64,000 bases of DNA from Agathobacter sp. (GTDB lineage: Bacteria > Bacillota > Clostridia > Lachnospirales > Lachnospiraceae). The notes under the pieces are model-generated. The model was not told where the DNA came from. It saw only the letters and a list, made by a program, of their open reading frames with translations, and ran no database searches. The DNA is taken from positions 1 through 64,000 of the forward strand of contig JALEKN010000055.1 of assembly GCA_022769125.1 (NCBI GenBank), given 5' to 3'. Every line of letters starts with the position of its first letter. Within the stretch, counting starts at the first letter, position 1. Both the position numbers and the translations under genes were made by a program. Of this stretch, positions 1 through 64,000 are shown piece by piece.

Positions 1-138
1 GAGCTAGAAAACTTAAACCTGTCAAAGGAACTTGTAAACTTGCTTGAACACGAGGGAACGCCGTATGCGGTGAAAGTCGCACGTACGGTGTGAGTCGGGG
101 GAAAAGTTGGAGATAATTTCAAAGGCTTACCTATCGAC
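1..138 (+). mobile_element. Group II intron, 3' end only (domains V and VI)
   Basis: Positions 58-91 form a 34-nt domain V: a lower stem pairing 58-65 with 84-91, a two-base bulge at 82-83, an upper stem and a GAAA loop at 72-75. The catalytic triad is CGC (59-61) rather than the commoner AGC. Positions 94-138 fold as domain VI, with GTCG (94-97) pairing with CGAC (135-138) and an unpaired A at 133 as candidate branch point. The intron would end in AC at 138, fitting the AY rule for group II introns. The rest of the intron, including any reverse transcriptase gene, lies outside the window. It is inserted just upstream of the hemC ribosome binding site. The exact 3' boundary is inferred from folding by eye. 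Confidence 0.85.
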
Positions 139-167
139 ATAAAAATACAGGAGTTATTGAATGATTT

Positions 168-1058
168 ATGAAGTATAAGGTTGGAACGCGCGGCTCGGTT
201 TTGGCGCTCGCGCAGACAGATCTGGTCATTGACCGACTAAAAAGTGAATATCCTGACGATTCCTTTGAGGTGGTTGTGATCAAGACAACAGGGGATAAAA
301 GACTAGATGTAAGTCTGGATGCGATCGGAGGCAAGGGTGTATTTGTTGATGCAATCGAAGCAGCTCTGCAAAGCGGAGAGATCGACATGGCGGTTCACAG
401 CATGAAGGACATGCCGGATCAGCCGGCGCAGGGACTTATCTTTGCGGCAGCATGGGAGCGAGAAGATCCAAGGGACGTGCTGATCACACGCGAGGGACTG
501 ACGTTTGAGCAGCTTCCGCTGCACGCTAAGATCGGAACGGGCAGCAAGCGGCGCATGTACGAGCTTCGCAGCTTAAGACCGGATCTTACGATCGTGCCGA
601 TCCGTGGCAATATCGATACCAGGATCCGGAAGATGCATGAGGAAAAGTTAGACGGGATTGTGTTGGCAGCTGCAGGACTAAAAAGAATTCACAGAGAAAG
701 CGAAATCACGCAGTTTCTTCCGGTGGAAAAAGTAATCCCCGCACCCGCGCAGGGCGTGCTTGCAATAGAGCTTCGGGAGCGCGATACGGCTCTTTTGCAG
801 AAGCTGGATGCGCTTTCGGACGCGGCGACTGCACGCCTTGTCGATGCCGAGCGGACGTTTCTAAAGGAGATCGGCGGCGACTGTCATCTTCCTGCCGGGG
901 CGTATGCAAGGGAGGAGGCAGACGGAACGCTGACTCTTTTTGCTTTGTTTGGAAACGAGGATGGCAGCAGGCTTGCAAAAACGAGTGTGAGCGGTGAGGA
1001 TGCAAAAACAGTCGCAAAGGAGGCTGCCGATAAGCTGAAGCGGGAGCTTGGAATGTAG
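168..1058 (+). CDS. hemC: Hydroxymethylbilane synthase (porphobilinogen deaminase)
   Basis: This cytosolic enzyme joins four porphobilinogen molecules into hydroxymethylbilane, the linear tetrapyrrole precursor of uroporphyrinogen III. The 296-residue protein has the family's usual length, starts with the typical VGTRGSVLALAQ segment and carries the central HSMKDMP motif. Cys239 in GGDCHLP is the expected attachment site for the dipyrromethane cofactor. The start at 168 is supported by AGGAG at 150-154; the ATG at 161 is out of frame and stops after five codons. The cobA-hemD gene follows after 27 bases, so the two probably form one operon for siroheme or cobalamin precursors. A group II intron ends about 30 bases upstream, so transcription may come through the intron. 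Confidence 0.97.
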   Translation: MKYKVGTRGSVLALAQTDLVIDRLKSEYPDDSFEVVVIKTTGDKRLDVSLDAIGGKGVFVDAIEAALQSGEIDMAVHSMKDMPDQPAQGLIFAAAWEREDPRDVLITREGLTFEQLPLHAKIGTGSKRRMYELRSLRPDLTIVPIRGNIDTRIRKMHEEKLDGIVLAAAGLKRIHRESEITQFLPVEKVIPAPAQGVLAIELRERDTALLQKLDALSDAATARLVDAERTFLKEIGGDCHLPAGAYAREEADGTLTLFALFGNEDGSRLAKTSVSGEDAKTVAKEAADKLKRELGM

Positions 1059-1085
1059 GGCATCTGGCAAAAGGATGGTGGAGAC

Positions 1086-2597
1086 GTGAGTACAGATACG
1101 AAAAAACGAGTGATCTTGGTGGGCGCGGGTCCGGGTGATCCGGGGCTTCTTACGGTAAAGGGAAAGGAAGCTTTATGCTCGGCAGATTGTATTATTTATG
1201 ACAGGCTTGCATCCCCGAAGCTGCTTTCGCTTGCAAAGGAAGGGTGCGAGCTTATTTATGTTGGCAAGGAGAATCATCATCATGTATGCCCACAGGATAA
1301 GATCAATGCGCTTTTGGTGGAAAAGGCGAAGCAGTATGACGTGGTTGTAAGGCTGAAGGGCGGAGATGTGTATGTCTTTGGAAGAGGCGGCGAGGAGGCG
1401 CTCTTTCTTAGAGAGCATGGGATTGACTTCGAGGTTATTCCCGGTGTGACATCTGCGATTGCAGGGCTTGCCGCTGCCGGAATACCGATTACACATCGTG
1501 GAATTGCAATGGGATTTCATGTACTTACTGCACATGGAAAAGAAGACAGACTTTCAAGCATTGATTTTTCAAAGCTTACGGATGAGACTGAAACCTGCGT
1601 CTTCTTGATGGGGCTTGGCCATGTGCGGGAGGTCGCGCAGAAGCTCACTTTGGCGGGGCGAAGTGCGGATACACCTGCGGCCGTTATTTCCTGCGCGACG
1701 ACTCCGTTGCAGAAAAGCTGCATAGGGATACTTTCTGATATTGCAGACAAGGTGGAGCAGGAGCAGCTTATTTCCCCGGCAATCATAGTCGTTGGAAATG
1801 TCGTCTCACTTAGTACAAAGCTTTTTGACAAAGCAGCATACGGGAATGCAGCACTTGAAGGAAAAACATATATTGTTCCTGTGATAAAGGGTTTGTGCAA
1901 TGCAAATCCGTCTTTAGGCGCACTTTTAAGAGAACAGGGAGCTTTGGTGCATGAGATTACAGTGGGGAGTATAGAGAGAGTTCCGTTTCCAATGGAGAGC
2001 GAAAGGGCGCCGGATTGGATGATCTTTACCAGCAGGAATGCAGTCGAAAGCTTTTTTGCAGCACTCATAGAAGCTAGACGGGATATGCGTTTTTTTGCAA
2101 AAACAAGAATTGCTGTTATCGGAGATAAAACGGCAAAGGCGCTGGAAGCACATGGCGTTTATCATGATTTCCTTCCAACAGGATCAGATGGAAGCACATT
2201 GGCAGAAGAGTTCGCAAAAGTCATTCAAACAGAGGACAGCATATGGTACCTGAAAGGTCTTGAGGGGAGCAAAGTGCTTGCAAAGGCATTTGCAGGGCAC
2301 AAAGGCTACAGAGAAATTGTTGTCTATGAAAACCATGATGTTTCTTATGGAACGGAGGTCTTGGATACAATGTGCATGAAAGCAGAACAGGCAGATGGTA
2401 TTTTCTTTACCAGTGCATCAGCGGTAAGAAGAATCTGTAAAATGCAAATGTCACTTCCAAGGGAAGTTTATTCCATTGGCCCGGCAACGACAGAGCAGCT
2501 GACACAATACGGCATCCATGACGCAGCGCAGGCAAAGAATCCGTCGTATGAGGAACTTGTCAGGTTGAGCGTCACAGCAAATTGCACAGACAGGTAA
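1086..2597 (+). CDS. cobA-hemD: Uroporphyrinogen-III C-methyltransferase / uroporphyrinogen-III synthase fusion (CobA-HemD)
   Basis: This two-domain enzyme closes hydroxymethylbilane to uroporphyrinogen III and methylates it at C2 and C7 to give precorrin-2, the branch to siroheme and cobalamin. Residues 8-240 are the SAM-dependent methyltransferase with the N-terminal VGAGPGDPGLLT loop, the LKGGDVYVFGRGGEE motif and the PITHRG segment. Residues 255-500 are a HemD-like synthase domain ending with the FFTSASAV region. At 503 residues it matches the known clostridial fusion. The start is GTG at 1086 after a purine-rich GGTGGAG. It directly follows hemC, its substrate supplier. Domain order and fusion are common in Firmicutes. 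Confidence 0.95.
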   Translation: MSTDTKKRVILVGAGPGDPGLLTVKGKEALCSADCIIYDRLASPKLLSLAKEGCELIYVGKENHHHVCPQDKINALLVEKAKQYDVVVRLKGGDVYVFGRGGEEALFLREHGIDFEVIPGVTSAIAGLAAAGIPITHRGIAMGFHVLTAHGKEDRLSSIDFSKLTDETETCVFLMGLGHVREVAQKLTLAGRSADTPAAVISCATTPLQKSCIGILSDIADKVEQEQLISPAIIVVGNVVSLSTKLFDKAAYGNAALEGKTYIVPVIKGLCNANPSLGALLREQGALVHEITVGSIERVPFPMESERAPDWMIFTSRNAVESFFAALIEARRDMRFFAKTRIAVIGDKTAKALEAHGVYHDFLPTGSDGSTLAEEFAKVIQTEDSIWYLKGLEGSKVLAKAFAGHKGYREIVVYENHDVSYGTEVLDTMCMKAEQADGIFFTSASAVRRICKMQMSLPREVYSIGPATTEQLTQYGIHDAAQAKNPSYEELVRLSVTANCTDR

Positions 2598-2612
2598 CAA
2601 CATATTAGAACG

Positions 2613-2680
2613 GAAAAAGCGTAAGCCTTTTATGATAAGTATCCGGTAGTCCGGAACATTATCAGGGCTTACGCTTTTTT
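2613..2680 (+). terminator. Rho-independent terminator after cobA-hemD
   Basis: AAAAAGCGTAAGCC at 2614-2627 pairs with GGCTTACGCTTTTTT at 2666-2680. A long loop between them contains a second small hairpin (CCGGTAGTCCGG). The A-run and T-run allow termination in both directions. The following 2681-2972 stretch is AT-rich leader for the next gene and contains a small hairpin (CAACC at 2857-2861 with GGTTG at 2871-2875) followed by a T-run. Confidence 0.85.
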
Positions 2681-2972
2681 ATTTAGCAACCGAATTTAAT
2701 GAAATTGCAAAGATTGTTAAATAACTCGGAGCAGCTATTGATGAAAATATAACACACAGTATTGTCCTCCTTATTTTTATTTGTCTTAGCTAAGTACAAA
2801 AGAATTGTAACAATTTTGTAATATAATTGCAACAGGTGACAATTGGCAATTGAAATCAACCCGTCAGGGTGGTTGCTATTTTTTACCATGTTTGTTAAAA
2901 TAGATAATTAAAAGGAATAATAGGTTTTATGGATTGGGTCATGTGTTGTTACTTAAGAAAAGGGGTTATCAA

Positions 2973-5492
2973 ATGCCGGCACTGGAGCAAATTATTCAAA
3001 ACTGTTACCTGGTAGTAAAAGTAAATCTTACGGATGATACGTTTATTATTCTAAATAGCGAAATGGAAAAACGTGGTGAGGGAGAGGTTGACCACAAGCT
3101 GCGCCATGGCTTTCAGAAAATATGGGATTCCTATGCAAGGAGGGAACTTGTTTATAACGAGGATGTTCTGGATTTCATAGAATATGTCAATGTCCCGTTT
3201 ATCCGCCGTTTCCTGAGTAAGTATCAGGGGGCGGAGTCCTATGAGACACAATTCCGCTATAAGGTACGCGACGGATATAAGCCGCTTCATCTCGAGATCA
3301 TCCCGGCAGAGGATTATTCTGAGGAGCAGCAGAACGTCTATATGTTTATTAAGAAAACAAGCAGCAAAATGATTCAGGATTATGTACATTTTGATACGCT
3401 GCTGCGAGGCTTAAGCGAAAACTATGGCGCAATCTATTATGTCGATTTTGATAAGAATGAGATACACCCGTTCCGTTTAAGCCCGGCAATCGAGAAGAAA
3501 TTTGGAGCGTATTTCAGAACAAAGCCGACCTATGAGGATGCAATAGCTGCCTATATCAATGCAGTTGTCAAAGAAGAAGACAAGGAAGAGATGTTTGCGG
3601 TTACGCAGTATGATTTTTTGAAGGAGCAGCTGAAGGATGCAGTGGCATATTCGCATGAATACCGCGTCCTGCGTGGTGGAAGAGAATTGGTATTCCGCTT
3701 TAAAATGGCAAATCTTGGAGAATTGGGAGAACTGCATCAGGCAGTTGCCGGGTTTGCAGATGTAAGTGCGGAGAAAACCACAGATTTTCATTTTAACCAC
3801 ATAGGCAAGAAGATCCTGATTGTTGAGGATGTAGATATTAACAGGCAGCTTCTTTATGAGATCCTGTCTTCGCAATATGAGGTGCTTCAGGCTGCAAATG
3901 GGCAGGAAGCTTTGAAAATTCTTGATGCATCTTATTCAGACATTGCAGTAGTGCTGACAGATCTTCAGATGCCTTGCATGGATGGGTATGAACTGATCAA
4001 ACAGATGAAGCGCATCCGCCAGTACAGTAATATCCCGATTATTGTGACTACAGGAACGAATATTGATGATCAGGCAAGTGCCAATGCGATAGAGGTGAAC
4101 TGCTTCGACCTTGGCGCATCAGATTTTCTTGTCAAACCATACAATGCAGACATTGTTTTAAATCGTGTCAAGAGCATCATCCGTCTGCGCGAGTCTACGA
4201 CAATGCTTACGACATTGGAGAAAGATTCCCTGACCGGATTATATGAGAAGGATTTCTTTTTCCGCAAGGTGGAACAGTATCTGAAAGATTTCCCGGATGA
4301 AGATTATGTTATGTGGGCGTGTGATATTCAGGGACTTAAGGTCATCAATGAAAAATATGGTCTTGAGATGGGAGACGAGGTAATTAAATATCTTGCTACC
4401 GGCAAAAAGCCATTTGATGGAGTTATTTTCCAGGGAAGAATCGAGGGAGACAAATTCGCGGCACTTGTGCTTCAATCAGCATTGCCAACGATTTATGAAA
4501 TCACGAAGAAGCCGGACATGGGAATGGACTTTCCTGTGCAGAATGTTGTTGTAAAGCACGGCTTATATCATATACGTCGCAGAACATCCCTAAGGCCGCA
4601 GGGAATGTATGATAGGGCGTTGCTTGCTATTCAGAAGATTAAGAATAATTATGAAGTGTATCTCGCAGAGTACGATGATGTGTTAAGAAAGGAACTGCTC
4701 GTACAACGTCAGGTCGCAGAGAATGCACAGCAGGCACTTCAGGAACACCAGTTTGTAGTATATTATCAGCCAAAGTTTGATTTACACAGCAACCGTACCA
4801 ACGGTGCGGAGGCGTTGATCCGCTGGATACATCCGGAGCTTGGATTTATGAATCCAGGGGTGTTTATCCCACTGTTTGAGCAGAATGGTTTTATCTGTAA
4901 GCTGGATTATTATGTGTGGGAAGAAGTATGCAAGACGCTTAAGAGCTGGAAAGAGCAGGGAATGCGGATTGTTCCGGTGTCGGTCAACGTTTCGAGGAGA
5001 GATTTTGAGGATGAATTTCTGGCAGAAAAGGTGATCGAGCTTCTGGATAAGTACGGGGTATCACATGAGAACTTCCATGTGGAGGTAACAGAGTCTGCTT
5101 ATTCTGACAACCCACAGAGAATCAGTGAGACTATCCGCAAATTCCATGAGAACGGATTTATTGTAGAGCTTGATGACTTCGGCACCGGATATTCTTCAAT
5201 GACAGCGTTAAGTGAACTTGACTTGGATGTCATGAAGCTTGATATGAGCCTTATTCGAAATGATAACCCGAAGTCTGATAAGAGCGTTTTAGAGTTCTCT
5301 ATGCAGCTGGCAAAGATGATGCAGCTTAAGACGGTTGCTGAGGGTGTAGAGACGGAAGCGCAGGTGGAACGAATCTCTTCACTTGGCGGAGATTATATTC
5401 AGGGCTATTATTATTCCAAGCCACTGACGGTTGAACAATTCGAAGAATATATTAAGAATGAAGAACAGAAATCAGGAGAAGAAAAGTGTTAA
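2973..5492 (+). CDS. c-di-GMP phosphodiesterase with REC, degenerate GGDEF and EAL domains
   Basis: Residues 1-270 are an uncharacterised, partly PAS-like sensory region. Residues 278-405 are a response-regulator receiver domain with the phospho-acceptor Asp in VVLTDLQMP. Residues 410-560 are a GGDEF domain whose signature reads EGDKF, so it is probably not a cyclase. Residues 590-826 are an EAL domain with intact GAEALIRW, DDFGTGYSS, TVAEGVET and QGYYYSKP motifs, so c-di-GMP hydrolysis is expected. No membrane segment or histidine kinase neighbour is visible. ATG at 2973 is preceded by AAGAAAAGGGG at good spacing; an upstream TTG at 2934 would add 13 residues but lacks a convincing site. The next gene overlaps by 7 bases. 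Confidence 0.9.
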   Translation: MPALEQIIQNCYLVVKVNLTDDTFIILNSEMEKRGEGEVDHKLRHGFQKIWDSYARRELVYNEDVLDFIEYVNVPFIRRFLSKYQGAESYETQFRYKVRDGYKPLHLEIIPAEDYSEEQQNVYMFIKKTSSKMIQDYVHFDTLLRGLSENYGAIYYVDFDKNEIHPFRLSPAIEKKFGAYFRTKPTYEDAIAAYINAVVKEEDKEEMFAVTQYDFLKEQLKDAVAYSHEYRVLRGGRELVFRFKMANLGELGELHQAVAGFADVSAEKTTDFHFNHIGKKILIVEDVDINRQLLYEILSSQYEVLQAANGQEALKILDASYSDIAVVLTDLQMPCMDGYELIKQMKRIRQYSNIPIIVTTGTNIDDQASANAIEVNCFDLGASDFLVKPYNADIVLNRVKSIIRLRESTTMLTTLEKDSLTGLYEKDFFFRKVEQYLKDFPDEDYVMWACDIQGLKVINEKYGLEMGDEVIKYLATGKKPFDGVIFQGRIEGDKFAALVLQSALPTIYEITKKPDMGMDFPVQNVVVKHGLYHIRRRTSLRPQGMYDRALLAIQKIKNNYEVYLAEYDDVLRKELLVQRQVAENAQQALQEHQFVVYYQPKFDLHSNRTNGAEALIRWIHPELGFMNPGVFIPLFEQNGFICKLDYYVWEEVCKTLKSWKEQGMRIVPVSVNVSRRDFEDEFLAEKVIELLDKYGVSHENFHVEVTESAYSDNPQRISETIRKFHENGFIVELDDFGTGYSSMTALSELDLDVMKLDMSLIRNDNPKSDKSVLEFSMQLAKMMQLKTVAEGVETEAQVERISSLGGDYIQGYYYSKPLTVEQFEEYIKNEEQKSGEEKC

Positions 5493-7048
5493 TAACGGCA
5501 GCTATTTTCAGCAATCACATGGTATTGCAGCGCAATAAAAGGATTGCTGTATGGGGAAAAGGCGATGCTTCAACGGTAAGCGTATGCCTGCAGAAGCAAG
5601 AACAACAGATATGCGTGGAACAGGAAATAAAGGGTGGAACATGGTTTGCAGAGCTTCCACCGCAGGAGGCAGGTGGACCATACCGGCTGGTAGTTACTTC
5701 CGGGGAAGAGAGTATAGCATTTGAAGATGTTATGATAGGTGAAGTGTGGCTTGCTGGCGGGCAGTCTAATATGGAGTTTGAACTGCAGAACTGTAAGGGC
5801 GGTGAGCAGATCGTAAAGAGTGCAGCTCCCGGTGGTGTACGTTTTTATTATACCCCCAAGGTAGCCTGGCTGGGACAGGAGCTTGCTGATGCAGAAAAGA
5901 CAAGCACATGGGAGCTTTTTACCCCGGATGCGTGTGCCAAATGGTCAGCGGTAGGATATTTCTTTGCGGATCGCATTGCAAAGGAACTTGGAGTTACGGT
6001 AGGAATCATCGGCTGCAATTGGGGAGGCACGAGTGCCTCCTGCTGGATGGGAAGAAAAGCATTGGAGGAATATAAGTCACTTTCTTCTTATTTGGAGGAG
6101 TATGACAAGGCAACTGACGGACAGGACGAGGAGGCTTACCTGAAAGCATATCAGGCTTATGTGGAGTATCAGGCTAGATTTGATAAGCAGGTGGGTGAAT
6201 ATTATAGGACGAACCCGGATGCAAATTGGGATGAGGCGATCGCGTTGTTTGGAGAGAACCAATATCCGGGGCCGATGGGACCGCGCAATTTTACGAGACC
6301 ATGCGGTTTGTATGTGACGATGCTGCAGAGAGTAATGCCGTATACATTGGCAGGCTTTCTCTATTATCAGGCAGAGGAGGACGATCACAAGCCTCGTATC
6401 TATGATACGCTTCTTACAGCCTTGATCCGGCAGTGGAGAGAGGATTGGAAGGACGATACGCTTCCATTCCTTATCGTGCAGCTTCCGGTGTTCCGCAATG
6501 AGGGTGAGGACGATTACCAGAATTGGGCTTTTTTGCGCGAGGCGCAGATGAGGGTGTTCCAGACCGTAAAGAATACAGGAATTGCAGTTGCATTGGAGCT
6601 TGGTGAGGATCGCAACATCCATCCGCTTGACAAGAAGCCGATCGGAGAACGTCTTGCCTTGCAGGCACTTTATAGTGTATATGGGAAAATCACAGAGAAG
6701 GAGGCGTTTGGACCGATCTACCGTGACTATTATATCGAGGATGGTCAGCTTGTTGTTCGGTTTGATCACGCTGAGGATGGAATCGTGTCTGAGGGTGAGA
6801 ACGATCCGGGATTTGAGATTGCCGGAGCGGACAGACATTATTACCCGGCAAAGGTATGCGTGGATGGAAATAAGATTGTTCTTTCCGCAACAGAAGTGCC
6901 AAAGCCGGTATGCGCAAGATATTGTTGGACGAATTACCGGAAGGTGGTCGTGTTTGGCAGAAACCATCTGCCAATGGCACCTTTCCGTACTGATAGAGAG
7001 GATGGCGCAGTCGCTTACGGGAGCAGACAGGGCCGCATTTTTAATTAG
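5486..7048 (+). CDS. Sialate O-acetylesterase-like SGNH hydrolase
   Basis: The protein resembles the sialate O-acetylesterase (SASA/DUF303) family, which removes acetyl groups from sugars. The signature is GEVWLAGGQSNMEFEL, with Ser94 as the expected nucleophile, plus the conserved NWGGTSASCW block and GFLYYQAEEDD in place of the usual GxxWYQGE region. Residues 470-520 resemble the family's C-terminal end (RYCWTNYRK). At 520 residues it has normal family length. There is no signal peptide, so it should act in the cytoplasm on imported sugars. The GTG start at 5486 overlaps the preceding phosphodiesterase gene by 7 bases, with AGGAGAAG just upstream, so translation is probably coupled. The true substrate is not known; acetylated xylan or arabinan sugars are as likely as sialate. 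Confidence 0.88.
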   Translation: MLITAAIFSNHMVLQRNKRIAVWGKGDASTVSVCLQKQEQQICVEQEIKGGTWFAELPPQEAGGPYRLVVTSGEESIAFEDVMIGEVWLAGGQSNMEFELQNCKGGEQIVKSAAPGGVRFYYTPKVAWLGQELADAEKTSTWELFTPDACAKWSAVGYFFADRIAKELGVTVGIIGCNWGGTSASCWMGRKALEEYKSLSSYLEEYDKATDGQDEEAYLKAYQAYVEYQARFDKQVGEYYRTNPDANWDEAIALFGENQYPGPMGPRNFTRPCGLYVTMLQRVMPYTLAGFLYYQAEEDDHKPRIYDTLLTALIRQWREDWKDDTLPFLIVQLPVFRNEGEDDYQNWAFLREAQMRVFQTVKNTGIAVALELGEDRNIHPLDKKPIGERLALQALYSVYGKITEKEAFGPIYRDYYIEDGQLVVRFDHAEDGIVSEGENDPGFEIAGADRHYYPAKVCVDGNKIVLSATEVPKPVCARYCWTNYRKVVVFGRNHLPMAPFRTDREDGAVAYGSRQGRIFN

Positions 7049-7064
7049 TTTCATGAGGTATTGA

Positions 7065-8660
7065 ATGGATAAGATCATCAGAAGAATTTATATTCTTGTG
7101 CTTTTTCTGGGAATTGGATATATGGTGTATGCTCTGATGATCGGGCGGAATACCATAGTCAGCCATGTGGAGGCGACAGCCACCAGACAACTTGTCCCTT
7201 ATGAGACACAGACAAAGCCGGATGGAACACACGAATTTTTATTACAGACGGATGAACAGGACGACCGCGTGAGCATGGCGATACAATTTCTCAGCAGTCA
7301 TCAGTATGTCGAGGTGTACGATGGGGATTCGTTGCTCTACTCGGTGACTGCTGAACCATCGTTGTTTGGACATACAACAGGAACCGGGATCAACTTTGTG
7401 CTTCTTCCGGTGGATGCCCGGCTGATCCGTGTGTGCATTACGCCGGTGTTTGCAGGAAGCAGCACTTCCGAACCCGTTTTTTATTATGGTGATGCACTTG
7501 CCATGTACCGCAGTGTGATCCGTTCTTCCATTCCGGATGCAGTTATGAGTCTGGTAATCATAATATTAGGGGCATTCATGATCCTATATTGGCTGATTAC
7601 CAGAAAAAGAATAGGGCAGAGTCCGGCAGTGTTATATTTCGGTATCTTTTCAGCGATGATCGGATTGTGGTCATTAAATGAGACGAACCTCATGATGGTG
7701 CTATGCGTCAACCGCATCGTCTGGTCAGTAGTGGGCTATATGATGTTGATGCTGCTTACCGTTCCATTTATCCAGTTCGTGCGTTTTTTCCTTGAAATCA
7801 AGAATCCGCGTGTATGCAATATGCTTTGCTTGTCGTACTGCATTCTGACAGTGGTGCTTACCGTGCTTCACATGACGGATGTGTGGGAATTTAAGAAAAG
7901 CGTATGGGTAATTCATCTGATGATGCTTCTTGGATTGAGCTACATGATCGCTGCACTGGCTGTTCATGTGCGTAGGGAAGGCTTTGATCACAAGGCACGG
8001 ACGAACCTGATCGCTTTTGTTCTTCTGGCTGTGTCGATCGTGGCAGATTTTATTGCGTATTATATGGGATTACAGCAAACAGATATCTTAGGAAAAATCG
8101 GCATTCTGGCATACATCCTTTTATTGGGAAGAGAGAGCGCTTCGGACGCTCTTGAAAAGGTAGATGAGGGACGCAAGGCAGAGGTCTACCGTACACTTGC
8201 AATCACAGATGTGATGACGGGACTTTTGAACCGGAGCGCATTTGAAGAGTGGGAGGCACAGTGCGAACCGGAAAAGAACATGGTACTTGTGACGTTCGAT
8301 CTGAATAATCTCAAACATTGTAACGATACTTTTGGACATGCTGCCGGGGATACCTATATCATTGATGCAGCAAAAATGATCCGCCATGTTTTTGGAACGG
8401 TCGGGAAGTGCTACCGGATTGGCGGGGATGAGTTCTGTGTTGTGATCGCGGATGGGCGGCACTTAGACCTAAAGCGTTATCTGACGAAGCTTAGGCGTCA
8501 GCAGGAGGAATACAATCGGGAAAACAGCGAGGTAAAGATACACATTGCTGTGGGATATGCAGCTTATGGGGAGGAACACACCAATATCGAAGATGTCAGA
8601 AGCCGCGCAGATACTTATATGTATCGTAATAAGAAGCAGATGAAGGAAGAAGAGGTATAG
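7065..8660 (+). CDS. Membrane diguanylate cyclase (7TM-type sensor with GGDEF domain)
   Basis: An N-terminal membrane helix (residues 7-27) is followed by an extracytoplasmic domain to about residue 155. A block of about seven membrane helices (160-350) and a cytoplasmic GGDEF domain (375-525) follow. The signature at about residue 450 is intact (YRIGGDEF) and the DLNNLKHCNDTFGH metal/substrate segment is present, so c-di-GMP synthesis is expected. No RxxD inhibitory site is seen five residues before GGDEF. The layout resembles 7TMR-DISM sensors. It sits 16 bases behind the esterase gene in the same group as the c-di-GMP phosphodiesterase at 2973, so opposing activities seem to be encoded together. 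The signal sensed is unknown. Confidence 0.9.
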   Translation: MDKIIRRIYILVLFLGIGYMVYALMIGRNTIVSHVEATATRQLVPYETQTKPDGTHEFLLQTDEQDDRVSMAIQFLSSHQYVEVYDGDSLLYSVTAEPSLFGHTTGTGINFVLLPVDARLIRVCITPVFAGSSTSEPVFYYGDALAMYRSVIRSSIPDAVMSLVIIILGAFMILYWLITRKRIGQSPAVLYFGIFSAMIGLWSLNETNLMMVLCVNRIVWSVVGYMMLMLLTVPFIQFVRFFLEIKNPRVCNMLCLSYCILTVVLTVLHMTDVWEFKKSVWVIHLMMLLGLSYMIAALAVHVRREGFDHKARTNLIAFVLLAVSIVADFIAYYMGLQQTDILGKIGILAYILLLGRESASDALEKVDEGRKAEVYRTLAITDVMTGLLNRSAFEEWEAQCEPEKNMVLVTFDLNNLKHCNDTFGHAAGDTYIIDAAKMIRHVFGTVGKCYRIGGDEFCVVIADGRHLDLKRYLTKLRRQQEEYNRENSEVKIHIAVGYAAYGEEHTNIEDVRSRADTYMYRNKKQMKEEEV

Positions 8661-8665
8661 CCGGG

Positions 8666-8938
8666 ATGGCAATGTCATATAAGGAATGGAGAGAATATGC
8701 CCTGACGAACTATGACGTGGTTAGCAAGAACTACAATTATAAGGTATATGAGGGACTTGTAAAAAATCCAAAGACAAAGGAAACGGAACTGGTACAACTG
8801 ACATTGCGGGAGGTCCTGACAAAATGTGAGGGCTCTGTTTTCGAGCGCCAGATCCGCCAGGCAGTTATGAGGTGCGTGTATACAGATGCATCGTTAAATA
8901 AGGAGATTCGGCCTGTAATGGATCTGTTTTACAGTTAA
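8666..8938 (+). CDS. Small conserved-looking protein of unknown function
   Basis: I do not recognise this 90-residue protein. It is soluble, charged and without signal peptide or membrane helix. The sequence suggests a helical fold (EWREYALTNYDVV at the start, VFERQIRQAVMRCVY near the end). It starts six bases after the diguanylate cyclase gene stops, at ATG 8666 or ATG 8672 (MAM start), without a strong ribosome binding site, which suggests translational coupling. Its codon use resembles that of its neighbours. A role with the cyclase is possible from position only. Confidence 0.65.
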   Translation: MAMSYKEWREYALTNYDVVSKNYNYKVYEGLVKNPKTKETELVQLTLREVLTKCEGSVFERQIRQAVMRCVYTDASLNKEIRPVMDLFYS

Positions 8939-9116
8939 AATTTTTTGCAAAATGCATGCGCAACCCGTTTGCTCAAAAGAGGTTTTGCACAAAAATCACA
9001 ATTAAACGAAAAACTTCGAAAAAGATTGTGGAAATTTGTTTGAAATCATTTGCATAAACATTCATTTTTGTGTAATCTGACCAACAAAACATGACTTTAG
9101 TACCTGATCACTTTTT

Positions 9117-9145
9117 TTGACACAAAAACGAAAAAATGTCATAAT
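9117..9145 (+). promoter_or_regulatory. Sigma-A type promoter for the HPr-like gene
   Basis: A perfect -35 TTGACA (9117-9122) is separated by 17 bases from -10 CATAAT (9140-9145). Transcription would start near 9152, about 55 bases before the ATG at 9208. The stretch 8939-9116 before it is AT-rich and shows no gene. Confidence 0.8.
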
Positions 9146-9207
9146 CGCTTCAACTTGAAAACCTGATAGGTGCAGGCAATTGGACCACAAGAAGGAGTGT
9201 GATTGAT

Positions 9208-9441
9208 ATGCATGAAAAGGAGAAAGTTGTTATTTTTGATGAGATGCAGGATATACGGGATTTCGTAAATGCTGCAGAAGCATGTGATTTTGATATTGAT
9301 GTATATGGGAACCGCGTGGTTGTTGACGCGAAATCCATCCTCGGTATGTTGGGCTTCGGCTTGAAAAAGAGTCTTCGCGTCCGCTATAATGGATGGAATG
9401 AGAACTTTGAGAATATTATTGCTAAATTTGCCACTGCATAA
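9208..9441 (+). CDS. HPr/Crh-like protein lacking the phosphorylatable histidine
   Basis: This 77-residue protein fits the HPr fold: a short N-terminal strand, a helix (DIRDFVNAAEACDF), a strand (DIDVYGNRVVVD) and then DAKSILGMLGFG, which matches the Ser46 region of HPr. No histidine stands at the place of catalytic His15, so PTS phosphotransfer is unlikely. A regulatory role, as for Crh of Bacillus, is possible. The start ATG 9208 has AAGGAG at 9193-9198; a GTG at 9199 is too close to that site. It has its own promoter and terminator, so it is a single-gene unit. Assignment to the family is by pattern only. Confidence 0.75.
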   Translation: MHEKEKVVIFDEMQDIRDFVNAAEACDFDIDVYGNRVVVDAKSILGMLGFGLKKSLRVRYNGWNENFENIIAKFATA

Positions 9442-9462
9442 TACAATAATATCAGGCTTGAG

Positions 9463-9500
9463 AGATGCCTTGCTCCTTATGGAGCAGGGCAATTTTTTTA
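9463..9500 (+). terminator. Terminator after the HPr-like gene
   Basis: GCCTTGCTCC and GGAGCAGGGC pair around a TTAT loop (about 9467-9490) and are followed by AATTTTTTTAATTT. Confidence 0.85.
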
Positions 9501-9560
9501 ATTTATAGGAAAATTCTTTTGGCTCGGAGCAAGGACAAAACAAAGAGAAGAGGATGAGAA

Positions 9561-11948
9561 TTGGACGGTACAAAGAAGCGGAAATTTCATACGTCGGTGC
9601 GTAACCTTGTAGAATTTATTTTCCGTGAGGGTGATATTGACAATCGGCATGGGAGGCTGCAGAGTGCGGAAGCAATGCAGGAGGGCAGCCGCATTCACCG
9701 CAAGATCCAGTCCGAGCAGGGGGAAAATTATTTGGCGGAGGTCCCGCTTTCTGTGACAATTGATGAGGCAAACTATTCGCTTGTTGTCGAGGGGAGAGCA
9801 GACGGAATCTTTACGGAAGAGACAGAGGATGCAGAGCAGACATTTATTGATGAGATTAAGGGAATGTATGCAAATGTCAGTATGTTTGAGCAGCCAATCT
9901 ATGTACATAAGGCACAAGCGATGTGCTATGCATATATTTTTGCCAAGGACAATCTGCTTGAACATATTGGGATACAGATGACCTATTGCAATCTGGACGA
10001 TGAGGAACGCAAAATTTTCCGTGAGGTTTTTTCTTATGATGAACTGAAGCTATGGTTTGATAACCTGATCCTTTCTTATAAGAGGTGGACCGATTTTGAG
10101 TATGAATGGCGAATTGTGCGTCAGGCATCCATAAAGGAGCTGCAGTTTCCGTATCCATATCGTCAGGGTCAGAAAAAGCTGGTCGGGGATGTTTACCGGA
10201 CAATCGCCAGAAAGAAGAATCTGTTCATACAGGCACCCACTGGGGTAGGAAAGACAATCTCTACGGTTTTTCCTGCCGTTAAGGCGGTTGGGGAGGAATT
10301 GGCTGACCGCATCTTTTATCTGACTGCAAAGACAATCACAGCAACGGTCGCCAAGGAGACATTTCTGCTTTTAATGGAGCATGGCTACAAGGCAAAAATG
10401 ATTCATCTCACTGCGAAAGAAAAACTGTGTATGTGCGAGGAAATGGATTGCAATCCGGTGCATTGCCCGTATGCAAAGGGGCATTATGACCGGGTAAACG
10501 ATGCGGTTTATGATCTGCTGCAAAAGTCGGACTGCTTTACGAGAGAGGAAATCCTTGCCCAGGCAGAACTGTTTCAGGTGTGCCCGTTTGAGATGAGTCT
10601 TGATGTTGCAACATGGGCAGATGATATTATCTGTGATTACAATTATGTATTTGATCCGAATGTTTATCTGAAACGATTCTTCCAGGAGGGAATCCGTGGC
10701 GATTATATCTTTCTGATCGATGAAGCGCACAATCTTGTTGAGCGGAGCCGCGAAATGTATAGTGCAAGGCTTTGCAAGGAGGACTTTTTACAGATTAAGA
10801 GATTGCTCACTCCATATAATAGAAAACTCGTAAAGGGATTGGAGAGGTGCAATAGGATACTTCTTGATATGAAGCGGGAATGTGACGAATATGAAATCTA
10901 TGACGATATCGGACCGCTGCTGTATGCACTCACGCGGCTGGCTTCGGACTTGGATGAGTTTTTGCAAAAACCGGTTGATATTGCAGGAAGAGATGATGTG
11001 CTGGATTTTTACTTTGAAGTGAGAAATTTCTTGGATATCTATGACCGGGTGGATGAACATTATGTAATCTATACAGAGATCGGAGAGGATGGATGCTTCT
11101 ACCTTAAGCTCTTTTGTGTAGATCCTTCAAAGAATCTGCAGGAGTGTCTCGATAAGGCGAATTCTGCGATTTTCTTTTCCGCGACACTGCTTCCAATTAA
11201 TTATTATAAAAGTCTTCTTTCGGAACGGGAGGATGATTATGCAATCTATGCGGAGAGTACGTTTGAACAGAGCCAGCGGCTGCTACTGTTCGGCAGGGAT
11301 GTAAGCACGAAGTATACGCGCAGAAGTGCCGATGAGTTTGACAGGATCGCACAGTATATTTACCGGACCATCCGGTGCAGGAAGGGAAATTATATGGTAT
11401 TCTTTCCGTCCTATAAGCTGATGGAACAGGTGCAGGACGCACTTACCGGGATTTTGCAGGGGGAACAGGCAGAAAGCATCCGTCTGATCGCCCAGAAAAA
11501 CGGAATGCGGGAGCAGGAGAGGGAAGCCTTTCTGGAGGAGTTCGCCGCAGAAAGTACCGATACGCTGGTGGCGTTCTGCGTGATGGGCGGTATCTTCGGG
11601 GAAGGCATCGACCTGAAAAAGGATCAGCTGATCGGCGCGGTCGTTGTCGGCACGGGACTGCCGCAGGTCAGCAATGAGCGCGACATCCTAAAGAATTATT
11701 ATGATGAGAGAAACGGCAACGGCTTTGACTATGCATTCCGATATCCGGGCATGAATAAGGTATTGCAGGCTGCGGGGCGCGTCATCCGGACCTCGGAGGA
11801 TCGCGGCGTGATCCTGCTTCTGGATGAGCGCTTTTTGCAACGGGATTATGATGCGCTGTATCCAAGGGAATGGTCTGACCGTAAGATCTGCTCGGCGCAG
11901 AACATAGAGGAGTTGGTACTTCAATTTTGGGATAAGCAAACATTGTAA
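9561..11948 (+). CDS. PD-(D/E)XK nuclease domain fused to XPD/DinG-type iron-sulfur helicase
   Basis: Residues 1-170 carry a RecB/Cas4-like nuclease signature: EGRADGIF (about 77), DEIKG (about 97) and QAMCYAYI (about 116). From residue 180 a superfamily 2 helicase follows, with Walker A APTGVGKT (about 225), a cysteine cluster CMCEEMDCNPVHC near 290-305 suited to a 4Fe-4S cluster, DEAH box DEAHN (about 387) and motif VI AAGRVIRTSEDRG near the end. This is the Rad3/DinG arrangement for DNA unwinding in repair. The 795-residue length agrees with a nuclease-helicase fusion. The start is TTG at 9561 after GAAGAGGATGAG. It stands alone between the HPr-like gene and the XpaC gene. Confidence 0.9.
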   Translation: MDGTKKRKFHTSVRNLVEFIFREGDIDNRHGRLQSAEAMQEGSRIHRKIQSEQGENYLAEVPLSVTIDEANYSLVVEGRADGIFTEETEDAEQTFIDEIKGMYANVSMFEQPIYVHKAQAMCYAYIFAKDNLLEHIGIQMTYCNLDDEERKIFREVFSYDELKLWFDNLILSYKRWTDFEYEWRIVRQASIKELQFPYPYRQGQKKLVGDVYRTIARKKNLFIQAPTGVGKTISTVFPAVKAVGEELADRIFYLTAKTITATVAKETFLLLMEHGYKAKMIHLTAKEKLCMCEEMDCNPVHCPYAKGHYDRVNDAVYDLLQKSDCFTREEILAQAELFQVCPFEMSLDVATWADDIICDYNYVFDPNVYLKRFFQEGIRGDYIFLIDEAHNLVERSREMYSARLCKEDFLQIKRLLTPYNRKLVKGLERCNRILLDMKRECDEYEIYDDIGPLLYALTRLASDLDEFLQKPVDIAGRDDVLDFYFEVRNFLDIYDRVDEHYVIYTEIGEDGCFYLKLFCVDPSKNLQECLDKANSAIFFSATLLPINYYKSLLSEREDDYAIYAESTFEQSQRLLLFGRDVSTKYTRRSADEFDRIAQYIYRTIRCRKGNYMVFFPSYKLMEQVQDALTGILQGEQAESIRLIAQKNGMREQEREAFLEEFAAESTDTLVAFCVMGGIFGEGIDLKKDQLIGAVVVGTGLPQVSNERDILKNYYDERNGNGFDYAFRYPGMNKVLQAAGRVIRTSEDRGVILLLDERFLQRDYDALYPREWSDRKICSAQNIEELVLQFWDKQTL

Positions 11949-12001
11949 TTTGCAGGTAAAACCATTATACTGAGAACGAAATAAGTTTTATGGAGTAATG
12001 T

Positions 12002-13378
12002 ATGAGCAGCAGTCAGAATTGGAATGAAATGGGAAATGAGATCCGGCAGGCGGTGGAGGAATCCATTCGTAGCTGTGATTTTTCAAATTTAGGAAAAGTA
12101 TTCTCCGACACGATCAACAGTGTGGTGGACGAGGCGAAGTTTCAGGCAAAGCAGGTCAGGGACTCTGTGAATACGCAGGGCACACGGCAGCAGTACACGA
12201 CCAAAAGCACGACGTTCCAGAGAAACGGAAGGTCTGTCACCTTTGAGCAGAGGCAGCAGAATGCCAACCCACGTCCGTACCGCTTCGAGGCTCCGCGTGT
12301 CCTCTTTCGCAGAAAAGGGGATATTTCGTCCGTGCTGTTTACCGTATTCGGCGGGATCGGGACAGGTCTTACCGCGCTTGGACTTTTGATCTTTGTAATC
12401 ATTGCGGTCGCAGTATTATCGCCGCTTGCCGGTCTTATCGGCAGTGTCATTATCGCGATCCTCATGGGCGGCAGCATCGGGATGCTTGCAAAGGGAGCGT
12501 CCAACCGCAAACGCTTAGCGAGGGCGGAGCGCTATCTTGCGATCGCACACGGACATGATTATGTAAATATCGCAGAGCTTGCCTTTCAGACCGGAAAAAG
12601 TGATGCCTACGTCCGCAAGGACGTCAAGAATATGCTTTCCATCGGCATGTTCCCGCAGGGACACTTAGACCGGATGGAGAGCTGCCTGATGCTCTCGGAT
12701 CAGATGTACCGCGAGTATCTGGACGTGGAGCGCAGGCGTGCCGCGCTTGGCACAGAGGCGAAAGCGGCATCTGCCACGGAAAAGCAGGGCAATACCAATG
12801 GGGCATCTGGAACATCCGCATTTACGGCACAGGCGGATGAAAAAGTGGATAGTACGTCGACGCAGGAGCAGCTTGTCTGGAGACAGTTAAGCGGAATCGA
12901 TGATCCGGGCGAGGAACTGGAGAAGGAAAATCCGGCGCTTGCTGCGATGATCCGTCAGGGGCAGGAGTGTACCGGACACATCCGGCAGATGAACGACCGG
13001 ATTCCGGGGGAAATCATATCGCAAAAGCTCTCTGCACTCGAACAGGTGTTAAAGGAGATTTTTCAGCGTGTGCGCGAGCATCCGAAGCAGATGGAGAAGA
13101 TGCAGAAGTTCATGGACTATTATCTGCCGACCACGCTTAAGCTGGTGGAGGCTTACGAGGAGTTTGACAGCATCCCGACACCGAATGAGGAGATCTTGCA
13201 GGCAAAGAACGAGCTGGAAAAGACGATTGATACGATCAACGAATCTTTTGCGCAGCTTCTGAATCAGATGTATCAGGAATCGGTACTCGATGCGACAACG
13301 GATGCGAAGGTTTTGCAGACCATGCTTGCAAAGGATGGCCTGTCGGGTGATCACGCATTTGACAAAATACAGAAATAG
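12002..13378 (+). CDS. xpaC: XpaC-family membrane protein (5-bromo-4-chloroindolyl phosphate hydrolysis family)
   Basis: Residues 1-105 are a hydrophilic, Gln/Arg-rich region. Two membrane helices lie at about 108-165, then come a predicted winged-helix-like stretch (NIAELAFQTGKSDAYVRKDV) and a Gln-rich linker. The XpaC domain is at about 320-450, with the typical HPKQMEKMQKFMDYYLPTTLKL region. XpaC proteins are nearly always encoded with TelA, and here telA follows after 20 bases. The molecular function is not established; links to tellurite or antimicrobial tolerance and cell envelope stress are reported for the family. The ATG at 12002 has GGAG upstream. Confidence 0.87.
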   Translation: MSSSQNWNEMGNEIRQAVEESIRSCDFSNLGKVFSDTINSVVDEAKFQAKQVRDSVNTQGTRQQYTTKSTTFQRNGRSVTFEQRQQNANPRPYRFEAPRVLFRRKGDISSVLFTVFGGIGTGLTALGLLIFVIIAVAVLSPLAGLIGSVIIAILMGGSIGMLAKGASNRKRLARAERYLAIAHGHDYVNIAELAFQTGKSDAYVRKDVKNMLSIGMFPQGHLDRMESCLMLSDQMYREYLDVERRRAALGTEAKAASATEKQGNTNGASGTSAFTAQADEKVDSTSTQEQLVWRQLSGIDDPGEELEKENPALAAMIRQGQECTGHIRQMNDRIPGEIISQKLSALEQVLKEIFQRVREHPKQMEKMQKFMDYYLPTTLKLVEAYEEFDSIPTPNEEILQAKNELEKTIDTINESFAQLLNQMYQESVLDATTDAKVLQTMLAKDGLSGDHAFDKIQK

Positions 13379-13398
13379 TAAAAGTAAAGGGGAAGGAT

Positions 13399-14553
13399 AT
13401 GAGCCAGAATTTAGATGAGTTATTGAAGGAAGCACCAACACTTACCTTTGACGTGACACCGGAGGAGGAAAAAAGCGTACCGGAGGTTGTTGCTGAGGAG
13501 AAAAAGCCGGAGGTTGCAGAGGTACATCTGACACCGGAAGAGCAGAAGCAGGTGGATGATTTTGCGGCACAGATCGATCTGACCAACACCCAGCTTGTGT
13601 TGCAGTATGGCGCAGGCTGCCAGAAGAAGATCGCTGATTTCTCAGAGGCGGCGATGGAGAATGTACGGACAAAGGATCTCGGCGAAGTCGGGGAGATGCT
13701 TACCGGAGTAGTCGCAGAGCTTCGCTCCTTCAACGAGGAAGAGAAGAAGGGACTTTTAGGTCTCTTTAAAAAGAGCTCCAACAAGCTTGCCGATATGAAG
13801 GCAAAGTACGACAAGGCGGAGGTCAATGTCAACAAGATCAGCCAGGTGCTGGAGCAACATCAGATCACGTTGCTTAAGGATGTGGCAACACTCGACAAGA
13901 TGTACGAGCTGAACTTAAACTACTTTAAGGAATTGTCCATGTACATCCTTGCCGGTAAACAGAAGATTGCACACGCGAAGGACGTTGAGATGCCGGAATT
14001 GTTAAAGAAGGCAGATGAGAGCGGACTTCCGGAGGATACACAGGCTGCAAAGGACTTTGCAGGCATGATCAACCGCTTTGAGAAGAAGATCTACGATCTG
14101 GAGCTGACCAGAAATATCTCACTTCAGATGGCACCGCAGATTCGTCTGATCCAGAGCAACGACACTGAAATGTCGGACAAGATCCAGTCTACGCTGACCA
14201 ACACGATCCCGCTGTGGAAGAGCCAGATGGTCATTGCAATCGGACTGAACCACTCAACGGAGGCGGCGCGCGCACAGCGCGAGGTTTCGGATATGACGAA
14301 TGAGTTGTTAAAGAAAAATGCCGAGACACTCAAGGTCGCATCCATTGAGACCGCAAGGGAATCCGAGCGTGGCATCGTGGATATCGAGACGCTGCAGAGT
14401 ACGAACCAGACACTGATCAGCACGCTTGACGAGGTGCTTAAGATCCAGCAGGACGGCAGAGCCAAGCGGGCAGATGCGGAGGAGAAGCTTCAGGCAATCG
14501 AGGATGAGATGCGTCAGAAGCTGCTGGAGGCATCCAGACGGTCTGATTCCTAA
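13399..14553 (+). CDS. telA: TelA-family protein (toxic anion resistance family)
   Basis: The 384-residue protein has a disordered acidic N-terminus (residues 15-50) and a long helical TelA/KlaA domain with no membrane segment. Recognisable blocks are ALLKDVATLDKMYELNLNYF-like sequence around residue 160 and IPLWKSQMVIAIGL around 272. It is probably a partner of the XpaC protein encoded 20 bases upstream, and together they may form a membrane-associated complex. The family name comes from plasmid tellurite resistance, but chromosomal copies have no proven substrate. AAGGGGAAGGAT precedes the ATG. The region is GC-richer than its flanks. Confidence 0.93.
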   Translation: MSQNLDELLKEAPTLTFDVTPEEEKSVPEVVAEEKKPEVAEVHLTPEEQKQVDDFAAQIDLTNTQLVLQYGAGCQKKIADFSEAAMENVRTKDLGEVGEMLTGVVAELRSFNEEEKKGLLGLFKKSSNKLADMKAKYDKAEVNVNKISQVLEQHQITLLKDVATLDKMYELNLNYFKELSMYILAGKQKIAHAKDVEMPELLKKADESGLPEDTQAAKDFAGMINRFEKKIYDLELTRNISLQMAPQIRLIQSNDTEMSDKIQSTLTNTIPLWKSQMVIAIGLNHSTEAARAQREVSDMTNELLKKNAETLKVASIETARESERGIVDIETLQSTNQTLISTLDEVLKIQQDGRAKRADAEEKLQAIEDEMRQKLLEASRRSDS

Positions 14554-14560
14554 GAGCAGA

Positions 14561-14593
14561 AAAAGCCGGCTGTTTATGCAGCCGGTTTTTTAT
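14561..14593 (+). terminator. Terminator after xpaC-telA
   Basis: AGCCGGCTG pairs with CAGCCGGTT around a TTTATG loop, followed by a T-run. It also lies just behind the 3' end of the opposing LysR gene and may serve both. Confidence 0.9.
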
Positions 14594-14622
14594 ATGCTCC
14601 GCTGGGATGCGACTCTTTGTCC

Positions 14623-15507
14623 TTATATCTCCGGAAGCAGATCAAGAAAGGCTTCGGTGGAGGCAGAAATCGGGAACATGGTATTAGCAGAGGCGACAAG
14701 CTGCCGGTATGGCAGCTTGTCTTTTATTTTAAGCTTAAACAATCCTCTCGAATCTCTTGCGAGGCAGTAGTCCGGGATAAAGGCAATCCCTAGTCCGATG
14801 CGTGCAAGGTCGATGAGCAGGTCGTTGCTGCTAAGCTCAATCTCCGGAATCAGATCCAGCTGATGCTGTAAGAAGAGATTATGCAAAAACTCGCTGGTGG
14901 TGCTGTTGCGGTCGAGTGTCATCAATGGATACTTCTGCAGGTCGCGCAGGGAAAATTCCTGATCGATGAACGGGTAAGCGTCCGGACTTGCGATGAAGGC
15001 ATCCGCAAAGCGAAGGACCGGCTTCTGGATATAGTCATGGTTTAAATAGGCATTCGGATAATTGGTCACGATCAGGTCTACCTTTCGCTGATCCAGAAGC
15101 TCGACGCAGCGGATCGAGGTTGCATTTGTGACTTTGATCGGAACATTCGGGAATTTACGGTGGAATTCCTCTAAGTAGGGCACCAGAAAATAGCGGCAGA
15201 TCGTGTCGCTCGCACCGATGTGAAGTTGACCGAAGCCGAGTGTACTTGCATCGAGAAGCTGGCTCTCCCCGCGCGCAAGAAGATTCATTGCTGGCTTCAC
15301 ATGCTTAAGGAGCGTAAGCCCTGCAGGTGTAAGCTGGACTTTCTTTGTGCTTCGGATAAATAGCGGTTGTCCGAGCTTTTTTTCGAGTGTCTTTATTGAT
15401 TGGCTGACCGCAGACTGGGAGATGAAGAGCTTTTTGCTCGCATCGGAAAAGCTTAACGAGGTTGCAACATAATAAAATACCTTGTAGAGTTCGTAATTGA
15501 TGTCCAT
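14623..15507 (-). CDS. LysR-family transcriptional regulator
   Basis: A winged helix-turn-helix lies at residues 1-60 (FSDASKKLFISQSAVSQSIKTL), followed by a LysR substrate-binding domain (about 88-290) with HIGASDTICRYFLVPYL. The 294-residue length is normal for the family. I chose the ATG at 15507 because GTGAGG stands 6 bases before it and because a strong promoter at 15547-15575 would place the transcript start near 15540, downstream of the alternative ATG at 15567. It is divergent from purL, but nothing shows that it controls purL; LysR proteins usually regulate a divergent neighbour and themselves. The ligand is unknown. Confidence 0.92.
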   Translation of the reverse strand: MDINYELYKVFYYVATSLSFSDASKKLFISQSAVSQSIKTLEKKLGQPLFIRSTKKVQLTPAGLTLLKHVKPAMNLLARGESQLLDASTLGFGQLHIGASDTICRYFLVPYLEEFHRKFPNVPIKVTNATSIRCVELLDQRKVDLIVTNYPNAYLNHDYIQKPVLRFADAFIASPDAYPFIDQEFSLRDLQKYPLMTLDRNSTTSEFLHNLFLQHQLDLIPEIELSSNDLLIDLARIGLGIAFIPDYCLARDSRGLFKLKIKDKLPYRQLVASANTMFPISASTEAFLDLLPEI

Positions 15508-15546
15508 ATCTGGCCTCACAGTTCTTTCGTGTTTTTCGATAATTCT

Positions 15547-15575
15547 ATTATAAGTTTTACTAATCAATGCGTCAA
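15547..15575 (-). promoter_or_regulatory. Promoter of the LysR gene
   Basis: On the minus strand TTGACG (15575-15570) and TATAAT (15552-15547) are 17 bases apart. The predicted transcript start excludes the upstream ATG at 15567 as initiation codon. Confidence 0.8.
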
Positions 15576-15606
15576 TAAAATTTAATTATGCTTATTTATC
15601 TGGCAA

Positions 15607-15615
15607 TGGTATACT
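15607..15615 (+). promoter_or_regulatory. Extended -10 promoter of purL
   Basis: TGG followed by TATACT (15610-15615) is an extended -10 element; no good -35 box is seen. The transcript would begin near 15622, about 49 bases before purL. No guanine or adenine riboswitch could be recognised in this short leader. Confidence 0.55.
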
Positions 15616-15670
15616 AACATATAGGAAACACATCAACCGATTCCAAGTCGAAGTAACGGAGGAAAACGAA

Positions 15671-18600
15671 ATGAGCAATGTACGTCGTGTATACGTGGAA
15701 AAGAAGCCGGACTTTGCAGTAAAGGCAAAGGAATTAAAGCATGAGATCAAGCATTATCTCGGCATTGACACCATCGAGGCTGTCCGTGTCCTGATCCGCT
15801 ATGATGTTGAGAATATTACGGAGGAGACTTACAAGAAGGCACTCCTTACCGTTTTTTCCGAGCCGCCGGTAGACTATATATATGAAGAAAACTTTGAGGC
15901 TGATGGCGCAAGAGTATTTACCGTAGAGTTCCTGCCGGGACAGTTTGACCAGAGAGCAGATTCCGCAGAGCAGTGCGTAAAGCTGCTGGATGAGAACGAG
16001 GAGCCGATCATCCGCAGTGCCACAACCTATGTGATCGAGGGCAATATCAGCGATGCGCAGTTCGCGGCGATCAAGAAACACTGCATCAACCCGGTTGATT
16101 CCCGTGAGATCGGTCTTGAGAAGCCGGAGACTTTAGTACAGGAGTTTGATGATCCGAAAGATGTTGTGATCTTTGACGGTACCGACGGGCAGACTGCATT
16201 TATCGAGATGCCGGAGCAGGAGTTAAAGGCATTTTACGATTCCCTGAATCTTGCAATGACATTTAAGGACTTTTTACATATCCAGAACTACTTTAAGAAC
16301 GAGGAGAAGCGCAATCCGTCCATGACGGAGATCCGCGTGCTTGACACCTACTGGTCTGACCATTGCCGTCATACCACCTTCTCGACAGAGCTGAAAAACG
16401 TCTCCTTTGACGAGGGCTACAACAAGGCTCCGATGATGGATTCTTACAATGATTATCTTGATTCCTTCAAGAATCTGTATGAGGGAAGAAGTGACAAATT
16501 TGTATGCCTGATGGATCTTGCACTTGTCGGCATGAAGCGATTAAAGAAAGAGGGCAAGCTTGCCGATCAGGAGGAGTCTGATGAGATCAATGCCTGCTCA
16601 ATCGTTGTCCCGGTTGAAGTGGACGGACAGGTTGAGGAGTGGCTTGTGAACTTTAAAAATGAGACACACAACCATCCGACCGAGATTGAGCCGTTTGGTG
16701 GCGCTGCCACTTGTCTTGGCGGTGCAATCCGTGATCCGCTTTCCGGACGTACTTATGTATATCAGGCAATGCGTGTTACCGGTGCCGCAGATCCGACTGT
16801 TCCGGTCGCAGAGACGATCGAGGGCAAGCTTCCACAGAAGAAGCTGGTGCGTGAGGCTGCTCACGGTTACAGCTCTTACGGCAACCAGATCGGACTTGCA
16901 ACCGGTTATGTAAAGGAAGTATATCATCCGAACTATGTCGCAAAGCGTATGGAGATCGGTGCTGTCATGGGTGCAGCTCCAAGACGAGCGGTACAGCGAT
17001 TAAACTCTGATCCGGGCGACAAGATCATCCTTCTCGGAGGACGTACCGGACGTGACGGAATCGGTGGAGCGACCGGTTCTTCCAAGGCACACAATACGAA
17101 GTCTACTTCCGTGTGCGGTGCCGAGGTACAAAAGGGTAACGCACCGACCGAGCGTAAATTACAGAGACTCTTCCGCCGTGAGGAGGTTTCCCATATTATC
17201 AAGAAGTGTAACGACTTTGGCGCAGGCGGTGTATCTGTTGCGATTGGTGAGCTTGCTGCAGGACTTGTCGTACAGCTTGACAAGGTTCCGAAGAAGTACG
17301 CAGGACTTGACGGAACGGAGATCGCAATCTCTGAATCACAGGAGCGTATGGCGGTTGTTGTTGCACCGGAAGATGTAGCACAGTTTATGGCGTACGCAAA
17401 GGAAGAAAACTTAGAGGCAACCGAGGTTGCAGTCGTAACCGAGGAGCCAAGACTTGTACTTGTATGGAGAGGCAAGGAAATTGTCAATATCTCCCGTGCA
17501 TTTCTAGATACAAATGGCGCACATCAGGAGACTGATGTTGTTGTCGAGATGCCGGATGAGAAGGCTAACTATCTGACCGGAATCCACACACCGGAGGTTG
17601 CAAAGTATGTGGAGCAGGGCGATATGAAGGGCGCATGGCTTGCAGAGCTTTCGGACCTTAATGTATGTTCCCAGAAGGGTCTTGTTGAGATGTTCGACGG
17701 TTCCATCGGCGCAGGCAGCGTGTACATGCCTTACGGTGGTAAGTATCAGCTCACCGAGACACAGAGCATGGTCGCAAAGCTTCCGGTATTGAAGGGCAAA
17801 TGTGATACCGTAACGATGATGGCTTACGGCTTTGATCCGTATCTTTCAAGCTGGAGTCCAGACCATGGTTCCATCTATGCGGTGCTTGAGTCACTGTCCC
17901 GCATCGTAACTGCCGGTGGTAATTTTAAGAAGGTTCGTTTTACCTTCCAGGAATATTTCCGCAGAATGAGCGAGAATCCAAGACGTTGGAGCCAGCCGTT
18001 TGCAGCACTGCTTGGCGCTTACGACGCACAGATCGGCTTCGGGCTTCCGTCCATCGGAGGAAAGGATTCCATGTCCGGAACCTTCAATGAGATCGATGTT
18101 CCGCCGACACTTGTTTCCTTTGCCGTTGATGTGGCAAAAGAGAAGGATATCATCACACCGGAGTTTAAGAACGCCGGAGATCAGTTGATTTTATTTGAGA
18201 TTGAGAAGAACGAGTATGACCTTCCTGTCTATGCACAGATTATGAAGCTGTATGATGCCATCCATGAGATGATCCAGAAGGGCGCGATCGTTTCCGCATA
18301 CGCGCTGGATGGAAAGGGACTTGCAGCAGCAGTTTCCAAGATGGCATTCGGAAATAAGCTTGGTGTAACCATCGAGGAGGAAGTCACCAGCGATACGCTA
18401 TTTGCACCGGGCTTTGGAAATATCGTTGCGGAGATTCCGGCAGATAAGCTTGCCGTTGTAAGAGAGATCCTTGATGCCGCAGGATTAAGCGGTGTCGAGA
18501 GCGTTGTCGGATATGTAAACGATACGCAGACCATTGAGTGCGACAATATGGTGCTTCCGATCGATGAGGCAATCGCTGCATGGACAAAGAAGCTGGAGGG

Positions 18601-19492
18601 CGTATTCCATACAAGATCCCATGAGGATACCTCTGATGTCAAGACAGATGTATTTGACGCAAAGAGCGTTTATGTCTGCAAGAATAAGATCGCAAAGCCG
18701 ACCGTATTCATTCCGGTATTCCCGGGAACCAACTGTGAGTACGATAGCGCAAAGGCTTTTGAGCGTGCCGGTGCTGATACGATCGTAAAGGTATTTAAGA
18801 ACTTAAGCGCAGAGGATATCCGAGATTCGGTTGATGAATTTGTAAAGGCGATCGATCAGTCACAGATGATCATGTTCCCGGGTGGATTCTCTGCAGGTGA
18901 TGAACCGGAAGGTTCTGCAAAGTTCTTCGCTACCGCATTCCGCAATGCGAAGATGACCGAGGCGGTCAACCGGCTGCTTAATGAGCGCGATGGCCTTGCA
19001 CTTGGTATCTGCAACGGATTCCAGGCACTTATCAAGCTCGGTCTTGTTCCTTACGGAGAGATCCGTATGCAGGATGAGACTTCACCGACACTGACCTACA
19101 ACACCATCAACCGCCACATCAGCAAGATGGTATACACCAAGGTTGTCACCAACAAGAGTCCGTGGCTTGCAGGCGCAGAGCTTGGAAAGACCTATTGCAA
19201 TCCTGCATCACACGGCGAGGGACGCTTCGTTGCACCGAAGGAATGGCTCGATAAGCTGTTTGCAAACGGACAGGTTGCTACCCAGTACGTCAACGAGGCA
19301 GGACAGCCGACGATGGATGAGGAGTGGAACATCAACGGCTCCTACATGGCAATCGAGGGTATCACCAGCCCGGATGGCCGTGTACTTGGCAAGATGGCGC
19401 ACTCTGAGCGCCGCGGCGAGAGCGTTGCGATCAACATCTACGGAGAGCAGGATATGAAGCTGTTCGAGAGCGGTGTTGCATATTTCAAATAA
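15671..19492 (+). CDS. purL: Phosphoribosylformylglycinamidine synthase, single-chain (PurL)
   Basis: This is the fourth step of purine synthesis: FGAR, ATP and glutamine give FGAM. The 1273-residue protein unites the PurS-like, PurL and PurQ parts in one chain, as in many Clostridia and in proteobacteria. Residues 1-150 are the N-terminal region, 200-990 the synthetase with HCRHTTF and KNETHNHP motifs, and 1010-1270 the glutamine amidotransferase. The amidotransferase nucleophile is Cys1113 in GICNGFQAL, with His and Glu of SHGEGR near 1180 completing the triad. AACGGAGGAAAACGAA precedes the ATG. It stands alone, away from purC-purF-purB at 47918. A terminator follows. Confidence 0.98.
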   Translation: MSNVRRVYVEKKPDFAVKAKELKHEIKHYLGIDTIEAVRVLIRYDVENITEETYKKALLTVFSEPPVDYIYEENFEADGARVFTVEFLPGQFDQRADSAEQCVKLLDENEEPIIRSATTYVIEGNISDAQFAAIKKHCINPVDSREIGLEKPETLVQEFDDPKDVVIFDGTDGQTAFIEMPEQELKAFYDSLNLAMTFKDFLHIQNYFKNEEKRNPSMTEIRVLDTYWSDHCRHTTFSTELKNVSFDEGYNKAPMMDSYNDYLDSFKNLYEGRSDKFVCLMDLALVGMKRLKKEGKLADQEESDEINACSIVVPVEVDGQVEEWLVNFKNETHNHPTEIEPFGGAATCLGGAIRDPLSGRTYVYQAMRVTGAADPTVPVAETIEGKLPQKKLVREAAHGYSSYGNQIGLATGYVKEVYHPNYVAKRMEIGAVMGAAPRRAVQRLNSDPGDKIILLGGRTGRDGIGGATGSSKAHNTKSTSVCGAEVQKGNAPTERKLQRLFRREEVSHIIKKCNDFGAGGVSVAIGELAAGLVVQLDKVPKKYAGLDGTEIAISESQERMAVVVAPEDVAQFMAYAKEENLEATEVAVVTEEPRLVLVWRGKEIVNISRAFLDTNGAHQETDVVVEMPDEKANYLTGIHTPEVAKYVEQGDMKGAWLAELSDLNVCSQKGLVEMFDGSIGAGSVYMPYGGKYQLTETQSMVAKLPVLKGKCDTVTMMAYGFDPYLSSWSPDHGSIYAVLESLSRIVTAGGNFKKVRFTFQEYFRRMSENPRRWSQPFAALLGAYDAQIGFGLPSIGGKDSMSGTFNEIDVPPTLVSFAVDVAKEKDIITPEFKNAGDQLILFEIEKNEYDLPVYAQIMKLYDAIHEMIQKGAIVSAYALDGKGLAAAVSKMAFGNKLGVTIEEEVTSDTLFAPGFGNIVAEIPADKLAVVREILDAAGLSGVESVVGYVNDTQTIECDNMVLPIDEAIAAWTKKLEGVFHTRSHEDTSDVKTDVFDAKSVYVCKNKIAKPTVFIPVFPGTNCEYDSAKAFERAGADTIVKVFKNLSAEDIRDSVDEFVKAIDQSQMIMFPGGFSAGDEPEGSAKFFATAFRNAKMTEAVNRLLNERDGLALGICNGFQALIKLGLVPYGEIRMQDETSPTLTYNTINRHISKMVYTKVVTNKSPWLAGAELGKTYCNPASHGEGRFVAPKEWLDKLFANGQVATQYVNEAGQPTMDEEWNINGSYMAIEGITSPDGRVLGKMAHSERRGESVAINIYGEQDMKLFESGVAYFK

Positions 19493-19516
19493 CAGGCTAT
19501 AATAGATAGTACAAAA

Positions 19517-19554
19517 AAGGTCTGGAATCGTGAAGGTTCCAGACCAAATTTTTG
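19517..19554 (+). terminator. Terminator after purL
   Basis: GGTCTGGAA pairs with TTCCAGACC (19519-19545) around a short loop, preceded by A6 and followed by AAATTTTTG. Confidence 0.9.
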
Positions 19555-19605
19555 AGTGTAATGTCGTTTTACTAAACATAATACAGAAGATGTGAGGAAA
19601 CTGTT

Positions 19606-20676
19606 ATGAAAAAGAATATATACAAAATTCTGGCAATCGTTCTGTTTGCGGCTTTGCTGGCAGGGCAGATGCAGACAACCGTGTATGCCAAAACGCTGTC
19701 CACCAAAGAGAAAAATGTGTACCGGAGCGCCTTGGAGGATATTTTGGACAATTCAACCAAGTTTTATTATCCGACCTTTGTACTTGCCGACATTGATAAT
19801 GACGGAAAAAAGGAAGTTGTTGTAGGATATAACAGTGACGTGTCAGGCTCCTCTGCCTGTGCCTGCGGCTTGGTACTTAATTATGAAAACGCGAAGCTGG
19901 TGAAATCCGAATATGGCAGCTTTGCCAGCGGCTATGTAAATGGATATTTTATCACAGAGGGAACAACACCGGTCGGAGGCGAGAAAACCTCGTACTATAA
20001 GATCACTTCCAAGGGAAAGTTACAGCTTGCCGCATGCACCACTTCAACATATACGGATGGTGATTCTTACCAGTTGAATAAAAAAGAGACGACCAAGAAA
20101 AAGTTTGACCAGTATATTAAGAAGAACAAACTCAACAAAACGGCAAAAAAGCTGGAGTTCCGCGATCTGACACAGAGTGCATTGGATGAAGTGTTCCCGA
20201 AGAAGGAAAGCAGCAAATCGGCTAAAGCGAAAGCCGCATTCCAGAAGTACATTGATAAGAAGTCATACCTTTCCGATGTTGAGGACTACGTTACCTTAGA
20301 CGAGTATGCTTTTGTGGATGTCAATAATGATGGCGTGGTTGAGATGATCATGAGGGAGACCTTTATAACAGATTATCTGTACGCCTATGTCAATGGAAAA
20401 GTAAAGTTTGTCGGACAGATGGATCACAGTGCAAATGCGTCCGGCAAATACTGCAACAAGAAAGGAATTATTTACGAATCAGCATATAGGCAGTCAGCGT
20501 ATTACTATTTTAACGGAAAAACGCTTAAGCTAAGAGCGGAAGAAAATAATGGAAGCTATTATGTCAACGGCAAAGAAACCACATGGGAGAAGTTCGATGC
20601 CGCTGTCGGAGAATTGCGAAAGAATGCTTCTTTTCACAAAATCGATGATTTGAGCTGGACATCTCTAGCCTCTTAG
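19606..20676 (+). CDS. Secreted protein of unknown function with calcium-loop-like repeats
   Basis: Residues 1-28 are a clear signal peptide (KKNIYKILAIVLFAALLAG, cleavage near VYA-KT). The mature 328-residue protein contains two similar halves. Each has an acidic loop of the EF-hand/FG-GAP type: ADIDNDGKKEVVVG near residue 62 and VDVNNDGVVEMIM near 238. Such loops often bind calcium in secreted proteins. No catalytic motif or sortase signal is recognisable, and I cannot name a function. TGTGAGGAAACTGTT precedes the ATG. Its stop codon touches the stop of the opposing yitT-like gene, and no terminator is visible between them. Confidence 0.8.
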   Translation: MKKNIYKILAIVLFAALLAGQMQTTVYAKTLSTKEKNVYRSALEDILDNSTKFYYPTFVLADIDNDGKKEVVVGYNSDVSGSSACACGLVLNYENAKLVKSEYGSFASGYVNGYFITEGTTPVGGEKTSYYKITSKGKLQLAACTTSTYTDGDSYQLNKKETTKKKFDQYIKKNKLNKTAKKLEFRDLTQSALDEVFPKKESSKSAKAKAAFQKYIDKKSYLSDVEDYVTLDEYAFVDVNNDGVVEMIMRETFITDYLYAYVNGKVKFVGQMDHSANASGKYCNKKGIIYESAYRQSAYYYFNGKTLKLRAEENNGSYYVNGKETTWEKFDAAVGELRKNASFHKIDDLSWTSLAS

Positions 20677-21522
20677 TTAGATAGAAGAAAATCCCTTGCC
20701 GAAAACTTCGCTGGTGCTGGACATGGAGATAAAAGCTGTCAAGTGGTTCTCATGGATAAAAGAGCGCACTGCGGCAGCCTGTTTTCTGGTAAGTGTTGTA
20801 AAAATCAAATATTTGTCTTCGTTTGTATAAGCGCCCTTCGCATTGACGATAGTGGCGCTTTTATTTAATTCTTCTGTGATGAAACGGCAGATGGCATCCT
20901 TGTCATCGCAGGTGATCATGACAGACTTGCGCAGCATGATATTCTCAATGATCGCGTCGATCAAAAAGGACTTCAGCGTCAGACCGACAAAGGAATACAG
21001 TGCGGTCTTGATGTCAAAGACAAAGCAGGCGATGATGATCATGATCAGGTCGGTGATGAAAAGCGCGATCCCAATGTCCTGAACATGGGTGTACTTTTTG
21101 ACGATCATTGCGATGACATCGGTTCCGCCGCTGGATGCACCCTCGTAGAAGAGCAGTGCGGAGGCAATCGCAGGGAGTGCGATCGCAAAGACAAGCTCAA
21201 GCATCGGCTCGTTGGAGAGCGGATGCGTCAGCGGATGGAGCTTCTCTAAGATCAGGAGCAGCGCGGATAAAAGAACCGTCGCGTAGGATGTGCGGAGCGC
21301 AAATTCTTTTCCTAGGAAAGCAAAGCCGAGCACTAAGAGTGCCATGTTTACGATAAAGGAAAAACTACTTGCAGATATTGGGAGCAGCTTTGCAAATACG
21401 ACTGCCGCACCTGTAACGCCGCCAAAACAGAAATTGTTCGGGAACTTAAAATAGTAGACACCGATCGCCATGATGACAACGCTGATCGTGATGATGGAAA
21501 AACTCTTTATCTTCTGAAGCAT
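20677..21522 (-). CDS. YitT-family membrane protein (DUF161 and DUF2179)
   Basis: The 281-residue protein has five to six membrane helices (about 8-180) with the family's FGGVTGAAVVF and FYEGASSGGTDVIAMI motifs. A C-terminal cytoplasmic DUF2179 domain (about 205-280) contains GAYTNEDKYLIFTTLTRKQ. The family is widespread in Firmicutes and its transport function is unproven. The ATG at 21522 has AAGGAG nine bases upstream; an ATG at 21570 would add 16 hydrophilic residues and lacks such a site. The AraC regulator gene ends 47 bases upstream on the same strand, so the two may share a transcript. Confidence 0.92.
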   Translation of the reverse strand: MLQKIKSFSIITISVVIMAIGVYYFKFPNNFCFGGVTGAAVVFAKLLPISASSFSFIVNMALLVLGFAFLGKEFALRTSYATVLLSALLLILEKLHPLTHPLSNEPMLELVFAIALPAIASALLFYEGASSGGTDVIAMIVKKYTHVQDIGIALFITDLIMIIIACFVFDIKTALYSFVGLTLKSFLIDAIIENIMLRKSVMITCDDKDAICRFITEELNKSATIVNAKGAYTNEDKYLIFTTLTRKQAAAVRSFIHENHLTAFISMSSTSEVFGKGFSSI

Positions 21523-21569
21523 AGTAAAAATCTCCTTAATAATATGATTTACTTTTATATAGGAAGGCA

Positions 21570-22349
21570 TTAATTTGAAATATCGTTCCTAGATATTTCC
21601 CGATACTCGCTCGGTGTAAGTCCTGTCCGTTTCTTAAATATCTTCATGAAAGATATTTCATTTCCGTATCCGCAGAGATTGGATATTTCCTTAACGGCTA
21701 TATCGGTGGTCGAAAGATAATATTGTCCTGTCCGAATTTTTGCGGACAAAATATCTTCATAGCAGCTTATCCCAAAATTCTTCTTGTAAAGAGCCTGAAA
21801 ATATGACGGGCTTAGGTTCATTTTGTCAGCAAGCTGATATATATTGTTGTAATTTCCTGCATTACTATAAATATTGGCGCGAAGTATTTCAAGGTCGGAA
21901 ATGTGCCTTTTGACATCATTTGGATTCTCGCAACACTCGGATATTTTTATAAGTATCATCTGCATAAGCATATTTTCGTAGTGTTCCTTGTTTGGAGAAT
22001 CAGCTACATTTTCACGGCACAATATCGCAAGCAGAGCTTCTATTGCGGGAATATCTGCCGATGTGATAAGTGTGTCCGTTTTTAACCTATTCATAAGTTC
22101 TGTGTCGTCTACGTTGAAATGGACAAAGTGATTTACATAACTTCCACACAGAGTTTTGTAATGCTGAGGTGTTCCTTTACTGTATAAGATGAGATTGTCG
22201 GGGGAAACGATCACTTCTTCTCCTTTTTGGACGAGAACGGCGGAGGTCTTGAAGATAACAAGAAGATTATCCCCTGAACCCTCTGGTCTGTATATCTCAA
22301 AATTTCCCTTGTGCCTTACATTCTGGCAGACTGTATTTATGCTTATCAT
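21570..22349 (-). CDS. AraC-family transcriptional regulator, probably of arabinose-polymer use
   Basis: The 259-residue protein has an N-terminal cupin-like sensor region (1-140; STPDN-type turn VSPDNLILYSKGTPQHY). A C-terminal AraC double helix-turn-helix follows (about 160-255; KMNLSPSYFQALYKKNFGIS, then ICGYGNEISFMKIFKKRTG). GAGG lies eight bases before the ATG. It is divergent from the GH51 arabinofuranosidase gene at 22532, so control of that gene by an arabinose-type sugar is the natural inference. Confidence 0.92.
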   Translation of the reverse strand: MISINTVCQNVRHKGNFEIYRPEGSGDNLLVIFKTSAVLVQKGEEVIVSPDNLILYSKGTPQHYKTLCGSYVNHFVHFNVDDTELMNRLKTDTLITSADIPAIEALLAILCRENVADSPNKEHYENMLMQMILIKISECCENPNDVKRHISDLEILRANIYSNAGNYNNIYQLADKMNLSPSYFQALYKKNFGISCYEDILSAKIRTGQYYLSTTDIAVKEISNLCGYGNEISFMKIFKKRTGLTPSEYREISRNDISN

Positions 22350-22386
22350 ATTGTTGCCTCAAAGTATGATTGGTTAGTTTGACAAT

Positions 22387-22415
22387 ATTATAAGTCATTG
22401 AAATGCTAAAGTAAA
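22387..22415 (-). promoter_or_regulatory. Promoter of the AraC-family gene
   Basis: On the minus strand, TTTACT (22415-22410) and TATAAT (22392-22387) are 17 bases apart. The transcript would start near 22380, about 30 bases before the AraC-family start codon. Confidence 0.7.
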
Positions 22416-22451
22416 TGAAATATGCTGATAATATAACGAGCGGCGAATTTG

Positions 22452-22501
22452 ATCATGACAGCTGCGAAGCGGCGGAAAGCGCCGAAGGCGCGTGTCATGA
22501 T
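22452..22501. repeat. Large inverted repeat before the arabinofuranosidase gene
   Basis: ATCATGACA (22452-22460) and TGTCATGAT (22493-22501) are perfect inverted arms. They enclose a GC-rich core that folds again (GGCG-GAAAG-CGCC). A -10-like TATAAT begins at 22501, overlapping the right arm. It may be an operator, a leader hairpin or a REP-like repeat. It is 30 bases upstream of the GH51 start codon. Confidence 0.7.
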
Positions 22502-22531
22502 ATAATAATGCAGTGACGACGGAGGTACTAA

Positions 22532-24001
22532 ATGAAAAAGATATCAATGGTAATAAATGCAAATGACAGGCTCGGGCATATTTCTCCCGAGATATACGGA
22601 CATTTTTCTGAACATCTCGGAAGATGCATCTACGATGGCATATATGTGGGCGAAGATTCACAGATTCCGAATACGGACGGGATAAGAAACGATGTCATCG
22701 AGGCATTTAGGAATATCAAAGCGCCTGTTTTTCGCTGGCCGGGCGGTTGCTTTGCAGAGGAATATCATTGGAAAGATGGCATCGGTGAGAAAACTTTGCG
22801 TCGAAAGATCGTGAATACAAATTGGGGAGGAGTTACAGAGGACAATTTCTTCGGAACCCATGAATTTATGCGCTTCTGCGAGCTTGTTGGCTGCAAGCCT
22901 TATATAAACGGCAACATTGGCAGTGGCAGCATCCGTGAAATGTCCGAATGGATAGAATATATGACTTCTGATGCAGACTCACCTCTCACAGAACAGAGAA
23001 AAAAGAATGGGAGAGTCGAACCCTGGAAGCTTGAATATCTCGGTGTTGGAAATGAAAACTGGGGTTGTGGAGGAAATATGCGTCCCGAATATTATGCTGA
23101 CGTTTACAAAAGATATCAGGCATTCTGTCGCAACTATTCTGGGAATAAGCTATACAAAATAGCCTGCGGGCCAAGCTCTGCAGATTATAACTGGATGGAA
23201 GTTATGATGAAAAATCTTGATAGTAGTAATGTTGATGCTATTGATCTGCATTATTATACAATGCCAATATGGCCGGAAATGGAATCTGCCATAGATTTTG
23301 ACGATGAACTTTACTATAAGACTATTGCTGCTGCGAACTTCTCCGATGAACTTCTCACAAGACATTCAGAGATCTTGAACCGCTATGATCCCGAAAAAAA
23401 GATAGGACTTGTTATAGGGGAGTGGGGCTGTTGGCACAGCGTTGAAGTAGGAACGAATCCGGGATTTTTATATCAGCAGAATACAATGCGTGACGCTATC
23501 GTCGCTGCGGTTGAACTGAACATTTTTAACAGACACTGCGATCGTGTCGTAATGGCAAACCTTGCACAGGCGGTAAATGTTCTCCAGTCGGTCATTCTTA
23601 CAGAGGGTGACAAGATGATAAAGACGCCGACATATCATGTTTTTGACCTTTTTAAGACACATCAAAATAACGAGGCAGTATATTGCTATACGCAGAATGA
23701 AAACATGTCAGAGGGCGAAAACGCTCCGATGATTTCGGTTTCCGCCTCAGTAAATGAAAAGTGTATGACGGTTACCGTTGCAAACTGCTCACTTACGGAA
23801 GAAGTGGCTGTTGAGTGCAACATTTTCGGCTTTAAAGCATCAGCGGTTACATGCAGGATACTTACCAATGAGGTACACAATTACAATGACTTTGACCATC
23901 CTGACAGAGTGACCATCTCTGGGCATACGGCAGTAATCAATGACAATGTGCTAAAGCTGAGCATTCCTCCTTGCGCTGTTGTTGAATGCGTTATTGATTA
24001 A
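22532..24001 (+). CDS. Alpha-L-arabinofuranosidase, GH51
   Basis: GH51 enzymes remove terminal arabinofuranose from arabinan, arabinoxylan and their oligosaccharides. In this 489-residue protein Glu175 in GVGNENWG is the acid/base and Glu297 in IGEWGCWH the nucleophile. The N-terminal HISPEIYGHFSEHLGR and APVFRWPGGCFAEEYHW blocks are typical. There is a (beta/alpha)8 barrel followed by a C-terminal beta domain (about 385-489). No signal peptide is present, so it acts on imported oligosaccharides. CGGAGG precedes the ATG. The divergent AraC gene is the likely regulator. Arabinan transporters are not in the window. Confidence 0.96.
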   Translation: MKKISMVINANDRLGHISPEIYGHFSEHLGRCIYDGIYVGEDSQIPNTDGIRNDVIEAFRNIKAPVFRWPGGCFAEEYHWKDGIGEKTLRRKIVNTNWGGVTEDNFFGTHEFMRFCELVGCKPYINGNIGSGSIREMSEWIEYMTSDADSPLTEQRKKNGRVEPWKLEYLGVGNENWGCGGNMRPEYYADVYKRYQAFCRNYSGNKLYKIACGPSSADYNWMEVMMKNLDSSNVDAIDLHYYTMPIWPEMESAIDFDDELYYKTIAAANFSDELLTRHSEILNRYDPEKKIGLVIGEWGCWHSVEVGTNPGFLYQQNTMRDAIVAAVELNIFNRHCDRVVMANLAQAVNVLQSVILTEGDKMIKTPTYHVFDLFKTHQNNEAVYCYTQNENMSEGENAPMISVSASVNEKCMTVTVANCSLTEEVAVECNIFGFKASAVTCRILTNEVHNYNDFDHPDRVTISGHTAVINDNVLKLSIPPCAVVECVID

Positions 24002-24094
24002 AATTGGGGCTATCCATTTTTATAAATTAGCTATTATTATTGATTAAAATGTACGAAACGAGTATAATAATAGTACGAAAAAGGAGGCGGTGCT

Positions 24095-24310
24095 ATGTCA
24101 ATTACAGCAACAGAATTAAAAAATAACCTTGGAAAATATTTGTTATTATCAGCAAGTGAAGACATTTTTATAACAAAGAACGGAAGGATCGTGGCAAAGC
24201 TGACAAACCCACATCAAGACAGGGTAGAGGTGGCAAAGTCTTTGTTTGGTATCTTGCCAAAGGATGCAGATATTGAAGCTGCAAAAGAGGAAAGGCTTGG
24301 TGCAAAGTAA
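24095..24310 (+). CDS. Phd/YefM-family antitoxin
   Basis: The 71-residue protein begins MSITATELKNNLGKYL and continues with DIFITKNGRIVAKL, the typical Phd/YefM DNA-binding fold. Its C-terminal part (about 45-71) would wrap the toxin. AAAAAGGAGG precedes the ATG. The stop overlaps the toxin start by one base (TAATG), so the two are co-translated. It should neutralise the PIN-domain RNase encoded next and repress its own promoter. Confidence 0.92.
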   Translation: MSITATELKNNLGKYLLLSASEDIFITKNGRIVAKLTNPHQDRVEVAKSLFGILPKDADIEAAKEERLGAK

Positions 24311-24729
24311 TGAGGATTCTTGCTGATACAAATGTGATAATGGATGCTTTGACTGCAAGGGAACCTTGGAACGAAAGTGCGGAGAAAATATTCCTCATGG
24401 CGGCGAATCATACGATTGATATGTATATCACGGCAAGTTCGGCGACAGATATATATTATCTGATAAGAAAGCATCTGCATAACTCCGAAACGGCAAGGAC
24501 GGTAATGGAGAAGCTGTATTCTTTAACCGGGATACTGGATGTGACAGCGAATGACTGCATTGATGCATTGGCATCGCCGATCGGGGACTATGAGGATGCG
24601 ATAATCGAAAAGGTTGCTTCAAGAACAGAAATGGATTATATAGTCACAAGGAATATAAAGGATTATCTGGCAGGAAGCACGAAGATAATCTTACCGGATG
24701 AATTCGTAAAAAAGATAGAACTGGAATAG
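24310..24729 (+). CDS. VapC-type PIN-domain toxin (ribonuclease)
   Basis: PIN-domain toxins cleave RNA with a cluster of acidic residues that binds Mg2+. This 139-residue protein has Asp6 in ADTNVIMD, Asp in SATDIYYLI, the GDYEDAIIEKVA block and the final YIVTRNIKDY motif, so the active site looks intact. Length is typical. It overlaps the antitoxin gene by one base. A related but frameshifted PIN toxin lies at 58644. Confidence 0.93.
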   Translation: MRILADTNVIMDALTAREPWNESAEKIFLMAANHTIDMYITASSATDIYYLIRKHLHNSETARTVMEKLYSLTGILDVTANDCIDALASPIGDYEDAIIEKVASRTEMDYIVTRNIKDYLAGSTKIILPDEFVKKIELE

Positions 24730-24830
24730 CCCGTTTTGATTGGAATCAGGCGGTGCAGTAGTTTCTTGAAAAACCACGCATTCCATAGTATAATCGCTTA
24801 GAACAACCAAAGAGAGGTATCGGAGCAAAA

Positions 24831-25991
24831 ATGAAAAGCATTACGATCGAAGAATTGGAACAGATAAATAAGGACAGCTGCTGCGTGGTCGATATCCGCC
24901 CACAGGAGCAATATGAGCGTGGAACATTTCCGGGAGCAATCAGCATTCCGATGGATGTGTTTGAAGAAAATATGGATCGCATTCCAAAGGATAAGACCAT
25001 CTATCTGATGTGCCACACCGGCGAGCGCAGCCGCGGCTATACGGAGGATTTAGAGGAAGCCGGCTATGATGCGGTCAACGTGGACGGAGGATACCGCGCG
25101 TACTTAAAGCTGACGCTCAACCGGTATATGGAGAGTGAGTCCGAGGAGGCACGCAAGGAAAAGACGGCAGAGATCGAGCGCAGCATCATCAAGAAGTTTA
25201 AAAAGACCGTGTGGCGCCCATTTACCCGCGCATTGAATGAATATAAGCTGATCAACGAGGGCGACAAGGTTGCAGTGTGCATATCCGGCGGTAAGGATTC
25301 GATGCTTCTGGCAAAGCTGATCCAGGAGCTGCAGCGCCATGGCAAGGTGCCGTTCGAGGCGGTTTTTCTGGTGATGAATCCGGGGTACAATGCGGATAAC
25401 TGGAAGATCATAGAGGATAACGCAAAGCTCCTTGGCATTCCGCTTACGGTATTCAACAGCGATATTTTTGATACGGTGGCGACAATCGACCACAACCCAT
25501 GCTACTTGTGTGCGCGCATGCGAAGAGGCTATCTCTATGCAAAGGCAAAAGAGCTTGGCTGCAATAAGATCGCGCTCGGACATCACTTCGATGACGTGAT
25601 CGAGACGATCCTGATGGGAATGTTATACAGCGGCAAGGTGGAGACGATGATGCCGAAGCTGCACAGCCAGCATTTTGAGGGGATGGAGCTGATACGTCCG
25701 ATGTATCTGGTCAAGGAAGAAGCAATAAAGGCATGGCGTGATTACAACGGACTGCATTTTATACAGTGTGCCTGCCGCTTTACCGAGAATTGTGCGACCT
25801 GCGGTGGCGGCAGAGGCTCAAAGCGTGATGAGATGAAGGAGCTGATCGCACAGTTCCGCAAGGTCAGTGATGTGATCGACATCAATATTTTCAACAGCGT
25901 AAAGAACATCAATCTGAAAACGGTTATCGGCTATCACAAGGATGATATGACCTATCAGTTTTTGGACGATTATGACAGCAGAACCAATTAA
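24831..25991 (+). CDS. Rhodanese domain fused to TtcA-like tRNA thiolation ATPase
   Basis: Residues 1-100 form a rhodanese domain with active-site Cys61 in MCHTGERSRG, which can carry persulfide sulfur. Residues 125-340 are an adenine nucleotide alpha-hydrolase of the TtcA/TtuA type with PP-loop SGGKDS (152-157), a CYLC pair, GHHFDD and a later CATCGGG. TtcA-type enzymes thiolate cytidine 32 of tRNA. The fusion would deliver sulfur directly to the thiolase domain. CGGAGC precedes the ATG. The gene is followed by a LysR regulator and sulfur amino acid transporters, which supports a link to sulfur supply. The precise tRNA target is inferred. Confidence 0.88.
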   Translation: MKSITIEELEQINKDSCCVVDIRPQEQYERGTFPGAISIPMDVFEENMDRIPKDKTIYLMCHTGERSRGYTEDLEEAGYDAVNVDGGYRAYLKLTLNRYMESESEEARKEKTAEIERSIIKKFKKTVWRPFTRALNEYKLINEGDKVAVCISGGKDSMLLAKLIQELQRHGKVPFEAVFLVMNPGYNADNWKIIEDNAKLLGIPLTVFNSDIFDTVATIDHNPCYLCARMRRGYLYAKAKELGCNKIALGHHFDDVIETILMGMLYSGKVETMMPKLHSQHFEGMELIRPMYLVKEEAIKAWRDYNGLHFIQCACRFTENCATCGGGRGSKRDEMKELIAQFRKVSDVIDINIFNSVKNINLKTVIGYHKDDMTYQFLDDYDSRTN

Positions 25992-26014
25992 GGCGAAAAA
26001 AGGCGGAGTGGGCT

Positions 26015-26926
26015 ATGACACTGACACAGTTGCGATATATCATTACGGTAGCAGAATCCAAATCCATGAATAAAGCCGCAAAAAAGCTGTTTATCTCCCA
26101 GCCAAGCCTCTCCTCGGCGATCAAGGAGCTGGAGGAGGAGATCGGAATCGAGGTATTCATCCGTAACAATAAGGGTGTATTTACCACGACCGAGGGCGAG
26201 GAGTTTATCGGCTATGCGAGGCAGGTTGTAGAACAATATGGACTGATCGAGACAAAGTACATCGATAAGGGCAGCATCAAGAAGAAATTCGGTGTGTCAA
26301 CGCAGCACTATACCTTTGCGGTAAAGGCGTTTGTGGAAATGGTCAAGCAGTTCGGGATTGATGAGTATGAGTTCGCTATTTATGAGACGAAAACCTACGA
26401 GGTTATCGAGAATGTCAAGAACTTCAAGAGTGAGATCGGCATCCTCTATCTCAACGAATTTAATCAGAAGGTGTTAAACAAGCTGTTTGCGGAAAATGGA
26501 TTGGTGTTCCACCCGATCCTTGACTGCCACATCTACGTCTACATGTGGAAAGGGCATCCGCTTGCAGAGCGTGAGGAGATCACGCTGGAGGAGCTGGAGG
26601 AGTACCCGTGTCTGGCATTTGACCAGGGCAAGAACAATTCCTTCTATTTTGCGGAGGAGGTACTCAGCACTTATCATTATAAGCAGTTGATCCGCGCCAG
26701 CGACCGTGCCACCCTGCTAAATCTTATGGTAGGTCTAAACGGCTACACGCTCTGCTCCGGTATCATCTGTGAAGAATTAAACGGTTCGGATTACTGTGCA
26801 GTGCGCCTGCACTCAGACGAGACTATGACGATCGGATATCTTTCCCGCAAGGGTGTCATGATAAGCTCTCTCGGAAAGAAGTATATCGAGGAGCTATCCA
26901 AATACGAAGATAAGGCACTAAAATAA
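26015..26926 (+). CDS. LysR-family regulator, probably of the adjacent sulfur amino acid transporters
   Basis: The 303-residue protein has the N-terminal helix-turn-helix (MTLTQLRYIITVAES, KLFISQPSLSSAIKEL) and a substrate-binding domain from residue 90. It lies 23 bases behind the rhodanese-TtcA gene and before the cystine-type ABC operon. A dyad that fits a LysR box (26971-26989) stands at about -66 of that operon's promoter, so it is the obvious candidate regulator. Regulators like CysB, CysL and YtlI control similar genes in other bacteria; the inducer here is unknown. Confidence 0.92.
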   Translation: MTLTQLRYIITVAESKSMNKAAKKLFISQPSLSSAIKELEEEIGIEVFIRNNKGVFTTTEGEEFIGYARQVVEQYGLIETKYIDKGSIKKKFGVSTQHYTFAVKAFVEMVKQFGIDEYEFAIYETKTYEVIENVKNFKSEIGILYLNEFNQKVLNKLFAENGLVFHPILDCHIYVYMWKGHPLAEREEITLEELEEYPCLAFDQGKNNSFYFAEEVLSTYHYKQLIRASDRATLLNLMVGLNGYTLCSGIICEELNGSDYCAVRLHSDETMTIGYLSRKGVMISSLGKKYIEELSKYEDKALK

Positions 26927-26929
26927 AAA

Positions 26930-26967
26930 AAAGCTGTCAGTCACATGATGTGGTTGGCAGCTTTTTT
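26930..26967 (+). terminator. Terminator after the LysR gene
   Basis: AAAGCTG at 26930-26936 and CAGCTTT at 26958-26964 close a stem with imperfect inner pairing, followed by a T-run. Confidence 0.8.
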
Positions 26968-26970
26968 ACG

Positions 26971-26989
26971 TTATAGGATAATACTATAA
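26971..26989. promoter_or_regulatory. LysR-type operator (T-N11-A dyad)
   Basis: TTATAG at 26971-26976 and CTATAA at 26984-26989 form a perfect 6-bp inverted repeat with 7 bases between. It contains the T-N11-A core of LysR boxes. A third half-site CTATAA follows one helical turn later at 26994-26999. The dyad centre lies about 66 bases before the predicted transcript start of the cystine-type operon, the classic position of a LysR recognition site. Confidence 0.75.
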
Positions 26990-27010
26990 CCAGCTATAAA
27001 GTTTAAGAAT

Positions 27011-27039
27011 TTTACAATAGCCGCCCAGATACATATAAT
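27011..27039 (+). promoter_or_regulatory. Promoter of the cystine/methionine transporter operon
   Basis: TTTACA (27011-27016) and TATAAT (27034-27039) are separated by 17 bases. The transcript would begin near 27046, giving a leader of about 64 bases before ATG 27110. No S-box, T-box or other riboswitch is recognisable in it. Confidence 0.8.
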
Positions 27040-27109
27040 GAGAGAAAATAAAACCTACCGATGTTGTAGGAAAATGGGAGATTCGATCAACCGGAAAGGA
27101 AGCGACGAG

Positions 27110-27769
27110 ATGGATACGCAGTTTATAGCTGAATACGCACCGCTATACGTCAAGGCGGCGGGGCTGACACTTAGCATTGGTCTGATCGGAATCGCACTTT
27201 CATTGGTGGTAGGACTTCTGATCGCCTGTATCCAGTATTTTAAAGTACCGGTGCTAAAAACGATTGCAGCCATATACATCGAGCTATCCCGCAACACACC
27301 GCTTCTGGTACAACTGTTTTTGTTATACTTCGGATTGCCGAAAGCAGGCATCAGCATCAGTTCAAAGGGCTGTGCGATCATCGGGCTTTGCTTTCTGGGA
27401 GGCAGCTACATGGCGGAGGCGTTCCGGAGCGGAATCGAGTCGGTGGACAAAGGTCAGGAGGAATCGGCACTGGCGCTTGGAATGCGAAGAAGCCAGATCG
27501 TAAGATATGTGGTTCTTCCGCAGGCATTGTCCGTATCAGTCCCGGCACTGTGTGCAAACATGGTGTTCCTGATAAAAGAGACATCCGTATTCAGCGTTGT
27601 GGCGCTGGCAGATCTGATGTATGTGGCAAAGGATCTCATCGGACTCTACTACAAGACAGATGAAGCGTTGCTCATGCTGGTGGTTGCATATCTGATCATA
27701 CTGTTACCGATTACGATACTGGCAACGGTACTGGAGAGGAGGTTACGGTATGCAGGATTTGGGAATTAG
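27110..27769 (+). CDS. Polar amino acid (probably cystine) ABC transporter permease 1
   Basis: The 219-residue inner membrane protein has about five helices and the EAA loop (AFRSGIESVDKGQEESALALG) typical of HisM/GlnP-type permeases. The ELSRNTPLLVQLFLLYF segment is the family hallmark. ATG 27110 has AAAGGAAG upstream; an upstream ATG at 27038 lies inside the -10 element of the promoter and is unlikely to be used. It would pair with the permease encoded next. Cystine as substrate is inferred from the regulator and the flanking methionine transporter. Confidence 0.92.
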   Translation: MDTQFIAEYAPLYVKAAGLTLSIGLIGIALSLVVGLLIACIQYFKVPVLKTIAAIYIELSRNTPLLVQLFLLYFGLPKAGISISSKGCAIIGLCFLGGSYMAEAFRSGIESVDKGQEESALALGMRRSQIVRYVVLPQALSVSVPALCANMVFLIKETSVFSVVALADLMYVAKDLIGLYYKTDEALLMLVVAYLIILLPITILATVLERRLRYAGFGN

Positions 27770-28430
27770 AGTTCTGTTTATGGGAAACAACTTCGCAAGA
27801 CTTCTATACGGACTATGGATCACGATCCGGATCTCACTGATCGCGGTTGCACTGTCGATCGTGTTCGGCGTCCTGCTTGGAATGCTGATGACCGTCAAGA
27901 ATCCGGTCACAAAGACGCTGACAAAGATCTATCTGGAAATTGTCCGGATCATGCCGCAGCTCGTGTTACTGTTTTTGGTATTTTTCGGGCTGGCAAGATC
28001 GTTCCAGCTGAACTTATCCGGAGAATTGAGCGCGGTGATCGTGTTCACCATCTGGGGAACCGCAGAGATGGGAGATCTGGTGCGTGGCGCACTTATCTCC
28101 ATCCCGAAGCATCAATATGAGAGTGGTGCAGCAGTCGGGCTTACGCCAAAGCAGGTATACAGATACGTCATTATCCCACAGATTGTGACGAGACTGATTC
28201 CGCTGGCAATCAACCTGACAACACGAATGATAAAAACAACTTCGCTGGTCGCACTGATCGGAGTGGTCGAGGTGCTAAAGGTTGCACAGCAGATCGTCGA
28301 GGCGAACCGGTACACGGTTCCGGATGCGGCACTGTGGATATACGGAGAGATTTTCTTCCTATACTTTTTCACCTGCTGGCCGATCTCGCTGGCGGCAAAG
28401 CATCTGGAGAAAAAATGGAAAACAGCGTAG
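27750..28430 (+). CDS. Polar amino acid (probably cystine) ABC transporter permease 2
   Basis: This second permease of the HisQ/HisM family has 226 residues and about five helices. It has the IVRIMPQLVLLFLVFFG hallmark segment and an EAA loop (RGALISIPKHQYESGAAVGL). Its ATG lies 20 bases inside the end of the first permease gene, with GGAGAGGAGG before it, so the two are translated in a coupled way and probably form a heterodimer. A 48-base gap leads to the ATPase gene. Confidence 0.92.
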   Translation: MQDLGIRVLFMGNNFARLLYGLWITIRISLIAVALSIVFGVLLGMLMTVKNPVTKTLTKIYLEIVRIMPQLVLLFLVFFGLARSFQLNLSGELSAVIVFTIWGTAEMGDLVRGALISIPKHQYESGAAVGLTPKQVYRYVIIPQIVTRLIPLAINLTTRMIKTTSLVALIGVVEVLKVAQQIVEANRYTVPDAALWIYGEIFFLYFFTCWPISLAAKHLEKKWKTA

Positions 28431-28478
28431 GCTGCAAATTACAGACAATAACGACTTCCAAGAAAATGAGGTGAGAAT

Positions 28479-29243
28479 ATGGCAGAACAGCCGGTTGTAC
28501 TGGAAGCAAAGCATATCAGTAAAAATTATGGCGAGGGAGAAGTGCTAAGCGATGTTTCCCTTTCCTTACATAAGGGAGAGGTGATCGTGGTGATCGGTCC
28601 CTCCGGATGCGGAAAAAGCACCTTCCTTCGATGTATGAACGGGCTGGAGCAGATTCAGTCCGGACAGATTCTCTTAGATGGGGAAGTGATCACGGAGGGC
28701 AAGACCAACTGGCCGAAGGTCAGACAGAAGATCGGAATGGTTTTCCAGAATTACGAACTGTTTCCACACATGAGTGTGCTTGACAATATTATTTTAGGCC
28801 CCGTTAAGGTGCAGGGCAGACAAAAGAAGGAAGCAATCGAGGAAGCAGAAAAGTTACTTGACCGTGTCGGGCTTTTGGATAAGAAGGATGCATATCCAAG
28901 ACAGCTGTCCGGCGGGCAGAAGCAACGTGTTGCGATCGTGCGGGCGCTCATCTTAAAACCGGAGATCCTTCTTATGGACGAGATCACGGCAGCACTCGAC
29001 CCGGAGATGGTCAGAGAGGTTTTGGATGTTGTCGTAGAACTTGCGGCAGAGGGTTACACGATGCTTATCGTGACACATGAGATGCAATTCGCGAGAGCGG
29101 TTGCAGACAAGATCATTTTCTTAGATGGCGGAAAGAGCGTAGAAGCGGCTCCGCCGGAAGAATTTTTCACACAGCCAGAAACCGATCGCGCAAGACGGTT
29201 TTTGAATACATTTATTTATACAAGAGGAGGAGAAAAAGCATGA
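28479..29243 (+). CDS. Polar amino acid (probably cystine) ABC transporter ATPase
   Basis: The 254-residue protein is an ABC ATPase of the GlnQ/HisP type. It has Walker A GPSGCGKST (about 42-50), Q-loop VFQNYELFPH, signature LSGGQKQR, Walker B ILLMDEITAALDP and H-loop THE. It powers uptake through the two permeases encoded upstream. AATGAGGTGAGA precedes the ATG. The stop overlaps the next start by four bases (ATGA), tying it to the binding-protein fusion gene. Confidence 0.95.
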   Translation: MAEQPVVLEAKHISKNYGEGEVLSDVSLSLHKGEVIVVIGPSGCGKSTFLRCMNGLEQIQSGQILLDGEVITEGKTNWPKVRQKIGMVFQNYELFPHMSVLDNIILGPVKVQGRQKKEAIEEAEKLLDRVGLLDKKDAYPRQLSGGQKQRVAIVRALILKPEILLMDEITAALDPEMVREVLDVVVELAAEGYTMLIVTHEMQFARAVADKIIFLDGGKSVEAAPPEEFFTQPETDRARRFLNTFIYTRGGEKA

Positions 29244-30886
29244 AAAAGATTCTGACATTATTACTGGCACTTGTTTTAGCATTGGGAGCTTTTGTGGGTT
29301 GTGGCAGCTCAGATAAGACTTCCGATTCAGGCGATGGAAATGTTGTTTACCGTACCATTGATGAGATTAAGGAGAGCGGAACAATCAAGATCGGCGTTTT
29401 CAGCGACAAAAACCCATTCGGTTATGTAGATGAGAATGGAGATTATCAGGGATACGATATTTATTTTGGTGACAGACTCGCAAAGGATCTGGGCGTGGAA
29501 GTAGAGTATGTATCTACGGACGCTGCAAACCGTGTTGAGTATTTGAAATCCGGCAAGGTGGATATTATCCTTGCAAATTTCACCGTGACCGCAGAGAGAG
29601 CGGAATCCGTTGATTTTGCACTTCCTTACATGAAGGTGGCACTTGGCGTTGTATCACCGGACAGCGCACTGATCACATCCGCAGATGAGTTAAACGGCAA
29701 GAAACTGATTGTTACAAAGGGAACCACAGCAGAGACTTATTTCTCAGAAAACTACCCGGACATTGAGCTGGTTAAGTTTGACCAGTACACCGAAGCTTAC
29801 AACGCACTGTTAGACGGAAGAGGAGATGCATTCTCCACAGACAACACTGAGGTTCTTGCATGGGCGTTACAGAACGACGGATTCAGCGTAGGAATTGAAT
29901 CTATTGGTAACTTGGACACCATTGCACCGGCAGTATCCAAAGGAAATGAAACCTTATTAACATGGATTAATGATGAGATTAAGGCACTTGCCGACGAGCA
30001 GTTCTTCCATGCAGATTACAAGGCAACTCTTGAGCCGGTATACGGAAGCTCAGTTGACATTGACAGCCTTGTAGTAGAGGGTGGCGTAGTAGAAGGAACG
30101 GCAGATGATGCAGCGGCAGACGATACAACGGATGATGCACAGCAGGTAGAGGAGAAAGGAACCATCAAGGTTGCAGCAAGCGCAACTCCACATGCCGAAA
30201 TACTTGAGCAGGCAAAGCCGCTTCTCGCAGCAAAGGGCTGGAACCTGGAAGTGACTGTATTTGATGATTATGTACAGCCGAACCTTGTAGTAGAAAGCGG
30301 AGATTTTGATGCGAACTACTTCCAGCACATTCCGTATCTTGATAACTTCAATGAGGAGAACGGAACACACTTAGTAAATGCAGGCGGTATTCACTATGAA
30401 CCATTTGGAATCTACCCGGGAACCAAGAGCTCACTTGAGGAACTTGCAGACGGAGATACCATTGCAGTTCCAAATGATACCACAAACGAGGCAAGAGCAC
30501 TTCTTCTGTTACAGGATAACGGAATTATTACATTAAAGGATGGCGCAGGACTTAACGCAACCGTAAAGGATATCGAGGACAACCCGAAGAACATCAAGAT
30601 TCAGGAGCTCGAGGCTGCACAGGTAGCCAGAGTAAAAGATGAGGTCGCATTTGTTGTATTAAATGGTAATTATGCACTTCAGGCGGGATTTTCTGTAGCA
30701 AAGGATTCTATTGCTTATGAGAAATCCGATTCCGAGGCAGCAAAGACTTATGTAAATGTTATTGCAGTAAAGGAAGGCAATGAGAACAGCGAAGCAATCC
30801 AGGCATTGATTGAAACCTTAAAGTCTGATGAAATTACAAACTATATCAATGACACCTATGATGGTGCAGTAATTCCATTCAACTAG
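29240..30886 (+). CDS. Double solute-binding lipoprotein: family 3 domain fused to a MetQ/NlpA domain
   Basis: A lipoprotein signal peptide with lipobox Cys21 (AFVGC) anchors the 548-residue protein outside the membrane. Residues 37-272 are a family 3 binding protein (SGTIKIGVFSDKNPFGYVD; DGRGDAFSTDN) for polar amino acids, probably cystine. Residues 275-302 are an acidic Ala/Asp/Thr linker. Residues 303-548 are a complete NlpA/MetQ domain (KVAASATPHAEIL, DANYFQHIPYLDNF, GGIHYEPFGIYPG), the methionine-binding family. The gene lies between the cystine-type ABC genes and metN-metI, and no separate metQ is visible. One anchored protein therefore seems to serve both transporters. The reading frame is open throughout, so this is not an assembly of two adjacent genes. 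Confidence 0.93.
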   Translation: MKKILTLLLALVLALGAFVGCGSSDKTSDSGDGNVVYRTIDEIKESGTIKIGVFSDKNPFGYVDENGDYQGYDIYFGDRLAKDLGVEVEYVSTDAANRVEYLKSGKVDIILANFTVTAERAESVDFALPYMKVALGVVSPDSALITSADELNGKKLIVTKGTTAETYFSENYPDIELVKFDQYTEAYNALLDGRGDAFSTDNTEVLAWALQNDGFSVGIESIGNLDTIAPAVSKGNETLLTWINDEIKALADEQFFHADYKATLEPVYGSSVDIDSLVVEGGVVEGTADDAAADDTTDDAQQVEEKGTIKVAASATPHAEILEQAKPLLAAKGWNLEVTVFDDYVQPNLVVESGDFDANYFQHIPYLDNFNEENGTHLVNAGGIHYEPFGIYPGTKSSLEELADGDTIAVPNDTTNEARALLLLQDNGIITLKDGAGLNATVKDIEDNPKNIKIQELEAAQVARVKDEVAFVVLNGNYALQAGFSVAKDSIAYEKSDSEAAKTYVNVIAVKEGNENSEAIQALIETLKSDEITNYINDTYDGAVIPFN

Positions 30887-30904
30887 TTCATCCATACGGA
30901 AGGT

Positions 30905-30931
30905 AAAAGTGTGCGCCGGGCGCACACTTTT
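30905..30931 (+). terminator. Hairpin between the binding-protein fusion and metN
   Basis: AAAAGTGTGCGCC and GGCGCACACTTTT form a nearly perfect palindrome with a minimal loop. Only four Ts follow, so it is probably a partial terminator or an mRNA-stabilising stem. That would give more binding protein than MetN and MetI. Confidence 0.7.
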
Positions 30932-31022
30932 GCGCGTTGTGAAAACGTTGCGTGGTGGAAAGAGTTTGCAGGAACGAAATTTGTACAATGGGATTTTGAG
31001 TACTTAGAAAGAGAGAGGACGC

Positions 31023-32033
31023 ATGGAAGAAATTATACGCGCTGTAAATATCAGCAAGACATTTCAAACAAGCGATGGCACGGTGGATGCGGTAAAGAAT
31101 GTCAGCTTTTCCATTGAGAAAGGAGACATTTTCGGAATCATCGGACTTTCCGGAGCAGGCAAGAGTACGTTGGTACGTTGTCTGAACCTGCTCGAAAAGC
31201 CGAATGAAGGTGAGATTTTCATTGATGGCAAGGACATTATGAAGCTTAAAGCGTGGGAACTGCGAAAGAAGCGGCAGGAGATCGGAATGATTTTCCAGCA
31301 TTTCAATCTGCTTATGCAAAGGAGCGTGTTAGACAATGTATGCTTTCCGATGGAGATTGCAGGCATACACAAAAAGGAAGCGAAGAAGCGTGCAATGCAG
31401 TATCTTGAGACGGTAGGATTAAGTGATAAGGCAAAGGCATATCCGGCGCAGCTGTCTGGGGGCCAGAAGCAGCGGGTGGCAATTGCGAGGGTCCTTGCAA
31501 GTGATCCAAAGATTCTTCTCTGTGACGAAGCTACAAGTGCACTTGATCCGCAGACAACAAAGTCCATTCTGGCTCTGCTTAAGGAAATTAATCAGAAATA
31601 CGGAATCACAATCGTTGTCATCACGCATGAAATGGCTGTTATTCAGGAAATCTGCACGAAGGTTGCAGTGCTTGACCATGGAAGCATTGCGGAGATCGGT
31701 TCTGTGGAGGAGCTGTTCCGTGCACCAAAGACGGAAGCAGCTAGGAAGCTGATATTTAATGATTTTTCCTATGTGCCACAGATGAACGGAAAGCGCATGA
31801 TCCGTGTTACCTTTGATGGCAAGACTGCCTTCGAGCCATTGATTGGCAATGTGATCCTGGAATACCATACCCCGCTTAATATTCTCTATGCCAACACGCG
31901 CACAATAAATGGAAATGCCGAGGGAGAGATGATTCTGCAATTGCCGGAATCAGAGAAAATTGCGGATGGCATGATTGCATATTTTAGGGAAAAGAATCTT
32001 GGAGTAGAGGAGGTGGATTCCATTGTTGGATGA
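31023..32033 (+). CDS. metN: Methionine ABC transporter ATPase with NIL domain
   Basis: The 336-residue protein has Walker A GLSGAGKST, Q-loop IFQHFNLL, signature LSGGQKQR, Walker B LLCDEATSALDP and H-loop THE. A C-terminal NIL domain (about 262-336) binds methionine for feedback inhibition in E. coli MetN. It overlaps metI by 11 bases. AGAGAGGACGC precedes the ATG. The binding protein is supplied in the fused gene 136 bases upstream. Confidence 0.95.
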   Translation: MEEIIRAVNISKTFQTSDGTVDAVKNVSFSIEKGDIFGIIGLSGAGKSTLVRCLNLLEKPNEGEIFIDGKDIMKLKAWELRKKRQEIGMIFQHFNLLMQRSVLDNVCFPMEIAGIHKKEAKKRAMQYLETVGLSDKAKAYPAQLSGGQKQRVAIARVLASDPKILLCDEATSALDPQTTKSILALLKEINQKYGITIVVITHEMAVIQEICTKVAVLDHGSIAEIGSVEELFRAPKTEAARKLIFNDFSYVPQMNGKRMIRVTFDGKTAFEPLIGNVILEYHTPLNILYANTRTINGNAEGEMILQLPESEKIADGMIAYFREKNLGVEEVDSIVG

Positions 32034-32685
32034 AACAATTAGAAACATGCTGCTGGAGGGAACGGTAGCGACATTGTACATGACATTGCTGTCAACCTTT
32101 TTTGGATATCTGATCGGTCTGCCGATGGGGATCATTCTTGCGGTCACGGATAAGGAGGGAATCCGCCCAAATGCTGTTGTATATCGAATATTAGATTTCA
32201 TTGTCAATCTTACTCGAAGCATTCCATTTTTGATCCTTCTTATTCTGGTTATGCCGCTTACGAAGTTGATTGTTGGACAAAGCTACGGTGCAGTGGCAAC
32301 TATTGTACCGCTTACGATTGCTGCGGCACCATTTATCGGACGTATGGTGGAATCATCCTTAAAGGAAGTGGACAAAGGTGTGATTGAAGCTGCACAGAGT
32401 ATGGGCGCCGGAACATTTACAATCATATGGAAGGTTCTCCTTGCCGAAGCAAGAACCTCCCTTCTGGTTGGAGTAACCATTGCCATCGGTACAATCCTTG
32501 GATATTCCGCAATGGCGGGTGTGGTCGGCGGTGGCGGACTAGGTGACATCGCAATCCGTTACGGTTATTACCGTTATGAGACAGACATCATGATCGTTAC
32601 GATCGTCATTCTGGTAGTCCTTGTCCAAATTCTTCAAGGCCTTGGCATGATGTTATCCAAGAAACTTGACCGAAGACATACCTAA
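32023..32685 (+). CDS. metI: Methionine ABC transporter permease
   Basis: The 220-residue protein has five membrane helices and the MetI-type EAA loop (ESSLKEVDKGVIEAAQSMGA). VNLTRSIPFLILLILVMPLT and AGVVGGGGLGDIAIRYGY are typical for the family. The start is TTG 32023 (or the next TTG at 32026) with AGAGGAGG upstream, inside the end of metN. It completes a MetNI transporter; the substrate is methionine or a related sulfur compound. The large palindrome at 32694 begins nine bases after the stop codon. Confidence 0.94.
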   Translation: MLDETIRNMLLEGTVATLYMTLLSTFFGYLIGLPMGIILAVTDKEGIRPNAVVYRILDFIVNLTRSIPFLILLILVMPLTKLIVGQSYGAVATIVPLTIAAAPFIGRMVESSLKEVDKGVIEAAQSMGAGTFTIIWKVLLAEARTSLLVGVTIAIGTILGYSAMAGVVGGGGLGDIAIRYGYYRYETDIMIVTIVILVVLVQILQGLGMMLSKKLDRRHT

Positions 32686-32693
32686 TGCATATA

Positions 32694-33229
32694 AAATGCG
32701 AACCTCCTTTTGTAGAACATGTATATCTTCTCTTTTAACATTCCCTTTTGAGAGAAAAGCGATTCTGCAAAAATTGGAGAAATTCTTTCAGCCGACTTGA
32801 GGGTGAATGGAGCCTGTCTTATAACGGCTTTGACACTCCAAGCCCGACTGCTATGTATCAGGCGGACCTGCGGTCGGACTTCCTAGTTTGTCTAAGCGGG
32901 TGACCTCACGAAGTTGATATTAGGAGCATGCGGCTCAAAACTCGCAATATATGTATTTTATAAATATACATTACGAGCTCAGACAGTCACCGCATGCTCC
33001 CATTTCGTTCGGTTCACCCGCAAAGACAAACACGAAAGTCCTCAAACGCATGTTCCGTCTGATGCATACAGCCGGGCAGGAGTGCTCAAACCTTTAGAAG
33101 ACAGGATTAATATAAAAACCCTCAAGTCGGTTGAATTAGAATTTCACAATTTTTAGCAGTGCTTTTCCATCAAAAGCGGGATGTTAAAAGAGAAAAAAGC
33201 ATTATCTAAATAAAAGGAGGTTCGCATTT
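32694..33229. repeat. 536-bp giant imperfect palindrome with 18-bp perfect terminal inverted repeats
   Basis: The first 18 bases (32694-32711) are the exact reverse complement of the last 18 (33212-33229). Inside, the two halves of about 265 bases stay aligned as imperfect complements all the way to the centre near 32962. Perfect blocks are 32730-32741 with 33181-33192, 32792-32804 with 33118-33130, 32896-32903 with 33014-33021, 32885-32893 with 33023-33031, and 32923-32933 with 32990-33000. A transcript would fold into one rod of over 200 base pairs. It contains no credible gene; a 243-base open frame at 32914 is judged incidental. It could be a MITE-like element, a large structured RNA, or a two-way terminator between metI and the convergent PHP gene. 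No target-site duplication is obvious. Confidence 0.9.
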
Positions 33230-33246
33230 GGTTTATGTATTGGTAG

Positions 33247-34050
33247 TTAGGGGAGCGGGAAAAATTCCGGCTTCCTTTTTTGAAATACGGTGTAGTAGGA
33301 GAATCCGGCAGCACGTAGAATTCCGGGTACTTTGGAAAAATCATAGGCAACATGCTCCGGCTTGTGGGCATCGGCACCGATGGTGATGATCTCACCTCCG
33401 AGTTCCCGGTAGCGCTTAAGGATCTTCTCGGTTGGATGAGGATGACCGAGTCCGTATTTAAAGCCGGCGGTATTGATCTCGATCCCTTTGCCGCGTTCGA
33501 TAAGCTCACAGAGAATGGTATCAAGAATATCAGCGTAAGCCTCATAGGAATAGTTTTGATTTTTGTTTGGCCCGTAGCGGACGACATAGTCAAGGTGTCC
33601 ATAAACATCGTAGTCTGCATCGGAGCGGATGTTGGACAGGATTGTCTCGAAATAGTGCCGATAAGCGGATTTCTCCGTCCGGTTCTCGTAATATGCAGGA
33701 TAGTAGATGTCCATGCAATCGACACAATGAGACGAACCAATGACAAAGTCGAACGGATAGGAGCGGGTAATGGCACGGTTCTGCTCTGTTACGTGGGTCT
33801 GCAGTCCAACTTCGATTCCCCAGAGAATCGGAAGATGCGAGGTATATTTTTTGCGCAATGCCGCAATGCTGGTCTGATAGGAATCAATGTCCAATGAGAA
33901 AAGACCGGGGTCCTCGCGGTAATCCAGATCCAGATGATCGGTAAAACAGATACCATCAAGACCTTTATCAATAGCGGAACGAATCATAGACTCTGCGGGG
34001 GCATCACTGTCGCCGGAAAAACGGCAGTGCATGTGGGTATCCCAAAGCAT
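33247..34050 (-). CDS. Histidinol-phosphatase-like PHP-family phosphatase
   Basis: The 267-residue protein has the PHP metal-binding motifs: DTHMHCRFSGD at the N-terminus, CFTDHLDLDY, GIEVGL, GSSHCVD, YGHLDYVVRY and GADAHKP at the end. This fits HisK/HisJ-type histidinol-phosphate phosphatases of Firmicutes, which catalyse the eighth step of histidine synthesis. Other PHP hydrolases look similar. ATG 34050 has AAGGGAG seven bases upstream; an ATG at 34137 would add 29 atypical residues. No other his genes are nearby, so the histidine role is inferred from the family. Confidence 0.88.
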   Translation of the reverse strand: MLWDTHMHCRFSGDSDAPAESMIRSAIDKGLDGICFTDHLDLDYREDPGLFSLDIDSYQTSIAALRKKYTSHLPILWGIEVGLQTHVTEQNRAITRSYPFDFVIGSSHCVDCMDIYYPAYYENRTEKSAYRHYFETILSNIRSDADYDVYGHLDYVVRYGPNKNQNYSYEAYADILDTILCELIERGKGIEINTAGFKYGLGHPHPTEKILKRYRELGGEIITIGADAHKPEHVAYDFSKVPGILRAAGFSYYTVFQKRKPEFFPLP

Positions 34051-34289
34051 ATAAAATCTCCCTTCTGTAAAAAAAATAAAATCGGTTAAATGCGTCCGGC
34101 TGTCAGGCAACCAGATGAACATAGTGCGTGATGGCATTGATTACAAGATCCATCTGCAAAGGCTTGAATTTGTCATTCATTATAACCTTATAAAGTAAAA
34201 ATAGGAAGTGCTTCAACTACAAAATATGCCGTTTTTATTGCACGCTGCCGTTGGTGTGTGCTATAAAGAATTGGGGAGACAAACTTGCA

Positions 34290-35117
34290 ATGATGAGAAA
34301 AAATGGGTTTAAGAAAAAACACAGAATAAGGGCTAAAAGAAGAAAAAGGCAGTTGTGGCGCAGGACAGGTCTGGCAATTGCCGGAGTTGTCCTGCTGGCG
34401 GTCCTTATCTATGCAGGAAGCAGAGACAGGGCTGCTGTTGAGACAGTAAACGATCCGGCGGAACTGCCTCAGGAGGAAACACAGCAGCAGGAGATACAAC
34501 AGGAGACAGATACAGAACCAGATGGGGAATCAGAAACGACAGTGGACGCAGAGCCGGAACTGACAGGCAATCCTGTGGTAGTTATAGATGCCGGTCATGG
34601 AGGTAAGGATCAGGGGTGCGCCTACAGCAGTATTCTCGAAAAAGATATTAACTTAAATCTTGCCTTGCTTCTGCGGGAGGAACTGGAGGGAGAGGGAATT
34701 GAGACTGTAATGATCCGGGAGGATGATACTTTTGTATATCTGAACCGCAGGGTAGCTGCGGCGGAGAATGTAAAAGCGGATGTGTATGTGAGTATTCATG
34801 TAGATGCCTATCCGGGAGATCCTTCCATCCATGGAATCACCATTCACTATCAGGAGGGCGCAAGCGGCGGCAAAGCGCTCGCAGGGGATCTGTATGATGC
34901 ATTGGAGCAATCCGGGATCACAAAGATACGTGATATCATGGCATCGGATCTATATGTTTTGCGGAATACCTCCATGCCGGCAGTGCTTGTGGAAGTAGGA
35001 TTTCTCACCAACGCGGCAGACCGGGAAAATCTGCAATCGGAATCGTTTTCGAATGATCTGGTACAGTACCTTTCCGATGGAATTTTGCAATATCTGGAAC
35101 AAAAAACACAAGCCTAG
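34290..35117 (+). CDS. N-acetylmuramoyl-L-alanine amidase (Amidase_3), membrane-anchored
   Basis: After a very basic N-terminus one membrane helix (about 25-45) anchors the protein, followed by a Gln/Glu-rich linker (about 50-95). The catalytic zinc amidase domain spans 98-272. Zinc ligands are visible as His in IDAGHGG, Glu in ILEKDINL, His in SIHVDAY and the catalytic Glu in LVEVGFLTN. It cleaves the bond between MurNAc and the stem peptide of peptidoglycan, outside the cell. The start is ATG 34290 or the adjacent ATG 34293; GGGGAG lies 13 bases upstream, and a TTG at 34251 would extend it by 13 residues. A single gene, with gap following. Confidence 0.92.
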   Translation: MMRKNGFKKKHRIRAKRRKRQLWRRTGLAIAGVVLLAVLIYAGSRDRAAVETVNDPAELPQEETQQQEIQQETDTEPDGESETTVDAEPELTGNPVVVIDAGHGGKDQGCAYSSILEKDINLNLALLLREELEGEGIETVMIREDDTFVYLNRRVAAAENVKADVYVSIHVDAYPGDPSIHGITIHYQEGASGGKALAGDLYDALEQSGITKIRDIMASDLYVLRNTSMPAVLVEVGFLTNAADRENLQSESFSNDLVQYLSDGILQYLEQKTQA

Positions 35118-35149
35118 TGAAAAAATTAACAATCTTGAAGAAAAAGGGC

Positions 35150-35178
35150 TTGAACTTTCCGAAATTATTATGTAAAAT
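35150..35178 (+). promoter_or_regulatory. Promoter of gap
   Basis: TTGAAC (35150-35155) and TAAAAT (35173-35178) are exactly 17 bases apart; the leader to ATG 35239 is about 55 bases. The ribosome binding site is CTAGGAGGAATT. Confidence 0.8.
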
Positions 35179-35238
35179 AAAGAAAGCTTGGGAATACTGT
35201 TCCCATAATATATTTACAATTCTAGGAGGAATTAAAAC

Positions 35239-36240
35239 ATGGCAGTAAGAGTAGCTATCAACGGATTCGGTCGTATCGGCCGTCTTGCTTTCAGACAGAT
35301 GTTCGGAGCAGAGGGATACGAAGTAGTAGCAATCAACGATTTAACAAGCCCAAAGATGCTTGCACACTTATTAAAGTATGATTCATCACAGGGTAAGTAT
35401 GCATTAGCAGATACCGTATCTGCAGGCGAGGATTCTATCACTGTTAACGGACAGACCATTAAGATCTACGCTTTCCCAGATGCAAACAATTGCCCATGGG
35501 GTGAGTTAAATGTAGACGTTGTATTAGAGTGCTCTGGATTCTATACAAGCAAGGAGAAGGCTCAGGCTCATATCAATGCAGGAGCTCGTAAGGTTGTTAT
35601 TTCTGCACCTGCAGGAAACGATCTTAAGACCATCGTTTACAATGTTAACCATACAACACTTACCGCAGAGGATCAGATCATTTCTGCAGCTTCTTGTACA
35701 ACAAACTGCTTAGCACCAATGGCTAAGGCTCTTAACGATCTTGCTGGAATCAAGTCTGGTATCATGACAACTGTTCATGCATACACAGGAGATCAGATGA
35801 TCCTTGACGGACCACAGAGAAAGGGTGATTTAAGAAGATCCCGTGCAGGTGCTGTTAACATCGTTCCTAACTCTACCGGAGCTGCAAAGGCAATCGGCCT
35901 TGTTATCCCAGAACTGAAAGGAAAGCTTATCGGATCTGCTCAGCGTGTTCCTACCCCTACAGGATCTACTACAATCCTTGTAGCAACTGTTGAGAAGTCT
36001 GTAACCAAGGAAGAGATCAACGCAGCTATGAAGGCAGCTTCTACAGAGTCTTTCGGATACAACGAGGATGAGATTGTTTCTTCTGATATCGTAGGAAGCA
36101 CCTATGGTTCAATCTTCGATGCAACCCAGACAATGGTTGGCGAGGATAACCTTGTACAGGTTGTTTCTTGGTATGATAACGAGAACAGCTACACCTCTCA
36201 GATGGTTCGTACAATCAAGTACTTCTCTGAGTTAGCTTAA
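35239..36240 (+). CDS. gap: Glyceraldehyde-3-phosphate dehydrogenase
   Basis: This cytosolic glycolytic enzyme oxidises glyceraldehyde-3-phosphate to 1,3-bisphosphoglycerate with NAD+. The 333-residue protein starts with the Rossmann motif [13 protein letters not shown] and has active-site Cys153 in [15 protein letters not shown] near the end is also typical. Codon use is strongly biased (TCT, GCA, GTT), as expected for a highly expressed gene. It has its own promoter and terminator, and pgk and tpiA follow. Confidence 0.98.
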
Positions 36241-36294
36241 TTTTTTCATATTAAGATAACGCACAATAGCTTATATAGCGAGAGTGTTAATTAA

Positions 36295-36326
36295 GGGTCC
36301 GGTCCGGATGGACCGGGCCTTTTTTA
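36295..36326 (+). terminator. Terminator after gap
   Basis: GGTCCGGTCC and GGACCGGGCC pair over 10 base pairs around GGAT, followed by a T-run. Confidence 0.92.
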
Positions 36327-36412
36327 AAACGTACCTTTAAAGCTGGTGGCTCCGGAGGGATGCGCAGCTTTCGGAATTACCACTTTAGAATATTTTCAAG
36401 GAGGACATAATT

Positions 36413-37645
36413 ATGTCATTAAACAAGAAGTCCGTTGATGATATCAACGTAAAGGGCAAAAGAGTATTGGTAAGATGCGATTTCAACGTACCGCTTAAGG
36501 ACGGCGTTATCACAGATGAGACACGTATCGTTGCAGCTCTTCCTACTATTCAGAAGTTATTAAACGACGGTGGCAAGGTTATCCTTTGCTCACACCTTGG
36601 AAAAGTAAAGAACGGACCAAACGAGGGCGAATCTTTAGCACCTGTTGCAGCTGCTCTTGAGAAGAAGCTTGGAAAGAAGGTTACTTTCGTAGCTGATTAT
36701 AATGTAACCGGAGAGGCAGCTACCGCAGCTGTTGCAGCTATGAAAGAGGGAGATGTTGTTCTTCTTCAGAATACACGTTTCCGCGGAAAAGAGGAGACAA
36801 AGCCAACTGAGGCAGGAGATGCTTTTGCAAAAGAGCTTGCTGATCTTGCTGATGTTTATGTATGTGATGCATTTGGTTCTGCCCACAGAGCACATGCTTC
36901 TGTTGCAGGAGTAACAAAGTTCATCACGGAAAAGGGTGGCGAGAATGTTGTTGGATACTTAATGCAGAAGGAAATTGATTTCCTTGGAAATGCAGTTGAG
37001 AATCCGGTTCGTCCGTTCGTTGCAATCCTCGGTGGTGCTAAGGTCGCAGACAAGCTTGCTGTAATCGACAACCTTCTTGAGAAAGCAGATACCCTCATCA
37101 TCGGTGGTGGTATGGCATATACCTTCTTAAAGGCTAAGGGATATGAAATCGGATTGTCTATGCTTGATGAGACAAAGATTGACTATTGCAAGGATATGAT
37201 GGCAAAGGCAGAAAAGCTTGGAAAGAAACTTCTTCTTCCGGTTGATGCCGTTACAATCAAGGAGTTCCCAAATCCGATCGATGCTCCGGTTAAGACTGTT
37301 ACCGTTGATGCCGACAGCATTCCGGCAGACCGCGAGGGATGCGATATCGGACCTAAGAGCCGTGAGCTTTTTGCAGAGGCAATTGCTTCCGCAAAGACTG
37401 TTGTATGGAATGGACCGATGGGTGTATTTGAGAACCCGACACTTGCAGCAGGAACACTTGCAGTTGCAGAAGCACTTGCTAACTCTGATGCTACAACCAT
37501 TATTGGTGGTGGAGATTCCGCAGCAGCAGTTAACCAGATGGGTCTTGGTGATAAGATGAGCCACATTTCTACCGGCGGTGGAGCTTCCCTTGAATTCCTT
37601 GAGGGCAAGGTTCTTCCTGGTGTAGCAGCAGCAGATGATAAGTAA
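36413..37645 (+). CDS. pgk: Phosphoglycerate kinase
   Basis: The enzyme transfers the phosphate of 1,3-bisphosphoglycerate to ADP. The 410-residue protein has [11 protein letters not shown] at the N-terminus, RAHASVAG, the [12 protein letters not shown] hinge region and the C-terminal GGGDSAAAV nucleotide loop. It is slightly longer than the usual 390-400 residues. CAAGGAGGA precedes the ATG. tpiA follows after 18 bases in the same operon. Biased codon use suggests strong expression. Confidence 0.98.
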
Positions 37646-37663
37646 TTTTTAGGAGATAAGAAA

Positions 37664-38413
37664 ATGGCAAGAAGAAAAATCGTAGCCGGCAACTGGAAGA
37701 TGAATATGACTCCAAGCCAGGCGGTAAAGTTAGTTGAAGAGTTAAAGCCACTCGTAGTTTCTGAGGATGTAGATGTAGTATACTGTGTACCTGCAATCGA
37801 TATCGTACCGGTCGTAGAGGCTGTTAAGGGAACCAACGTACAGGTTGGTGCTGAGAATATGTACTTTGAGGAGAAGGGTGCTGACACCGGAGAGATCTCC
37901 GCAGAGATGCTTGTTGATGCAGGCGTTAAGTACGTTGTAATCGGACATTCCGAGAGACGTGACTACTTCAAAGAGGATGATGTTCTGTTAAATAAGAAGG
38001 TTAAGAAAGCAATCGAGGCTGGTCTTACACCAATTCTTTGCTGTGGAGAGACTCTTGAGCAGAGAGAGATGGGTGTTACCCTTGATTGGATCCGTCTTCA
38101 GATCAAGTCTGATCTTGCAGGCGTAGCAGCCAGCGATGTTGCAAATCTTGTAATCGCTTATGAGCCGATCTGGGCTATCGGAACCGGAAAGACTGCCACA
38201 TCTGATCAGGCACAGGAAGTCTGCGGAGCAATCCGTGACTGCATCCGCGAGATGTATGATGATGCAACTGCAGAGTCAATCCGTATCCAGTATGGCGGAT
38301 CTGTTAATGCAGGAAATGCAGCTGAGCTTTTTGCCAAGGTTGACATTGACGGTGGATTGGTTGGCGGAGCAAGCTTAAAGGCTGACTTTGGCAAGATCGT
38401 CAACTACAAATAA
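37664..38413 (+). CDS. tpiA: Triosephosphate isomerase
   Basis: The enzyme interconverts dihydroxyacetone phosphate and glyceraldehyde-3-phosphate. The 249-residue barrel protein shows GNWKMN at the start, the catalytic His in VIGHSERR, the catalytic Glu in [11 protein letters not shown] (phosphate loop) and YGGSVNAGN near the end. It lies 18 bases behind pgk with TTTAGGAGATAA before its ATG, as a pgk-tpiA operon. A hairpin terminator follows. Confidence 0.98.
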
Positions 38414-38452
38414 CAGGCTGTTTTTTTTGAGACAGCATAAATATAACTGATG

Positions 38453-38506
38453 AAAGACCATTCTTTGGCATCTCATTTCAATGAGAGAAAAGAATGGTCT
38501 TTTATT
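38453..38506 (+). terminator. Terminator after tpiA
   Basis: AAAGACCATTCTTT and AAAGAATGGTCTTT enclose an inner TCTCATT/AATGAGA stem, followed by TATTTTG. The long near-perfect hairpin ends the pgk-tpiA operon. A TATAAT at 38540-38545 may be the -10 of the following gene, but no clear -35 box is seen. Confidence 0.88.
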
Positions 38507-38640
38507 TTGTTAAAATGATGCAATATATGCAAAAATATGTATAATAAATGTATATACAAAGACTATTATGCAACAGATAATCAAAAATGGTCATTTAAAG
38601 GAACGAAAGTATTGCTGTGGGAAACCGGAAGGTAAACGTT

Positions 38641-40872
38641 ATGAAGATACGGGCAGATGCAGAAAAAGGGATGGTTTACAGGGGCTTTGGCATGGTAAGC
38701 GCAAATAATTCGTCAAAGCTCCTGCTTGATTACAGGAGAGAACATGAACAAATCTATTGGGAGATCCTTTCGCATATATTCGGTGAAGAGGGACTTGGAA
38801 TCAGACATCTTAAGATTGAAATGGGATCGGATATAAACTCTTCATCAGGGACAGAGCCGGCAACAATCCGTTATGAGGGGGAAGCAGCGGATGTGTCACG
38901 CGGAGCAGGATTTATTCTGTGCAAAGACGCAAAACAGATTAACCCTGACCTGACGCTTGATATGCTGTGGTGGAGTGAACCAAGATGGGTATCGGATGCG
39001 GACGATTTATATGGAGCAAGGTATCAATGGTATAAAGAGAATCTCAACGCCGCATATCGGCAATATGGACTTGTTTTTGATTATGTAAGTGCCAACCAGA
39101 ATGAGAGGGCAGTTGATGGGGGGTGGATAAAATATCTGGCGGACAGACTTAAGTGTGAGACGGATGCCTGTTATGACTTCTCAAAGATTAAGATTGTGGC
39201 TGCAGATGAAGACTGTTCGTGGAGAATCGGAGATCACATGCTGGCGGATCGAAAGCTGTATGAGGCTGTGAATGTAATCGGGGCGCACTATACAAGCTTT
39301 TCTACGGATGCCATCAGGAGATTGTCCCAGGAGGGAAAGGAAATCTGGTTTAGTGAAGGCTGTCCTCCGCTCGGTGATGCAGAGGCTGCATACCGCATCA
39401 ACGGAAGCGGAATCTGCGGTACAAATTTCGGCCTTGATATTGCAGACAGGATTATTGCGATGATGCCCTGCGGAGCAATGAACCTATATGAATTCCAGCC
39501 TGTCGTGAGTGCTTACTATGATGGTGCATGTTATGGCTATAAACAGCTGATCTGTGCCAATACGCCGTGGAACGGAGCCTATAAACTCGATATGGGGTAC
39601 TATATTGCACTTCATTTTTCAGCTTTTATAAAGAAGGGCTGGCGCTATGTGGAAGATGCCTGCTGCTTTGACGGAAAGCAGGGCGAGGACCCGCATACGG
39701 TTTGCGATGCGAAACACAGCTTTATCACGTTGGCAAGCCCCGATGGGACAGATTATTCGATTGTCGTTACAAATACATGTGAGCGGGAAGTTATATATGA
39801 GATTGATGTGCCAGAGCAGGTAAAGGAGAGTTACATATATACAACAATAAATTCAAAGAGTGTTTTAAAGAAGGAGATGCTTGGAACGGCACACCGGTTA
39901 AATGTTACGGTGCGGCCGGATTCGATTGTTACGATATCATCTATCAATAGAACTTTTGACGCAGCGCCATGTGCTTTCGATGATATTTTGCATTTGCCAT
40001 ACAAGGACGATTTCGAGGATGAACCGAAATACACGACAGATCTGGGTGGCGCATTTGAATCAGATCATGGTAGATTGAAACAGAAAATTACGGAGAAGCT
40101 ACGCGCAAAGGAATGGGGATATACACCGGATCCAGTTACCTGTCTGGGGGATGATCACTGGTTCAATTACGGTGCTTCGGTTGATGTCAATCTTGTGGAT
40201 GAAGAAAATGCTTATGTGGGTGTCGGAATCCGTCATTCTATCGGTGCGGATGATAAGAGCGGCTATGTATTTTTAACATATGCGGACAAAAGATATGAGC
40301 TGTACCACAGGGATCAGATTTTAGCGCAGGGACTCCTTTCAGAAATTCCTGATAACATCGGGATCAGCGCCTGCGGGGATATTGTCTGTGCGAAGGCGGA
40401 TGGAACGGTAATTGTTGAGATTGAAGATACCTTACCCAAAATTGCAGCCGGAAGGGCGGCTCTTTACAGTTCTTTCCATGAAAATAGTTTTCGTAATCTT
40501 CAGATATATCCTTTGGAATGCCCGTATGTAAAACGCGTGGATTGTACGGAATTACCCCATAGCGGGCAGATACAGTTTGAACTGATGAGCAGTTTCAAGA
40601 ACCATTTGAGAACACAGATGAATATGAAACAGGGCAGTGCATTTGAATGGGAATTTTATGGGGAGGGATTCCTGCTCTGTGGGAAAAATGAAACAGAGGG
40701 CAGGCTGCAGATCTGTATAGATGAGGAATACAGGGAAACGGCAGTGACACCAGCAAGCTATTATAGAGAAGTTATATATTCGAAACATAACCTTTCGGAT
40801 GGCTTACATAAGATAAAAGTAATTGCATTAAAGCCAATTTCTATTGACTATATCGAGACGTGCATTTTATGA
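38641..40872 (+). CDS. GH59-like glycoside hydrolase (galactocerebrosidase family)
   Basis: The 743-residue protein resembles GH59: VYRGFGMVSANNSSKLLLDY at the start, WWSEPRWV, SANQNERA with a candidate acid/base Glu, and IWFSEGCPP with a candidate nucleophile Glu. Lectin-like beta domains follow from about residue 450. GH59 enzymes cleave beta-galactosides, including galactosyl lipids. There is no signal peptide, so it should act inside the cell on imported substrates. ATG 38641 has GGAAGG eight bases upstream; a GTG at 38617 would add eight residues. The next gene overlaps its stop (ATGATGA). The family call rests on motif recall; a distant GH30-type enzyme cannot be excluded. Confidence 0.75.
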   Translation: MKIRADAEKGMVYRGFGMVSANNSSKLLLDYRREHEQIYWEILSHIFGEEGLGIRHLKIEMGSDINSSSGTEPATIRYEGEAADVSRGAGFILCKDAKQINPDLTLDMLWWSEPRWVSDADDLYGARYQWYKENLNAAYRQYGLVFDYVSANQNERAVDGGWIKYLADRLKCETDACYDFSKIKIVAADEDCSWRIGDHMLADRKLYEAVNVIGAHYTSFSTDAIRRLSQEGKEIWFSEGCPPLGDAEAAYRINGSGICGTNFGLDIADRIIAMMPCGAMNLYEFQPVVSAYYDGACYGYKQLICANTPWNGAYKLDMGYYIALHFSAFIKKGWRYVEDACCFDGKQGEDPHTVCDAKHSFITLASPDGTDYSIVVTNTCEREVIYEIDVPEQVKESYIYTTINSKSVLKKEMLGTAHRLNVTVRPDSIVTISSINRTFDAAPCAFDDILHLPYKDDFEDEPKYTTDLGGAFESDHGRLKQKITEKLRAKEWGYTPDPVTCLGDDHWFNYGASVDVNLVDEENAYVGVGIRHSIGADDKSGYVFLTYADKRYELYHRDQILAQGLLSEIPDNIGISACGDIVCAKADGTVIVEIEDTLPKIAAGRAALYSSFHENSFRNLQIYPLECPYVKRVDCTELPHSGQIQFELMSSFKNHLRTQMNMKQGSAFEWEFYGEGFLLCGKNETEGRLQICIDEEYRETAVTPASYYREVIYSKHNLSDGLHKIKVIALKPISIDYIETCIL

Positions 40873-42446
40873 TGAAAAACAGTATTTTGGGCACTGTATG
40901 TGCATTTTTGACAGTTGCGCTCCTCTGGGGAGCATTGTGGATTGCGACTGAGCGGCTGGGAAAAACGGATACGGATACTTTGACGGAAATGACCGATCAA
41001 GGGGGACAGGATGACGATGGGGAGAGCGTGGTTTCAAAACAGCAGCAGCAAGTGACAAGTGAATATGAAGAAGAACCGGAGTATGCAGATCTTCAGGAAG
41101 AAATCTGTACAATTCTAGAGAACGGGACACAGAGCGTGTTTGCGGGATATGCGGTAGACGAAGCGTTTTTGCTGTGGGTGCAGAAAAACTACGGGGATGA
41201 TGCAATTTACAGCCTTGCAGAAGGTGTGACACAAAACAGTCAGTCCGAAAAGCTGTGGTATGAGGTTACAGAAAGTTCCATCCATGTTCTGTGGATGGAA
41301 TATTGCAGGGACACAGGGCTTGCATCTTATCAGCTTAGGAATGTAAGATGGATGGATTGTGCGAGTGAAGATGTGATTACCATGGATTTTATCGGCGATA
41401 TCAATTTTGGTGAAGAATGGGATACGATGCGCGTACTTGATGCGCGTGGCGGAATGTTAAAGGAATGTGTATCCGAAGAAATTCTAAGCGAATTGTCATC
41501 TGCGGATATTGCAATGGCAAATAATGAATTTACGCTTAGCACCGGGGGCACTGCAATAGAAGGGAAAAGCTATGTATTCCGCGCTGATCCGCTTCGGGCG
41601 AAGTACTATAAGACTATGGGAATTGATATTGTGTCGCTTGCAAATAACCATACATGGGATTATGGCGAGGAGGCACTTTTTGACACGATTGAGACATTAA
41701 AGCAGGAGGAAATCTCATATGTCGGCGCAGGAATGAATATTGAGGAGGCAAGTATAGTTCCATATTTCATAGCAAACGGACGCAAGATTGCAATCGTGTC
41801 AGCTACACAGATCGAGAGATACCGCATGTACACCCAGCAGGCCGGAAGCAATTCTGCCGGGGTAATAAAGACTTTGGAGCCATCGCTTTTCATAAGTATC
41901 ATTGAGGAGACAAAAACAAAAAGTGACTATGTGATCGCATATGTTCATTGGGGAACGGAGGGAAATCTATATCCGGACGAGGATGAGAGAACTTTGGCAC
42001 AACAATTTATAGATGCCGGGGCAGATGTGGTCATCGGCGGGCATGCACATCGCCTGCAGGGAGCAAGCTTTATCGATGGAAAACCGGTTCTTTACAGTCT
42101 GGGCAATTTCTGGTTTTCAGATGGTGATCTTTATACGACGATCGCTCATTTAACTATCCAAAAGGACGGGGCACTTTCTCTTTCTCTCATTCCGTGCGAG
42201 CAGAAGAATCTGACAGTATCCATGCTTACAGAACAGGAACAAAGAGACTCATTCTATGAGTATATTGCGGATCTGTCATCCGGAGTCGGAATTACACGGG
42301 ATGGTACTGTGCATGATATGAGTAAGGAACAGGATCTGACAGAGCTGCCCGACCTTGCGTATTGGTCTGGACAGAAGTACCACAGGCATCACGGAGACGT
42401 TGATTTGCAGGGCAAGAGTATTGACATTGTCGGAAATGTAAAATAG
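40869..42446 (+). CDS. CapA-family membrane-anchored metallophosphatase-like protein
   Basis: One N-terminal membrane helix (about 5-25) is followed by an acidic linker (30-65), an unknown region (70-155) and a CapA domain (about 165-420). The CapA motifs TMDFIGDINF, ANNEFTL, LANNHTWDYG, YVHWGTE and GGHAHRLQG are present, as in the poly-gamma-glutamate synthesis protein PgsA/CapA. These residues correspond to a calcineurin-like metal site. CapB, CapC or other polymer genes are absent, so a link to poly-gamma-glutamate is not supported. The ATG at 40869 overlaps the preceding stop, so translation is probably coupled; GTG 40860 is a weaker alternative. Confidence 0.85.
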   Translation: MMKNSILGTVCAFLTVALLWGALWIATERLGKTDTDTLTEMTDQGGQDDDGESVVSKQQQQVTSEYEEEPEYADLQEEICTILENGTQSVFAGYAVDEAFLLWVQKNYGDDAIYSLAEGVTQNSQSEKLWYEVTESSIHVLWMEYCRDTGLASYQLRNVRWMDCASEDVITMDFIGDINFGEEWDTMRVLDARGGMLKECVSEEILSELSSADIAMANNEFTLSTGGTAIEGKSYVFRADPLRAKYYKTMGIDIVSLANNHTWDYGEEALFDTIETLKQEEISYVGAGMNIEEASIVPYFIANGRKIAIVSATQIERYRMYTQQAGSNSAGVIKTLEPSLFISIIEETKTKSDYVIAYVHWGTEGNLYPDEDERTLAQQFIDAGADVVIGGHAHRLQGASFIDGKPVLYSLGNFWFSDGDLYTTIAHLTIQKDGALSLSLIPCEQKNLTVSMLTEQEQRDSFYEYIADLSSGVGITRDGTVHDMSKEQDLTELPDLAYWSGQKYHRHHGDVDLQGKSIDIVGNVK

Positions 42447-42528
42447 AATATGGGGTAGTTTCAAACTACATTTCATATAAATTTTGAACGATCAGAAGCA
42501 GGATCGTACAGGAAGTGAGGATAAAAAA

Positions 42529-44070
42529 ATGAGCAAGAAACCAGTTGTTTTGATGGTGTTGGATGGTTATGGATTAAATGACCGCAAGGAGGGCAATGCA
42601 ATCGCATTGGCAAACACTCCGGTAATGGATAAGCTGATGAAGGAATATCCGTTTGTTAAGGGTGCTGCATCAGGCCTGGCAGTTGGACTTCCGGACGGAC
42701 AGATGGGTAACTCTGAGGTAGGACATATGAATATCGGTGCGGGACGTATCATATATCAGGATCTTACAAGGATCACCAAAGATATTGCAGATGGCACTTT
42801 CTTTGAAAACAAGGTGCTGCTCGAGGCGATGGAGAACTGCAAGAAGAATGATTCTGATCTTCATCTGTGGGGACTTCTTTCGGATGGTGGTGTGCACAGC
42901 CATATCACACATCTGTATGGTTTGCTTGAAATGGCAAAGAAAAACGGACTTTCCAAGGTGTATGTACATGCATTCTTAGATGGTCGTGATACTCCTCCGG
43001 CTTCCGGCAAGGATTATGTTGAGCAGCTTGAAAATAAGATGGCTGAGCTTGGAGTAGGTAAGATTGCTTCACTTTCCGGCCGTTATTATGCTATGGACCG
43101 TGACAATAACTGGGATCGTGTACAGAAAGCATATGATTCTTTGACAAAGGGTGAAGGCGTTTTGGCAACGAGCGCGGTAAAGGCAATGGAAGACTCCTAT
43201 GCTGCCAATGTGACAGATGAATTCGTACTTCCTACCGTTATCACCGATGAGGCAGGAAAGCCACTTTCCGTTGTAAAAGAGAATGATTCTGTTATTTTCT
43301 TCAACTTCCGTCCAGATCGTGCAAGAGAGATTACCCGCGCGTTCTGCGATGACAAGTTTACCGGATTTGAGCGCCCATTCATTCCGCTTTGCTATGTATG
43401 CTTTAAGGATTACGATGAGACTATTCCGAATAAGAAAATCGCATTTGCAAAGGAAGCGATTGTCAATACCTTCGGAGAGGTTCTTGCAAAGAACGGAAAG
43501 ACACAGCTTCGTCTGGCAGAGACAGAGAAGTATGCGCATGTTACCTTCTTCTTTAACGGTGGAGTGGAAGAACCGAATGTTGATGAGGCGCGCCTGCTTG
43601 TCAACTCACCAAAGGATGTTGCAACATATGACTTAAAACCTGAGATGAGTGCTCCTGAGGTTGGAATGGATCTTGTAGAGGCTATCAAATCAGATAAATA
43701 TGATGTGATCGTTATCAATTTTGCAAATCCGGATATGGTAGGCCATACCGGAGTGATTCCTGCAGCAATTGCAGCAGTAGAGCGCATTGACAGCCTTGTG
43801 GGAGATGCCGTTGCAGCAGTAAAAGAGGTAGGGGGCGTGCTCTTTATCTGTGCTGACCATGGAAATGCAGAAAAGATGATTGACTATGAGACAGGTGAGC
43901 CACATACGGCACACACCACCAATCCGGTTCCGTTTATTCTGGTTAATGCAGATCCATCATGGAAGCTCCGTGAAGGTGGATGTCTTGCTGACATTGCTCC
44001 GACATTGCTTGAAATCATGGGAATTGAACAGCCGAAGGAAATGACAGGAAAGTCACTGATTGTTAAGTAA
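42529..44070 (+). CDS. gpmI: 2,3-bisphosphoglycerate-independent phosphoglycerate mutase
   Basis: The enzyme converts 3-phosphoglycerate to 2-phosphoglycerate using two metal ions, usually Mn2+. The 513-residue protein has the N-terminal VLMVLDGYGL metal motif, nucleophile Ser62 in GNSEVGHMNIGAGR, the HAFLDGRDTPP and ADHGNAEKM motifs, and THTT-like AHTTNPVPF. ATG 42529 has GTGAGG eight bases upstream; an upstream TTG at 42484 would add 15 residues of poor quality. Together with gap, pgk, tpiA and the enolase at 51869 it gives most of lower glycolysis within 17 kb. Confidence 0.98.
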   Translation: MSKKPVVLMVLDGYGLNDRKEGNAIALANTPVMDKLMKEYPFVKGAASGLAVGLPDGQMGNSEVGHMNIGAGRIIYQDLTRITKDIADGTFFENKVLLEAMENCKKNDSDLHLWGLLSDGGVHSHITHLYGLLEMAKKNGLSKVYVHAFLDGRDTPPASGKDYVEQLENKMAELGVGKIASLSGRYYAMDRDNNWDRVQKAYDSLTKGEGVLATSAVKAMEDSYAANVTDEFVLPTVITDEAGKPLSVVKENDSVIFFNFRPDRAREITRAFCDDKFTGFERPFIPLCYVCFKDYDETIPNKKIAFAKEAIVNTFGEVLAKNGKTQLRLAETEKYAHVTFFFNGGVEEPNVDEARLLVNSPKDVATYDLKPEMSAPEVGMDLVEAIKSDKYDVIVINFANPDMVGHTGVIPAAIAAVERIDSLVGDAVAAVKEVGGVLFICADHGNAEKMIDYETGEPHTAHTTNPVPFILVNADPSWKLREGGCLADIAPTLLEIMGIEQPKEMTGKSLIVK

Positions 44071-44102
44071 ATACCATAACATTTAAGAAAAGGGGATAAA
44101 AA

Positions 44103-45833
44103 ATGTTTTGTAAAAATTGTGGAGCCAAGCTTGAAGAAGGAAGTGTGTTCTGCCCTATGTGCGGAACAAACAATGCACAGGATGCAGCAGGGGAAACACA
44201 GGATAACGTTTCGGCAGCACAGCAGCCGCAGGAGAATGTATCTGCACAGCCGCAGGAGAATACCGAAGTGAATGCGGACGCTGATAACAATGCGGCAGAA
44301 AGCCAGACAGTAGCAGGCAACAATGCACAGCCTGTAAACAATACCACCGTGCAGGACAATCCAAACCCTGCTCCGAAGCAGCAGGCACAAAAGGCGGATG
44401 CGGGATCTAAGATCGCGGATTCCGTAAAGAAGTTTGGAGCAAAGAAGATCGGCATCATCGCAGCAGTGATCGTGGTTGTCATTATTTTGATTGCCGCTTT
44501 TTCAGGCGGATCGTCCAAGGTGGTATCCATTGACAAGAAGTCTGCAACTTCTGTCGGAAACGGATATTTTATTGATGCAAACGGAAACACCAAGGAGTTT
44601 GATGATGTGTACAGTGTATACACAAGCTCAGATCTTTCTGTTACTCTTTACACGGATTACGATGGAGACCTCTATGTTGTAGATGACAAGTTAGGAACTG
44701 AGAAGATCGGTTCGGATGTAACTACTGTCCGCGTAGGTGTAACAGGAGAATATGTTGCCTACCTTGAAAATGAGGACGATGAATACTACAACCAGACACT
44801 GTATATCTACAATGTAAGCAAGAAAAAGAGCAACAAGATTGATACTGACGTAAGCGGAGATTACCTGACGATTTCCACAAACGGACAGAGTGTTGCATAT
44901 GAGAAAGATTATGACAACGGCGAATTTGATACTTACGTTGCAGGTTATGCAAAGGATCCGGAAAAGATCGCTAAAACGGATGCACGGCCGGTTGCTGTCA
45001 GCGATAACGGTAAGAAGGCTTACTATATCGATCAGGACAGAACACTTTACTATTTTAACGGTAAGGATAAGTCAAAGGTTACCTCTGATGTGGGATATAC
45101 GTTCTGGGCAAATTCAGATCTGTCAGAGTTTTTGTTCGCGAAGGATGGCGACACTTATTTCTGCAAACCGGGCAAGGATGAAGAAAAGCTTGGCAAATCT
45201 GAAATCTACAGTGTAATCTATCCGCAGAACTGCTATGCAAGTTATATTGGAGACAGCACCGTAGCACTTTTAAATGACACCATCAAGGGTCAGGTTGTCT
45301 ACTGTGGAGACGGAAGACTTTATTGGGTAAATAAGAAGGCAACGGAGATGGTTAAGATCGATTCCAGTGTCAGCAGTGTACTTATGTCAGATGATGGAGC
45401 TTCGATCGTATATGTGTCCAATGAGAAGGTATATAAGGTAAATAAGTTCAAGGAGGATATGGATCCGGAGCTTTTGTTTGACGAGGAGGATGTTTACTCT
45501 GTTGTTGCAAGCTCTGACCTTAAGAAGGTATACGCATTCTCTTATGATGAGCAGTCCTTATATTATATCAAGAACAGCAAGAAGGCAGTCACGATTAGTG
45601 ACGAGGCTGAAAGTGCCGCATTTAACAATGTGGATGGCAAGGTATACTTTATTGCAGACGGGGAGCTTTATGAGGCAAAGACTTCTGATTCATCCAAGAA
45701 GAAGGTAAGCATTGATGGAGATGCATATTCCGTTTCTTCTTCCACCAAGGGTGTAATGGCTTTTGCAGAGGATGGGGGAGATTATACCTGCTATGCGATC
45801 GGTAAGAAATTAGTTACCGTATATGAGGATTAA
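44103..45833 (+). CDS. Zinc-ribbon membrane protein with C-terminal beta-propeller-like domain, unknown function
   Basis: Residues 1-22 are a zinc ribbon (CKNCG and CPMCG). Residues 25-105 are a Gln/Asn/Ala-rich linker, about 119-139 one membrane helix (KIGIIAAVIVVVIILIAAF), and 145-576 an extracellular domain. That domain is built from repeated beta segments with Tyr and Asp (for example VAYLENEDDEYYNQTLYIYN), as in DUF5050-type propellers. Such zinc-ribbon/TM/ectodomain proteins are common in Clostridia; the function is unknown. AAAGGGGAT precedes the ATG. A terminator follows, and two further unknown genes lie downstream. Confidence 0.85.
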   Translation: MFCKNCGAKLEEGSVFCPMCGTNNAQDAAGETQDNVSAAQQPQENVSAQPQENTEVNADADNNAAESQTVAGNNAQPVNNTTVQDNPNPAPKQQAQKADAGSKIADSVKKFGAKKIGIIAAVIVVVIILIAAFSGGSSKVVSIDKKSATSVGNGYFIDANGNTKEFDDVYSVYTSSDLSVTLYTDYDGDLYVVDDKLGTEKIGSDVTTVRVGVTGEYVAYLENEDDEYYNQTLYIYNVSKKKSNKIDTDVSGDYLTISTNGQSVAYEKDYDNGEFDTYVAGYAKDPEKIAKTDARPVAVSDNGKKAYYIDQDRTLYYFNGKDKSKVTSDVGYTFWANSDLSEFLFAKDGDTYFCKPGKDEEKLGKSEIYSVIYPQNCYASYIGDSTVALLNDTIKGQVVYCGDGRLYWVNKKATEMVKIDSSVSSVLMSDDGASIVYVSNEKVYKVNKFKEDMDPELLFDEEDVYSVVASSDLKKVYAFSYDEQSLYYIKNSKKAVTISDEAESAAFNNVDGKVYFIADGELYEAKTSDSSKKKVSIDGDAYSVSSSTKGVMAFAEDGGDYTCYAIGKKLVTVYED

Positions 45834-45850
45834 TTTCATTAGGTAAAATA

Positions 45851-45882
45851 GAAAAAGTTCGGCGGTGCGCCGGACTTTTTTC
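45851..45882 (+). terminator. Terminator after the zinc-ribbon gene
   Basis: AAAAAGTTCGGCG and GCCGGACTTTTTT pair around GTGC. Confidence 0.9.
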
Positions 45883-45896
45883 TATGGAATCGTTTC

Positions 45897-45925
45897 TTGA
45901 TAGCGAACATATGATGTGATATAGT
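45897..45925 (+). promoter_or_regulatory. Promoter of the coiled-coil zinc-ribbon gene
   Basis: TTGATA (45897-45902) and TATAGT (45920-45925) are 17 bases apart; the transcript would start near 45932, 35 bases before the ATG. Confidence 0.75.
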
Positions 45926-45966
45926 AGAAAAGGTTACACCAAAAAACCTTAACGGAGGAAGAAAAA

Positions 45967-46374
45967 ATGGCAGGTTTAAAAGAGTCATTAACAAAGGGTA
46001 TTACCACAATCAATATGAAAACAAGCAATTTCATGGAGGAGTCGAAGTATAAGACACATATTACAAGTCTCGAGAATGAAATCAATATGCTTGAGCAGAA
46101 CCTTGGAAAGTCTATCTACGAGAAGTGGAAAGGTGGAGTAGACTATAAGGAAGGAATTGAAGAGGTTTTAAATACCATCCAGTCTAAATATGATTTGATT
46201 GAAGAACAGAGACGTAATATCGAGAAGCTTCACGAAGAGGAAAAACAGATTTTGGGAAATCAGCAGTCTTCAAATACCACTGCGAATGCAGCTACAGTAT
46301 TTTGCTCAAAATGCGGTGCTCCAAATGATGCAAATTATAAATTCTGCTGCAAATGCGGCAACCCATTAAACTAA
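45967..46374 (+). CDS. Coiled-coil protein with C-terminal zinc ribbon
   Basis: This 135-residue cytosolic protein has a long helical coiled coil (about 25-98; HITSLENEINMLEQNLG and IEEQRRNIEKLHEEEKQIL), a Ser/Thr/Asn linker and a C-terminal zinc ribbon (CSKCGAPN and CCKCGNPLN). No enzymatic motif is present. TAACGGAGGAAG precedes the ATG. Its own promoter drives it and probably the next gene, which starts 21 bases later. The mirrored arrangement of zinc ribbons in this and the preceding gene suggests related roles at the membrane, but this is inference. Confidence 0.85.
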   Translation: MAGLKESLTKGITTINMKTSNFMEESKYKTHITSLENEINMLEQNLGKSIYEKWKGGVDYKEGIEEVLNTIQSKYDLIEEQRRNIEKLHEEEKQILGNQQSSNTTANAATVFCSKCGAPNDANYKFCCKCGNPLN

Positions 46375-46395
46375 ACATAAAAAGAGGGAATTATT

Positions 46396-47889
46396 ATGGA
46401 AATGAGATTTGATCCGATGACAGGGCAGCCAATTCAGCAGCAGGATAGCCAGCCGCAGAATGGGGAGCCGGAGATAAAGTTTGATCCGATGACAGGACAG
46501 CCGGTTAATACTGCAAGAACAGTCACCGCATACGATCCGATGACGGGACAGCCAATTTATGGAAATGTTGATACAACTCCACTTCCAGTCAAGAAAGGAA
46601 TGGCAAAGGGCGTTAAGATTGCAATTGCGGCTGTTGCTGCGGTTGCAGTGATAGGAACGACAGTCGGTGTAAGTGCAAAGAACGGTGCATTCCTGGAAAA
46701 AGAGGCAAAGGTTGGATTGGCGACAGTCAATACCTTCAAGGAACAACCGCAGATTTTGGAAGATATAAACATAAGTGACATCATTACCGGAAGCACCTAT
46801 ACGCTCGGCGGAGAGGTTTCTTACAATGGTCAGTCTGTAAAGGCAGAATATCGCAGTGCGAAGAATGAAAAACAGCTTGCAGCATATCTAGATATTGCAG
46901 GGGCATCGGATCTTTCCGCTTTTGTAACACTTGACAAGGAGAAACTTCAGGCATCCTGCCCGGAGCTTTTGGATCAGGCACTTACCTATTATTATACAGG
47001 TGAGAATGATGGCATGCTTATAGACATGCTGGATGACGATGAAGCAATCCAGCAGCTGAATGAGCTGCTTAGCGCCGCTGCTACAGACAAAAAAACAACG
47101 GATGAAGCTGACAAGTATGTTAAGGAAATTGTGGCAGAACTGAAATCAATCAAATTTGAAAAAATTTCTGCCGAGAAATTTGAGGTAGATGGCAAGGACC
47201 GTAACTGCAAGGGTTATATGGCGACAATCACTCCGGATAACATCAATAACATTATTGATACATATATGGATTATATGGATGAGCTGGTGTCCGGTGAGCT
47301 TATGTCGATGACAGACTGGAGCAGCTTTAAGAGCGAAATGTCTGATCTGCAGAAGCAGATTGATCGTCTGGACGATATCGAAATTGAATTTTTCATCTAT
47401 AAGAATAAGCTTGCATGTGTCCGCACCGAGATTGAGGGAGAGGATATGGAAATCCTGTTCCTGGGTGGTGACTATCGTATGCAGAATATTGAAGTAAACT
47501 ATGACGGCACTACCTACTTTGAGCTAAAAGGTGAGAAGGACGGCTCGGAGGAGGATATCAAGCTTAAGGCGGCAGGACAGACAATTGCAAAGGTAAACTA
47601 TGATACAAAATCCGGCGATTACAGCATAAGCGTTGAGGAAATCGGTACCATCAAAGGTAATATTGAACGTACCAGAAAAGGTGTTACGGTTAATGTTACA
47701 AAGTTCTTTGGCTACGATGGAATCAAGTTCAGTGCATATGCAAATGATTCCGCGGAATTTGATGAAGTGGACGAGAAGGATATCTTCGACATCGGAAATG
47801 CCGATGAGAGCGATTGGAATGATCTTGCAGGCGAAATTGATGCCACCGTGCTTTACGAACTGGAAGATGCATTAGATGATGTATTTTAA
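46396..47889 (+). CDS. Membrane protein with three N-terminal DPMTGQP repeats, unknown function
   Basis: The 497-residue protein begins with three copies of (F/Y)DPMTGQP(I/V) at about residues 5-13, 28-36 and 46-54, separated by Gln/Thr-rich spacers. One membrane helix follows at about 74-96 (KIAIAAVAAVAVIGTTVGV), then an extracellular domain to the end with an acidic C-terminus. The repeats would lie in the cytoplasm. No catalytic motif is recognisable. AGAGGGAATT precedes the ATG. It lies in one transcript with the coiled-coil zinc-ribbon gene, and purC follows after 28 bases. The repeat resembles zinc-ribbon-less versions of tandem DPxTGxP motifs in other clostridial proteins; function unknown. 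Confidence 0.82.
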   Translation: MEMRFDPMTGQPIQQQDSQPQNGEPEIKFDPMTGQPVNTARTVTAYDPMTGQPIYGNVDTTPLPVKKGMAKGVKIAIAAVAAVAVIGTTVGVSAKNGAFLEKEAKVGLATVNTFKEQPQILEDINISDIITGSTYTLGGEVSYNGQSVKAEYRSAKNEKQLAAYLDIAGASDLSAFVTLDKEKLQASCPELLDQALTYYYTGENDGMLIDMLDDDEAIQQLNELLSAAATDKKTTDEADKYVKEIVAELKSIKFEKISAEKFEVDGKDRNCKGYMATITPDNINNIIDTYMDYMDELVSGELMSMTDWSSFKSEMSDLQKQIDRLDDIEIEFFIYKNKLACVRTEIEGEDMEILFLGGDYRMQNIEVNYDGTTYFELKGEKDGSEEDIKLKAAGQTIAKVNYDTKSGDYSISVEEIGTIKGNIERTRKGVTVNVTKFFGYDGIKFSAYANDSAEFDEVDEKDIFDIGNADESDWNDLAGEIDATVLYELEDALDDVF

Positions 47890-47917
47890 TAAAAACGCAT
47901 GATAAGGAGACAGTGTG

Positions 47918-48793
47918 ATGACAGAGTACAAGCCATTTAAAGAAGGAAAAGTAAGAGAGGTATACGATAACGGGGACAACCTGATCATGGTTGCAACAGA
48001 CCGTATTTCCGCATTTGATGTTATTCTGAAGAATAAAGTAACGGATAAAGGTGCAATTCTGACACAGATGTCAAAGTTTTGGTTTGAATTCACGCAGGAT
48101 GTTGTAGCAAATCATATGATTTCCGTAGATCCACAGGATATGCCGGAGTTCTTCCGACAGGAGAAGTTCTGCGGGAACAGCATGATGGTAAAGAAACTTA
48201 ACATGATCCCGATTGAGTGTATCGTGCGTGGATATATTACAGGAAGTGGATGGGCGAGCTACAAGGAGAACGGAACAGTATGTGGAATTAAGCTCCCGGA
48301 AGGCCTTGTTGAGTCCGATAAGCTTCCTGAGCCAATCTACACTCCAAGTACAAAGGCAGAAATTGGTGATCACGATGAGAATATCTCCTTTGAGCGCAGC
48401 GTGGAAGTACTTGAGAAACATTTCCCGGGTAAGGGACAGGAATATGCAGAGAAGATCCGCGATTATACAATCGCACTCTACAAGAAGTGCGCAGAGTATG
48501 CACTATCAAAGGGAATTATTATTGCTGATACCAAGTTTGAGTTCGGATTGGATGAGGACGGCAATGTCGTCCTTGGCGATGAAATGCTTACTCCGGACAG
48601 CTCACGCTTCTGGCCGGTAAAAGGCTACAAGCCGGGGCAGAGCCAGCCGTCCTTTGACAAGCAGTTCGTAAGAGACTGGTTGAAAGCCAACCCGGATAGT
48701 GATTACCTGCTTCCGGATGATGTCATCGCAAAGACCGTTGACAAGTACAAAGAAGCATATGCTCTTTTGACCGGAAAAGAATTTACACGATAA
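47918..48793 (+). CDS. purC: Phosphoribosylaminoimidazole-succinocarboxamide synthase (SAICAR synthase)
   Basis: The enzyme joins aspartate to CAIR with ATP in purine synthesis. The 291-residue protein has the N-terminal GKVREVYD, TDRISAFDV, the IPIECIVRGYITGSGW block and LGDEMLTPDSSRFW with the family's acidic residues. ATG 47918 has AAGGAG eight bases before it; a GTG at 47915 is the alternative. It begins a purC-purF-purB series for inosinate and adenylate synthesis. Confidence 0.97.
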   Translation: MTEYKPFKEGKVREVYDNGDNLIMVATDRISAFDVILKNKVTDKGAILTQMSKFWFEFTQDVVANHMISVDPQDMPEFFRQEKFCGNSMMVKKLNMIPIECIVRGYITGSGWASYKENGTVCGIKLPEGLVESDKLPEPIYTPSTKAEIGDHDENISFERSVEVLEKHFPGKGQEYAEKIRDYTIALYKKCAEYALSKGIIIADTKFEFGLDEDGNVVLGDEMLTPDSSRFWPVKGYKPGQSQPSFDKQFVRDWLKANPDSDYLLPDDVIAKTVDKYKEAYALLTGKEFTR

Positions 48794-48856
48794 AAGGTAT
48801 TTCTTTGACTAAGGGGATTAGCGCGAAAACGCATAGAAACGTCAAAGGAGAGAAGC

Positions 48857-50341
48857 ATGAAGCAGGATGCAGTATTTGATAGCTATATAGAAGAGGATGC
48901 TCTGCATGAAGAGTGCGGAGTATTTGGAATGTATGATTTTGATGGTGGAAATGTCGCATCGACCATATATTATGGTCTTTTTGCGTTGCAGCACCGGGGA
49001 CAGGAAAGCTGCGGCATTGCGGTAAGTGACACAAACGGACCGAGAGGCAATATGCTTTCCCATAAAGGAATGGGGCTTGTAAATGAGGTATTTACGCCGG
49101 AAAACCTTGAGGCGATGAAGGGTGACATCGGTGTAGGACATGTCCGTTATTCAACGGCAGGTTCTTCTACCCGTGAGAATGCCCAGCCGCTTGTTCTCAA
49201 CTATGTAAAGGGAACACTTGCCATGGCCCACAACGGGAATCTGATCAATGCAAATGAGCTTCGCCGTGAACTTGAATACACGGGTGCAATTTTTCAGACA
49301 ACAATTGATTCGGAGGTCATCGCATATCATATCGCGCGTGAACGATTAAATTCAAAGACCGCAGAAGAAGCAGTCCGGCGTGCCTGCATGAAGCTAAAGG
49401 GGGCATATGCACTTGTGGTTGCAAGCCCGAGAAAGCTGATTGCAGCAAGAGATCCGTTTGGTTTTAAGCCGCTTTGCATTGGAAAGCGAGACAATGCCTA
49501 CATCGTAACTTCTGAGACATGTGCGCTTGATACGATAGGTGCAACATTTATCCGTGATGTGCTTCCGGGAGAAGTTGTTGCAATTACTCCGGATGGAATT
49601 GAATCAGATATGTCCATGGCAATTCCGAAGGAGAAGCAGGCAAGATGTATTTTCGAATATATCTATTTCGCAAGGCCGGACAGTCATTTTGATGGGGAAA
49701 GCGTGTATGCAAGCCGAATAAAGGCGGGGCGATTCCTTGCCATCGACTCACCGGTTGAGGCGGATATTGTAACAGGAGTCCCGGAATCCGGAAACGCTGC
49801 GGCACTTGGATATTCTCTGGAATCCAAAATCCCGTATGGAACAGCTTTTGTCAAAAACGGTTATGTGGGAAGAACTTTTATCAAACCAAAGCAGTCGAGC
49901 CGGGAATCGAGTGTGCAGATTAAGCTGAATGTATTGAAGGAGGCAGTAGCCGGAAAACGTGTCATCATGATTGATGATTCTATTGTCCGGGGAACGACTT
50001 CGGATCGTATTGTACGTATGTTAAGGGATGCAGGGGCAACAGAAGTACATGTGCGCATCAGCTCACCGCCGTTTTTGTGGCCATGTTATTTTGGTACAGA
50101 TATTCCTGCAAGAGAACAGCTGATTGCGTATAATCGCAGTATAGAAGAAATCCGGCAGATCATCGGAGCGGATTCTTTGGGATACCTTGCAATTGACCGC
50201 TTGCCGGAGATGGTAGACGGACTGCCTATCTGCAAAGGCTGCTTTACCGGCAATTATCCGATGGAACCACCGAAAGAAGACATCCGGGGAGAGTACTTTG
50301 ATAAGGAAATCGACCTGGAACGACGCATCATCAATCGCTGA
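48857..50341 (+). CDS. purF: Amidophosphoribosyltransferase
   Basis: This first committed enzyme of purine synthesis makes phosphoribosylamine from PRPP and glutamine. The 494-residue protein has a 19-residue propeptide before Cys20 (HEECGVFG), which becomes the N-terminal nucleophile after cleavage. The PRPP loop is VIMIDDSIVRGTT. Cysteines in QARCIFEY, FLWPCYFG and ICKGCFTG match the 4Fe-4S ligands of the Bacillus-type enzyme, so oxygen sensitivity is expected. CAAAGGAGAGAAGC precedes the ATG. TTTGAC (48804-48809) and GTCAAA (48841-48846) form a small inverted repeat around the leader, the second touching the ribosome binding site. Confidence 0.98.
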   Translation: MKQDAVFDSYIEEDALHEECGVFGMYDFDGGNVASTIYYGLFALQHRGQESCGIAVSDTNGPRGNMLSHKGMGLVNEVFTPENLEAMKGDIGVGHVRYSTAGSSTRENAQPLVLNYVKGTLAMAHNGNLINANELRRELEYTGAIFQTTIDSEVIAYHIARERLNSKTAEEAVRRACMKLKGAYALVVASPRKLIAARDPFGFKPLCIGKRDNAYIVTSETCALDTIGATFIRDVLPGEVVAITPDGIESDMSMAIPKEKQARCIFEYIYFARPDSHFDGESVYASRIKAGRFLAIDSPVEADIVTGVPESGNAAALGYSLESKIPYGTAFVKNGYVGRTFIKPKQSSRESSVQIKLNVLKEAVAGKRVIMIDDSIVRGTTSDRIVRMLRDAGATEVHVRISSPPFLWPCYFGTDIPAREQLIAYNRSIEEIRQIIGADSLGYLAIDRLPEMVDGLPICKGCFTGNYPMEPPKEDIRGEYFDKEIDLERRIINR

Positions 50342-50356
50342 TAAGGAGAAAATAAA

Positions 50357-51808
50357 ATGAGTACAGATTGTTACAGCAGCCCGCTTTCTGAGCGCTATGC
50401 AAGCAAGGAAATGCAGTATATTTTTTCTGCGGATATGAAATTTTCAACATGGAGAAAGCTCTGGATTGCTCTGGCAGAGACTGAGATGGAACTTGGGCTT
50501 TCAGAAAACGGCAAACCGGTCATCACACAGGAGATGGTTGATGAGTTGAAAGCTCATGTAAATGACATTAATTATGACGTTGCAAAAGAGCGTGAAAAGC
50601 AGGTGCGCCATGATGTAATGAGCCATGTATATGCATATGGACAGCAGTGCCCGAAAGCAGCAGGAATTATTCATCTTGGAGCAACATCCTGCTATGTAGG
50701 TGACAATACGGATATTATTGTCATGCGTGAAGCACTTAAGCTGGTTCATAAAAAACTTGTAAATGTTATCGCAGAGCTTGCCGCTTTCGCAGAGAAATAT
50801 AAGGATCTTCCAACATTGGCATTTACCCATTTCCAGCCGGCACAGCCGACCACAGTCGGAAAACGTGCAACATTGTGGCTGAATGAGTTTATGATGGATC
50901 TGGAGGATCTTGAGTATGTGGCAGGCAGCTTAAAGCTTCTTGGCTCAAAGGGAACAACCGGAACGCAGGCAAGCTTCCTGGAACTGTTTGACGGAGACAA
51001 TGAGACAATCGACAAGATTGATCCGATGATCGCAAAGAAGATGGGCTTTGAGGCCTGCTATCCGGTGTCAGGGCAGACCTATTCCAGAAAGGTTGATACG
51101 CGCGTTGCAAATGTACTTGCGGGAATTGCAGCGAGTGCACATAAGATGTCAAACGACATCCGCCTGTTACAGCACTTAAAGCAGGTGGAAGAACCATTTG
51201 AAAAAAATCAGATTGGTTCCTCTGCAATGGCATACAAGAGAAATCCGATGCGCAGTGAGCGTATCGCATCTCTTTCCAGATATGTTATGATCGATGCGCT
51301 AAATCCGGCAATCACATCAGCAACACAGTGGTTTGAGCGCACATTGGATGACTCGGCAAATAAGCGCCTTTCCATTCCGGAAGGATTCCTGGCAATCGAT
51401 GGTATCTTAGATTTGTGTCTGAATGTCGTAGATGGGCTGGTGGTTTATCCGAAGGTAATCCGCAAGCAGTTCATGAGTGAGATTCCGTTCATGGCAACCG
51501 AGAACATCATGATGGATGCGGTTAAGAATGGCGGCAATCGTCAGGAGCTGCATGAGAAGATCCGTCAGCTTTCCATGGAAGCAGGCAAGATGGTAAAGGA
51601 AGAGGGCAAGGACAATAACCTTGTGGATCTGATTGCAGCAGATGCTTCCTTCGGTCTGACTAAGGAACAGATCGAGGAAACATTAAAGCCGGAGCTATAC
51701 GTGGGGCGTGCTCCGCGTCAGGTGGAAGTATACCTGAGGGATGTTGTTTCCCCGGTTCTTACTGCAAACAAAGAGGAGCTTGGAGTAAAAGCGGAAATCA
51801 ACGTATAA
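50357..51808 (+). CDS. purB: Adenylosuccinate lyase
   Basis: The enzyme removes fumarate from SAICAR and from adenylosuccinate. The 483-residue protein carries the fumarase/lyase signature GSSAMAYKRNPMRSERI with the catalytic Ser loop, THFQPAQPTTVGKR with the catalytic His, and HLGATSCYVGDN. It is of the longer (about 480) eukaryote-like type frequent in Clostridia. It starts 15 bases after purF with ATAAGGAGAAAA before the ATG, so purF-purB are one transcript. The downstream hairpin at 51822 probably ends it. Confidence 0.97.
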   Translation: MSTDCYSSPLSERYASKEMQYIFSADMKFSTWRKLWIALAETEMELGLSENGKPVITQEMVDELKAHVNDINYDVAKEREKQVRHDVMSHVYAYGQQCPKAAGIIHLGATSCYVGDNTDIIVMREALKLVHKKLVNVIAELAAFAEKYKDLPTLAFTHFQPAQPTTVGKRATLWLNEFMMDLEDLEYVAGSLKLLGSKGTTGTQASFLELFDGDNETIDKIDPMIAKKMGFEACYPVSGQTYSRKVDTRVANVLAGIAASAHKMSNDIRLLQHLKQVEEPFEKNQIGSSAMAYKRNPMRSERIASLSRYVMIDALNPAITSATQWFERTLDDSANKRLSIPEGFLAIDGILDLCLNVVDGLVVYPKVIRKQFMSEIPFMATENIMMDAVKNGGNRQELHEKIRQLSMEAGKMVKEEGKDNNLVDLIAADASFGLTKEQIEETLKPELYVGRAPRQVEVYLRDVVSPVLTANKEELGVKAEINV

Positions 51809-51821
51809 AAATCGCATAAAG

Positions 51822-51866
51822 AAAGACCTCCCGGGATATTCTAACAGAAAACAAAGGGAGGTCTTT
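51822..51866 (+). promoter_or_regulatory. Hairpin that ends the pur genes and covers the enolase ribosome binding site
   Basis: AAAGACCTCCC (51822-51832) pairs perfectly with GGGAGGTCTTT (51856-51866). The GGGAGG in the right arm is the only ribosome binding site of the enolase gene (ATG 51869), and the T-run after it makes the structure look like a terminator as well. Read-through transcripts from purB would therefore be terminated or have a masked start. No separate enolase promoter could be identified with confidence. Confidence 0.75.
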
Positions 51867-51868
51867 TT

Positions 51869-53137
51869 ATGTCTTTATATATGAAAATCATTGACATACA
51901 CGGAAGAGAAATCTTGGATTCAAGAGGAAATCCGACGGTCGAGGTGGAGGTGACAGCAGAGACGGAGACAACGGGAAAGAAGTATACCGGAAGGGAATCC
52001 GTGCCATCCGGAGCAAGTACCGGACAGTTTGAGGCAATCGAGCTTCGTGACGGGGACAAAAAATATTTCGGCCTTGGCGTGCAGAAGGTCGTTGCGCATA
52101 TCAACAACAGAATCAGGAATGAGATCATTGGGATGAACGTACTTGATCAGGTTGCAATCGACCGCAGACTGATCGAACTTGACGGAACTGACAATAAGGG
52201 AAATCTCGGGGCAAATGCATTGCTTGGTGTGTCACTTGCGTGTGCCAAATGTGCGGCAGAAGCAATGCAGCTTCCGTTACACCGCTATATCGGAGGCATA
52301 AATGCGAAAATTCTTCCGCGTCCGATGATGAATGTAATCAATGGTGGAGTACACGCCAAAAACAAGCTGGATTTTCAGGAATTTATGATCGTGCCTAAGG
52401 CAGACAGTTTTTGTGATGCACTGCGCATGGGGGCAGAGATCTATCATTTCCTAAAGAAAATTCTGGAGGAAGACCACATGCTTACAGCGGTCGGGGATGA
52501 AGGAGGCTTCGCCCCGGATCTCGCAACTGCAAAGGAAGTGTTTGCGTACCTGGCAAAGGCAGTGGACAAGGCTGGCTACAGGCTTGGAGAGGACGTTGTC
52601 TTTGCAATGGATGCTGCATCAAGCGAGTTATATGACGAGGGAAGAGATGTTTATGTTTTTCCGGGAGAAGGTGTCAGCAGGAGTACGGAAGAGATGATCA
52701 GCCTATATGAGGAATTGGTATATAATTATCCGCTTGTTTCCATCGAGGACGGACTGCAGGAGAACGACTGGGAGGGATGGCAGGAACTTACGAAACGGCT
52801 TGGCGACAAGGTAATGCTCGTCGGGGACGATCTTTTTGTCACGAATACGAAGCGCATCCGGTGCGGCATTGACCTTAAAGTGGCAAACGCAGTGCTGGTC
52901 AAGGTCAATCAGATCGGAACACTTACAGAGGCAATGGATGCAATCTCCATGTGCCAGATGGCGGGATATAAAGCCGTAATTTCCCACCGTTCCGGAGAAA
53001 CGGAGGACAGCTTCATCGCGAATCTCGCAGTGGCGGTGAATGCAGGCTGGATCAAATGTGGTGCGCCTTGCAGGGCAGAGCGTACTGCGAAGTACAATGA
53101 GCTGCTGCGCATAGAAGAAAACATTGCAAAATCGTAA
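51869..53137 (+). CDS. eno: Enolase
   Basis: Enolase converts 2-phosphoglycerate to phosphoenolpyruvate with Mg2+. The 422-residue protein has [24 protein letters not shown] with the mobile-loop serine, [42 protein letters not shown] and the signature [14 protein letters not shown] with the catalytic Lys, then SHRSGETED. The ATG at 51869 (MSLYMK) uses the GGGAGG in the hairpin described separately; an internal ATG at 51881 lacks a site. Codon use is less biased than in gap and pgk, so another main enolase elsewhere in the genome cannot be excluded. Confidence 0.97.
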
Positions 53138-53151
53138 ACTTCCGTTATAAT
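53124..53151 (+). promoter_or_regulatory. Likely promoter of mscL
   Basis: TTGCAA (53124-53129) and TATAAT (53146-53151) are 16 bases apart at the end of the enolase gene. A small hairpin, CCCG-TGAAA-CGGG, lies in the leader at 53169-53181. Confidence 0.55.
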
Positions 53152-53211
53152 TGTGATAAAAAGGGTATGCCCGTGAAACGGGTACAGATGGGACACAAAG
53201 GAGGAAGCATC

Positions 53212-53631
53212 ATGAAGAAGTTTATGGCAGAGTTTAAGAAGTTTATCAGCCGCGGCAATGTGATGGATATGGCGGTTGGTATTATCATCGGTGGAGCATT
53301 TACGAGCATTGTAAATTCATTGGTTAATGATATCATTAATCCGATCCTTGGGATTTTTGGAGGAATGAACTTTGACCAGCTTGCAGTAGTAATTCCAGCG
53401 ATTGGAGGCGGCGAGGTAACGCTGACCTACGGCAATTTTATTACAGCAGTCATTAACTTTTTGATTATGGCGTTTATTGTATTTTCCATTATCAAAGCAA
53501 TCAATGCGGCAAGTGCACGTTTCGAAAAGAAAGAGGAGCCAAAGGCACCAACAGAAAAGGAATGTCCATATTGCAAGACAAAGATCGCTGTGGCAGCAAC
53601 GAGATGCCCGAACTGTACTTCAATGTTATAG
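53212..53631 (+). CDS. mscL: Large-conductance mechanosensitive channel with C-terminal zinc ribbon
   Basis: MscL opens under membrane tension and releases solutes on osmotic downshock. The 139-residue protein has the N-terminal FKKFISRGNVMDMAVGIIIGGAF helix, the second membrane helix at about 75-97 and the periplasmic loop between. After the usual C-terminal helix a zinc ribbon is added (CPYCKTKI and CPNC), a feature of many clostridial MscL proteins. ATG 53212 has AAAGGAGGAAGC upstream; ATG 53167 would add 15 residues. Confidence 0.96.
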   Translation: MKKFMAEFKKFISRGNVMDMAVGIIIGGAFTSIVNSLVNDIINPILGIFGGMNFDQLAVVIPAIGGGEVTLTYGNFITAVINFLIMAFIVFSIIKAINAASARFEKKEEPKAPTEKECPYCKTKIAVAATRCPNCTSML

Positions 53632-53642
53632 TGAAAAAGGGC

Positions 53643-53671
53643 TTGAAATGGCATTTGGGATATGCTATACT
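53643..53671 (+). promoter_or_regulatory. Promoter of secG
   Basis: TTGAAA (53643-53648) and TATACT (53666-53671) are 17 bases apart, about 39 bases before the secG GTG start. Confidence 0.8.
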
Positions 53672-53709
53672 ATTTTAAGTTATTGAGCTTACAATAGGAG
53701 GTGTGAATC

Positions 53710-53949
53710 GTGGCAGTTTTGAAGACGATTTTAACAATAATCTTTATTATTATCAGCGTAGTGATTACAGTAGTTATCCTGATGCAGGAGGGCAAGTCCG
53801 CAGGACTTGGAGCAATCAGCGGTGCCGCAGATACTTACTGGGGCAAGAACAAAGGACGTTCGATGGAAGGCATTCTTGTTAAGCTTACCAAGATCGCCGT
53901 TATCCTGTTCTTAGTAATAGCAGTATTGCTTAATATGGGTATTTGGTAG
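53710..53949 (+). CDS. secG: Protein translocase subunit SecG
   Basis: This small subunit of the SecYEG channel has 79 residues and two membrane helices (about 4-24 and 57-77) separated by the conserved QEGKSAGLGAISG loop. The start is GTG 53710 after AGGAGGTG. secG-rnr-smpB-ssrA is a conserved order in Firmicutes and supports the call. A terminator follows. Confidence 0.96.
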   Translation: MAVLKTILTIIFIIISVVITVVILMQEGKSAGLGAISGAADTYWGKNKGRSMEGILVKLTKIAVILFLVIAVLLNMGIW

Positions 53950-53956
53950 AATCCAC

Positions 53957-53990
53957 AAAAGACTGTCGATCATTCGGCAGTCTTTTTTTC
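53957..53990 (+). terminator. Terminator after secG
   Basis: AAAGACTGTCG and CGGCAGTCTTT pair around ATCATT, followed by a T-run; rnr begins about 65 bases later. Confidence 0.88.
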
Positions 53991-54053
53991 TGTGTGAAGT
54001 GGCTCTTTAAGATGGAACGTCACGATGGCTTCTTAAGATATATAGGAGAAGAT

Positions 54054-56228
54054 ATGAGCGAACTGGAACAATATGAGGTAAGAAAGAAAAAAGTATATGA
54101 TTTTATCTGCTCGGATGTCTATGTGCCGATGAAGATCAAAGAGCTTGCGATCATGCTCGCGGTAAAGCATGAGGACAGACCGCAGCTGGAGCGTATCCTC
54201 TTGGAACTGCAGCAGGAGGGCAAGATCGTATTGTCCAAGCGGGGCAAGTACACAAAGGGCGAGGAGAAGCGGCTGGTTGGCACTTTTACAGCGCATCCGA
54301 AGGGCTTTGGCTTTGTCACGATCCCGGATGAGAGCGAGGACATTTTCATCCCGGAGACTAAGGTAAACGGTGCGATGCACATGGATACGGTCGAGGTCGT
54401 AGTCTCTCCGGCGGCGACCGGAAGGCGGCGCGAGGGAACGGTCGTAAAGATCGTAGAGCGCGGCATGAAACAGGTGGTCTGCACCTACGAGCAGAGCAAG
54501 ACCTTTGGCTTTGGCGTGCCGGACAATACGAAGTTTGCCAAGGATATTTTTATCCCGCAGGAGCGTTCGAAGGGTGCAGTAAGCGGACACAAGGTCGTGG
54601 TGGAGATCACAAACTACGGTGCCAACGGCAAGAACCCGGAGGGCAAGGTGGTCGAGATCCTGGGACATATCAATGATCCGGGTGTGGATATTCTGTCCAT
54701 CGTAAGGGCTTATGGGCTTCCGGTCGAGTTCTCCGAGAAGATCATGCATCAGGTGGAGAACGTCGCACACGAGGTGAGCAGCGCCGATATGGCGGGGCGC
54801 AAGGATCTGCGCAACTGGCAGATGGTGACAATCGATGGGGAGGATGCCAAGGATCTTGACGATGCGGTTTCGCTTACGATGGATGGCGACAATTATGTGC
54901 TTGGCGTACACATTGCCGATGTGACGAACTATGTGCAGGAGCATAGCGCGCTGGATGTGGAGGCGTTAAAGCGCGGCACATCCGTGTATCTGGTAGACCG
55001 GGTGATCCCGATGCTGCCACATGCACTTTCCAATGGCATCTGTTCTTTGAATGCGGGGGAGAACCGGCTGGCTCTTAGCTGTATCATGACCATAAATCCA
55101 AAGGGAGAGGTCATCGACCATGAGATCGCGGAGACGGTCATCTGCGTGGATCGCAGGATGTCCTACACCAACGTGAAGAAGATCCTTGCAGACCATGACG
55201 CGGCAACGATCGCAGCGTATGAGGAGCTGGTTCCGATGTTTTTGCGAATGGAGACACTTTCCGCTATTTTGCGGAAAAAGCGTATGAAGCGTGGTGCGAT
55301 CGACTTTGATTTCCCGGAGACAAAGGTGGTTCTGGATGAACAGGGAGTTCCGGTTGCGATCAAGCCTTACGAGCGCAATGTTGCAACGAAGATCATCGAG
55401 GACTTCATGCTGATCGCCAACGAGACGGTTGCACAGGATTACTTCTGGCAGGACGCACCGTTTTTGTACCGGACACATGAGAAGCCGGACAGCGAGAAGA
55501 TCCACAAGCTTTCCACGTTTATCAATAACTGTGGATATTCCATTCATATCGGAAGCGATAAGGTACACCCGAAGGAGCTGCAGAAGCTGCTGGAAAAGAT
55601 CGAGGGAACCGATCAGGAGGGGCTGATCAGCCGTCTGACACTGCGTTCCATGAAGCAGGCGCGCTATTCGCCGATCTGTTCGGGACATTTTGGGCTTGCT
55701 GCCAACTACTATTGCCATTTTACTTCACCGATCCGCCGTTATCCGGATCTGCAGATCCACCGGATCATCAAGGAAAATCTGCGTGGGCGTTTCAATGAGG
55801 CACGCAGAACGCATTATGAGGCGATCCTTCCGGAGGTGGCGAAGCACACCAGCGAGATGGAGCGGCGTGCCGACGAGGCAGAGCGTGAGACCATTAAGCA
55901 GAAGAAGGTCGAATACATGGAGAGGCATATCGGAGAGGTATTTTCCGGTGTGATCTCCGGCGTGACGGAATGGGGATTTTTCGTGGAGCTGGCAAACACG
56001 GTGGAAGGACTTGTGCGTGTCACCTCGCTTACGGATGATTTCTATGAGTATTACGATGATTCCTATGAGCTGGTCGGTCAGGCAACCAACCGGCGGTATA
56101 AGCTTGGACAGCGCATCCGTGTGCGGGTGGAGCAGGCAGACCGGCTGATGCGGACGATTGATTTTTCAATCGCAACAGAGGGGGATACAGATGAAGAAAG
56201 CACTGGTATACCGGTGGAAAGCATATAA
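54054..56228 (+). CDS. rnr: Ribonuclease R
   Basis: RNase R is a processive 3'-5' exoribonuclease that degrades structured RNA and works with tmRNA and SmpB on stalled messages. The 724-residue protein has an N-terminal winged-helix/cold-shock region (about 1-220; TAHPKGFGFVTI), the RNB catalytic domain (about 240-580; DGEDAKDLDDAVSL with its metal-binding Asp residues) and a C-terminal S1 domain (about 620-705). ATG 54054 has AGGAG upstream; an open frame back to 53943 would run through the secG terminator. Its end overlaps the glycosyltransferase gene by 38 bases. Confidence 0.97.
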   Translation: MSELEQYEVRKKKVYDFICSDVYVPMKIKELAIMLAVKHEDRPQLERILLELQQEGKIVLSKRGKYTKGEEKRLVGTFTAHPKGFGFVTIPDESEDIFIPETKVNGAMHMDTVEVVVSPAATGRRREGTVVKIVERGMKQVVCTYEQSKTFGFGVPDNTKFAKDIFIPQERSKGAVSGHKVVVEITNYGANGKNPEGKVVEILGHINDPGVDILSIVRAYGLPVEFSEKIMHQVENVAHEVSSADMAGRKDLRNWQMVTIDGEDAKDLDDAVSLTMDGDNYVLGVHIADVTNYVQEHSALDVEALKRGTSVYLVDRVIPMLPHALSNGICSLNAGENRLALSCIMTINPKGEVIDHEIAETVICVDRRMSYTNVKKILADHDAATIAAYEELVPMFLRMETLSAILRKKRMKRGAIDFDFPETKVVLDEQGVPVAIKPYERNVATKIIEDFMLIANETVAQDYFWQDAPFLYRTHEKPDSEKIHKLSTFINNCGYSIHIGSDKVHPKELQKLLEKIEGTDQEGLISRLTLRSMKQARYSPICSGHFGLAANYYCHFTSPIRRYPDLQIHRIIKENLRGRFNEARRTHYEAILPEVAKHTSEMERRADEAERETIKQKKVEYMERHIGEVFSGVISGVTEWGFFVELANTVEGLVRVTSLTDDFYEYYDDSYELVGQATNRRYKLGQRIRVRVEQADRLMRTIDFSIATEGDTDEESTGIPVESI

Positions 56229-57357
56229 TCAGAGATACGTGGAAGCGGCGCTGCAGAATGCAGGGATCGAGCTGACATTCTTTGATCTTGCCTATAAGAG
56301 CATGGATGAGGACGACATATTTGAGGAAAAGGTCGTCCGGCTTCTGCGAGAGGATTCGTTCGATTTTGTTTTTTCAATCAATTATTTTACGATCCTCTCC
56401 AATGCCTGCGAGCGCGCGGGTATGCCGTACATCTCATGGCTGTGTGACAGCAGGCTGCTTACGATGCATAACAATTCCGTGTTCAACGCCTGCAACCGCA
56501 TTTTCGTGTTTGACCGTGTGGATTATGCAGAGTTCAAGCGGCTGGGCGCGAAGGTGTTCTATCTGCCGCTGGCGGCGAATGTCGCCCGCATGGATCGCGT
56601 GAGAAGCGGGGAGGCATCAGGGGCAGAGATCTCGTTTGTGGGGAGCATGTATGCCGAGAAGAATGAATATGATAAGTGTAAGAGCGAACTGACACCATAC
56701 CTGCAGGGCTATTTTGACGCGGCACTGCGCGCACAGACCGATGTGTACGGGGAGGATGTCATCGGGGAACTTCTGACGGATGATATCGTACTTAAGCTTG
56801 GAGCGTGCCTTTCCTTTGAAAAGGCAAAGGAATCCTTTTCCTCGCTTCCGCTTGCGTTTGCGGTCACACATCTTGGTTTTAAGCTTGCAAATATCGAGCG
56901 GACGAAGCTGCTGACACTGCTGTCCGGGCATTTTCCGGTTGCGTTATATAGTGATGCATCATTGCCGGATGCCGCCGGGATCGATTACCGGGGAACCGTG
57001 GACTACTGGACGCAGATGCCGAAGGTATTTTACAACAGCAGGATCAACCTGAATGTCACGATGCGAAATATCCGCACCGGACTTCCGCTTCGGATGTTTG
57101 ACATCATGGGCTGCGAGGGCTTTCTTCTGACCAACTATCAGGCGGAGATTGCATCACTTTTTGAGCCGGGCAGGGATCTGGTCGTCTATGAGAGCTTTGA
57201 CGACTGCCTGGAAAAAGCCGGATATTATCTAGCGCATGAGGATGAGCGCCGCACGATCGCAGAGAATGGATACCGCAAGATATGTGCGCACCACACCTAC
57301 GACCACCGGATCGCAGAGATGTTTGAGATCCTAAAGAGAGAAAACTGCCAGATATAA
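56191..57357 (+). CDS. CgeB-like glycosyltransferase
   Basis: The 388-residue cytosolic protein resembles CgeB/DUF3880 glycosyltransferases with a C-terminal Glyco_trans_1-type domain. Recognisable parts are [27 protein letters not shown], the [10 protein letters not shown] segment after the N-terminal domain, [14 protein letters not shown] and [23 protein letters not shown] near the end. The sugar and acceptor are unknown; spore coat or surface glycan modification is possible. ATG 56191 has GAGGGGG six bases before it and lies within rnr, so it is translated from the rnr message. Confidence 0.87.
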
Positions 57358-57448
57358 AAATTTGAGAAAATTAACCAGCGGTTTATTGATTTTTTCAGTG
57401 GAATCGGATATGCTATACAAGCAAACCGATGGGAAGGAGGATGCCGGA

Positions 57449-57916
57449 ATGGCAAAGGAAACAAAAAAACTGATTGCCAACAACAAAAAGGTCTATCATG
57501 ACTACTTTTTGGAGGAGACCTACGAAGCCGGTATCGCACTTGCCGGAACAGAGGTCAAGAGCCTTCGGATGGGAAAGGGCAGTATCAAAGAGGCATTTAT
57601 CCATATCGAGAATGGGGAAGTGATCCTCTACGGTATGCACATCAGCCCATACGAGAAGGGCAATATCTTTAACAAAGATCCGCTGCGCCCGAAGAAGCTT
57701 CTGATGCACAAGAAAGAAATCCAGAAGATGATCGGAAAAATCGCACAAAAGGGTTACACGATCGTCCCGGTTGAGGTATACTTTAAGGGAAGCCTCGTCA
57801 AGGTCGAGGTAGCGCTCGCACGGGGCAAGAAGCTCTATGACAAGCGTGCCGATATCGCAAAGAAGGATATAAAGCGCGAGGCGGAGCGTGATTTCAAGGT
57901 TCGCAACCTTGGGTGA
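57449..57916 (+). CDS. smpB: SsrA-binding protein SmpB
   Basis: SmpB binds tmRNA and brings it to stalled ribosomes for trans-translation. The 155-residue protein shows [28 protein letters not shown], and the basic C-terminal tail [21 protein letters not shown] that enters the mRNA channel. ATG 57449 follows GGAAGGAGG; an ATG at 57362 would add 29 residues. The tmRNA gene it serves lies 40 bases downstream. Confidence 0.98.
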
Positions 57917-57956
57917 TTTTAAATGCAGTTCACCGATAGGTGGTGCAGATATATAA

Positions 57957-58294
57957 GGGCTAGTAATGGTTTCGACAGGGATCATGCAGCTGGAGAAGCG
58001 AGTCGTATGGTAATGCGTTAAATGGCCAAATTAAAATTAAACGCTAACGAAAATTTAGCATACGCTGCCTAGTTGCAGCAGTCTGACCTAGGGCACTCAC
58101 ACCTTAGGACCCAGGCTTCGACTTTGTGAGAAACGACACCGGCAAAGCTTTGAGCCGGTGGGCGTAACATGAAGCTACTAAAACCGCAAGGGTGTTTGTC
58201 TCCGTGCGGCGGAGGGAATGTTAAATGATAAACTACACTCGTAGAAGGACAGGGAATTGGTTTTTGGACACGGGTTCGACTCCCGTCTAGTCCA
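57957..58294 (+). ncRNA. ssrA: Transfer-messenger RNA (tmRNA)
   Basis: The 5' end GGGCTAG (57957-57963) pairs with CTAGTCC (58287-58293) to form the tRNA-like acceptor stem, and the T-arm GGGTTCGACTCCC lies at 58272-58284. The tag frame runs from GCC at 58025 to TAG at 58070-58072 and encodes AKLKLNANENLAYAA, ending in the usual protease-targeting AA. After the discriminator A (58294) the DNA reads CTCC, so CCA is not encoded and must be added. It directly follows smpB. Pseudoknot-like stems fill 58080-58250. Confidence 0.96.
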
Positions 58295-58300
58295 CTCCAA

Positions 58301-58338
58301 AAGCCGCTCAAACAGGGCGTTTGAGCGGCTTGAATTTT
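58301..58338 (+). terminator. Terminator after ssrA
   Basis: AAGCCGCTCAAAC and GTTTGAGCGGCTT (58301-58331) form a 13-bp stem followed by GAATTTTAA. Confidence 0.85.
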
Positions 58339-58340
58339 AA

Positions 58341-58363
58341 AAGGTACTCAAAAAGGTACTCAA
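58341..58363 (+). repeat. Tandem 11-base direct repeats behind ssrA
   Basis: AAGGTACTCAA occurs at 58341-58351 and 58353-58363, one 12-base period apart. Such paired short repeats resemble the arm-type binding sites of tyrosine integrases, and the 3' side of ssrA is a frequent integration site. This is a relic reading; no integrase gene or second attachment end was seen. Confidence 0.45.
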
Positions 58364-58429
58364 AGTAATCCGAAAATGCAAGAAAGGAGATTCTTGCGTA
58401 TACCTATAAGATATAAAGGAGAGAGTATC

Positions 58430-58654
58430 ATGACGGCATTAAGGCAAAGTGCAATTATGGAATTAGAAAAAATACCAGAAGACAAGTTAAGTTTTGTGAT
58501 TCAGATAATGCAAGGCGTAAATGGATTATATAGTGATACCGATAATGAAAAGAAAAATGCATTTGCGAAGCTTGAACAAATACGCAAAAAAGGAACCATT
58601 ACAGATGAAGATGCAGAGCTAGCTTCTTATAGGGAAAATAAATATGACAGGTAG
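58430..58654 (+). CDS. Antitoxin partner of a PIN-domain toxin
   Basis: The 74-residue protein (MTALRQSAIMELEKIPEDKL start, acidic C-terminal half with TITDEDAELASYRENKYDR) has the look of short VapB/RelB-like antitoxins common beside PIN toxins in Clostridia. The family cannot be fixed from motifs alone. AAAGGAGAGAG precedes ATG 58430. The toxin frame starts at 58644 within its last codons. Because the toxin is broken, this antitoxin may be an orphan. Confidence 0.78.
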   Translation: MTALRQSAIMELEKIPEDKLSFVIQIMQGVNGLYSDTDNEKKNAFAKLEQIRKKGTITDEDAELASYRENKYDR

Positions 58655-59061
58655 AATTCTTATTGATACAAATGTACTGCTGGATTATCTTTTAGAGAGA
58701 GAGCCTTTTTTTGAGGATGCAAAGAACGTTATTTTGGCGTGCGCAAATGGGGAGATAAAAGGGTGTATTGCAGCTCACTCAATTACCAATATGTTCTTTA
58801 TTCTGAGAAAAGATTACAACATTAAGGAACGTAGGGAGATATTATCAAGTCTATGCGAGATTTTTGACGTGGAAGGTATAGATAGATAAGACGAAAATAT
58901 TATCCGGTCTTGCAAACGAGGATTTCTCAGACTTTGAGGATTGCCTTCAAATGGAATGCGCAAAGAATTATGGCGCAGAATATATCGTGACAAGAAATGT
59001 GTCAGATTATAAAAATTCAGAGATAAAGGCAATATTACCATGTGAATATTTAGGCAAGTAA
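58644..59061 (+). pseudogene. PIN-domain toxin (VapC type) broken by a 4-base duplication
   Basis: The frame from ATG 58644 gives an intact N-terminal PIN half (ILIDTNVLLDYLLER, AHSITNMFFILRK) and stops at 58889. The rest of the domain continues in another frame to the TAA at 59059-59061 (FEDCLQMECAKNYGAEYIVTRN). The break lies at GATAGATA (58881-58888). Removing one GATA restores a single 137-residue PIN protein of normal length, with all acidic residues. The lesion is therefore a tandem 4-base duplication. The toxin as it stands lacks half of its active site. Confidence 0.88.
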
Positions 59062-59065
59062 GATA

Positions 59066-59099
59066 AGGGCACTGGCAGGGGCACTGCAAGTGCCCTTTC
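59066..59099 (+). terminator. Terminator after the broken toxin gene
   Basis: AAGGGCACT and AGTGCCCTTT pair around a GC-rich loop and are followed by CATTT. Confidence 0.7.
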
Positions 59100-59151
59100 A
59101 TTTATGGGCTTTAGCCTGTTGAACGCATTGTTAATGAGTTTCTCAACAGAG

Positions 59152-59180
59152 AAAAAAAGAGCAGTTAAATATAACTGCTC
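59152..59180 (-). terminator. Terminator of the xis-like gene (minus strand)
   Basis: On the minus strand GAGCAGTTA (59180-59172) and TAACTGCTC (59167-59159) form a stem followed by seven Ts. Confidence 0.8.
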
Positions 59181-59448
59181 ATAAAAGAATGGGAGCATCC
59201 CAAAGTTTGTGTAAACCTCCAAACTGATGTAAGATAAAATTATTCAGTTTGGTGTCCAAAGTATCAATGACTTTTTCAAACTGTTTACGTTTTATCTGTA
59301 AGCGATTGCCGTTGAGAAGTACCCAGTTTGATGTAGGATTTTCCTCTGCCAGTTTCCGCAGCTTGTTTTCACCGATACGAAAATATTTAGACGCTTCTTC
59401 GATCGTAAGCGTGTATTTTTCCAAAATAGGCACATCGAAATTGCTCAT
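59179..59448 (-). CDS. xis: Excisionase of the Tn916/Tn1549 type, with altered C-terminal tail
   Basis: Residues 1-67 closely follow Tn916-type Xis: [21 protein letters not shown], a winged-helix DNA-binding start, then [22 protein letters not shown]. Xis normally ends there at about 67 residues. Here the frame runs 22 residues further into unrelated sequence ([11 protein letters not shown] and on) until a stop in the terminator. In Tn916-type elements the integrase gene follows xis; here none does. A 9-bp inverted repeat, CCAAACTGA (59219-59227) with TCAGTTTGG (59244-59252), lies at the point where similarity ends. AAAGGGGGTATTT precedes the ATG. Confidence 0.85.
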
Positions 59449-59626
59449 AAAATACCCCCTTTCGTAAAAATGAGCAAAAGTTGGTAAATTACAAAAGAGA
59501 GCTTTAATCAGACGATTGTTAGCTGCAATCTCACGGGAGTTTCATCCCTGCGCGGTTCTCGCGCAGCCCTACCCATTGCCTGCGACGCTTTGAACGTTCG
59601 GTCTATGGCTATAAGGGAGTATCATT

Positions 59627-59822
59627 ATGTATCTTGCGTGTCGTCGCCCATAAGCTGCTACACTTATTTCACGGCGCGGTGTTGGTCGCTCATTCCCTGT
59701 GGGGAAGTCATGGCGCACCCGCCGTATGGCTCGGCATAAGAGGAACGTATCTGATTTGCCCTATGTTGCGTCGCCGTTATCTTGCGTCGCTTTCTTTGTC
59801 AAGGAACAAAAAGGCAGGATAG
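59627..59822 (+). pseudogene. Frameshifted small conjugative-element ORF (relic)
   Basis: ATG 59627, preceded by AAGGGAG, gives MYLACRRP and then a stop. A one-base shift at the CCC near 59649-59651 would join it to an open frame that continues to TAG 59820-59822 (HKLLHLFHGAV, then GIRGTYLICPML and NKKAG). A small ORF of this kind occurs in several Tn916/Tn1549-type elements between xis and the HTH gene, as far as I recall. Either a frameshifted gene or non-coding DNA; the call is weak. Confidence 0.3.
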
Positions 59823-59861
59823 AGATAGGAAACGGAAAGGGGGGACGCTGCCGGGTCTACC

Positions 59862-60113
59862 TTATACCTTGAATGAAAAGACAGCCCGCATGAGCTTTGA
59901 ACGTAAACGGTCGCGTATGTCCTCGTCTATGCCATAGTAGGTATTACCGCGCTCGTCAATGAGCTTCCGCATAGACAGGGACGCTATGTAGCTTTCGTAA
60001 TGTTGTACGACAATCTTCATAGCCTCCGGGTCGCCTTTTGTTGCGGCTATGATTACCGGGTACGGTAACAAGCCGCGTTCGTCCTGTTCGGTGTTACCAT
60101 TATGTGCAGTCAT
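59862..60113 (-). CDS. Helix-turn-helix protein of Tn916/Tn1549-type elements
   Basis: The 83-residue protein (TAHNGNTEQDERGLLPYPVIIAATKGDPEAM, then a helical region with DEDIRDRLRSKL) matches the small HTH_16-type protein found beside the sigma-like gene in Tn916/Tn1549-type conjugative elements. It overlaps the upstream sigma-like gene by 14 bases, as in those elements. It probably takes part in regulating transfer or excision genes. With no transfer genes nearby its role here is likely lost. Confidence 0.82.
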   Translation of the reverse strand: MTAHNGNTEQDERGLLPYPVIIAATKGDPEAMKIVVQHYESYIASLSMRKLIDERGNTYYGIDEDIRDRLRSKLMRAVFSFKV

Positions 60114-60537
60114 AGGCGCGTTCCTCCAAATAGCGTTTTAACAGTTCAAAAGAGCTTGTCCGCCGATACTGTATCGTGTTTCTCGGAACATCACGGAGCT
60201 TTGCAATTTCCGCGTCGTTCATTTCAAATAAGTAATACAGCAATACGGCTTCTCGTTTGTCGTCCGGCAAGCTGTGCAGGGCTTCGGCAAGCAGCTTCGC
60301 AGTTATTTCCTTGCCTGCCACACAAAAGGATTTTTCAGCTTCATCGTGTTCAAAGTAAGTGTCGTAGGTGTAAAGCTGATTTTCCTCTTGCGGAGTTAGG
60401 TCAGAAAACGAAACTTCTTGTAGCTGACGCCTTTTGATTTCCCTGTGGGCGTTGATAGCTTCATTCTTCAACGTCCGCTTGCAAAAACCATTAAAAGCAC
60501 ATCGGATTTGCCACTGGGTACGATTAGGTTCATTCAT
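60100..60537 (-). CDS. Sigma-70-like regulator of Tn916/Tn1549-type elements
   Basis: The 145-residue protein has a sigma region 4-like helix-turn-helix in its C-terminal half (SLPDDKREAVLLYYLFEMNDAEIAKLRDVPRNTIQYRR) and a short N-terminal region. It corresponds to the sigma factor-like Orf7-type protein of Tn916/Tn1549 elements, which activates xis and int transcription. ATG 60537 follows AAGGAGGTGATACC, a perfect ribosome binding site. It is the first gene of the remnant's regulatory module, followed by the HTH gene and xis. Confidence 0.88.
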   Translation of the reverse strand: MNEPNRTQWQIRCAFNGFCKRTLKNEAINAHREIKRRQLQEVSFSDLTPQEENQLYTYDTYFEHDEAEKSFCVAGKEITAKLLAEALHSLPDDKREAVLLYYLFEMNDAEIAKLRDVPRNTIQYRRTSSFELLKRYLEERAYDCT

Positions 60538-61097
60538 GGTATCACCTCCTTTCGCAACCGCGAAAGCGGGTGATGATTTCCCCTTTCGTAACCCCTCAAC
60601 AAATGGCGCGGGGAATGTGCCAAACATTCAGAGAAAAAATTTGAAAAATTTTCTCCAAAACGACAAAATGCGCCTGCCCGCAGAACGCGGACAAACGCAT
60701 AGGAAATAACAAAGCTAATATATTAAATTGTCAGTTCATATTCATAGCCGGAATTACCCGGAGGGGGAGCTACGCTTTTTTTAATTGATGTAACTCATGG
60801 GTACTATGAATAACCAAAACGGACACGGTAAAATAACCTCCAATCGGCTACCGTGTCCCTGCAAGTCGTCATAGGTTTGTTTAAGCACAAAGAAACGGCG
60901 GCTCTGATTTCTCAAAACCGCCGTTAGGGCAATAACTTAAAATGAGCGTACAAAATCCCCTGCCCCGACCAACGTTTTTTTTATTTTCTCTTAATCGAGG
61001 CAGGTTTTTGCATTATGTAATTATTCTTTCGTGACTGATTCCTTCTGTTGTTCATGGGGCTTTGAGTTAACTATTCCCATGAACAGCCACACGGTTA
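60538..61097. other. Gene-free stretch with stacked hairpins before the sigma-like gene
   Basis: No credible gene is present. Three inverted repeats follow each other: GGACACGGTA (60821-60830) with TACCGTGTCC (60849-60858), AACGGCGG (60894-60901) with CCGCCGTT (60918-60925), and CCTGCCCCGA (60960-60969) with TCGAGGCAGG near 60996-61006, the last two with T-runs. Such series resemble the attenuator leaders of Tn916-type elements. The left part (60541-60760) belongs to the mobile remnant; the right end merges with the flank of the XRE gene. Confidence 0.5.
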
Positions 61098-61916
61098 TTA
61101 TTTTACAGCCAGCCGCCATTTTTTCTCCAATGCATATGTCTGGTATGCGATTAAAACCATATATCCCGCAACCGCTACCAGCCATATGCTTCTCACGATA
61201 AACGTGAAATCACTTGTAAGCTGTATCATCTGGAAGTACATGAAGATATTCCTTATTAAACCAAAGGACACCACGCAATACATTGGAATAGGTGAACGTC
61301 TTCTTTTCTGGAAATAGTAACCTACAATCACCACAATAGATATCAGATAAATCAAGCTCTGGAAAATATTCATCCATATATTTCCTGCTTTCGTAGGTTC
61401 AAAGATATTTGAAAACAACTCCATTCCAAAATATGCGGCTACAATGACTCCCGTTTTCTTAGGCGTTAATTTCTCATAAACTGAAAATGTCAGACCAACA
61501 AATAACAGTATTGTAATCAGCACATATCTCAATATATAGGAAATCCCGTATTCCACCGTTTGTAAATTTGCACTTGCAAGCTCTGGCAGCAAAAAGCGAA
61601 GTGCCCAAATACTCATGAGCAGATAGGCTACTCCGACAAAAGCGTACAAAGCAGACTGCACCCGTCCTATCACTGGCGATTCCACAATTTGGTTTTTCTC
61701 CACACACTTTTTGATTTCTTCACCGGAAAGCAATTCATCCAATGATACTTCCAACATATCCGATAATTTTTTAGCCGTCAGGAGATCCGGATAACGTGCT
61801 CCACACTCCCATCGTGAAACAGCCTGCCGGGTAACGTATAGATGGTCTGCCAACGTCTGCTGCGTCATCCCTTTTTCTTCTCGTGCCTTTTTCAGTTTCT
61901 CACCAAATTCAACCAT
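61098..61916 (-). CDS. XRE-family regulator with a membrane domain
   Basis: Residues 1-65 are a Cro/C1-type helix-turn-helix (LKKAREEKGMTQQTLADHL, RQAVSRWECG). Residues 88-262 contain about six membrane helices with no known catalytic motif. Such HTH-plus-membrane proteins are common in Clostridia and may sense membrane stress or peptide antibiotics. No transporter gene is adjacent. The ATG at 61916 is the natural start (MVEFGEKLKK), with GAAAAGGTG upstream. Function is otherwise unknown. It may belong to the accessory region between ssrA and the GIY-YIG gene. Confidence 0.85.
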   Translation of the reverse strand: MVEFGEKLKKAREEKGMTQQTLADHLYVTRQAVSRWECGARYPDLLTAKKLSDMLEVSLDELLSGEEIKKCVEKNQIVESPVIGRVQSALYAFVGVAYLLMSIWALRFLLPELASANLQTVEYGISYILRYVLITILLFVGLTFSVYEKLTPKKTGVIVAAYFGMELFSNIFEPTKAGNIWMNIFQSLIYLISIVVIVGYYFQKRRRSPIPMYCVVSFGLIRNIFMYFQMIQLTSDFTFIVRSIWLVAVAGYMVLIAYQTYALEKKWRLAVK

Positions 61917-62375
61917 AGATTTCTATCACCTTTTCTGATTTATTTCCATATAGGATAATGTAATTATAGAATTTCTCGCTTTGAAAGGAAAGAAACATCC
62001 CTAAAATCCATGTAAACCAAATGGTAACAGGGGGATTTTCTCTTTCTTCTAGCTATTTTTATGCACACAAGAACATCCGCCAGCCCCAAAACTAACGGAT
62101 GTTCACACGCTTTCAATATACCTCATTGAAGTACCTTAAATTAAAGGAAAATCCTGCTCGCTATATATAATCAGTATCTTTTCAGACATATTTTCAACTT
62201 CCTTTTACTCGTATCGGATTAAGTTGAAATAATAGTAACATATTAAGACCTCCCTGCGTCATTCGTACAAAGTTTTGATTTGACAAATTACTTCTTTATT
62301 GTAACATATTGTAGGGAAGCGAAAAGCGGCAACAACCTATTTTGAGAAAAATAATCATGTAGCGCGGAGAAAAGA
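61917..62375. other. Gene-free AT-rich stretch
   Basis: No credible gene is seen. GAACATCCG (62071-62079) and CGGATGTTC (62096-62104) form an inverted repeat that may be a weak terminator. The decamer GTAACATATT occurs twice, near 62235 and 62301. Confidence 0.5.
62280..62307 (+). promoter_or_regulatory. Possible promoter of the GIY-YIG gene
   Basis: TTGACA (62280-62285) is 16 bases from TAACAT (62302-62307), about 70 bases before the ATG at 62376. Confidence 0.45.
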
Positions 62376-62645
62376 ATGACAAAGGCAAAGCAGCTTCATT
62401 ATTGCTATGTGCTCCGGTGCAAGGATGGCTCCTTGTACACGGGCTACACCACGGACGTAGAGCGGAGGGTGTGGGAGCATAACAACAGCGATAAGGGCGC
62501 AAAATACACGAAAAGCCGGCGACCATGCACACTGGTACACAGCGAAGCGTTTGACAGTAAAAGTGAGGCGATGAAGCGTGAGGCGGAAATCAAAAAGCTG
62601 TCGAAGGCGCAGAAGGAAAACCTGATCTTGGCAGTAAGTAAATGA
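62376..62645 (+). CDS. GIY-YIG nuclease-superfamily protein (YhbQ/UPF0213 type)
   Basis: The 89-residue protein has the GIY-YIG core: [27 protein letters not shown], with the two Tyr motifs and the Arg, and a Glu further on ([21 protein letters not shown]). Stand-alone proteins of this type are common in bacteria; a role in DNA repair is suggested for some, but is not proven. GCGGAGAAAAG precedes the ATG. Base composition is like the core genome. Confidence 0.9.
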
Positions 62646-62672
62646 TTTTAAATAAATAGGATGGAGGTACTT

Positions 62673-63356
62673 ATGATAACTACAATTTTATGGGACATTG
62701 ATGGAACACTTTTAGACTTTCTGGCAGCCGAGAAAGCTGCCATTAGGAGCCTGTTTCGGGATTTTCATTTAGGAGAGTGTACCGATGAGATGCTGGCGCG
62801 GTATTCTGCCATCAATCGTTCTTACTGGGAGAGATTGGAGCGCGGGGAGATTACAAAAACACAGGTACTGATCGGGCGGTTCCATACCTTTTTCGGGCAG
62901 GAAGGACTTGATACTTCGGTAGCGGAAGCATTCAACGAGGAGTATCAGCTTCGCCTCGGAGATACCATTGTCTTTCATGATGACTGTAAGCCGATCATAG
63001 AGGCTCTTCATGGAAAGGTGAAGCAGTATGTAGTGTCGAACGGGACAATCGCGGCACAGATGAAGAAGCTGCGCCTTTCCGGATTGGGAGAATATATGGA
63101 TGGGATTTTCCTGTCAGACCAGCTCGGAGTGGAAAAACCAAATGTAGAATTTTTTAATAAAGTGTTTGAAGAAATTGGATCGGTTGACAGAAAAACGGTA
63201 TTGATCGTAGGCGATTCCCTGACAAGTGATATCCGGGGGGGAAACAACGCAGGAATACTGACCTGCTGGTACAACCCGGCGGGGGTGGAAAAAACAACAG
63301 ACGATCATGTGGATTATGAGATTACAGATCTGCACCAGATCTACAGCTTATTATAG
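62673..63356 (+). CDS. HAD-family nucleotidase of the YjjG type
   Basis: HAD hydrolases use an Asp nucleophile; here it is in LWDIDGTLLDF. Motif II Ser lies in VVSNGT, motif III Lys in GVEKPN and motif IV in VGDSLTSDIRGG. The cap domain (about 15-80) and length (227) fit YjjG, a pyrimidine nucleotide 5'-nucleotidase that cleans up non-canonical nucleotides. ATG 62673 follows GGAGG at five bases; ATG 62661 would add four residues and overlap that site. A terminator follows. Confidence 0.92.
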   Translation: MITTILWDIDGTLLDFLAAEKAAIRSLFRDFHLGECTDEMLARYSAINRSYWERLERGEITKTQVLIGRFHTFFGQEGLDTSVAEAFNEEYQLRLGDTIVFHDDCKPIIEALHGKVKQYVVSNGTIAAQMKKLRLSGLGEYMDGIFLSDQLGVEKPNVEFFNKVFEEIGSVDRKTVLIVGDSLTSDIRGGNNAGILTCWYNPAGVEKTTDDHVDYEITDLHQIYSLL

Positions 63357-63382
63357 CAGCATATCGGTGACAGGCATTTATA

Positions 63383-63419
63383 AGGGCATCAGCAGAGAAA
63401 TCTGCGGATGCCTTTTTTT
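63383..63419 (+). terminator. Terminator after the YjjG-type gene
   Basis: GGGCATC-AGCAGA and TCTGC-GGATGCC pair around GAAA and are followed by a T-run. From 63420 to 63557 follows the leader of the next gene; I recognise no riboswitch in it. Confidence 0.85.
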
Positions 63420-63557
63420 GAACCCCAAATCTGCAATTTGCACCGAATGACTGGGTATAACGATTTCTTATCACGGGCAATAAAGTTCCTGTAATTTCCG
63501 GAAAATGGAAGGAATGGTATTCTTCTTTCTATAAAAAAACGAAAGAGATTGAAAAAA

Positions 63558-64000
63558 ATGGTTAAGAAACTTGGATACGCAGCAGAATACATTTTACTTT
63601 TGGTAATCATATTGGCGGTCTGGGAAGTGATGTACCTAAACGGCAATTTGAATCCGATCATACTTCCTGCACCGGTTAAGGTGTGGAACACATTTATAGG
63701 ATTGTTGATATCCAAAACACTGATCAAGAATCTATGGATCAGTATTCTTCGTGTCTTAAAAGGATATGTGATCGCTTCCGTCCTCGGTGTGGGTTTAGGA
63801 ATCCTTATTGGATTGTTTAAGCATGTAAGGATCCTGACAGAGCTGATCATCCAGATCATAAAACCAATTCCGCCGATCGCGTGGATCCCGCTGGTGATCC
63901 TTTGGTTTGGAATCGGAGAATCGGGAAAAGTATTCCTGATCTTTCTTGGGGGCTTTTTTACCGTACTGACCAACGTGGTGGATGGAATCAGACAGGCGGA
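63558..64000 (+). CDS. ABC transporter permease, nitrate/sulfonate/thiamine-precursor type (partial)
   Basis: The frame opens at ATG 63558 and stays open to the window edge (147 codons). The protein has a first membrane helix (YILLLVIILAVWEVMY), the ILPAPVKVWNTF segment after it, and further helices with PPIAWIPLVILWFGIGESGKVFLIFL, the hallmark of the SsuC/TauC/ThiX permease family. The substrate (sulfonate, taurine, nitrate or thiamine precursor) cannot be told without the rest of the operon. A weak GAAAGAGA precedes the ATG. Confidence 0.88.
   Translation, partial: MVKKLGYAAEYILLLVIILAVWEVMYLNGNLNPIILPAPVKVWNTFIGLLISKTLIKNLWISILRVLKGYVIASVLGVGLGILIGLFKHVRILTELIIQIIKPIPPIAWIPLVILWFGIGESGKVFLIFLGGFFTVLTNVVDGIRQA

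What the first reader, a model, noticed from the sequence alone, without database searches (positions are those of the whole stretch)
32694..33229. 536-bp giant palindrome with perfect 18-bp ends behind metI
The sequence directly shows two halves of about 265 bases that are collinear imperfect reverse complements from end to end, with five perfect blocks of 8-13 bp inside and 18-bp perfect terminal repeats. The centre is an AT-rich loop near 32962. Such a long rod is far beyond a terminator and matches no known structured RNA that I recognise (not OLE, ROOL, GOLLD or raiA from what can be seen). The mismatches are often G-T or balanced changes, which would fit selection on RNA pairing. A MITE-like mobile hairpin or a large non-coding RNA are the main readings.
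Basis: seen in the sequence. Interest (0 to 1): 0.85.

Follow-up and report, generated by a model that had tools for sequence, protein, structure and literature searches.

The report
Giant mobile palindromes in gut bacteria
The 536-base palindrome is real and is one of many scattered copies of an undescribed non-coding mobile repeat that folds into a very long hairpin; its folded centre is conserved while its ends differ from copy to copy, the reverse of ordinary transposon-like repeats.

Summary
Confirmed. The palindrome spans about 32679-33245 and fills the gap between a metI-like gene and a convergent PHP-domain gene. It is one of 18 near-full-length copies in this genome; ten more loci hold shortened or truncated versions. 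Diverged homologues occur in 7 of 61 other genomes of the genus and one genome of another genus; two carriers are titled Agathobacter sp.. No Rfam family reaches threshold. At two loci most relatives inspected lack the insertion, outer stems included, so it moves. A core of about 412 nt is conserved, with 54 of 126 pairs changed on both sides and internal-loop motifs recurring across species. Outside the core, stems are copy-specific (between-copy identity 0.15-0.33) yet paired within each copy: the reverse of a MITE. G.T mismatches are not clearly commoner than A.C (79:77; 138:113), so RNA-level selection is not supported. In one copy a host terminator beside the element has an inverted partial copy on the other side, pointing to template-switch copying of flanks. 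Best reading: a foldback-type mobile repeat defined by its folded core; the mobilising enzyme is unknown.

The parts
32679..33245 (+). whole palindromic element as found by local alignment of its two halves (567 bp); + is the orientation used for the family alignment
   Evidence: lies between the stop codons of the flanking genes
32694..32711 (+). left distal stem, 18 bp, copy-specific
   Evidence: 100% complementary to 33212-33229; no other match in the own genome
33212..33229 (-). right distal stem, partner of 32694-32711
32728..32749 (+). left proximal stem, outside the conserved core, copy-specific
   Evidence: (86%)
33173..33194 (-). right proximal stem, partner of 32728-32749
32755..33166 (+). 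conserved core (412 nt, AAAAGC...GCTTTT), alignable in 18 copies
32897..33020 (+). central hairpin region used for covariance model R1; found in other species
32909..32922 (+). conserved loop-side motif CGAAGTTGATATTA; opposite side CATTTCG at 33001-33007
32936..32945 (+). conserved internal-loop motif, left side (CAAAACTCGC)
32975..32988 (+). conserved internal-loop motif, right side (GAGCTCAGACAGTC)
32023..32685 (+). left neighbour: ABC permease (metI-like by PF00528 and its neighbours); not part of the element, its stop codon marks the left limit
33247..34137 (-). right neighbour: PHP-domain gene, convergent; not part of the element

Best explanation
It is a non-autonomous, non-coding mobile element of the foldback kind, about 550-600 bp long. 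Its conserved and presumably recognised part is the folded core: helices kept by complementarity plus fixed internal-loop motifs around the centre, not the terminal repeats. Shown: it is dispersed, and at two loci it is an insertion that includes the outer stems. Shown: the core is conserved while the outer stems are copy-specific but paired. Inferred: an unidentified enzyme acting in trans moves it by recognising the extruded hairpin (cruciform or single-stranded DNA). Inferred, with one clear case: the outer stems are kept complementary, and sometimes extended, by template switching during replication, which copies one flank in inverted orientation to the other side until neighbouring genes limit it. 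Shown: some copies have lost their middle.
For: 18 long copies and 10 shortened or truncated loci in the own genome. Empty sites: L011 space at most 40 bp in 19 of 23 relatives inspected against about 596 bp here; L102 neighbours closer by 503-574 bp in 7 of 10 relatives, palindrome 554 bp. Covariation 54 of 126 pairs, 0 of 500 shuffles; loop motifs in nine genomes with replaced helices. Outer arms: own score mean 58.6, cross-copy 15.9, far control 13.8; identity step at the core edge. G.T equals A.C. Blocks of adjacent pairs change on both sides with almost no intermediates (columns 136-139). Inverted partial copy of a host terminator in L080; excess own-flank complementarity beyond the tips, permutation p 2e-4, 15 copies.
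Against: No mobilising enzyme was identified; Y1 transposase and reverse transcriptase do not track the element. No target duplication could be placed. In G007 many tips are shared between copies, as in a MITE. L011 arms are not host flank, so flank copying cannot explain every arm. Only five of 15 copies individually exceed the 95th percentile. Three of 10 relatives at L102 differ by 395, 309 and 22 bp instead.
Confidence: 0.5

Rival explanations
1. Old dispersed copies whose cores are homogenised by gene conversion, while the outer stems simply drift with paired changes; little current movement.
For: Abrupt drop of between-copy identity at the core edge in G000; the two copies 1.1 kb apart in opposite orientation (L002, L024) have nearly identical shared core parts.
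Against: Relatives lack the insertions at L011 and mostly at L102; no shared site seen among fetched loci of G007 and G059 with near-identical centres; decline is gradual, not abrupt, in G010 and G007.
Confidence: 0.2
2. Classical MITE: a deleted insertion sequence moved by an IS transposase that recognises its terminal inverted repeats; ends have decayed in older families.
For: Multi-copy, non-coding, inverted ends, empty sites; shared tips GGGCTGTCGCAAA in many G007 copies.
Against: In G000 and G010 the ends are the least conserved part (0.15-0.36) while the centre is the most conserved; no autonomous partner with the G007 tip was seen among the loci, where the stand-alone tips look like terminators; decayed ends should lose pairing, but they keep it.
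Confidence: 0.15
3. A family of large structured non-coding RNAs, multiplied in the genome and kept by selection on RNA pairing.
For: Strong covariation, conserved internal loops across nine genomes, two near-constant G-U pairs in the core alignment.
Against: G.T no commoner than A.C in G000 (79:77 core, 53:47 outer) and not significantly elsewhere (138:113); antisense folds better in 30 of 39; no promoter above chance; no Rfam match; both orientations to genes and many shortened copies. Caveat: neutral decay of dead copies would also equalise G.T and A.C.
Confidence: 0.12
4. Insertion of the core into the loop of long hairpins or terminators that were already in the genome.
For: G007 tips resemble terminators that also occur alone; the review PMC2229807 (passages) says YPAL targets span or adjoin dyad symmetry.
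Against: Scan of 400 kb each of G010 and G000 for arms of 20 or more within 900 bp: 15 rows, 11 in copies of the element, 4 short hairpins of 46-87 bp span (the scan also missed some known copies). At L011 most relatives have no room for such a hairpin.
Confidence: 0.05
5. Assembly artefact (a mirrored contig end).
For: Draft genome of 68 contigs.
Against: Independent copies inside contigs and in other genomes, with covariation.
Confidence: 0.01

Closest known systems
Bacterial MITEs and small mobile repeats (Correia/NEMIS, RUP, ERIC/RU-1, YPAL/RU-2; review PMC2229807, passages seen)
   Same: Non-coding, multi-copy, intergenic, inverted ends, long stem-loop
   Different: Those are under about 200 bp with terminal inverted repeats as a defining mark (passages); this one is about 550 bp with a conserved centre and free ends
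REP/REPIN palindromes with RAYT (Y1) partners (PMC3733652, PMC3116915, PMC8266576: search listings only)
   Same: Dispersed palindromes thought to be moved as DNA hairpins
   Different: REPs are 20-40 bp (listing abstract); a Y1 transposase is found in only 3 of 8 carriers
Mobile/repeat sequence candidates with one long covarying stem, e.g. MRSC-65-2 (PMC11109978, passages)
   Same: Single long stem with covariation, dozens of copies, read as selfish
   Different: MRSC-65-2 is reported from diverse phyla with over 20,000 representatives; this family was found in eight genomes of one genus plus one other. Sequence was not compared
Template switching between inverted arms (PMC8794818, abstract and start of the introduction seen)
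   Same: A mechanism that makes inverted copies and paired multi-base changes in stems
   Different: A mutation process, not an element; its link to a bacterial mobile repeat is my inference

Membership tests
MITE | non-coding, dispersed, many copies | tested here: met
MITE | insertion absent from related genomes at the same site | tested here: met
   two loci only: 19 of 23 relatives; 7 of 10 relatives within 503-574 bp
MITE | terminal inverted repeats conserved between copies | tested here: not met
   G000 arms 0.15-0.33, G010 distal stems 0.33-0.36 between copies; G007 tips 0.63-0.68
MITE | target-site duplication | tested here: inconclusive
   flanks of L102 too diverged from relatives to place it
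MITE | an autonomous IS with the same ends | tested here: inconclusive
   pattern search of G007 only: isolated tips are either element ends or look like terminators
REP/REPIN (RAYT-moved) | Y1 transposase in carriers | tested here: not met
   PF01797 in 3 of 8 carriers and 19 of 54 other genomes; several genomes incomplete
structured non-coding RNA | covarying helices | tested here: met
   54 of 126 pairs against 23.3 in shuffles and at most 24 slid
structured non-coding RNA | G-U tolerated over A-C on the functional strand | tested here: not met
   79:77, 53:47, 138:113 p 0.13; the tRNA control failed, so there is no positive control
structured non-coding RNA | match to a described family | tested here: not met
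   nothing at gathering threshold
structured non-coding RNA | transcription | not testable with these tools
   no RNA data
retroelement (group II intron-like or moved by reverse transcriptase) | reverse transcriptase in carriers | tested here: not met
   PF00078 in 2 of 8 carriers, none in G000 (92.9% complete), 27 of 54 others
intrinsic terminator | short GC-rich stem followed by a T run | tested here: not met
   the window element is a 567-bp rod; only one chance-level terminator-like site lies in 32500-33500

The most novel reading that the evidence does not exclude
A mobile element whose identity is a fold, not a pair of end sequences: the conserved central hairpin is recognised as DNA, while the rest of the rod is built and rebuilt at each site by copying one side of the insertion, host flank included, into the other, so that each copy makes its own terminal repeats.
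Probability: 0.25. Interest if true: 0.85.

Novelty: new variant of a known kind. Interest (0 to 1): 0.62.

Why it matters
Long palindromes are expected to be unstable in bacteria (general knowledge), yet here 550-bp ones have spread to dozens of sites and keep their pairing while much of their sequence turns over. The inverse conservation (centre fixed, ends free) argues against recognition of end sequences and makes recognition of a folded DNA hairpin testable. The family is also a natural record of template switching: paired multi-base changes and an inverted copy of a host terminator can be read directly, which bears on how compensatory changes arise in any hairpin, RNA genes included.

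Tried and rejected
Considered and dropped. (1) A reverse-strand subfamily: an early alignment mixed orientations because loci from the genome search are in contig orientation; corrected. (2) The 32-bp match in G024 lies in coding-like sequence and was judged chance (by eye). (3) Pre-existing target hairpins. (4) Reverse transcriptase or Y1 transposase as obligate partner. (5) Outer arms copied from elsewhere in the genome: the arms of L001 and L011 have no other match in G000 at E 0.001; arms of the other copies were not searched. (6) An empty site at the window's own locus: metI-like and PHP genes lie on different contigs or far apart in the relatives listed. (7) Exact pattern scans: one pattern in genome contigs 0, one in viral contigs 0, a G007 pattern in genome contigs 32 stretches and in viral contigs 0. 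(8) One 412-nt core against plasmids and phages: no match. (9) The tRNA control for G.U did not work (5 tRNAs, stems misplaced). (10) Target duplication could not be placed. (11) A weak consensus at the outer tips in G000 and G010 was seen by eye and not tested. (12) The pyrimidine bias of the left arm (0.64) is not confined to the element: flanks at 85-120 nt also show 0.58 left and 0.40 right. (13) (a ribosomal protein family) was a check of the tool and is not used.

Full report
Observation. Local alignment of the two halves extends it to about 32679-33245. It runs from the stop codon of an ABC permease gene (PF00528; ORF 32023-32685) to the stop of a convergent PHP-domain gene (PF02811; ORF 33247-34137). 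The fold is far below 20 shuffles, z -18.

A repeat family. BLAST of the 561-bp region against the own genome (G000, 68 contigs, 92.9% complete) gave 36 matches including itself and its own inverse. Eighteen loci carry the centre by covariance model. Ten further loci hold shortened or truncated versions. An automatic comparison with the nearest long copy puts the missing middle at 76-283 bp, with 3-6 bp of microhomology in six of ten; this is unreliable for the truncated ones and has no chance control. In the 18 long copies a core of 411-425 nt aligns at 64-94% pairwise identity. Of the 18 copies an ORF of 70 aa or more ends within 121 bp of the left core edge in 13 and within 105 bp of the right edge in 14, two of these right-hand ORFs looking spurious; gene orientation relative to the element varies (by eye).

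Distribution. The same DNA query gave nothing convincing in the 39 other genomes searched (a 32-bp hit in G024 was judged chance). A covariance model of the central 124 nt found homologues in 7 of 61 other genomes of the genus: G007 25 matches, G010 7, G054 2, G059 3, G065 3, G077 3, G012 1. In a sample of 392 genomes of the order only the own genome and G303, another genus of the same family, matched. In both searches stricter filters lose weak matches and only some candidates were scored. An exact pattern from G007 found 32 stretches in genome contigs, titled Agathobacter sp. RGIG4703 (roe deer), Agathobacter sp. RGIG2097 (goat) and Lachnospiraceae RGIG3911. One core against plasmids and phages, and two patterns against viral contigs, gave nothing. 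Rfam gave only sub-threshold hairpin matches for the window and none at gathering threshold for eight loci.

Movement. At copy L011 all 60 genus genomes examined (own included) match at least part of the query. In the 23 relatives whose loci were fetched, the space between the two neighbouring genes, measured from alignment anchors, is at most 40 bp in 19, 69 and 95 bp in two, 282 bp in one that carries a different repeat, and could not be measured in one. Here it is about 596 bp. At copy L102 of G010, ten relatives show both neighbours on one contig; they are closer there by 554, 555, 557, 550, 574, 534, 503, 395, 309 and 22 bp (my subtraction), the palindrome being 554 bp. Both inserts therefore include the outer stems. 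Among the fetched loci of G007 and G059, whose centres are nearly identical, none share a flank next to the core (not a whole-genome comparison).

Structure. On the 18-copy alignment 126 pairs were predicted. Of these, 54 have changes on both sides (157 cells), against 23.3 pairs and 41.3 cells in shuffles, none of 500 reaching them, and at most 24 pairs when slid. The structure was derived from the same sequences. Across nine genomes the helix sequences are replaced while internal-loop motifs close to AAAACTCG...CTCARACAGT and AAAGTTGATATTA...CATTTTG recur, with variants (by eye). G.T and A.C mismatches are equally frequent: 79:77 in the core and 53:47 in the outer stems, 138:113 in 23 copies of other species (p 0.13; G007 alone 32:16). 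The antisense strand folds slightly better in 30 of 39 copies. Changes on both sides (157 cells) outnumber one-sided ones (53, my sum over the table), and in columns 136-139 there are 24 double-changed cells, one one-sided and one unpaired. Neutral decay of dead copies would also equalise G.T and A.C, and the tRNA control failed, so this test is weaker than it looks.

The odd feature. Outside the core the G000 copies have their own sequences, yet left and right remain complementary. Own-arm scores average 58.6 (18 of 18 at 30 or more) against 15.9 between copies and 13.8 for distant flanks; 16 of 612 cross-copy scores reach 30, mostly among L001, L003, L007-L010. Between-copy identity falls from 0.75-0.81 in the core to 0.15-0.33 in the arms and 0.18-0.23 outside, with the step at the AAAAGC/GCTTTT edge. 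Within-copy complementarity outside the core is 0.85 in the first 25 nt and 0.63-0.75 out to 85 nt, control 0.52-0.54. L003 and L006 share 94% of the core, L005 and L009 92%, but neither pair is among the 25 best cross-copy arm scores. In G010 the centres are 0.95 identical, the spacers 0.55-0.57 and the outermost stems 0.33-0.36; the right inner core is only 0.63 because three of six copies carry an extra segment. Four G010 copies have outermost stems of 27-36 bp with 0-3 mismatches. In G007 many tips are shared and resemble intrinsic terminators that also occur alone (by eye); some tips (L103, L154, L162) differ in both arms at once. Arms are not pre-existing hairpins: of 15 long inverted repeats in 800 kb, 11 belong to copies of the element and four are short hairpins (the stretches were chosen to include known copies, and the scan missed some).

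Inverted copying. Just beyond the tips of 15 G007/G059 copies (of 40 loci offered to the script; the rest were duplicates, lacked flanks or matched poorly), own left and right flanks are more complementary than between copies: permutation p 2e-4, five of 15 above the 95th percentile. In L080 the left gene is followed by CCGTATC-loop-GATACGG and a T-rich run, an intrinsic terminator by its form. The right flank holds the inverted first 17 nt of it without its closing half. The simplest reading is that a host flank was copied across the element by template switching, a mechanism proposed to create and maintain hairpins (PMC8794818, abstract). This is one clear case. L011 shows that it cannot account for every arm.

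Mechanism. I favour a foldback-type mobile repeat recognised through its folded core, with stems maintained by template switching and the loops by selection. The enzyme is unknown: Y1 transposases occur in 3 of 8 carriers and 19 of 54 other genomes, reverse transcriptases in 2 of 8 carriers, not in G000, and in 27 of 54 others. It works like a MITE or foldback element, but I do not file it as a MITE because conserved terminal repeats were tested and not met in two of three species.

Limits. Many of the genomes are incomplete drafts, one per species. Copies within a genome are related, so pair counts are not independent events. The covariance model sees only copies that keep the centre. Six searches of an open-access library showed no description of this family; two of them returned nothing at all, and subscription papers are not covered. 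Of the papers named I saw passages (PMC2229807, PMC11109978), an abstract with the start of the introduction (PMC8794818) and search listings (the rest).

Noticed in passing
window 29240-30886 (+): A 548-aa protein fuses two solute-binding domains, SBP_bac_3 (residues 49-253) and the NlpA/MetQ-type Lipoprotein_9 (309-546), between a polar amino-acid ABC set and a metN-like ABC gene with a NIL domain.
   Followed up: partly
L048 (G016), space between the parE-like gene and its neighbour: G016 carries, at the site where G000 has copy L011, an unrelated high-copy repeat that looks palindromic (54 matches in G016).
   Followed up: partly
L177, L179, L182, L187, L195-L197 (G007): The tip sequence of the G007 element, GGGCTGTCGCAAATAT...ATTTGTCGACAGCCC plus T run, also occurs as stand-alone terminator-like hairpins, so element ends and host terminators share sequence.
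   Followed up: partly
L111 14399-14794 (G010): A copy that has lost most of its left half keeps its own perfect 23-bp outer stem and a proximal stem changed in both arms relative to other G010 copies.
   Followed up: partly
L002 and L024 (G000 contig C50): Two copies about 1.1 kb apart in opposite orientation have nearly identical shared core parts and different outer stems; one lacks 168 bp between 6-bp repeats. Gene conversion between them is possible.
   Followed up: partly
L075, L083, L090 (G010): Three of six aligned G010 copies carry an extra segment of roughly 80 nt in the right half of the rod that the other three lack.
   Followed up: no
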